Of a DNA stretch of 33,206 bases, positions 1 through 33,206 are shown piece by piece. Within the stretch, counting starts at the first letter, position 1. Each line of letters starts with the position of its first letter. Under the pieces are notes generated by a model that was not told where the DNA came from, ran no database searches, and saw only the letters and a list, made by a program, of their open reading frames with translations. Location of the stretch: positions 1 to 33,206 of the forward strand of contig CANQWI010000008.1 in assembly GCA_947627515.1 (NCBI GenBank), in the 5' to 3' direction. The position numbers were made by a program, and so were the translations under genes. This DNA is from an uncultured Clostridia bacterium (GTDB taxonomy: Bacteria > Bacillota > Clostridia > Christensenellales > Borkfalkiaceae).

Positions 1-290
1 CGCGCGTCATTGAGACGCTCTCCGTCTGCGGTGCAGAGGTCGTGCTTTGCGTCTTCGAGGAGCTGAGCGAGAGCCTCGAGCAGACCCTCATGCGGGCGCA
101 GGCGTTTTTGTACGGGGTCCCCGTGTGTCTCTGTGCGTTCGGATATGCGGAAGCGGCAGACATCGGCGGGAGGCTGAGCTTTTCCACCCCCAAAAGCCCC
201 AGCATCTTCGACCTCAAGCGTGAGCAGGAATACCATCTCATTGAGACCCGACAGCGCGGTTTCTATAAAAGAAAAAAGGGCACCTTCTGA
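1..290 (+). CDS. C-terminal part of a hypothetical protein truncated by the window start
   Basis: Frame 3 is open from the first bases through 42..290 (…RVIETLSVCGAEVVLCVFEELSESL…KRKKGTF*), ending in TGA at 288-290; family not recognised. Confidence 0.5.
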   Translation, partial: RVIETLSVCGAEVVLCVFEELSESLEQTLMRAQAFLYGVPVCLCAFGYAEAADIGGRLSFSTPKSPSIFDLKREQEYHLIETRQRGFYKRKKGTF

Positions 291-309
291 CGCCCTTATC
301 GCCCCCGTT

Positions 310-400
310 CATTCTGAGCGCAGCGAAGAATCCCTTGAACGCAGTCCGTGGGCGCAACGCTCATTCTTAGTCGCACGCGAAGAATCCCCTCAAACGAAGT
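310..400. repeat. Two degenerate tandem copies of an intergenic repeat (CATTCTgAG..GCGAAGAATCCC..)
   Basis: cattctgagcgcagcgaagaatcccttgaacgcagt (310-345) and cattcttagtcgcacgcgaagaatcccctcaaacgaagt (362-400) align with few differences. Confidence 0.6.
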
Positions 401-408
401 CAGAATCG

Positions 409-436
409 CCCTCCCCCTCATACCTGAGGGGGAGGG
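409..436. repeat. Inverted repeat ccctccccctca-tacc-tgagggggaggg
   Basis: Perfect 12-bp arms with a 4-nt loop. Confidence 0.75.
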
Positions 437-460
437 GTAGGGAAGGGGGTGCAAAAGAAA

Positions 461-504
461 CTGTGCCCTCGGAGTTTTCCTCACGGAAAACCCCTCGGGC
501 ACAG
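461..504. repeat. Imperfect inverted repeat ctgtgccctcggagttttcc-tcac-ggaaaacccctcgggcacag
   Basis: Long hairpin with a few central mismatches and a 4-nt loop. Confidence 0.7.
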
Positions 505-517
505 ACGAAATCATATA

Positions 518-564
518 CCACGCAGAGATGCGGCACTCATAACAGGTGCCGCATCTCTGCGTGG
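518..564. repeat. Perfect 19-bp inverted repeat (ccacgcagagatgcggcac / gtgccgcatctctgcgtgg)
   Basis: Arms 518-536 and 546-564 with a 9-nt loop; lies just downstream of the minus-strand HTH ORF (terminator or intergenic repeat). Confidence 0.8.
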
Positions 565-567
565 ACA

Positions 568-765
568 TTATTTATCAAAATAAATTTTATTTTGATGATT
601 TATTTTGTTTTGCAAATGGATTCGGATAAACCTTCGGGATATGTAGGGGCTACCCTTCTTATCTTGTGTGATTCTTTCGTCTGCCGTGTTCCTGCACCAA
701 TTTGCGACTGTCCTTTGAGAAACGCCCCAAAGTGCCGCTGCTTCTTTTGTTCCCATGTCTGACAT
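568..765 (-). pseudogene. Small helix-turn-helix (excisionase-like) protein, probably frameshifted
   Basis: MSDMGTKEAAALWGVSQRTVANWCRN… is a typical small HTH. After KKGSPY the expected continuation seems to lie in another frame (IPKVYPNPFAKQNKSSK*). RBS-like aggag upstream on the minus strand. Confidence 0.45.
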
Positions 766-769
766 AATT
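755..769. repeat. Partial dispersed palindrome copy (ATGTCTGACATAATT) over the start codon of the small HTH ORF
   Basis: Shares the 11-bp core and one flank with the other copies; the AGTACT arm is absent. Confidence 0.65.
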
Positions 770-784
770 TGTTATCTCCTTTTA

Positions 785-2425
785 TTATTTATTTTTGATT
801 TTTTTGCAAAGGTAGGAATTCTCATCCAAATCTTTTATAAATTCTGCCGCGGATTCCGGATCGCTCAGAATTTCATCATCAATAAGTTCACCTTCACTAT
901 CTTCCTCGGTCAATAAAACCCAACCGTGCGGATCGGAAAATTCAATCGATTCCAAATCATCACAGTTCGAAAAAGCTTCCGCGCCTATAAAGGAAACATT
1001 CCGAGGGATTGTGATGGAATTCAAGCTTGAGGAATTAAAGGCGGAGGCACAGATTGAGGTTATGTTCTTTGGAATTACAATTGACGATATTTCTATGCCC
1101 CAAAATGCGTTTTTACCAATCGAAGTAGTATATTCCGGAATCACGCTGGTTGCACATCCCCCTACGAGTGTGTTATCTTCGATACGTATCAAGCAATTTC
1201 CTTCGCTACGGAAATATTTATTTCCAGAATCCACAGTAATGGTTTCAAGTGCATAACAGCTTGCGAAAATATTATCGCCAATTGATGTAACGCTTGACGG
1301 AATTACAATTGAAGAAATGTTAGTAAAGCTAAATGCGCCCGCGCCAATAGAGGTCACACTGTTTGGAATTTCGATTGATTCAAGGTTTTCGCAAAACGCA
1401 AAAGCATCTTCTCCAATCGAAGTCACACTATTCGGGATGCTTACAAATGTGAGACTTTCGCAAGTATCAAAGGTGTTATCCTCAATGGAAGTAACACCAT
1501 CGGGAATTTCGATTGATGTGAGTTTTTTGCAGGACGCAAAGGCACTATCTCCAATAGAAGTGAGTTTTTTGGGAAGTTTAACGGAAATAAGATTTTCACA
1601 GCCTAAAAAAGTATTGTCTTTTATTGCCGTAAGGTGTTCCGGAAGATCGATTGAAGTAAGGCTTTCACAGTCTGAGAACGCCGAGCTTCCGAGATAGGTA
1701 ACAGAATTCGGTATTGTAACAGAGGCGAGCTTCTTACATTTTGCGAAGGCGGAAGAGTCAATGAAGGTAACACTCTCTGGAATTATGATCGATTCCAGAT
1801 TGACGCAGCCCTCAAAGGCACTTCCCCCAATCGATTTAATACTATTAGGAATTGTGATTGAGTTTAGTTTTGCGCAAAATGAAAAGGCGCTTCCCCCAAT
1901 CGATTTAACATTGTTCGAAATATAAACAGTAGTAATGGTTTCGCATCTTTCAAATGCAGAGTCTCCGATAGATGTAACACGTTCCGGAAGGAATACAACA
2001 GGACCTTTTCCCCGATATTTTTTTAACGCGCCGTTTTCTACATCAAATGGCGAAATATAATCATCGCTGTCTTGGGTCGTTACTCCGTATGTCTGCGGAT
2101 ACCCGTTCCCGTTCATTGGCGGCGTCCATTCGATATTCCTGTATTTCGACTTTAAGTTTTTCAGTTTTGAAACATTGTTGTAACGAAGTGCCGATTCGAT
2201 TTCGCCTTCTACGTCGCCATCCATCATGACAGTAATAAGGTCTCCCATCAGCCCACATGCCATGCATTGATAGGTGGTCGTGGTTTTGGTTTTCCCATTC
2301 ACGCCGGCCACAGCTCCACCAGAACCAAATAGGAGTGATCCTAAAAAACCTTTTCCCCAACTAAATCTTGATTTTTGTTTTGTTTCAGTTGTGATGTTGG
2401 TGCTACCGCAATTTTTACATCTCAT
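785..2425 (-). CDS. Zinc-ribbon plus BspA-type leucine-rich-repeat (LRR_5) protein
   Basis: Start at 2425 (MRCKNCGS…) preceded by GGAGG; CxxC…CxxC at the N-terminus, Gly-rich hydrophobic segment, then about a dozen 23-aa repeats such as VTSIGDSAFASCKKLTSIEIPDG. Confidence 0.85.
   Translation of the reverse strand: MRCKNCGSTNITTETKQKSRFSWGKGFLGSLLFGSGGAVAGVNGKTKTTTTYQCMACGLMGDLITVMMDGDVEGEIESALRYNNVSKLKNLKSKYRNIEWTPPMNGNGYPQTYGVTTQDSDDYISPFDVENGALKKYRGKGPVVFLPERVTSIGDSAFERCETITTVYISNNVKSIGGSAFSFCAKLNSITIPNSIKSIGGSAFEGCVNLESIIIPESVTFIDSSAFAKCKKLASVTIPNSVTYLGSSAFSDCESLTSIDLPEHLTAIKDNTFLGCENLISVKLPKKLTSIGDSAFASCKKLTSIEIPDGVTSIEDNTFDTCESLTFVSIPNSVTSIGEDAFAFCENLESIEIPNSVTSIGAGAFSFTNISSIVIPSSVTSIGDNIFASCYALETITVDSGNKYFRSEGNCLIRIEDNTLVGGCATSVIPEYTTSIGKNAFWGIEISSIVIPKNITSICASAFNSSSLNSITIPRNVSFIGAEAFSNCDDLESIEFSDPHGWVLLTEEDSEGELIDDEILSDPESAAEFIKDLDENSYLCKKIKNK
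970..2010 (-). repeat. Coding tandem repeats (LRR_5 units, 23 aa / 69 bp period)
   Basis: Recurrent xTSIGxxAFxxCxxLxSIxIPxSV units visible in the translation. Confidence 0.8.
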
Positions 2426-2443
2426 AAAAATCCTCCGTGTTTG

Positions 2444-2458
2444 ATAGCATACTGCTAT
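2444..2458. promoter_or_regulatory. Operator-like dyad ATAGCA-tac-TGCTAT
   Basis: Perfect 6-bp arms, 3-nt spacer; a second imperfect copy (ATAACG-gtt-TGCTAT) at 2474-2488, exactly 30 bp away. Confidence 0.55.
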
Positions 2459-2468
2459 ATTTGCACAT

Positions 2469-2497
2469 ATTATATAACGGTTTGCTATAATTGTCAA
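2469..2497 (-). promoter_or_regulatory. Consensus sigma-A promoter of the LRR gene (TTGACA-N17-TATAAT)
   Basis: Minus strand: TTGACA (2497-2492), 17-nt spacer, TATAAT (2474-2469). Confidence 0.8.
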
Positions 2498-2505
2498 GAG
2501 AAATT

Positions 2506-2712
2506 ATGAAAGTATTTCAGGAAAAATTGAAAGAAACACGAACGCTCTGCGGATTGACACAGAGACAGGTCGCAGATGCACTCGGAATATCCCAACCATC
2601 CTACATCCGTTATGAAAACGGAAGCTCAGAGCCCACGCTTGAAAATCTTGCAAGGCTTGCCGATTTATTTGATGTCTCGGTTGATTTTTTGTTGGGCAGA
2701 AAAGAATATTGA
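2506..2712 (+). CDS. XRE-family (Cro/cI-type HTH) transcriptional regulator
   Basis: MKVFQEKLKETRTLCGLTQRQVADALGISQPSYIRYENGSSEPTLENLARLADLFDVSVDFLLGRKEY; canonical HTH_3. Confidence 0.85.
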   Translation: MKVFQEKLKETRTLCGLTQRQVADALGISQPSYIRYENGSSEPTLENLARLADLFDVSVDFLLGRKEY

Positions 2713-2729
2713 TTTGTTACGTTGGTTGA

Positions 2730-2774
2730 GTAACGGCGGGTGCGCATTCCTGTGCACCCGCCGTTACGGTTTTA
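2730..2774 (+). terminator. Rho-independent terminator after the XRE gene
   Basis: gtaacggcgggtgc … gcacccgccgttac stem followed by ggtttt. Confidence 0.7.
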
Positions 2775-2806
2775 AAAAAGCATCTTTTGAATTTTGCTCT
2801 CGCTTC

Positions 2807-2833
2807 AAAAAAAGGCCTGCCGATTGGCAAGCC
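2807..2833 (-). terminator. Rho-independent terminator of degV
   Basis: Minus strand: GGCTTGCC-AATC-GGCAGGCC-TTTTTTT. Confidence 0.7.
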
Positions 2834-2840
2834 GTAAAGT

Positions 2841-3710
2841 TTATTTGACGACCCTTGCGCAGGCGATGGCGAGAGCTCCCGGGCCGATGTGGCAGGAGAC
2901 CGAGAGCGAGAGGGGATCGATGAAGCCGAGCGGGACGTTCGGGAACGCCGCCCTGACCTCCTCCGCAAAGATTTTCGCCTCGTCATCCTCCGCGGTATAG
3001 GCGATGTTGAGCTGCATTTCACCGCGCTCGACGATCTCCTTAAAGCGGGTCGCAAAGTCTCTCTGCATGGCTTCGAGCATGACCTCCTTGGCCTTCTTCA
3101 GCGTATTGACCTTTTTAAAGGCGTCAAGCTTCTCGCCCTGGATCTGCAGGACGGGCTTGATCCTCAGGATCGTGCCGATGAGAGCTGCCGCGGGGGTGAG
3201 CCTGCCGCCCTTTTTGAGATATTTCAGCGTGTCGAGGGAGATATAGATACTGCTGTCAAACTTGGTCTTCAGCAGGATTTCCTTGATTTCTGCCGCAGAT
3301 TTGCCCTGCTTTGCGAGCTCCATCGCGTCATACACGCTCTGTTTTTGGGTGACGGAGATGCGCTGGTTGTCGACGACCTGCACCCGTCCGTTATAGTCCT
3401 TTGCAAGGCTCTCTGCCGTATGGCAGGACTCCGAAAGCCCGCTCGACATGGGGATATGGACGATCTCGCTGCCGTCCTTCAGGAGCTCATCCCAAAGGTC
3501 GGTGACGTTGCCGATCGCGGGTTGGGAGGTGGAGACGCTCGCTTCTCCCCTCAGATGCGTGTAGAACTCAGCCTGTGTAAGGTTAATGTCCTCAAAAAAT
3601 TCCCGGCCATCGATCAGAAAGGGCATCGGAAGGACAGAGATTCCCAGTTTCTTTGCCTCCGCTTGGGTGATGCCGCTGTTCGAATCGGTGACGATTTTGA
3701 CATTTGCCAT
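2841..3710 (-). CDS. DegV family (fatty-acid-binding) protein
   Basis: MANVKIVTDSNSGITQAEAKKLGISVLPMPFLIDG…; SSGLSESC and GPGA motifs. Confidence 0.9.
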   Translation of the reverse strand: MANVKIVTDSNSGITQAEAKKLGISVLPMPFLIDGREFFEDINLTQAEFYTHLRGEASVSTSQPAIGNVTDLWDELLKDGSEIVHIPMSSGLSESCHTAESLAKDYNGRVQVVDNQRISVTQKQSVYDAMELAKQGKSAAEIKEILLKTKFDSSIYISLDTLKYLKKGGRLTPAAALIGTILRIKPVLQIQGEKLDAFKKVNTLKKAKEVMLEAMQRDFATRFKEIVERGEMQLNIAYTAEDDEAKIFAEEVRAAFPNVPLGFIDPLSLSVSCHIGPGALAIACARVVK

Positions 3711-3747
3711 TGGTCACTCTCCGAATATTTAATTTGTGAACGTTTTA

Positions 3748-3776
3748 ATTATACCCAAAGACGTATGCAAAGTCAA
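3748..3776 (-). promoter_or_regulatory. Sigma-A promoter of degV (TTGACT-N17-TATAAT)
   Basis: Read on the minus strand; GGAGAG upstream of the start codon. Confidence 0.7.
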
Positions 3777-3824
3777 GGATTTCGCTTTGCTTTGCACGAA
3801 AATTTATGCAATTTTTATGAGCTA

Positions 3825-3853
3825 TTGACTTTTTGCCGCCGTCATGATAAGAT
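3825..3853 (+). promoter_or_regulatory. Promoter of nfnA (TTGACT-N17-TAAGAT)
   Basis: -10 ends 6 nt before the ATG at 3860. Confidence 0.65.
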
Positions 3854-3859
3854 AAAGGC

Positions 3860-4699
3860 ATGGTACGGATACTTTCCAGAAGACCGCTCAACGGGGACGT
3901 CACCATGATCGAGTTGGAGGCTCCCCGCATCGCACAAAAGGCACTTGCGGGGCAGTTTATCATTCTCCGTGTCGATGAACGGGGGGAGCGCATTCCCCTG
4001 ACCGTTGCGGGGACGGATGTTGAAAGAGGGACGGTCGCTGTCATATTTCAGGTCGTCGGTGGAACGACGGCCAAGCTCAATGCAAAGCGGGAGGGAGAAT
4101 TTCTCGCCGATTTTGTCGGTCCGCTCGGCAATCCCACGGAGGTCGAGGGGGTAAAAAGAGCGATCGTCGTGGGCGGGGGCGTTGGCTGTGCGATCGCGCT
4201 TCCCGTTGCGAAGCGGCTTTACGCGCTCGGCGCCGAGGTGCATACGGTCGTCGGGTTTCGCAGCCGTGAGCTTGTGATCCTCGAGGAGGAGTTCAGGGCA
4301 CTCTCCTCGACCCTTACGCTGACGACGGACGACGGCAGTGCGGGGGAGAAGGGCAATGTCTGCGGCCCCTTAAAGCGGCTCCTCGACGGGGGAGAATACG
4401 ACGCCGTCTATGCGATCGGTCCGCTCCTCATGATGAAATACGTCGCCGCTACCACAAGACCGTACGGCGTCAAGACGATCGCAAGCATGAATCCGATCAT
4501 GATCGACGGGACGGGCATGTGCGGCTGTTGTCGTGTGACCGTGGACGGCGTGACAAGGTTTGCCTGTGTGGATGGCCCTGATTTTGACGCGCAGAAGGTG
4601 GACTTTGACGAGGCCATCCTGCGTAACCGCAGCTATCTGCCCGCCGAGCAGAGGGCGCGAGAGAAGAGCTGCAGGCTCTTTCGCAAGGAGGAGAGCTGA
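3860..4699 (+). CDS. nfnA: NADH-dependent reduced ferredoxin:NADP+ oxidoreductase subunit A (sulfide/dihydroorotate dehydrogenase-like FAD/NAD-binding protein)
   Basis: MVRILSRRPLNGDVTMIELEAPRIAQKALAGQFIILRVDERGERIPLTVAGTD…; C-terminal Cys cluster GTGMCGCCRVTVDG; followed by nfnB. Confidence 0.85.
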   Translation: MVRILSRRPLNGDVTMIELEAPRIAQKALAGQFIILRVDERGERIPLTVAGTDVERGTVAVIFQVVGGTTAKLNAKREGEFLADFVGPLGNPTEVEGVKRAIVVGGGVGCAIALPVAKRLYALGAEVHTVVGFRSRELVILEEEFRALSSTLTLTTDDGSAGEKGNVCGPLKRLLDGGEYDAVYAIGPLLMMKYVAATTRPYGVKTIASMNPIMIDGTGMCGCCRVTVDGVTRFACVDGPDFDAQKVDFDEAILRNRSYLPAEQRAREKSCRLFRKEES

Positions 4700-6087
4700 T
4701 GTACAACAGACGCGAGACAAAATACCCCATGCCCGTACAGGACCCTCTTGTCAGGAATCATAATTTTAAAGAGGTCGCCCTCGGCTATGACGCGGAGACC
4801 GCCGTGTGCGAGGCCGAGCGGTGTCTTTCCTGTAAAAACCGCCCCTGTGTGAAGGGCTGTCCCGTCTCGGTCGCGATCCCCGAATTTATCGCTAAAATTG
4901 CCGAAGGGGATTTTGAAGCGGCCTACCGTATCATTTCGGAGAGCTCCTCGCTTCCCGCCGTCTGCGGCCGTGTCTGCCCGCAGGAGAGGCAGTGTGAGGG
5001 GAATTGTATCCGCGGGATCAAGGGGGAGCCCGTCGCCATCGGCCGTCTGGAACGTTTTGCGGCAGACATGCATTATGCGGGTGCGGGCGCAATCGAGCGT
5101 CCGATCTCAAACGGACACAGGGTCGCCGTCGTCGGGTCGGGCCCCGCAGGCCTCGCCTGTGCGGGGGATCTTGCAAAAATGGGGTACGACGTGACCGTTT
5201 TTGAGGCACTCCATGCCGCGGGCGGGGTGCTCAGCTACGGCATCCCCGAATTTCGTCTCCCCAAGGAAATCGTCAAGCGAGAGGTGGAAAATCTCATTGC
5301 AATGGGAGTAAAGCTTTGCACGGACAGCGTGATCGGCCGTCTCTACTCGGTGGAGGAGCTGAGGACGGAGCTCGGCTTTGAGGCCGTTTTTCTCGGCACG
5401 GGCGCAGGTCTTCCCCGCTTTTTGGGTATCAGGGGAGAGAATCTCAAGGGCGTTTTCTCTGCCAACGAATATCTCACCCGCGCCAACCTCATGCGGGCAT
5501 ACGAGGAGGACAGCGAGACGCCCATTTACCATGCAAAAAGGGTCGCGGTCTTGGGAGGCGGCAATGTCGCCATGGACGCGGCAAGAACGGCAAAGCGGCT
5601 CGGTGCGGAGGTCACGATCGTCTACAGGAGGGGGATGGAGGAGCTTCCCGCCCGCAAGGAGGAGATCCTGCATGCCCGGGAGGAGGGGGTGGAGCTCAGA
5701 CTTCTCACAAATCCCGTCGAGCTGCTGGGAGATGCAGAGGGCAATGTCTGCGCGGTCGAATGCGTGGAGATGGAGCTCGGCGCACCCGACGAGAGCGGAA
5801 GACGGAGACCTGTGAAAAAGGTCGGGAGCGAGTTCAGACTGGAGGCAGATTGCGTCATTCTCGCACTCGGCACCTCACCGAATCCGCTCCTTCAAAGGAC
5901 GACTGCAGGGCTTGAGACGAAGCCGCACGGGGAGATTTCAGCCGATGGGGACGGAAAAACCTCGCTCGAGGGCGTATTTGCGGGCGGGGACGCCGTGACG
6001 GGCTCTGCGACCGTCATTCTCGCCATGGGCGCGGGAAGGAGGGCCGCACGGGCGATCGACGCATACATATCCTCAGCGCATCGTTGA
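4699..6087 (+). CDS. nfnB: NfnB / NADPH-dependent glutamate synthase small-subunit-like oxidoreductase
   Basis: CLSCKNRPCVKGCPVSVAIPEFI, GSGPAGLACAGDLAKMGYDVTVFEA, GGGNVAMDAARTAKRLGAEVTIVYRR; ATG overlaps the nfnA stop. Confidence 0.88.
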   Translation: MYNRRETKYPMPVQDPLVRNHNFKEVALGYDAETAVCEAERCLSCKNRPCVKGCPVSVAIPEFIAKIAEGDFEAAYRIISESSSLPAVCGRVCPQERQCEGNCIRGIKGEPVAIGRLERFAADMHYAGAGAIERPISNGHRVAVVGSGPAGLACAGDLAKMGYDVTVFEALHAAGGVLSYGIPEFRLPKEIVKREVENLIAMGVKLCTDSVIGRLYSVEELRTELGFEAVFLGTGAGLPRFLGIRGENLKGVFSANEYLTRANLMRAYEEDSETPIYHAKRVAVLGGGNVAMDAARTAKRLGAEVTIVYRRGMEELPARKEEILHAREEGVELRLLTNPVELLGDAEGNVCAVECVEMELGAPDESGRRRPVKKVGSEFRLEADCVILALGTSPNPLLQRTTAGLETKPHGEISADGDGKTSLEGVFAGGDAVTGSATVILAMGAGRRAARAIDAYISSAHR

Positions 6088-6136
6088 GCGGCAGACCGGT
6101 CCCATGAGCCCTTTCGGATTCTAAAATCACTTTAAG

Positions 6137-6165
6137 ATTCATACATTATTGTATGAATTTTTTTT
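6137..6165 (+). terminator. Terminator hairpin (ATTCATAC-attatt-GTATGAAT + T8) overlapping the annotated cwlD start
   Basis: 8-bp arms and a T tract; the ATG at 6153 lies inside the 3' arm. Confidence 0.65.
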
Positions 6166-6854
6166 ATCGCCATCGGGTGGCGATGGGACTTTTGAGCGTA
6201 TTTCTCGCCGTCGCCATGACGTTCGGCGTCTGCTTTTTCGCGCTTTCCCGCACGGCCGCGCAGACAAGCCGTCTCGTTGTCGTCATTGACGCGGGGCACG
6301 GGGGCATTGACGGCGGGGTCGTGGGCATCGAAACGGGACAGAAGGAGAGCGACATCAACCTCTCCCTTTCACGGATCCTGCAGGAGGATTTTGAGGATGC
6401 GGGATTCTATGTTATCCAAACGCGTCCGACGGAGGCGGGGCTGTACGGTGCTGCAACGAGCGGATACAAGAAGAGGGACATGAAACGGCGCAGCGAGGTC
6501 ATCAACGAGAGCGTTCCCGCACTTGTCATTTCCGTGCATCAGAATTTTTTCTCCATGCGCTCGAGAAGGGGCGCACAGGTGTTTTTTCGGGAGGATTCTC
6601 TGTCCTCCCGTTCCCTCGCGACGCACATCCAGAATTCTCTTAATGAGATGCCCGAATGTGTGAAAAAATCCAGTGCGCTCAAAGGGGACTACTATGTCCT
6701 GAACTGCAGCGAGTATCCCTCCGTGATTGTCGAGTGCGGTTTTTTGTCCAATGCAGAGGATGAAAAACTGCTCGTGACGAAGGAATATCAGAAAAAAATT
6801 TCCTCAGCGATCCTCTCGGGTGCGCTTTCCTATCTCGCAACAGAGACATCATAG
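6153..6854 (+). CDS. cwlD: N-acetylmuramoyl-L-alanine amidase, CwlD-like (start could instead be 6183)
   Basis: N-terminal TM, VVVIDAGHGGIDGG, SVHQNFF, VIVECGFLSNAEDEKLL: Amidase_3 motifs. Confidence 0.85.
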   Translation: MNFFYRHRVAMGLLSVFLAVAMTFGVCFFALSRTAAQTSRLVVVIDAGHGGIDGGVVGIETGQKESDINLSLSRILQEDFEDAGFYVIQTRPTEAGLYGAATSGYKKRDMKRRSEVINESVPALVISVHQNFFSMRSRRGAQVFFREDSLSSRSLATHIQNSLNEMPECVKKSSALKGDYYVLNCSEYPSVIVECGFLSNAEDEKLLVTKEYQKKISSAILSGALSYLATETS

Positions 6855-6857
6855 TAT

Positions 6858-6886
6858 TTGACAACCGCCCTTCGGCGTGATATAAT
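6858..6886 (+). promoter_or_regulatory. Perfect sigma-A promoter TTGACA-N17-TATAAT
   Basis: Directly read; ATG at 6896 is 9 nt after the -10. Confidence 0.8.
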
Positions 6887-6895
6887 ATAGGCACT

Positions 6896-7633
6896 ATGGC
6901 CTATTGCAACAGAAAAACCTACGAGCTTCGGTATTCGGATTTCGATTTTAAGGATGAATTGTCGCTCACGTCTCTCCTTGCGCTTGTGCAGGAGTCGGCC
7001 TGTCTGAGCGCGGATGAGCTCGGCTTCGGGTATGACGACCTGAGGCCGCACAACTACGGTTTCCTCGTCGTAAGCACCTATTGCAAGCTTCACCGTCCAA
7101 TTCGTCTCGGAGAAAGCATCACCGTCGAAACGTGGCCGCTCCCGCCCCGTCATGTCTTTTTCGAGCGGGATTATCGCGTTCTCGTCGGAGAGGAGGAGGT
7201 CGCCGCCCTCGCCTCGCGCTGGTGTCTTGTCGACATGGGGACGATGTCCCTTTTGACCGCGGACAAGCTGGGAGAGACGAATGCAAGCTGTCCTTACAGG
7301 AACGAAAAAACGATCGAGGTCCCGAGCTGGAAGATCCCAAAGCTTTCAGAGGGGGAGGAGAGCTACCGCATGCGGGTGAACGTCTCCCACTGCGACCACT
7401 ATTTCCACGCCAATAACACACGCTACCTTGATTTTTTCATCGATTGCTTCTCCATGGAGGAGCTCAAGGGAAAGAGAATCTCTGCCTTTCAGGTTGCCTA
7501 CAACAAGCAGGCCAGGGAGGGGAAGGAGCTTGTGCTCTATCGGAAGGATTTCGACGGATACACTGTCTGTGAGGCGAGAGCAGACGGTGAGCTTCTGACC
7601 CAGTTCCGCGTGGAGTTCGGAGGGGAGCAATGA
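6896..7633 (+). CDS. Acyl-ACP thioesterase
   Basis: YELRYSDFDFKDELSLTSLLALVQESACLSADELGFG…NNTRYLDFFIDC; acyl-ACP thioesterase family pattern. Confidence 0.85.
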   Translation: MAYCNRKTYELRYSDFDFKDELSLTSLLALVQESACLSADELGFGYDDLRPHNYGFLVVSTYCKLHRPIRLGESITVETWPLPPRHVFFERDYRVLVGEEEVAALASRWCLVDMGTMSLLTADKLGETNASCPYRNEKTIEVPSWKIPKLSEGEESYRMRVNVSHCDHYFHANNTRYLDFFIDCFSMEELKGKRISAFQVAYNKQAREGKELVLYRKDFDGYTVCEARADGELLTQFRVEFGGEQ

Positions 7634-8106
7634 GGATCGACAAGCCTGCAGTCTTGAGATTCGTGAACATCTGCAGGAAGCTGTTTTTGACCTTCAGCTG
7701 TGTCGCGATCCCCACAACGATGGTCCTGCTCGTTTTTGCTTTTTTGGGGTACGTCGCCTTCTGGTTCATCGCGCCCGCCGTTTTTGTCGTCTATCTCGTC
7801 GTCTACGGCTTCTACGCGCTCTGTATCTCGATGGGCACGGCAATAGGCTTTGAGATCGCAGGAAAGGTCCTGTATGTCAGGACAAGGCGCAAAACCTACA
7901 CCTATGACGCAGGGATGGGATGCACAAAAATCAAGGTGAGCAAGCGGAAATTCGTCTGCACCTTCGAGACGCAGGATTCCTCCGATAAATTTACCTTTCC
8001 GCGAAGGGTCCTCTTTGCAAAATCGTATGAAGAACAATTCACGCCCGATGAAATTGCCCTGTTCTTCCCTCAGCTCAAGGAATATTTTCCCGATCAAACG
8101 GCGTAG
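7630..8106 (+). CDS. Hypothetical membrane protein with two TM segments
   Basis: Overlaps the upstream stop (ATGA); hydrophobic segments then a soluble C-terminal domain. Confidence 0.75.
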   Translation: MRIDKPAVLRFVNICRKLFLTFSCVAIPTTMVLLVFAFLGYVAFWFIAPAVFVVYLVVYGFYALCISMGTAIGFEIAGKVLYVRTRRKTYTYDAGMGCTKIKVSKRKFVCTFETQDSSDKFTFPRRVLFAKSYEEQFTPDEIALFFPQLKEYFPDQTA

Positions 8107-8118
8107 TTTGCCGTTTTT
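8096..8118 (+). terminator. Rho-independent terminator overlapping the stop of 7630..8106
   Basis: AAACGGC-gtagttt-GCCGTTTTT. Confidence 0.65.
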
Positions 8119-8162
8119 CTTTTAAGAAAAATGCCGAAATTTTGTTTTTAAAGGTTTTGTAG

Positions 8163-8183
8163 AGTACTATGTCTGACATAATA
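8163..8183. repeat. Dispersed palindrome copy (AGTACTATGTCTGACATAATA)
   Basis: 21 nt identical, in inverted orientation, to 28197-28217. Confidence 0.85.
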
Positions 8184-8254
8184 TGGATTTTTATTATATC
8201 ATATTGAATAAAATGTTCCATTCGTTCCCCGAATGCCGCCTTCAAGTTTTTTGC

Positions 8255-8283
8255 TTGACGGAAGGGAACGGATGTGCTAAAAT
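8255..8283 (+). promoter_or_regulatory. Promoter TTGACG-N17-TAAAAT
   Basis: Upstream of 8311 CDS with aggaagga SD. Confidence 0.65.
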
Positions 8284-8310
8284 GTAGAAAACACAGGAAG
8301 GATCACTGCG

Positions 8311-8913
8311 ATGCTCAAGGATATGCTATACGAGGAGAGTGCGTCTTGCAACCGTGCGGGAGCTGAATCAAGGCTTTACACGGTGTTTTTGGTGCTCTCG
8401 ATCATCTGCTTTTCCATTGCAGGCGTCACGGCCTTCTTTGCAACGTCCGTCATTAGGGGCTTCTTTCTTGACAAATCGCTCCCCATGCTCGGCAAGATCA
8501 TGTACACGGCGATTTGGGTCGTCTTTATCGCTGTCTTTGTTGCAAGCGGCGTCGTCGCATGGTTTTTGAAGAAGCGGTTCAATCTCAGCTATGATTACTC
8601 CTTTGTCGAGGATGAGCTCCGCGTCACCAAGGTTTACAACGGGAGATCGAAAAAATATTTGACGACGATCTCCTGCGCCTCCATCCTCAGGATCGGTCGG
8701 TGCGAAAAGCCCTCGTTTCAGGATGTTCTGCGCGGAATTCAGGGCAAACCGCACTATCTCACCCCCAACAAGACGCCCGCTGAGGAGAAGGAATTTATCT
8801 ATCTTCTTGTGAGCAGTCAGCTCGGAAGAACGCTGTATGTGATCGAATGCAGGCAGGCCATGCTCGAGTATCTTGTGCAGTCTGCAGGCGTCAATAAATT
8901 TGAACGGGAATGA
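8311..8913 (+). CDS. Hypothetical membrane protein (resembles the DUF6106 family seen near cysteine desulfurases)
   Basis: SD aggaagga; two TM segments; stop overlaps next start. Family assignment from memory. Confidence 0.7.
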   Translation: MLKDMLYEESASCNRAGAESRLYTVFLVLSIICFSIAGVTAFFATSVIRGFFLDKSLPMLGKIMYTAIWVVFIAVFVASGVVAWFLKKRFNLSYDYSFVEDELRVTKVYNGRSKKYLTTISCASILRIGRCEKPSFQDVLRGIQGKPHYLTPNKTPAEEKEFIYLLVSSQLGRTLYVIECRQAMLEYLVQSAGVNKFERE

Positions 8914-10031
8914 TCTATTTTGACAATGCCGCCACCACCCGTCCCGATGAGGAGGCGACGAAAAGGGCGGCCGAATTTTTGACAGAGCTCTACTTCAATC
9001 CCTCTGCTCGCTACGGCGGAGGCTTTCGCGTTTCCCAAATTCTTGCAAGGTTTCGGGAGTCGCTTTTAAGCTATGCGGGCGCAACGGGGAGGTATGACAT
9101 CATTTTTACCTCCTGCGGGAGCGAGGCAGACAATCAGGCCGTTTTTTCTTTTGGAAGACGCGGCAATGTCGTAACGACGGCGGGGGAGCATGCGGCAGTG
9201 TATGCGAGCGTCACCGAGCTCAAAAATCGCGGCGTTGAGCCCCGTTTTGCTCCCGTGGAGCGGGATGGGAGTGTCAAACTCGAGAGTATTCTGCCCCTTG
9301 TGGACGATAAGACAAGCCTTGTCAGCGTCATTCATATCAACAATGAGACGGGCGCGGTCAACGACATCGCCTCTATCGCGAGGGCGGTCAAGAAAAAGAA
9401 CCCGCGCACCGTCTTCTTAAGCGACGGCGTGCAGGCATTCGGCAAGCTTGCGACCGTTCTCCCACAGGAGGTTGACCTCTACAGCGTCAGTGCACACAAG
9501 ATCGGCGGGATCAAGGGGGTTGGGGCACTCTTTAAACGCAAGGGGCTCGCACTCAGTCCCCTCGTCTATGGGGGCGGGCAGGAAAACGGCCTTCGAAGCG
9601 GCACGGAGAATACCTACGGCATTGCGGTGTTTGCCTATGCCGCCGAGCATAAATTCAGGACGCTCAGAGAGGATGCGGCGCGGCTCACGCTTTACCGTGA
9701 AAGACTGCTTGCGGGGCTGGATCGGGAGATATTTGTTCGGCTTTCGCCCGAAAAAAGCTCGCCGTACATTCTCACGGTGTCTGCCGTCGGGATGCGCGGA
9801 GAGGTGCTTCAGCGGATGCTCTGGGACAGGGGGCTGTGCGTGGGAACGGGCAGTGCCTGCTCCTCTAGAAACCGCTTCAGCCGCGTCATGACCGCATGCG
9901 GCTACGGTGAGGAGGTCCTCGACGGGGTGCTCCGCATGAGCTTTTCTCCCACCACGACGCAGGATGAGATCGATGAAGCGGCCGAAATTCTCAACGCGAC
10001 CGCCAAGGAATATCAAAGGAATACATTATAA
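8910..10031 (+). CDS. Cysteine desulfurase (NifS/IscS-like)
   Basis: MIYFDNAATTRPDEEA…, HINNETGAVNDI, SVSAHKIGGIKGVGAL, GTGSACSSRN. Confidence 0.93.
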   Translation: MIYFDNAATTRPDEEATKRAAEFLTELYFNPSARYGGGFRVSQILARFRESLLSYAGATGRYDIIFTSCGSEADNQAVFSFGRRGNVVTTAGEHAAVYASVTELKNRGVEPRFAPVERDGSVKLESILPLVDDKTSLVSVIHINNETGAVNDIASIARAVKKKNPRTVFLSDGVQAFGKLATVLPQEVDLYSVSAHKIGGIKGVGALFKRKGLALSPLVYGGGQENGLRSGTENTYGIAVFAYAAEHKFRTLREDAARLTLYRERLLAGLDREIFVRLSPEKSSPYILTVSAVGMRGEVLQRMLWDRGLCVGTGSACSSRNRFSRVMTACGYGEEVLDGVLRMSFSPTTTQDEIDEAAEILNATAKEYQRNTL

Positions 10032-11183
10032 ATGGAAAAGGTCGTCATTATCCGCTATGCGGAGATCCATCTCAAGGGCAAGAACCGCGGCTATTTCGAG
10101 CGGGTGTTTGCAAACAATCTCGAAAAGGCACTCAAGGGCATCCGTCACGAGCTCCATCGCACGAGCGGCAGATATCTTGTCGCAAATTTTGACGAGGAAT
10201 GGACGGAGGAGATCATGCGCCGCATCTCGAGAGTGTTCGGCGTGCACTCCTATTCGCAGGGGCTTCTCACGGAAAGCAGCCCGGACGCCATCTATGCGGC
10301 CGCACGGCTCGTTGTGCCCGCGGAGGGGAGCTTTAAGGTGCAAACGCACCGCGGAGATAAGCATTATCCGTTGACGTCGATGGAAATCAGCGCTCATATC
10401 GGCGGGCGGCTTCTCGATGAATTCCCCGCACTTTGCGTGGATGTCCACACCCCCGCGCACACCGTCTATGTCGATATCCGCGAGAGCGGCAGAGCACTCG
10501 TCTTCGGCACCTTCTGTGACGGGCCGCACGGGATGCCTGTTTCAACTGCGGGAAGGGGGCTTCTGCTCATCTCGGGGGGCATCGACTCTCCTGTTGCGGG
10601 CTATATGATGGCAAAGAGGGGGTTGACCGTCGAGCTTTTGCACTTCCACAGCTATCCGTATACAAACGAGGCGGCCAAGGAAAAGGTCGTGACGCTTGCA
10701 AGGCTGCTCTCCGATTACACGCTCGTCACCCGTCTCACTACGGTGAGCGTCACGCATATTCAGGAGGAGATCCACAAAAAATGCGCCGCAGAGCTGAATG
10801 TGACGCTTTTGCGGCGGTTTATGCTTCGCATTGCAGAGCGCGTCTCCGCACATGTGGGAGCGGGATGCCTCGTGACGGGGGAGAGCCTCGGACAGGTCGC
10901 AAGCCAGACGCTCGAGGGGCTCACCTCGTCAAATGCTGTCGTCTCTCTTCCCGTCTTGCGTCCTCTCATCGGTTTCGATAAGGAGGACATCATCGAGGTC
11001 GCCAAAAAAATCGGGACCTTCGAGACGTCCACGCTGCCCTATGAGGATTGCTGTACCGTCTTTTTGCCCGATTTCCCCGCCATCAGGCCGAAGCTCCCCT
11101 TCATCGAGGAGGAGGAGAAAAAGCTCGACGTCGAGGGGCTTGTCGAAGACGCGCTTTCAACGCGGGAGATCATAAGGCTTTAA
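10032..11183 (+). CDS. thiI: tRNA uracil 4-sulfurtransferase ThiI
   Basis: THUMP-like N-terminus, LLISGGIDSPVAGYMMAKRG PP-loop, GESLGQVASQTLEGL; directly follows cysteine desulfurase. Confidence 0.93.
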   Translation: MEKVVIIRYAEIHLKGKNRGYFERVFANNLEKALKGIRHELHRTSGRYLVANFDEEWTEEIMRRISRVFGVHSYSQGLLTESSPDAIYAAARLVVPAEGSFKVQTHRGDKHYPLTSMEISAHIGGRLLDEFPALCVDVHTPAHTVYVDIRESGRALVFGTFCDGPHGMPVSTAGRGLLLISGGIDSPVAGYMMAKRGLTVELLHFHSYPYTNEAAKEKVVTLARLLSDYTLVTRLTTVSVTHIQEEIHKKCAAELNVTLLRRFMLRIAERVSAHVGAGCLVTGESLGQVASQTLEGLTSSNAVVSLPVLRPLIGFDKEDIIEVAKKIGTFETSTLPYEDCCTVFLPDFPAIRPKLPFIEEEEKKLDVEGLVEDALSTREIIRL

Positions 11184-13360
11184 TTCTCCCACCAATCGTC
11201 GGGGAGAGCTGCCTTTTTATCGATGTGAACGAGGGGGAGATAGACTGTCTCACCCTCGATATTTTTATAGATCGGGGTCACGCTGTAGCGGTAGCTCTCG
11301 CCCTCCTTCACCGAGCTGTCGCTGATGCATTTTTGATATTTTCCGCGATATATTACCGTTTCGACTCCGCGATTCTGCCTTTTTACGACGTAATCATAGT
11401 ACTCTGTCTGACATAGTACTATGTTAACGGTTCCATTTTTGACGGAAATCGTCGGGGCACAGATCCTCGGCGCAGAATAGCGGGTGCTCATTTCAAGGGG
11501 CGCGGCAGACTTTTTGAAAAGTTCTTTTCTATCCTCGAGGAAGGGGGAATTGGGGTCGGAGAGCAGGATCCTGTGGTTTGTCTCATATTCCTGCATGTCG
11601 ATCGAAAGCTCCTCCACGCCGTCCGCGCGGGGGATCGGGGCAGGCGTATGGCCCCGATAGACCGTCTTTAAAATTTCCAGTGCGAGGCTTGCGGGCATGC
11701 CGCCTCCCGTTGCCGAGATCTCCGTGTTGTCCCGATTTCCGAGCCAAACGCCGACGGTGTCCTCGGATGTATAGGCAATTGTGTAGGCGTCCGTGTTTCC
11801 CGTTTTGCCCTCGGCCGTTCCCGTCTTTGCACAGACGTCATAGGGGAGATTTTTGAGCTTTTTCGCCGTGCCCTCCTTGACGGCTGTCTTCAGCATGTCG
11901 CTGATAAGATAGCTCGTCTCCTCCGAAAAGACGGGTGTTTCTCTCGGCCGATACTCATAAAGGACTCTTCCCTTGCTGTTTTCGATGCGTGAGATCGTCC
12001 TTGACGGAGCGTATTCACCCTGCTTTGCAAGGACCGCATATCCGTCTGCAAGCGCGGGGAGCGTGAAGCCCTCCCGCATCCCGCCGAGCGCAAGGGCGAG
12101 GGAGTAGTCCTCTCTGTCGACATGCAGGCCCATTTTGTCGAGATAGCCTGCCGCCCGTTCGCAGCCCAGCGTATTCAAAAGCTTGACCGCGGGGATGTTG
12201 ACGCTGTGCGAAAGGGCATACCGCGCACTCATGTATTTGCCGCTTGCGCCGCCCGCATCGTCGGGGCAGTAGCCCGAAAAGTCCGTTTTTTCGTCCAAAA
12301 TGGGCGTTGCGGGGCAGATGATGTCCTCCTCGATGGCGGGGCCGTAGACAAGGAGCGGCTTCAGGGTCGACGCGGGGAGCCTTTTGGGAACGCCGCATGT
12401 CGAGGAAAAGGCCTTGATACCGTTGCCCATGTTGTCCCGTATGATCGCGCAGATGTCCGAGTCTGCCTTCAGACTCTCCAGCTTGTCTTGCAGGGTCCTG
12501 TCGAGAAAGGTGTAGACACGGATGGACCCGTAATCTCCCGCATCTGCGCCCGGGAAGACATCTAACAGCTCATCAAACACGAGCGAGAGGTAGCTGTCTC
12601 CGCTCTTTGCCTCGGAGGGGAGGTCGGGAAGCGGAGTGCTTTTTGCAACGGAGAGGGCCTCCTCATCGAGATACCCCTGTGCGGCCATGAGTCCGAGCAC
12701 AAAATTTCTCCTTGAAAGGCAGGCCTCGGCATTGCGGAAGGGGGAATAGCGGTTGGGGGATCTGACGAGTGCCGCAAGCATCGCGCTCTCTGCGGGCGTA
12801 AGCGTCTCGGCCTCCTTTCCGAAGTAGAAATCTGCTGCCGCAGCGATGCCGAACACATCGTGGCCGAAGTAGATGGAGTTGAGATAGAGCTCGATGATCT
12901 CCTCCTTAGAGTACCTTTTTTCAAGCGCACGTGTCAATTTCAGTTCCTTCAGCTTGCGATTCACCGTCTTTTCGCTGGAGAGATGGGTGTTTTTGATGAG
13001 TTGCTGAGAGATCGTTGACGCGCCCTCACGGAAGGAGAAGCTTTTGAGATTCTTGAGAAGTGCCCCGCCGATGCGCCTGTAGTCAAGGCCGTGATGGGTG
13101 TAAAATCGTTTGTCCTCGACCGCGACAAACGCCTGCGGGACATGCTCGGGGAGCTCGTCGAGGGAGACGCTCCTTCTTCTTGCCGCTTCGATCTGCTCTC
13201 CGTTCCCGTCATAGACGCGGACGCAGTCGGTGGAGAGACGGAGCCTCTCGCTGTCGAGTCTGACGCCCGCCGTGACGCCGAAATAATAAAACAGCATACC
13301 GAGCACAAGTGCAGAGAGCACCCCGAGCGGTATGAAGATCCCAAGAATGACTTTTTTCAT
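11180..13360 (-). CDS. Class A penicillin-binding protein (PBP1A family)
   Basis: GASTISQQLIKNTHLSSEKTVNRKLKELKL glycosyltransferase motifs; transpeptidase STLK, SVN, KTGT motifs; N-terminal TM. Confidence 0.92.
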   Translation of the reverse strand: MKKVILGIFIPLGVLSALVLGMLFYYFGVTAGVRLDSERLRLSTDCVRVYDGNGEQIEAARRRSVSLDELPEHVPQAFVAVEDKRFYTHHGLDYRRIGGALLKNLKSFSFREGASTISQQLIKNTHLSSEKTVNRKLKELKLTRALEKRYSKEEIIELYLNSIYFGHDVFGIAAAADFYFGKEAETLTPAESAMLAALVRSPNRYSPFRNAEACLSRRNFVLGLMAAQGYLDEEALSVAKSTPLPDLPSEAKSGDSYLSLVFDELLDVFPGADAGDYGSIRVYTFLDRTLQDKLESLKADSDICAIIRDNMGNGIKAFSSTCGVPKRLPASTLKPLLVYGPAIEEDIICPATPILDEKTDFSGYCPDDAGGASGKYMSARYALSHSVNIPAVKLLNTLGCERAAGYLDKMGLHVDREDYSLALALGGMREGFTLPALADGYAVLAKQGEYAPSRTISRIENSKGRVLYEYRPRETPVFSEETSYLISDMLKTAVKEGTAKKLKNLPYDVCAKTGTAEGKTGNTDAYTIAYTSEDTVGVWLGNRDNTEISATGGGMPASLALEILKTVYRGHTPAPIPRADGVEELSIDMQEYETNHRILLSDPNSPFLEDRKELFKKSAAPLEMSTRYSAPRICAPTISVKNGTVNIVLCQTEYYDYVVKRQNRGVETVIYRGKYQKCISDSSVKEGESYRYSVTPIYKNIEGETVYLPLVHIDKKAALPDDWWEN
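11398..11420. repeat. Dispersed palindrome copy inside the PBP coding sequence (AGTACTCTGTCTGACATAGTACT)
   Basis: 23-bp dyad with one mismatched pair, both AGTACT arms present. Confidence 0.85.
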
Positions 13361-13457
13361 CTGTGACAGTATGTGTTCCGCACAAAAAAATAAGCGGGCC
13401 GCATTTGTATTTCTTTCCTTTTTTCTGTTTCGGGACGGTATTTTTCGTCAAAGATGA

Positions 13458-13486
13458 TTGAAAATTGTTTTCATTTATGGTATAAT
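13458..13486 (+). promoter_or_regulatory. Promoter TTGAAA-N17-TATAAT of the SIR2 gene
   Basis: ATG at 13495 lies 8 nt after the -10. Confidence 0.7.
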
Positions 13487-13494
13487 CACGGTAT

Positions 13495-14205
13495 ATGAAG
13501 ACATTGCAGAAATTGATCGACGAGAGCAGCAGGATCGTTTTTTTCGGCGGGGCGGGCGTCTCGACCGAGAGCGGGATCCCGGACTTTCGGTCGGAGGATG
13601 GGCTGTACCGTCAGAAATACACCGTTTCTCCCGAGACGATGCTCTCCCATGACTGGTTCTTTTCCCACACGGAGGATTTTTTCAGGTTTTACCGTGACAA
13701 GCTGCTCTCCCTGTGGGCACAGCCGAATGCGGCCCATAAAAAGCTCGCCGAGCTTGAGCAGAGGGGGAAGCTTCTCGCCATCGTCACGCAGAACATCGAC
13801 GGACTGCATCAAAAGGCGGGGAGCAAAAGGGTCTTTGAACTCCACGGCACCGTCCACAAGAACACTTGCCTGCGCTGCGGAAGGAGGTATTCCGCAGAGC
13901 AGCTCGCCGCGACAAAAGGGGTCCCTCGCTGTGACTGCGGCGGTCTCATCAAGCCCGACGTCGTCCTTTACGGGGAGCCGCTCGACGGAGACACGGTGGA
14001 GGGGGCGATCCGCACCATTGAAAAGGCAGACCTTCTCATCGTTGCGGGGACCTCGCTCACCGTCTATCCTGCGGCAGGGTTTGTGAGCTATTTCAGGGGA
14101 AGCCATCTCGTCCTCATCAACCGTGACCCTACGCCCTTGGATAGTCAATGCGACCTCGTCCTTCATGGCAGGGTGGGAGAAATTTTATCGGAAATCAGAG
14201 TATGA
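13495..14205 (+). CDS. cobB: NAD-dependent protein deacylase, SIR2 family
   Basis: FFGGAGVSTESGIPDFRSEDGLY, TQNIDGLHQKAGS, ELHGT, CLRC…CDCGG zinc site, GTSLTVYPAAG. Confidence 0.92.
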   Translation: MKTLQKLIDESSRIVFFGGAGVSTESGIPDFRSEDGLYRQKYTVSPETMLSHDWFFSHTEDFFRFYRDKLLSLWAQPNAAHKKLAELEQRGKLLAIVTQNIDGLHQKAGSKRVFELHGTVHKNTCLRCGRRYSAEQLAATKGVPRCDCGGLIKPDVVLYGEPLDGDTVEGAIRTIEKADLLIVAGTSLTVYPAAGFVSYFRGSHLVLINRDPTPLDSQCDLVLHGRVGEILSEIRV

Positions 14206-15506
14206 AATATCACATCGTCACATACGGCTGTCAGATGAATCTGCACGAATCGGAGAAGATCGCGGGCATTCTCAGGGAGAAGGGCTACACCGAGGAGACA
14301 GACATCGACGACGCCGACATCATCGTCTTCAACACCTGCTGTATTCGTGAAAATGCGGAAAACCATGCTTTCGGCAACATCGGCGCACTCAAAAGGCACA
14401 AGCGGGAGAAAAAGGACCTCATCATCGCCGTCGGGGGTTGCATGGCGCAGGAGAAGGGCAAGGCAGAGCTCATCAGAGAGAAATTTCCATTTGTCGACAT
14501 CCTTTTCGGCACCCATAACCTGAACGAGCTCGGCGAGCTCATCGACAGAAAGCGGGCACAGAAAAAGCGTGTCTTTTCCCTCAGGGAGGAGCGTGAGGAG
14601 ACGGAGGACGGCATCACTCCCGTGCGGACGGGCTATCCCGGGGCATGGGTAAATATCATGTACGGCTGCAACAATTTCTGCTCCTACTGCATCGTGCCCT
14701 ATGTGCGAGGGAGAGAACGCTCACGCAGCGCAGACGACATTGTCCGTGAGGTCGGGGAGCTTGCACGGGAGGGTTACAAGGAGATCACGCTCCTTGGGCA
14801 AAACGTCAACTCCTACCGCGGCACGGACGGGACGAGCTTTCCCGCGCTTCTTGACAGGTGCGCAAGCGTCGAGGGGGACTTCCGTCTGCGGTTCATGACC
14901 TCGCATCCCAAGGATTTTTCCGCAGAGCTCGTTTCGGTCGTCAAAAAGCACAAAAAAATCTGCAATTGCATCCATCTGCCCGTACAATCGGGCTCAAACC
15001 GCATTTTATCCCTCATGAACAGACGCTACACGCGGGAAAAATACCTCGAGGAGATCGCCCTTCTTCGCCGTGAGATCCCCGACTGCGCCGTCACGACGGA
15101 TATCATCGTCGGCTTTCCCACCGAGACGGAGGAGGAATTTCAGGAGACGCTGTCCCTCGTGAGGGAGGCGGGCTTCTCCTCGGCGTTTATGTTTATCTAT
15201 TCTCCGCGCACAGGCACCAAGGCTGCCGCGATGGACGGGCAGATCCCCGAGGAGATCGCAAAGGACAGGCTTTCCCGCCTCATCGAGGCCGTCAACGAGC
15301 AGACGCGAAGCATCAGCGCGGGCTATGTCGGAAAAGCCTGCGAGATCCTCTGCGAGGGGTACGATGAGAAAAAGGGACTCTATCTCGGCAGGGATGAGTA
15401 CGGCAGGATGGGCTATTTTGAGAGCGAAGAGAATCCGATCGGAGCATATGTCACGCTCAGGATCGAGCGTGCGAACGGCATCTCCCTCTACGGGACGATC
15501 GCATAA
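14202..15506 (+). CDS. miaB: tRNA (N6-isopentenyladenosine-C2)-methylthiotransferase MiaB
   Basis: MKYHIVTYGCQMNLHESEKIAGIL…, radical SAM CNNFCSYCIVPYVRGRERSR; ATGA overlap with the SIR2 gene. Confidence 0.95.
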   Translation: MKYHIVTYGCQMNLHESEKIAGILREKGYTEETDIDDADIIVFNTCCIRENAENHAFGNIGALKRHKREKKDLIIAVGGCMAQEKGKAELIREKFPFVDILFGTHNLNELGELIDRKRAQKKRVFSLREEREETEDGITPVRTGYPGAWVNIMYGCNNFCSYCIVPYVRGRERSRSADDIVREVGELAREGYKEITLLGQNVNSYRGTDGTSFPALLDRCASVEGDFRLRFMTSHPKDFSAELVSVVKKHKKICNCIHLPVQSGSNRILSLMNRRYTREKYLEEIALLRREIPDCAVTTDIIVGFPTETEEEFQETLSLVREAGFSSAFMFIYSPRTGTKAAAMDGQIPEEIAKDRLSRLIEAVNEQTRSISAGYVGKACEILCEGYDEKKGLYLGRDEYGRMGYFESEENPIGAYVTLRIERANGISLYGTIA

Positions 15507-15522
15507 GAACGGAGGAAGGAGC

Positions 15523-18093
15523 ATGGCACTTTCACCAATGATGGAGCATTGGAAAAAAGTCAAGGCGGCACATCCCGATTGCCTGATTTTTTATCGGCTC
15601 GGGGACTTTTACGAGATGTTTTTTGAGGATGCCGAAAAGGCGAGCAAGCTTCTCGACCTGACGCTCACGGGCCGTGATTGCGGCATGAAGGAGCGGGCTC
15701 CCATGTGCGGCGTTCCGTATCATGCCGTCGACGCCTATCTTCAGAAACTTGTCGAGGCGGGGGAGAGGGTCGCGATCGTCGAACAGCTCTCCGACCCCAA
15801 GGCATCCAAGGGGATGGTCGACCGCGACGTCATTCGGGTCGTCACGGCGGGAACGGTCACCGAGGAAAGCCTTCTCGACGAATCGAGAAACAACTATATC
15901 GCCTGTGCCTGCAAGAAAAACGACAAATATGCCCTCGCATGGGCAGACATCACGACGGGGGAATTCAACTGCTGTGAGCCCTCGAGCGCGGACAAGTGCA
16001 TTGCCGTCCTTGTGGAACTGTCCGTCGCCGAGGTGATCTGCAACGAAGATTTTCTGTTTGAGACCAAGGATCGAACCGAGATCACGCGGGGGGCTCTCCC
16101 GCCCTTTTCGTGCTACCTTCCGTATGCCTTTCATCTTGCAAGCGCGGAAAAGACGCTCAAGGACCAGCTCTCTGTCGCCTCGCTGGAGGCTCTCGGGCTG
16201 AACGGGCATGAGCCCGCTGCGATCGCGGCGGGGGCACTGCTTTCCTATCTCCTCGAGACGCAGAAGCACGCATTGAAGAATATCAACGCTCTGCATTTCT
16301 CGCAGGGGACAGACCATATGACGCTTGACCCTTCGGCCCTGCGCAACCTCGAGATCCTGAAGAGCAGCGGCGAGGGGAAGAAGTTCGGCTCGCTTCTGTG
16401 GCTTCTCGACAGGACTAAGACGGGAATGGGCGCAAGGAAGCTCGTCTCCATCCTTTTGAACCCCTTGAAAAAGCTCGACCGTATCAACAAACGGCTGGAT
16501 GCCGTGGACGAGCTCTTCAAGGCGGGCGTCGTCAGGATGGGGCTCTGCGACATGCTCGACGGGATGCGAGATATCGAACGGCTGACGGGCCGCATTTCCA
16601 ACGGCAATCTGCAGCCGAGGGATTGCCTCGCGCTCTCTGCCTCTCTTGCGGCCGTTCCCAATATCAAATTCCAGCTCTCGGGATTTACCTCCGAGCTACT
16701 TACCTCCATCGCGGGACGTCTTGCCGACACCCGTGAGATCTGCGCCCTCATCGACAGCGCGATCGATCCCAACGCTACGACTCTGAAGGAGGGAGGCTAT
16801 ATCAGGAGCGGTTACAACGATCAGCTCGATATCCTCCGCGATGTCAAGACGAGGAGCAAGGCACTTGTCGCAGAGCTTGAGGCACATGAGAGGGAGGCGA
16901 CGGGGATAAAGACGCTGAAGGTGGGCTATAACCGCGTATTCGGATACTATATCGAGGTCAGCAACAGCTTCAAGGACCGCATTCCCTACAGCTACACGCG
17001 CAAGCAGACGCTCGCAAACGGCGAACGGTTTACATGCGAGGAGCTCAAGCAGCTTGAGACAAAGATCCTCGGCAGCGACGATCAGGCAAGGAGGCTCGAG
17101 GAGCATCTCTTCGGTGAGCTTCTCGAGATCATGGGGAGAAACATCCCCGTCCTGCAGAAGATCGCAGGGGCGATCGCCGAGCTTGACGTTCTGCTCTCCT
17201 TTGCAACGATCGCAAAGGAGGACAAATACGTCCGTCCTCAGCTCGTGGAGGAGGGTGCGCTCGAGATCGAGGAGGGGAGGCACCCCGTCGTTGAGGCCAT
17301 CTCGAGGGAACGCTTTGTCCCCAACGATTGTCTTCTCGACAACAGCGAAAACAGGACCATGGTCCTGACGGGTCCCAATATGGCGGGAAAGAGTACCTAT
17401 CTGAGGCAAAACGCTCTCATCGTCTATATGGCGCATGTTGGATGCTTTGTCCCAGCAAGGAGGGCGGTCATTCCGCTCACGGACAGGATCTTTACCCGCA
17501 TCGGCGCGAGCGACAATCTCATTCTCGACCGAAGCACCTTTATGGTCGAAATGACCGAGGTCGCCAACATTTTAAGGAACGCCACAGAGAAGAGCCTGCT
17601 CATCCTTGACGAGGTCGGAAGGGGAACGAGCACGTTCGACGGGCTCTCCATCGCGTGGGCGGTCATTGAATACCTGACCGAAAATATCCGCGCCAAGACG
17701 CTGTTCGCAACGCATTATCATGAGCTCACCGAGCTCGAGGGGAAGCTCGAGGGCGTCAAAAATTACAAGATCAATGTCCGTGAGATCGCGGGAAGCATCG
17801 TTTTCCTCAGAAAGATCGTCCGCGGCGGTGCATCCCGCTCCTTCGGCGTGGAGGTCGCCGCGCTTGCGGGGGTGCCTGAGGTGGTCACATCCCGCGCAAA
17901 GGCGATCCTGCGGACGCTCGAGAAGAAGGATGCGGCAGGGTCCTTGGGGGTCTCTTCTGTAGAAGAGGAACTACCGCCCGAGGACGAGGACGTTCTGCGC
18001 CTTGAGGAGGAGCTGCGCGGGCTGGAGGTCAACCTTTTGACGCCCATGCAGGCCCTTGCCCTCATTTCCGAATGGAAGGAGAAGCTCAAATGA
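15523..18093 (+). CDS. mutS: DNA mismatch repair protein MutS
   Basis: MALSPMMEHWKKVKAAHPDCLIFYRLGDFYEMF…; TGPNMAGKSTYLRQ, DEVGRGTSTFDGLSIAWA; SD ggaggaagg. Confidence 0.97.
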   Translation: MALSPMMEHWKKVKAAHPDCLIFYRLGDFYEMFFEDAEKASKLLDLTLTGRDCGMKERAPMCGVPYHAVDAYLQKLVEAGERVAIVEQLSDPKASKGMVDRDVIRVVTAGTVTEESLLDESRNNYIACACKKNDKYALAWADITTGEFNCCEPSSADKCIAVLVELSVAEVICNEDFLFETKDRTEITRGALPPFSCYLPYAFHLASAEKTLKDQLSVASLEALGLNGHEPAAIAAGALLSYLLETQKHALKNINALHFSQGTDHMTLDPSALRNLEILKSSGEGKKFGSLLWLLDRTKTGMGARKLVSILLNPLKKLDRINKRLDAVDELFKAGVVRMGLCDMLDGMRDIERLTGRISNGNLQPRDCLALSASLAAVPNIKFQLSGFTSELLTSIAGRLADTREICALIDSAIDPNATTLKEGGYIRSGYNDQLDILRDVKTRSKALVAELEAHEREATGIKTLKVGYNRVFGYYIEVSNSFKDRIPYSYTRKQTLANGERFTCEELKQLETKILGSDDQARRLEEHLFGELLEIMGRNIPVLQKIAGAIAELDVLLSFATIAKEDKYVRPQLVEEGALEIEEGRHPVVEAISRERFVPNDCLLDNSENRTMVLTGPNMAGKSTYLRQNALIVYMAHVGCFVPARRAVIPLTDRIFTRIGASDNLILDRSTFMVEMTEVANILRNATEKSLLILDEVGRGTSTFDGLSIAWAVIEYLTENIRAKTLFATHYHELTELEGKLEGVKNYKINVREIAGSIVFLRKIVRGGASRSFGVEVAALAGVPEVVTSRAKAILRTLEKKDAAGSLGVSSVEEELPPEDEDVLRLEEELRGLEVNLLTPMQALALISEWKEKLK

Positions 18094-19970
18094 TCAACAT
18101 TTTATCTCCCGCCGTCTTTAACCGTATTGCGGCGGGCGAGGTCGTCGACCGTCCCTATTCCGTCATAAAGGAGCTCGTCGAAAACGCCATCGATGCGGGT
18201 GCGACCGAGATCGATGTGGAGATCGAGGACGGCGGGAAAAAGAGGATCAGCGTCCGTGACAACGGCTGCGGCATCGGGAGGGACGACCTTCCGCGGGCCT
18301 ACCATCCCCATGCGACGAGCAAGCTTCTTGATGCAGAGGACCTTTTCACTGTAGCGACGCTCGGCTTTCGCGGCGAGGCGATCGCTTCAATTGCCGCCGT
18401 TTCACGCATGAATATTGTCTCCGATGCGGGAGAGGGGGCATTTTCGCTCGCATGCGAAGGTGGAAAACTGGGGGAGCTGAGTCCGTCGGCAGGTGCACGC
18501 GGCACCGAGGTCACCGTGTCCGACCTCTTTTACAATACTCCCGCACGTTTGAAATTCCTCAAATCGGACAGTCAGGAGGAGGGGGATGTCACCAACATGA
18601 TGGCACGCTTCATCCTCTCCCGTCCGCAGATCTCCTTCACCTATACCGCAAACGGTAAGCTAAGATTCCGTTCCTTCGGAGAAGGGCTGCCGTCTGCGAT
18701 CGCGGTGGTCTACGGCACCCAGACGCTTGACAACTGCCTCGAGATCGCCGCCGACAAGCACGGGCTCGTCCTTCACGGCTTTATCGGCAACAGGAATTTC
18801 TCCAAACCGAACAGGACCTATCAAAGCTTATTTGTAAACGGACGTTATGTCGTCAACCAAACGGTCGCATCCGCAATCGCCAACGCCTATGCCGCCTATC
18901 TGATGAAGCGGCAGTACCCGTTTTATGTGCTTTTTCTCGATGTCCCGCAGGAGATCGTCGACGTCAACGTACATCCAAACAAGGCAGATGTCCGTTTTCA
19001 GGACAATCGGATAATCTACGGCAGCGTCTATTCCGTGATCTCCTCGGTTCTTGACGGGAATTCGAGGGCGGTCGAGTATGTAGTCGGTCTCAAGGAGGAG
19101 CTTGCGGCCGAAAAGGCGCAGGAGCCTCAAAAGACCACGCCTGCAGATCAGTCGTCTATTGCGGAGGGAAAAGCCTCCATGACATACGAGGAGGCACAAA
19201 AGGAGCTGCAGTTCGACATTTCCCGCAATACGGATGCACCCTCCGAGCCGCAATTTTACTCCCCGGGGCCAATTCAATATATCGTGCGTTCGTCTGCATC
19301 CTCGGCGACCGTCGACAAGCAGGAGGACATTTTTGCGGCCAACAGGGAGCTGCTTGCGGAGCAAGAAAAGCGTGCAAGGCAGGAGAAAGTGGACGTCAGG
19401 AGCCTCGAGTTCAAGGGGGAGCTCTTTCACACCTATCTCTTTTATGAGGCGGGGGATGAGGCGTACATTATCGACCAGCATGCGGCGCATGAGAGGATCC
19501 TTTACGATAAATTGCAGGAGCGGCTGAGCTCCCGCTCGGTTGTGTCCCAACCCATGCTTGTTCCCTATCTTCTCGAGCTGAATGCGGCCGAATTTGCGTT
19601 TCTCACCAAAAATTTTCCCATTCTGAGGGAAATGGGGTTCGAGATCGATGAATTCGGCAACGGCTGTATCAAAGTCTCTGCTGTCCCGAGCGACCTCATG
19701 GGGATAAATTTTACTGCCTTTTTCGGGGAGGTGCTTTCCTCGATGGAGACCCTGCGTGCCATCCGTCTGAATGACCTTTTGAAGGATAAGCTTGCCTCTG
19801 CCGCATGCAAGGCCGCCGTCAAGGGCGGGGAACAGCTGACCGAGGACGAGGCAAGGAAGCTTCTCGAGCGCATGGACGGGGACATGGGGCTGAAGTGCCC
19901 GCACGGCCGTCCCGTCGCGGTGAAGGTCCGTCGGAGCGAAATGGAAAAGCTCTTCAAGCGCATCGTATGA
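18090..19970 (+). CDS. mutL: DNA mismatch repair protein MutL
   Basis: MINILSPAVFNRIAAGEVVDRPYSVIKELVENAIDAGA; LGFRGEAIASIAAV; DQHAAHERILYDK; CPHGRP. Confidence 0.97.
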   Translation: MINILSPAVFNRIAAGEVVDRPYSVIKELVENAIDAGATEIDVEIEDGGKKRISVRDNGCGIGRDDLPRAYHPHATSKLLDAEDLFTVATLGFRGEAIASIAAVSRMNIVSDAGEGAFSLACEGGKLGELSPSAGARGTEVTVSDLFYNTPARLKFLKSDSQEEGDVTNMMARFILSRPQISFTYTANGKLRFRSFGEGLPSAIAVVYGTQTLDNCLEIAADKHGLVLHGFIGNRNFSKPNRTYQSLFVNGRYVVNQTVASAIANAYAAYLMKRQYPFYVLFLDVPQEIVDVNVHPNKADVRFQDNRIIYGSVYSVISSVLDGNSRAVEYVVGLKEELAAEKAQEPQKTTPADQSSIAEGKASMTYEEAQKELQFDISRNTDAPSEPQFYSPGPIQYIVRSSASSATVDKQEDIFAANRELLAEQEKRARQEKVDVRSLEFKGELFHTYLFYEAGDEAYIIDQHAAHERILYDKLQERLSSRSVVSQPMLVPYLLELNAAEFAFLTKNFPILREMGFEIDEFGNGCIKVSAVPSDLMGINFTAFFGEVLSSMETLRAIRLNDLLKDKLASAACKAAVKGGEQLTEDEARKLLERMDGDMGLKCPHGRPVAVKVRRSEMEKLFKRIV

Positions 19971-20875
19971 AAAAGCTTCTCGTCATTTGCGGCCCCACGG
20001 CCTCGGGAAAGAGTGCCCTTGCGGTGGAATGCGCCCGCCTCTTGGACGGCGAAATCGTCTCCTGCGATGCGTTTTTGATCTACCGCGGCCTTGATATCGG
20101 CACGGCAAAGCCGACAGAGGAGGAGAAAAGGGGCATCCCGCACCACATGATCGACGTCGTTCCGCCCACGCAGGGCTTTTCGGTGAGCGACTTTGAGGAG
20201 ATGGCTCTTCCCATCGTCGAGGATATTCTGCGCAGAGACAAAACGCCCATCCTCTGCGGGGGGACAGGCTTCTATCTCAACGCCATTCTATATGCGCATG
20301 CATTCGGCAATACACCCGCCGACCCCGAAATTCGCGAAAAATATGAAAAAATCGCAGCCGAGGAGGGGGGAGAGGTTCTCCATGCGCGGCTCAGAACCGT
20401 CGATCCCGAGAGCGCGGAGAAGCTGCATCCAAACGATGTCAAGAGAGTGATACGTGCTCTTGAAATTTTTGCGCTGACGGGGAGAAAAAAATCCGAGCAA
20501 GCAGACAGGGACGTGCCACGTTTTCCCTTTGAGGCCTTTAAATTCGAGTATCCCCGCGAGGAGCTTTACTGCCGCATCGATAAGAGAGTGGATGAGATGC
20601 TTGCGCGAGGACTCGTTGAAGAAGTTCAAGGACTTTTACAAAGCGGCGTCCCTGAAGATGTCCAGTGCATGCAGGGCATTGGGTACAAGGAGGTCGTCGA
20701 ATCCTTGAAAAATGGACTTATGCATAGTACTATGTCAGACATAATTAAGAAAAATACACGAAATTATGCCAAAAGACAGGAGACATTCTTCAAAAGAATG
20801 GAAAATCTACACAGGCTCTCACCGAAGAGTACTGTCGATGCGGCAAAAGAGGTTGTAAAGATATATGAAGGTTGA
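19967..20875 (+). CDS. miaA: tRNA dimethylallyltransferase MiaA
   Basis: CGPTASGKSALAVE, DIGTAKPT, HHMIDVVPP, GGTGFYLNA, NTRNYAKRQETFFKRM. Confidence 0.95.
   Translation: MKKLLVICGPTASGKSALAVECARLLDGEIVSCDAFLIYRGLDIGTAKPTEEEKRGIPHHMIDVVPPTQGFSVSDFEEMALPIVEDILRRDKTPILCGGTGFYLNAILYAHAFGNTPADPEIREKYEKIAAEEGGEVLHARLRTVDPESAEKLHPNDVKRVIRALEIFALTGRKKSEQADRDVPRFPFEAFKFEYPREELYCRIDKRVDEMLARGLVEEVQGLLQSGVPEDVQCMQGIGYKEVVESLKNGLMHSTMSDIIKKNTRNYAKRQETFFKRMENLHRLSPKSTVDAAKEVVKIYEG
20726..20746. repeat. Dispersed palindrome copy inside miaA (AGTACTATGTCAGACATAATT)
   Basis: Encodes STMSDII just before the KKNTRNYAKRQ motif. Confidence 0.85.
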
Positions 20876-22088
20876 TGAGCTTATTAAAACTGCAGAGGAT
20901 GACCTTAAGGAGAGCTTTGCGCACGTCGATGAGGTCGCGCTCTACAATCAGGAGAAGGTCCTGAATGCTTTCAGAGAGGAGCAGATCGCGCTTCGGCATT
21001 TTGCGGCGACGACGGGCTACGGCTACGGCGATGAGGGACGGGAGGCCTTAAAAAAGGTCTATGCCCATGCCTTCGGTGCGGAGAGTGCCATCGTGTCTCC
21101 CGCGCTCCTTTCGGGGACGCACGCCTTGACGGTCGCTCTCTTCGGGGTCCTCCGTCCGGGCATGCGTATTTTATTCGTGACAGGCGCTCCGTATGATACC
21201 ATTTGCCCCGTGATCTGGGGGGACGGGAACGGCTCGCTCACTGACTTCGGCGTCACCTTTAACATCATTTCCCTGACGAACAGAGGTCGGATCGACCTTG
21301 GAAATGTCGCTGCCAACCTTGGCATGTGGCATTTCGACATGATCTACGTCCAGCGTTCGCGGGGGTATGAGCTTCGTGACGCGCTTTCTGTCGATGAGAT
21401 TGGGAGGCTCTGTAGCTTTGTCCGCAAAAAAGGCTTTGAGGGCTGTATCTTTGTGGATAATTGCTACGGCGAATTTGTTGAAAAGAGCGAGCCCACCGAT
21501 GTCGGGGCAGATCTCATCGTCGGGAGCCTCATAAAAAATCCCGGGGGCGGCCTTGCCCCCACGGGCGGGTACATTGCGGGAAGGGATAGGTATGTTTCAT
21601 TGTGTGAAAACCGTCTCACCGCGCCCTCCGTCGGGGGGGAGATCGGCTCCTATGCTTACGGATACCAGCCCTATTTTCAGGGATTTTTCCTCGCGCCGCA
21701 CGTTGTTGCGCAGTCTTTAAAGGGGGGACTTCTCATCGGAAGATGTATGGAGCTTCTCGGCTATAAAAATTACCCGGCGACGAACAAGCCCCTTGCAGAC
21801 ATCACCCGCGCCATCCGCTTCAAGACGGAAAAGGAGCTCTGTGACTTCATTCAATCGGTGCAGGAGGTCTCTCCCGTCGATTCTTTTGTGAAATTGGAGC
21901 CGTGGGACATGCCCGGGTACGAGGATAAGGTCATTATGGCCGCGGGGACCTTTGTGGCAGGGGCGAGCATCGAGCTCTCCGCAGATGCGCCCATTCGCAA
22001 GCCCTACACCGCCTATTTTCAGGGCGGGCTCACCTATGAGCACTGCAAGCTCGCCTGCCGCGCCGTGCTCGAGAAGCTTTTGAAATGA
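20865..22088 (+). CDS. Methionine gamma-lyase family / aluminium-resistance-type PLP protein
   Basis: MKVDELIKTAEDDLKESFAHVDEVALYNQEKVLNAFREEQIALRHFAATTGYGYGDEGREAL…, IVGSLIKNPGGGLAPTGGYIAG. Confidence 0.9.
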   Translation: MKVDELIKTAEDDLKESFAHVDEVALYNQEKVLNAFREEQIALRHFAATTGYGYGDEGREALKKVYAHAFGAESAIVSPALLSGTHALTVALFGVLRPGMRILFVTGAPYDTICPVIWGDGNGSLTDFGVTFNIISLTNRGRIDLGNVAANLGMWHFDMIYVQRSRGYELRDALSVDEIGRLCSFVRKKGFEGCIFVDNCYGEFVEKSEPTDVGADLIVGSLIKNPGGGLAPTGGYIAGRDRYVSLCENRLTAPSVGGEIGSYAYGYQPYFQGFFLAPHVVAQSLKGGLLIGRCMELLGYKNYPATNKPLADITRAIRFKTEKELCDFIQSVQEVSPVDSFVKLEPWDMPGYEDKVIMAAGTFVAGASIELSADAPIRKPYTAYFQGGLTYEHCKLACRAVLEKLLK

Positions 22089-22102
22089 TTTTTATAACAA
22101 AA

Positions 22103-22138
22103 AAGCCGCTCTTCCTGTCGTGGGGAAGGGCGGTTTTG
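22103..22138. terminator. Bidirectional terminator between the PLP protein gene and upp
   Basis: aaaaaagCCGCTCTTCC-tgtcgtgg-GGAAGGGCGGtttt; A tract left, T tract right. Confidence 0.75.
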
Positions 22139-22149
22139 ATTATCTTAAA

Positions 22150-22779
22150 TTATTTTGTTCCGAAAAGCCTGTCCCCCGCATCGCCGAGACCGGGGAGAAT
22201 GTAGCCGTTTTCGTTGAGACAGCGGTCCTGGGTGGAGACGTAGATTTGCACGTCGGGATGGGCCTTGGCGACCCGTTTGATTCCCTCGGGCGCACCGATG
22301 ATGGACATGAGCTTAATGTGCTTGCAGCCCCGCTTTTTGAGGGCCGCAATGGCGTCGCAGGCAGAGCCGCCCGTCGCCAGCATGGGGTCAACGAGGAGCA
22401 CCATCTTGTCCTCGATCCCGTCCGGCAGCTTACAATAATATACTTGAGGTTCAAGCGTCTTTTCGTCGCGGTACATGCCGATATGGCCGACCTTTGCGTT
22501 GGGGAACACTTTATGCACGCCGCTCACCATGCCGAGGCCCGCTCTTAAGATGGGAACGATGGCGACGCTTCCCTCGGGAACACGGTACTGGCGCGTTGTC
22601 TCGAGCGGGGTTTCCACGTCAACGGGGGCGAGCTCCACATCCCGCATGCTCTCATATGTCATGATGATCGTGATCTCCTCGACAAGCTCTCGGAATTCTT
22701 TCATGCCCGTGTTTTTGTCGCGCAGAATGGCGATCTTGTGGTTGATCAGAGGGTGATCGAAGATAAAAACATTTTCCAT
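22150..22779 (-). CDS. upp: Uracil phosphoribosyltransferase
   Basis: [30 protein letters not shown] ggagga. Confidence 0.96.
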
Positions 22780-22818
22780 TTTCTCCTCCTTGCGTCAGCG
22801 TCGCCGCACATTTTGATT

Positions 22819-22847
22819 ATCATAGCATATTTTTTTCAGGAATACAA
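22819..22847 (-). promoter_or_regulatory. Promoter of upp (TTGTAT-N17-TATGAT)
   Basis: Read on the minus strand. Confidence 0.5.
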
Positions 22848-22910
22848 GAGTTCTTATGAAAAAGTTGTAAAAATTACAGGTTTTCTGTAAAAAAGCATCC
22901 GATTTCCCCA

Positions 22911-22939
22911 TTGACAGGAAATTGAAAACGTGTTAAGAT
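22911..22939 (+). promoter_or_regulatory. Promoter of the SPFH operon (TTGACA-N17-TAAGAT)
   Basis: Directly read. Confidence 0.7.
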
Positions 22940-22941
22940 GA

Positions 22942-22960
22942 TGATATCAAAATGATATCA
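22942..22960. promoter_or_regulatory. Tandem palindromic operator candidate TGATATCA-AAA-TGATATCA
   Basis: Two identical 8-bp palindromes with 11-bp periodicity over the predicted transcription start. Confidence 0.6.
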
Positions 22961-22978
22961 CTTTCGGAGGATATGAAT

Positions 22979-23935
22979 ATGGAAGAAAACAAGACAATGC
23001 GGCCGCTCAACATCGTAGACGAACGTCCCGCAAAGCAGGTAAACGGCTGGGTGATGCTGTTTGTGATTATCGGCATGATCGTCGCGGGGATCGTGCTGTT
23101 TGTGCTCGGGATCGCCTTTGGGGTGGATGAGGGAAACCCTGCCTTTATGGCCTTGGCGCCCGTCGGAATGTTTGTCATGATCGCAGCCATCATCATGTCG
23201 GTCGGCTTCAAACTTCTGCAGCCCAATGAGGCGTTTGTTCTCACCCTCTTCGGCAAATATTACGGCACGCTCAAGACGGACGGCTTCTATTGGACGAACC
23301 CGTTTTGCACGGCGGTCAATCCCGCAAGGGCAGTTGTGGGCGTCTCGAGAAAGCTCTCTTTAAAGGCTATGACGCTCAACAACGACAAGCAGAAGGTCAA
23401 CGATGAGGAGGGGAATCCCATCGAGATCTCCGTCGTCGTCATTTGGCGCATCACAAACACCGCACGGGCGGTATTCAATGTAGAAAATTATATGTCCTAC
23501 ATCTCTACACAATGCGACGCGGCCATCCGTCAAGTCGCGAGGCAGTACCCTTACGACGTTTCCTCGAACGGGGACGAGAACTCTCTCCGCGGCAGTGCAC
23601 AGGAGATTGCGGCGATTCTCAGGGAAGAGCTTCAGCAGCGCGTGGATATTGCGGGTATCGAGATTATCGAGGCACGCATTTCCCATCTTGCCTATGCGCC
23701 CGAGATCGCGGCGGCCATGCTCCAGCGTCAGCAGGCTTCGGCCATCATCGCCGCAAGGCAGAAGATTGTGGAGGGTGCCGTCTCCATGGTGCAGATGGCA
23801 CTTAACAAGCTCTCCGAGGAGCAGATCGTCGAGCTTGACGACGAGAGAAAGGCGCAGATGGTCTCCAACCTTCTCGTCGTGCTCTGCGGCAACCGTGATG
23901 CACAGCCCGTCGTCGGCACAGGTAGCATTTACTAA
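22979..23935 (+). CDS. SPFH / band 7 domain membrane protein
   Basis: Start chosen 8 nt after GGAGG; TM helix then [31 protein letters not shown]…, [21 protein letters not shown]. Confidence 0.88.
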
Positions 23936-23950
23936 ATTTTTTGAAATAAT

Positions 23951-24829
23951 ATGAAAAATCTCTTCGGTTTTTGGATCGGGCAGGGTGCCACTTGGCCTCT
24001 GCCTGAGCCCGACGGGAGCGAGTTTATCGTGAGGCGTGCGGAGGAGGCGGTAAAGCTGCGTCTTTCCGAGATGGATCGCGAGGACGACAACGTTGAGAAG
24101 ACTGCCAATTTTCCCATGTGGCTGAGAAATGTGTTTGCTATCGTGCTAAGCATCGGTCTCTTTCTCCTCGGGATCGCGATCAAGCTCATGGGAGAGGATG
24201 AAATGGACTATGAGTTCGCCGTCGCATGCGGGTTTTGGTACTTTATCGGTTTCGGCGCGGGACTCGTGCTGCTCTCTGTCTTGTTCTTCATCCTGCAGCG
24301 TGTCAGGAACCGCTCCGTCATGAACTCCACCGCTGTCAGAGAGCATCGGGAAAGGTACAAGAGGGTTAGAAGAGAGGCCCTCGACAGCATGCTTGTCCCG
24401 TCCGATGCGGTCTCTGTGGACATCCTTGCCTATCCTTACAGGATCAAAAACGGGAGGGTGCGGGGCACCTTGCCCGCAAATTGCTTTCTGAATCTCCCGC
24501 TCTATGCCTTCCGTGACGGGGAAGCACTCTGCCTTGCCGATGTCAGCTATGTAGTCCGCATTCCCTACGACAGTATCGTATCGCTTTCGCGTATCTGTAG
24601 CAGGACGGCGTTTATGGGCTGGAACAAGGGGGAGAGCTTTAAAAAAGGGGAATTTAAACCCTACAGGATCCGTACGAACAGCTATGGACAGATGTTTGTG
24701 AGGTCCTGCTATCGCTTAGAGCTTCGCGGGAGCGAGCAACTTGCGCTTGTGTTCCCGCCCTATGAATTTGAAATTCTTGCGCCGATGCTTGGTCATAAGG
24801 CGTTGAATGTGATCGACGTAAAAAAATAA
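23951..24829 (+). CDS. Hypothetical two-TM membrane protein
   Basis: 292 aa ORF in operon order; hydrophobic segments FAIVLSIGLFLLGIAIKL and FGAGLVLLSVLFFIL. Confidence 0.8.
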   Translation: MKNLFGFWIGQGATWPLPEPDGSEFIVRRAEEAVKLRLSEMDREDDNVEKTANFPMWLRNVFAIVLSIGLFLLGIAIKLMGEDEMDYEFAVACGFWYFIGFGAGLVLLSVLFFILQRVRNRSVMNSTAVREHRERYKRVRREALDSMLVPSDAVSVDILAYPYRIKNGRVRGTLPANCFLNLPLYAFRDGEALCLADVSYVVRIPYDSIVSLSRICSRTAFMGWNKGESFKKGEFKPYRIRTNSYGQMFVRSCYRLELRGSEQLALVFPPYEFEILAPMLGHKALNVIDVKK

Positions 24830-24840
24830 GAGAGGTTTTT

Positions 24841-25617
24841 ATGTCTGAAGAGATCGTGCGGGCTGAAGGACTCAGGAAGAGCTTCACGCTCAGCAGAAAA
24901 CAACAAAAAATCGAAAAAACGGGAGAGACGAAGCGGGTCGCCGTGAACGGTCTGTCTTTTTCGGCCTACCGCGGGGAAATATACGGCCTGCTCGGGCCCA
25001 ATGGGGCGGGAAAGACGACGACGCTTCGCATGCTTTCCACGCTGATCCGTCCCGATGCCGGCGACGCCTTCATCTGCGGGCATTCCATCGTCAAGGAGCC
25101 AGAAAGGGTACGGGACGAGATCGGCTTTCTGACAAGTGAATTGAAGCTCGAGGGCTTCTTTACAACCGATTATCTCTTTGACTTTTTCGGCGCCATGCAT
25201 GGCGTGGAGAAGGGCACGCTGCAGAAGAGAAAGAGGGAGCTCTTTCAAAGGTTCGGTATCGACAGATTTGCCCAGGTGCAGGTGAAAAATCTCTCGACGG
25301 GCATGCTGCAGAAGGTCTCTCTCGTCATTTCCATTGTCCATGACCCGTCCGTTGTCATTTTTGACGAGCCCACCAATGGGCTGGACGTCCTGACAGCAAG
25401 GGTCGTCACCGACTTTCTCGCCGAGCTCAAGGGGATGGGGAAGAGTATCCTGCTCTCCACCCACATATTCTCCCTCGTTGAAAAGCTCTGCGACCGTGTA
25501 GGCATCATCTTTGACGGCAGGATGGCGGCAGAGGGCCCCCTTGAGGAGATCGCGGGCGGGGACCTCGAGAAGAGCTTTTTTGACCTCTTTTACGCCATCA
25601 AGGGGGAGACGGTATGA
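24841..25617 (+). CDS. ABC transporter ATP-binding protein (NatA-like)
   Basis: LLGPNGAGKTTTLRML, LSTGMLQKVSL, VVIFDEPTNGLD. Confidence 0.93.
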   Translation: MSEEIVRAEGLRKSFTLSRKQQKIEKTGETKRVAVNGLSFSAYRGEIYGLLGPNGAGKTTTLRMLSTLIRPDAGDAFICGHSIVKEPERVRDEIGFLTSELKLEGFFTTDYLFDFFGAMHGVEKGTLQKRKRELFQRFGIDRFAQVQVKNLSTGMLQKVSLVISIVHDPSVVIFDEPTNGLDVLTARVVTDFLAELKGMGKSILLSTHIFSLVEKLCDRVGIIFDGRMAAEGPLEEIAGGDLEKSFFDLFYAIKGETV

Positions 25618-26741
25618 AGCTTATCGCGCTCATCAAAAAGGAATTTCACCGCTTCTTCCATGACCCGCGGCTGATCATCACGATGCTTCTCCCCGGGCTT
25701 GTCATTTTCCTGCTCTATACGGTCATGGGCGAGGCAATTCATGCGGAGCCCGAAAAGCAGGACTATAAGGTCTATGTAAAGGGGGAGGCGACGGCGTTCA
25801 CCTCCGTGCTGCAGACTGCCCTTGAGGAAGACGGGAATACCGTTGAATGGCTCCCGCTCGAGGATGAGGAGGCCGCAAAAAAGGCCGTTGAGGAGGGGGA
25901 AGCGACTGCGATCCTGTATTTCTCCGAGAACTTTAACGACATTATCAGCGATCCCTCAGGCACAGGCGGGGAGGTCGCCATCGTCTATGACCCCATGGAT
26001 GAGGCGGGCAGCGCGTTTTATGCGCTCTCGACCGCCCTGCTGCAGCAGATCGGCATGCGCTTTTCCGTCCGCTCAGAGCCCCTGATCTCCGAAGAGGGGA
26101 TCGGGAGGCAGATCATGCAGCAGCTCCTACCTCTCATCATTGTCTGCTTCGTCTTCTCGGCGTGCATGTCGGTCACGCTCGAGTCGGTCGCGGGGGAAAA
26201 GGAGCGAGGGACGCTCTCGACCATTCTTGTCACCTCGGCGAAGCGTCTTCACATCGCGCTCGGGAAGATCATCCCGCTTGCCTGTATCTCCATGCTCGGT
26301 GCGTTGTCGAGCTTTCTCGGTGTTGCGCTTTCGATGCCGAGGCTCATGGGCATCTCAATGGGATTTTTGGGCGGTTACAGCGTGGGAAGCTACTTCCTGC
26401 TTCTCTTCCTCATCGTCAGCTTTGTGCCGTTTATCGTCGCAATGATCTCGGTGGTCTCCACGGCCGCCCGTTCCGTCAAGGAGGCCTCTGCCTACACGAG
26501 CGTGCTCATGATCTTTGTCATAGTGCTCTCGCTTGTGACGGCGTTTCTGCCCACCATCGGGAATTGGGCCGTCGCCATTCCCGTGCTCAACGCCCTTGTC
26601 TTCATGCAGCAGCTGCTTGCGGGCGGGCTGCCCGTGTGGCAGTCGCTCGTCAGTATCGGGATGAACCTCTTCTATACCGCTGGACTGGTTCTTCTCATGA
26701 CCAAAATGCTCTCAAGCGAAAAAATTATGTTCGGGAAGTAA
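25614..26741 (+). CDS. ABC-2 type transporter permease (NatB-like)
   Basis: N-terminal TM, large extracytoplasmic domain, cluster of TMs, EKERGTLSTILVTSAKR; overlaps the ATPase gene. Confidence 0.88.
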   Translation: MKLIALIKKEFHRFFHDPRLIITMLLPGLVIFLLYTVMGEAIHAEPEKQDYKVYVKGEATAFTSVLQTALEEDGNTVEWLPLEDEEAAKKAVEEGEATAILYFSENFNDIISDPSGTGGEVAIVYDPMDEAGSAFYALSTALLQQIGMRFSVRSEPLISEEGIGRQIMQQLLPLIIVCFVFSACMSVTLESVAGEKERGTLSTILVTSAKRLHIALGKIIPLACISMLGALSSFLGVALSMPRLMGISMGFLGGYSVGSYFLLLFLIVSFVPFIVAMISVVSTAARSVKEASAYTSVLMIFVIVLSLVTAFLPTIGNWAVAIPVLNALVFMQQLLAGGLPVWQSLVSIGMNLFYTAGLVLLMTKMLSSEKIMFGK

Positions 26742-26744
26742 TGT

Positions 26745-27995
26745 ATGGACGAATTTTTACGGCTCTACCTCACTGGAACACGTGCAGACACCTATCAGAA
26801 ATCATGCCTTTTCCGTACGGTCATTGGCCTATTGGGTGCCATTTTTGCCGTGATCCCCGTATTTTTGAGCATTTTCGGCGTGCAAAATGCCCCCTTGAGC
26901 ATCGTACTTACCGTGCTTGGGTTCCTTTTGGAAGCCGCGGCGGCTGTCCTTTCCTTCTTCCAAAAGAAGCTTGTCGATGCGCTCGTGGAACTCGAAAACG
27001 CCGCGATCGAGATCGAAAAACAGGGAGAGGCGAGGGAGTGCTGCAGAAGGCTCTATGCGGCATGGACGGAGACCTACGGAAGACGGTCGCTCCTTCCCGT
27101 TTTTACGGCAGGACTTACGGTGCTCGGCTTTGCGGTCCTCCTTACTGCGACGCTGCTCGCGAGCCTTCTCCCGCTTCCTGCGGTTTTTCTGCCGCTCATG
27201 TGCATCGGGGCCGCGCTCCTTTTGGCGATCCCCGCGATCCTGCGGGTTGTCGGCGACGGGAGGCTTAGGACGCGTCTCTATGAAAGAGCGGGAGCCGAGC
27301 TCGATGAGCTCGAGCGGACAAGGCTCGGCCTTTCCGAGTGGGTGATCCAAAGGCAATCGGAGGCCGCCCGCGCCTATTCCATGCTGCCCGAGCCCGTTGC
27401 GATGTTTCTCAAGGACAAGATCGAGCGGGAGGAGTTCCGCATCGCAAATCGAAGGAGCGGGATCCTCGGGACGCTGCTCGGCATCGGCCTCTTCGCGCTG
27501 ACTGTCGCTATGTCCGTTCCGAATATTTGGGAAAGGGTCGACAATACCGTCGAGTGCATTGTGCTTATCGCGGTATTTTTGGGATGGGGACTGTTGTTTT
27601 TTGCCCTCGTGCTTCCGTTCGAAGCAAGGAAACGGGACATTTACAGGAGAAATTTTGAAAAGCTCACGGACAGCCGTGCGGATGCCCTTCGCCGAGAGCT
27701 GCAGGGCGCGTGGATCCGTCAGCAGAGAAGGGGAAACATCATGTTCCTGTGCTTTCTTCTTCTGCCTGTGATCGCCGGGATCGTTTTTGGCGCAGTCTGG
27801 ACGGCAATTGGACAGGACCAGAGCATCGTCGTTTCGATTACGTCGAGCTTTTTGATGCTTCTCATCCCGTCGGCGTTTTTGTCACTCATCGTTTGGTCGG
27901 TCATGTATGGCGTCTACAGGAGACGCGTACAGCCGATCGAAGGGGAACTCAGGAGAATTTCAGAAGAGGAGAGGAGGAATGGGCGAGAAGGATAA
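26745..27995 (+). CDS. Hypothetical polytopic membrane protein
   Basis: 416 aa with paired hydrophobic segments; follows the permease by 3 nt. Confidence 0.8.
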   Translation: MDEFLRLYLTGTRADTYQKSCLFRTVIGLLGAIFAVIPVFLSIFGVQNAPLSIVLTVLGFLLEAAAAVLSFFQKKLVDALVELENAAIEIEKQGEARECCRRLYAAWTETYGRRSLLPVFTAGLTVLGFAVLLTATLLASLLPLPAVFLPLMCIGAALLLAIPAILRVVGDGRLRTRLYERAGAELDELERTRLGLSEWVIQRQSEAARAYSMLPEPVAMFLKDKIEREEFRIANRRSGILGTLLGIGLFALTVAMSVPNIWERVDNTVECIVLIAVFLGWGLLFFALVLPFEARKRDIYRRNFEKLTDSRADALRRELQGAWIRQQRRGNIMFLCFLLLPVIAGIVFGAVWTAIGQDQSIVVSITSSFLMLLIPSAFLSLIVWSVMYGVYRRRVQPIEGELRRISEEERRNGREG

Positions 27996-28167
27996 CAACA
28001 AAAAACAGGTCCCGCTGAGGCTCAGCCCGTCGCTCTATGCGGAGCTCTCAAGGTGGGCCGAGGAGGATTTTCGTTCCCTCAATGGGCAGATCGAGTATCT
28101 TCTTTCTGCCTGCGTCAAAAAGCGCAGAGGGGAGAAATATGCCCAAAAAAAGGACGAGGAAAGATAA
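27979..28167 (+). CDS. Arc-type ribbon-helix-helix DNA-binding protein
   Basis: MGEKDNNKKQVPLRLSPSLYAELSRWAEEDFRSLNGQIEYLLSACVKKRRG; SD gaggagg upstream. Confidence 0.85.
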   Translation: MGEKDNNKKQVPLRLSPSLYAELSRWAEEDFRSLNGQIEYLLSACVKKRRGEKYAQKKDEER

Positions 28168-28196
28168 TTTCGCCCGAATTTTGTCATTTTGCGAGG

Positions 28197-28217
28197 TATT
28201 ATGTCAGACATAGTACT
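28197..28217. repeat. Dispersed palindrome copy (TATTATGTCAGACATAGTACT)
   Basis: Exact inverted copy of 8163-8183; lies between the RHH gene and 28257. Confidence 0.85.
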
Positions 28218-28256
28218 GTCTTTTCATTCATATAAATTGAAAATCGGAGAATTTCT

Positions 28257-28592
28257 GTGAATACACCTTTGATCATCTTTTTATCCATAGCCATGTGCAT
28301 CTTTGTTCTCATAATCGTCCTTGTGGTCGTGAGGCTTCGCACGATCGGAAGAAGCTTTGTCTATACCGTCAAGGGAAAGCAGGTCGTTGTCAGGCTCACG
28401 GTGCGAAGGGGGGCACAGCTCTATGTGAACGGCGTGCTCGAGGACCAGCTCGCAAGCAATGCGTCCCGCTTTACCCTGCGTGCCATGATCGAAGGAGAGG
28501 AGCTGAAGGCGCATGTCTCGATTGGTGTCTCCGTCAATGTCGATGCCTACTATGAGGATATCCTTCTGACCCCTGATTCGGTCGGGAAATGA
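28257..28592 (+). CDS. Hypothetical single-TM protein (GTG start)
   Basis: cggaga before GTG; N-terminal TM LIIFLSIAMCIFVLIIVLVVV. Confidence 0.7.
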   Translation: MNTPLIIFLSIAMCIFVLIIVLVVVRLRTIGRSFVYTVKGKQVVVRLTVRRGAQLYVNGVLEDQLASNASRFTLRAMIEGEELKAHVSIGVSVNVDAYYEDILLTPDSVGK

Positions 28593-28602
28593 CCGGGGAC
28601 AT

Positions 28603-28635
28603 GCAAAAAGACCCGCTTGGACGGCGGGCCTTTTG
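28603..28635. terminator. Terminator between the convergent 28257 gene and potD
   Basis: Minus strand GGCCCGC-cgtccaa-GCGGGTC-TTTTT. Confidence 0.7.
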
Positions 28636-28649
28636 TTTTATGCAACAGA

Positions 28650-30386
28650 TCAATCGTAGCTTACAGGCTCCTCCTTGACCTTTTCATAGCCCTTTTTGGG
28701 CGGTAGACGGAAGAGGTCGAGCCTGTCGCCGAACTTGAGGAGCAGGACGCCGCCGACGATTGCAAGGACCGTAACGACAATGACGACGATCGTCCACGGC
28801 TCGAGGGATTCTGCCTTGACGCGTGACCAAAGCTCGTTGATGCGGATGCTGGCTTCCTCGTCGTAATAGTCCATAACGGCACTTCTTGCAATGACCTCGG
28901 GGGTGGGGAACTGGGCAAAGAGCTGGCGTTTTTCTGCCTGCTTGGGCTCTGCGGGAATACTGATGTATTCATCAGGCCCATGATCTTCCCCGAAGAAGAA
29001 GTAGCTGAGGTCATAATCGACGGGCTCGTCGTATTCCTCGCCCTCCTCAAATTCATCCTCGGGATAGTAGCCGTAGAGGTAATCGGCATAGTCGAGCATT
29101 TCAAATTCTTCCCCGGCAATGACGGAGGTGTATCCGATGTAGTAGCTGTTCCGCATGGCATTCTGAGGCATCGACATGAAGTTGACAAAGGCCTGCGCTG
29201 CCTCCTTATTTGCGCCCTTCGGCATGACCCAACCGTCGAAGAAGAGGTTTGAGCCCGCCTCGGGGACAAAATAGTTGAGATAGGCCGTCGCTTCATCCTC
29301 GCCGTCCTCGCTCTTGCCGCTCTCCGCAAGGTCAAGGGCGTACACGGCGTCTCCGCTCCATGCATAGTTGAGCCAGATTTTTCCGTTTACCATGTCGGAT
29401 TTGCCCGTGTCCGTTTCAAAGCTGTAGATGTTCCTCTTGATATCCATGAGGGTGGGTTCGACGGTGCCGATCGTCTCCTCATCCGTCGCGTTGAAGATGG
29501 CCGTGAGTTTCGGGATGTAGTCGTCCGCGCTCTTGTCAAGCTGCATGAGCTCCTCCTGATAGGTCACCCCGAGGGCGGCAAAGTAGGTGTCGCGCACGTT
29601 GTCCTTTGCGGTGATCTTGTCCTTGAATCGGCCGTCTGTGAACACGTCCCATCCGAGCTCCTCCAGCTCCTCTTCGGGAATGCCCGCCGCTTCGAGGGCT
29701 GCGGGGTTGTACACAAATCCCGTCGTGCCCCACATGTAGCCCGCCGCGTAGTCCCTCCAGTAGATATCCTCTCCGTCGGGATCCTGTCGCACATTCAGGC
29801 CGCCGTTCGTTGCGAATTTCTCTGCGATGAAGGGGGAAACATTGCGGACATAGTAATTTTCGGGGTTTGTCTCGTCGAAAAAGCTCTCGTCGTACCTTTC
29901 GAGCCGTCCCTCTGACGCAAGCTTCATAATCATGTAGTCGGAGGGGCAGAGAAGGTCGTATTCGTTGCCGAGGACGATTTCGTTGTACATGTCCTCATTG
30001 GTGCCGAATGTGGAGTATTCCACCCGTATCTTCTGCCCGTGCGTGCGTTCGTACCACTCGCAGAAGTCATCGAGAACGCGGGGACCCTCCTCGGAGAGGG
30101 CATGGCCCATCGTCTCCTCGTACCACGCCTTGTACTCGTCGTCCACAATGTCCGATTTGATGTGGATATGGTTTCCGTGTTCATCCCTGATGGGGTCGCC
30201 GTTCTCGTCGAGCTCGTGAAGCTCGTCAAAGATAAAGGTCCCTTTGCCGCCCTCGTCGATGTACTCCTCCCAGTTATAGACGCGGAGGGTGATCGCATCC
30301 TCGCCGCCGCAGCCCGAGAGCAGGCCGAGAGAGGGGAGCAGCATGGCCCCCGCAAGGGCAATTGAGAAAATACGCTTCTTTTTCAT
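28650..30386 (-). CDS. potD: Spermidine/putrescine ABC transporter substrate-binding lipoprotein PotD, with insertion and C-terminal TM
   Basis: Lipobox LLSGCGG; LRVYNWEEYID, YSTFGTNEDMYNEI, YDLLCPSDYMI; hydrophobic EPWTIVVIVVTVLAIVGGVLLLKFG near the C-terminus. Confidence 0.9.
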   Translation of the reverse strand: MKKKRIFSIALAGAMLLPSLGLLSGCGGEDAITLRVYNWEEYIDEGGKGTFIFDELHELDENGDPIRDEHGNHIHIKSDIVDDEYKAWYEETMGHALSEEGPRVLDDFCEWYERTHGQKIRVEYSTFGTNEDMYNEIVLGNEYDLLCPSDYMIMKLASEGRLERYDESFFDETNPENYYVRNVSPFIAEKFATNGGLNVRQDPDGEDIYWRDYAAGYMWGTTGFVYNPAALEAAGIPEEELEELGWDVFTDGRFKDKITAKDNVRDTYFAALGVTYQEELMQLDKSADDYIPKLTAIFNATDEETIGTVEPTLMDIKRNIYSFETDTGKSDMVNGKIWLNYAWSGDAVYALDLAESGKSEDGEDEATAYLNYFVPEAGSNLFFDGWVMPKGANKEAAQAFVNFMSMPQNAMRNSYYIGYTSVIAGEEFEMLDYADYLYGYYPEDEFEEGEEYDEPVDYDLSYFFFGEDHGPDEYISIPAEPKQAEKRQLFAQFPTPEVIARSAVMDYYDEEASIRINELWSRVKAESLEPWTIVVIVVTVLAIVGGVLLLKFGDRLDLFRLPPKKGYEKVKEEPVSYD

Positions 30387-31372
30387 CTGTCTGCCTCCTT
30401 TTTCCTGCGTCCCGCAAGATTGGAGATGAGAACGAACAGTACGATCACGACGAAGATGATGGTCGTGAGTGCCCAGAAGGAGGAGAGCGTCACGGCGGTG
30501 TGGGCATTCCCCTTCATCGTGGCGTTGAACACATAGGTGGAGATCGTCTCAAAGCCCGCGGGACGGGTGTAGACGGTGACGATGTAATCGTCGAGGGAGA
30601 GCGTCACGGCGAGCATGAAGCCCGATATTACGCCCGGGATGATCTGAGGGAGCACGACCTGCATGAGTGCCTTGAAGGGACTCGCGCCGAGATCCAGCGC
30701 GGCCTCATACAGGGAATTGTCCATCTGCTTGAGCTTCGGCATGACGGAGAGCACGACAAAGGGCGTGCATATGACCATATGACCGATGAGGAGGGTAAAG
30801 TAGGATTTTCCGAGGCCTACCGCGACAAAGGTGACCGCAAGAGCGAGAGCGGTGACGATCTCCGCATTGATCACAGGGATCTGCGAAACGGCGTGGATGG
30901 CGGTTTTCATCCTCTTTTTGCAGTAATACATCCCGAGCGCACCCATCGTGCCGAGGACCGTCGAGAGCGTCGCCGCAAGGAATGCAAGAAGGAAGGTGTT
31001 CCCGATCATGCCGAGCACCTTGGGATTGGTAAAGAGGTCGCTGTAGTGCTTGAAGGAAAAGCCCTGAAAGCGGCCGATCATGTCCGTCTTGTCAAAGCTG
31101 TAGACGGCGAGAAGGAGAATGGGGAGATACAAAAGAAGGAGCACGAGCCCGACAAAGCCCGCCTTGAGACAGCTCTTGAGCAGCCTCCTGTTCCCCTTTT
31201 TTCTTTTGGCGCGAGAGTCGGCTACGGCGAGCTCCTGTCTCGACGTCAATTTTTTGCACAAAAGAACAATGATGGCCGCGCCGAGCCCGAGAACGAGCAG
31301 CCCGAGAACGATACATACGGCAATGGCACCGTTTGGAATCACTGCAAGGAGAGGAAGAGATACATGTGTCAT
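30383..31372 (-). CDS. potC: Spermidine/putrescine ABC transporter permease PotC with an additional N-terminal TM segment
   Basis: EAALDLGASPFKALMQVVLPQIIPGVISG; ATGA-type overlap with neighbours. Confidence 0.9.
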   Translation of the reverse strand: MTHVSLPLLAVIPNGAIAVCIVLGLLVLGLGAAIIVLLCKKLTSRQELAVADSRAKRKKGNRRLLKSCLKAGFVGLVLLLLYLPILLLAVYSFDKTDMIGRFQGFSFKHYSDLFTNPKVLGMIGNTFLLAFLAATLSTVLGTMGALGMYYCKKRMKTAIHAVSQIPVINAEIVTALALAVTFVAVGLGKSYFTLLIGHMVICTPFVVLSVMPKLKQMDNSLYEAALDLGASPFKALMQVVLPQIIPGVISGFMLAVTLSLDDYIVTVYTRPAGFETISTYVFNATMKGNAHTAVTLSSFWALTTIIFVVIVLFVLISNLAGRRKKEADR

Positions 31373-32178
31373 AGGTCTGTCCCCCTTACATTTTCTTCGG
31401 ATTTGAACCCGCCCGTGAGCAGGGTAGAGACGAATACGACGATGAGAAGCACGAGCGCGACCATCGAGCCCATATGCCAGTCGCTCCCGAAGTATTCATA
31501 GATAAATTTACCGATGATGGTCACCTTGGCATTGCCAAGCATGTCCGAGACGACATAGTTCGTCATAGAGGGGAGAAAGACCATCGTCACGCCGCTCATG
31601 ATGCCGGGCATCGAGAGGGGAAGCGTGATACGGAAAAAGGTCGTGACGGGGCCCGCGCCGAGGTCCTTGCTTGCCTCATAGAGTGACTCGTCGATCTTGA
31701 GCATCGTCGTATAGAGCGGGAGCACCATGAAGGGCAGAAAATCGTACACCATGCCGACGATCGTCTTGAAGATGTTCGCACCCGACAGCCCCGACATGGC
31801 GTCTGCCTGAGAGAGCAGGTTGAAGAACTCGCGGATGGCATTGACGCGGAGCACGAAATTGATCCACATCGGGAGCACAAAGAGCATGAGAATGACAAAC
31901 TTCTTTTTGAGCTTGCTCCTTGCGAGGATGAGTGCCACGGGATAGGCGATGAGAAGGCAGATCACCGTCGTGATGAGCGCGATCACGATGGAATAGACGA
32001 TCGTGGAGAGCTTTGTGGGGTCCGAAAAGAACCGTAGAAAGTTCGAGAAGGAGAGATGCATCTGCCTGTCCGTAAATGCGTAAAAGAGGATAACGCACAT
32101 CGGTACAATGACAAAGAAGAGCAGAAAGACGGCATAGGGGATGCAGAGCGTCTTTCTCGAGAAGCGGGGGAGCTTCAT
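31369..32178 (-). CDS. potB: Spermidine/putrescine ABC transporter permease PotB
   Basis: [29 protein letters not shown]; order potA-B-C-D. Confidence 0.92.
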
Positions 32179-33206
32179 GCCTCATCCTCCTTTGCCTTGG
32201 GTTTTAAGGAGAGCTTGATCTTTTCTTTGGGGATAATGACGGAGACATAGTCGTTTTCGTTCCAAAGGTCCTCGGTCGCAAAGACAAAATCCTCGTCCTC
32301 GTCGCTGTCGCCTGTGCGGACAATGACACGGTAGTGGTCGCCCTTGTAGATGATGGAGACGATGTGGCCGGTCGTTCCGCCCGCATCCTCGTCGTCGCTG
32401 ATGGTAATGTCGTTGAGGCCGACCTCGACGCGGACCTCGGTGCCCGTGAGGTCGAGTTTTTCGCCCGTTTTTGTGATGAGATAGCCCTCCTCATCGAGAT
32501 GGCTCTCGGGATAAAGCTGCGTGACGTCGCAGTCGAATTCTCCGTTTGCGAATTCGACCGTATTGCGCTTTGTGATCGTGCCGTCGAAGAGGTTGCTCGT
32601 GTATTTGGGCTTCATAAGATGGATGCCGTCGGGAGCGACGCTGAGGCCGATCCTCTCGCCGACCCGCCTGCTCTCGGTGCTTTGGATGATCACCTCAAAC
32701 TTGCCGACCTGCACCGTGATCTCATAGTGGATGCCCTTGAACACGACGGAGATGACCTCACCCTTGAGCGTTCCCTCCTCGGCAGGGACCATCCTGACAT
32801 CCTCGGGACGCACGACAACGTCCACGAGCTCGTTGACCTCGAAATCATCCACGCATTCAAACGTTTTCCCGCAGAATCTGACCCTATGCGGCCCGACGAC
32901 GGTCCCGTTGAATATGTTGCTTTCGCCGATGAAGTCCGCGACGAAGGTGTTTGCGGGCTCGTTGTAGATCTTGGTGGGGGAGCCGATCTGCTGGACGACG
33001 CCGTCCGACATGACGACGATTGTATCCGACATCGTGAGTGCCTCCTCCTGATCGTGGGTGACATAGATAAAGGTGATGCCGAGGCGGTCATGCATCTTTT
33101 TGAGCTCAATCTGCATCTCCTTGCGCATCTTGAGGTCGAGGGCCCCGAGAGGCTCGTCGAGAAGAAGGATCTCTGGCTCGTTGCCGATGGCACGGGCGAT
33201 CGCGAC
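32175..33206 (-). CDS. potA: Spermidine/putrescine ABC transporter ATP-binding protein PotA (5' end beyond the window)
   Basis: [61 protein letters not shown]; open through the window end. Confidence 0.93.

Follow-up and report, generated by a model that had tools for sequence, protein, structure and literature searches.

The window (the whole stretch of 33,206 nucleotides analysed here, from an uncultured Clostridia bacterium) holds a short control region shared by an LRR gene and a divergent gene for a small XRE protein, and the question it raises is whether the two dyads lying across its promoters are operators of that protein. The best explanation, in which our confidence is high, is that positions 2431-2712 form a self-contained repressor-promoter cassette, with the XRE protein acting on the two dyads, and that the cargo gene across the promoter has been exchanged over time. 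Comparison among related genomes shows the promoter, the operators, their pairing with the XRE gene, the locality of the system and the change of cargo. The features are collected in Table 1.

Table 1. Elements of the control region and the two genes it separates; positions refer to the window.
Feature	Positions	Strand	Description
Cargo gene, LRR protein	785..2425	minus	546 aa; N-terminal Cys-pair (Zn-ribbon-like) segment, then BspA-type LRRs
Conserved repressor-promoter cassette	2431..2712		blastn against G031: one 282-bp block, 92.9% identical; cargo Shine-Dalgarno, O2, cargo promoter with O1, XRE promoter, XRE gene through its stop codon
Shine-Dalgarno GGAGG of LRR gene	2432..2436	minus	from sequence
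Operator O2 (predicted), ATAGCATACTGCTAT	2444..2458		LRR leader; perfect 6-3-6 dyad; 30-32 bp from O1 in 26 loci
LRR promoter, TTGACA-N17-TATAAT	2469..2497	minus	12/12 to consensus; kept in orthologs
Operator O1 (predicted), ATAACGGTTTGCTAT	2474..2488		in LRR promoter spacer, overlapping XRE -10; dyad conserved in all orthologous loci
XRE promoter, extended -10, TGCTATAAT	2483..2491	plus	from sequence; no good -35
XRE repressor gene (predicted)	2506..2712	plus	ORF, 68 aa; single Cro/C1-type HTH; close orthologs 63-94% identical

Read base for base, the sequence bears out all the coordinates that the earlier note had given for these elements: the perfect minus-strand LRR promoter, with TTGACA at 2497-2492, N17 and TATAAT at 2474-2469; one dyad in its spacer and another in the LRR leader; and, within the same DNA, a TATAAT for the XRE gene at 2486-2491, which has a TG in front (absent from some orthologs) and with it scores 10/12 in a consensus scan. 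O1 fills most of the LRR promoter spacer and overlaps one base of the LRR -10. The two dyads had been described as having the same geometry; O2 is perfect and O1 imperfect, the latter differing from ATAGCA-N3-TGCTAT at 2/12 positions. For the XRE transcript, a leader of about 8 nt is predicted, with no clear Shine-Dalgarno, and the XRE protein itself, given earlier as 69 residues, has 68, counted from the ATG at 2506. It consists of one HTH_3 domain (PF01381, residues 8-62, 6e-19, 68.2 bits against a cut-off of 23), which places it in the Cro/C1-type family, with no other or partner domain. Rfam gave no match anywhere in the window.

Taken in isolation, both the promoter and the dyads would carry less weight. 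A strong promoter of the LRR type is ordinary for the genus: perfect TTGACA-N17-TATAAT sequences number 55 in this genome (a 1.5-Mb assembly) and 53-67 in each of the three genomes counted (G000, G019 and G056), with 0 in the reversed controls, and the idea that the perfect promoter is remarkable in itself was rejected on these counts. Among 60 perfect promoters examined, a divergent XRE stands at 7, and the association of a perfect spacer dyad with an adjacent XRE is just a trend (p = 0.10), partly because O1 dyads are often imperfect. Weak operator-like sites in the window's own genome are at chance level (18 versus 16 in the reversed control, at <=3 mismatches), so that O1 is secure only through comparison with relatives; a wider regulon of further O2-like sites was rejected on the same search.

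Such a comparison was made across 101 related genomes and turned up 22 loci that carry this XRE or one closely orthologous to it (63-94% identical, the window's own aside). All 22 loci, oriented alike, have a consensus or near-consensus divergent promoter whose spacer carries an O1-type dyad (ATARC-N5-GYTAT), and at 30-32 bp from it stands another (ATAGC-N5-GCTAT). The divergent promoter has <=1/12 mismatches in 20/22 loci, as against 0.2% of dinucleotide shuffles. A pattern composed of the promoter and O1 from these orthologous loci, when run on 103 genomes of the genus, gave 27 matches at 26 loci in 26/103 genomes, one locus per genome, the 27th being a reverse-strand match at the same locus in one genome, and 0 matches in the reversed control. 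An XRE ortholog (63-100% identity) adjoins every one of the 26 loci, among them those of five genomes (G107, G122, G128, G131 and G134) that played no part in deriving the pattern. The distance between O1 and O2 is 31 bp in 17 of the 26 loci, 30 bp in 5 and 32 bp in 4; the 30 bp reported before is therefore true of the window and four other loci, while 31 bp is the commonest value. An exact 30-bp operator pattern was discarded as a search tool, as it misses most orthologs; in GTDB genome contigs it has 8 matches, and the 4 outside the group, which lack promoter and XRE, look like chance. O2 is slightly nearer to the consensus than O1 (on average 0.62 versus 1.08 mismatches, with p = 0.03 for 26 loci treated as independent, an optimistic value given their kinship), a difference so small that any order of occupancy would be a guess.

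It could be argued that the dyads are a by-product of the promoters, since overlapping divergent -10 boxes (ATTATA...TATAAT) are palindromic, and that polymerase is the sole binder. Two things would fit: the bases in the outer arms of O1 fall on the -10 boxes of both promoters, and consensus promoters are common in this genome. In an alignment of the spacers, however, conservation extends to the inner arm bases, none of which belongs to a promoter hexamer; two of the four are invariant, while the middle of the site is variable, and this makes a dyad of mere back-to-back -10 boxes very unlikely. O2, moreover, has no promoter element, yet shows the same sequence at a nearly fixed distance, and paralogs with equally good promoters have different dyads. 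On balance, this explanation is scarcely credible.

The paralogs are informative in their own right. Sixty non-orthologous XRE loci were fetched, mostly the best-scoring ones and no random sample; a divergent TTGACA-N17-TATAAT with <=1 mismatch accompanies 43/53 further small XREs of the genus, as against 3/16 from other families. The spacer dyad differs by XRE family in many loci and is common to XREs with like recognition helices: ATACAG..CTGTAT goes with QPVYQRFE, TACCA..TGGTA with SVTYLHYE, ACCGA..TCGGT with QQSYSDYE, ATAAC..GTTAT with LQPSYARYE and CCGAATTTCGG with KTTVCQWE. Several of these families have a second site 30-34 bp away, and others seemingly have one site (O1) only. An operator that follows the protein is what would be expected if the XRE protein reads it, and this tracking of operator sequence with protein family is the best available evidence for binding by the adjacent protein. 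The dyads are thus very probably operators of the adjacent XRE protein; the proposal of the earlier note that it represses locally through them is strongly supported by comparison, the dyads being kept at every locus examined and differing in paralogs.

Might the dyads instead belong to a different, global regulator, with the XRE gene among its targets? The 68-aa XRE has no sensor domain, so that a signal must come from elsewhere, which would suit such an arrangement. Against it, there is one promoter-operator locus per genome, always beside this XRE, and the site is missing from most genomes of the genus, which together make a global regulator very unlikely.

How the XRE protein would bind, repress and switch we infer from the layout. 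The 68-aa protein, presumably a dimer, would sit on two dyads of the ATAGCA-N3-TGCTAT type and act solely on its own locus. As O1 lies in the LRR spacer and on the XRE -10, its occupancy should shut both promoters, so that cargo repression and negative autoregulation would go together. O2 falls at about +4 to +18 in the transcript of the cargo and, reckoned from the XRE promoter, at about -54 to -40; its occupancy would block the cargo and leave the XRE promoter free, or even help it. Since the promoters overlap, polymerase on one would exclude polymerase from the other, and switch-like behaviour could follow. The XRE promoter, with its good -10 and poor -35, would be weaker than the strong LRR promoter, and this, together with the short leader and its lack of a clear Shine-Dalgarno, suggests that the repressor is made in small, self-limiting amounts. 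The narrow range of spacing (30-32 bp) suggests that both sites may be needed on one face of the helix. Direct cooperativity between O1 and O2, which the earlier note had suggested, is doubtful, however, because nothing evident in a 68-residue HTH could span the 15-17 bp that separate the sites, and several other XRE families of the genus seem to make do with O1; activation of the XRE promoter from O2 could be an alternative reason for the fixed phase.

A variant of this best explanation, with the binding model in common and hence an overlapping share of confidence, is a homeostat with no induction, where the XRE protein mainly limits its own level and the cargo runs at steady low output. O1 over both promoters favours negative autoregulation, and no inducer, sensor domain or antirepressor was found. 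Still, a consensus promoter and a second operator in the leader would be wasteful for steady low output, and the related repressors ImmR and RcoLS20 are default-off switches (PMC6540685). We consider the homeostat a real possibility beside the switch of the earlier note, in which a strong promoter would be held off until induced.

Whether switch or homeostat, the predicted operators overlap both promoters and are conserved together with the repressor, as in an autoregulated divergent repressor-operator module. In tetR/tetA of Tn10, divergent repressor and effector genes likewise share two operators, which lie about 30 bp from each other and cover both promoters. TetR, however, belongs to an unrelated family with a ligand-binding domain, for which the XRE protein has no counterpart, and here the cargo changes while the cassette stays. 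At OR of phage lambda, tandem operators shut off one promoter and could turn the other up or down, through an HTH of the same superfamily as the XRE protein; in contrast to lambda, the cassette has two predicted sites and not three, no dimerisation domain and no Cro-like opponent.

Closer in kind are ImmR of ICEBs1 and RcoLS20 of pLS20, two XRE-type repressors that keep divergent promoters under default-off control in Bacillus (PMC4207663, PMC6540685). They share with the cassette a repressor gene divergent from the controlled operon, several sites (here predicted) and close promoters, which overlap in pLS20. Those repressors, however, act on large mobile elements and have antirepressor partners (Rap proteins, ImmA), whereas the cassette amounts to a bare 68-aa HTH with two 15-bp sites and a chromosomal cargo of one or a few genes. 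A gene for an ImmA-type protease (Peptidase_M78, PF06114) had no match in the genome, which is 71% complete, so that its absence is not final.

These kinships raise the alternative that the locus is the remnant of an immunity region of the RstR/ImmR type from a prophage or integrative element. The nearest named relative of the XRE protein is RstR of CTXphi, also a small HTH_3 protein (46% identity over 65 residues), and its nearest PDB match is ImmR of ICEBs1 (7t8i). Yet the protein scores 72.9 bits with the RstR family model NF041951 (NCBIfam), below the 80-bit cut-off, and unlike RstR it lies outside a phage and faces other cargo. The six genes tested to the right are all housekeeping genes (DegV, oxidoreductases, amidase, thioesterase and aminotransferase), and matches of the promoter-operator pattern in viral contigs have no XRE, a result on which a phage origin was rejected. 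A remnant of this kind is therefore unlikely.

The limits of the cassette emerge where its cargo differs. In pairwise comparisons of the 22 loci, DNA similarity is usually confined, where the cargo differs, to a block from about -64 to +206 as counted from the XRE start; the conserved unit, of about 270-280 bp, extends from O2 or the cargo ribosome-binding site to the XRE stop codon. Between the window and G031, its nearest relative, 73/75 bases before the XRE start and 189/207 in the XRE gene are identical, while the flanks of the cassette stand at 24-26% identity, the random level; the neighbouring DegV region, an orthologous stretch on another G031 contig that served as control, is 77% identical over 1.8 kb, against 93% for the cassette. 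In two other genomes (G024 and G007) the upstream flank is 89-96% and the cassette 94% identical, and the cargo is different, Zn-ribbon genes in one and a lipoprotein in the other.

Across the 22 loci the cargo varies, and no conserved controlled gene emerges. Besides the Zn-ribbon/LRR protein of the window (PF13306 LRR_5, 5e-101), for whose N-terminal segment 8 other genomes of the genus have relatives, it comprises an LRR lipoprotein; lipoproteins carrying Listeria-Bacteroides repeats (PF09479); further lipoproteins or secreted proteins; membrane proteins with a Zn-ribbon; an adenine methylase of EcoRI type (PF13651) accompanied by a GmrSD-like gene (PF03235); sugar transferases/glycosyltransferases (PF04488); and another HTH gene (cargo genes being called by a simple script and Pfam run on representative cargo proteins). 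On an XRE tree of 68 columns and weak support, the loci with sugar transferases group together and those with methylases nearly do, while in the part around the window the cargo differs from one row to the next, the 12 cargo labels requiring at least 14 changes. Four relatives of the LRR gene (L139, L140, L141 and L142), for their part, adjoin a divergent small ribbon-helix-helix gene, with no XRE; the three whose upstream DNA was examined (L139-L141) have, between the two genes, a promoter at or near consensus that is accompanied by other repeats. With the XRE found before varied cargo and the LRR gene found with a ribbon-helix-helix partner, both halves of the pair are replaceable. The control unit is separable from its cargo, a point absent from the earlier note, and over evolution the cassette has been joined to many cargo genes, the LRR protein being one. 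Its recurrence before different genes suggests portable, dedicated on/off control, mostly of cell-surface, defence and envelope-type genes.

Divergent repressors are familiar; less so is a minimal repressor-promoter unit that stays intact while one controlled gene gives way to another, and no description of a cassette family of this sort was found in the open-access literature. Such a cassette would explain how surface or defence genes could be tightly controlled from the moment of their acquisition. More broadly, and almost as an even call, the genus may maintain a set of small, mutually orthogonal XRE repressors in cassettes of about 280 bp, which reassort by recombination or transfer with surface, defence or envelope-type genes, regulation being passed on as a portable plug-in, whichever gene it governs. 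The many XRE families, each with its own dyad in the spacer of a near-consensus promoter, would offer a natural set for deciphering a recognition code of small HTH repressors and a ready source for building orthogonal gene switches.

Some individual loci deserve mention. In the window, a 65-aa HTH_17-like ORF (568-765, minus strand) begins some 20 bp past the stop codon of the LRR gene, which shares its strand, and is followed by a hairpin with 20-bp arms at 518-564; together they may represent a second cargo gene and its terminator. Three genomes (loci L018, L022 and L025) have common chromosomal flanks and different cargo or none, like the L012/L013 pair. At L022 (G053), about 75 bp of repeat-like DNA lies between the operators and the XRE start, with a housekeeping-like ORF across the promoter, and this is possibly a decaying cassette. 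Finally, the genes for the EcoRI-type methylase contain perfect runs of 14 and 12 ACAG/CTGT units (L019:2688-2743 and L028:339-386, respectively), which in both encode in-frame TDRQ repeats, and this cargo could be phase-variable by slippage.
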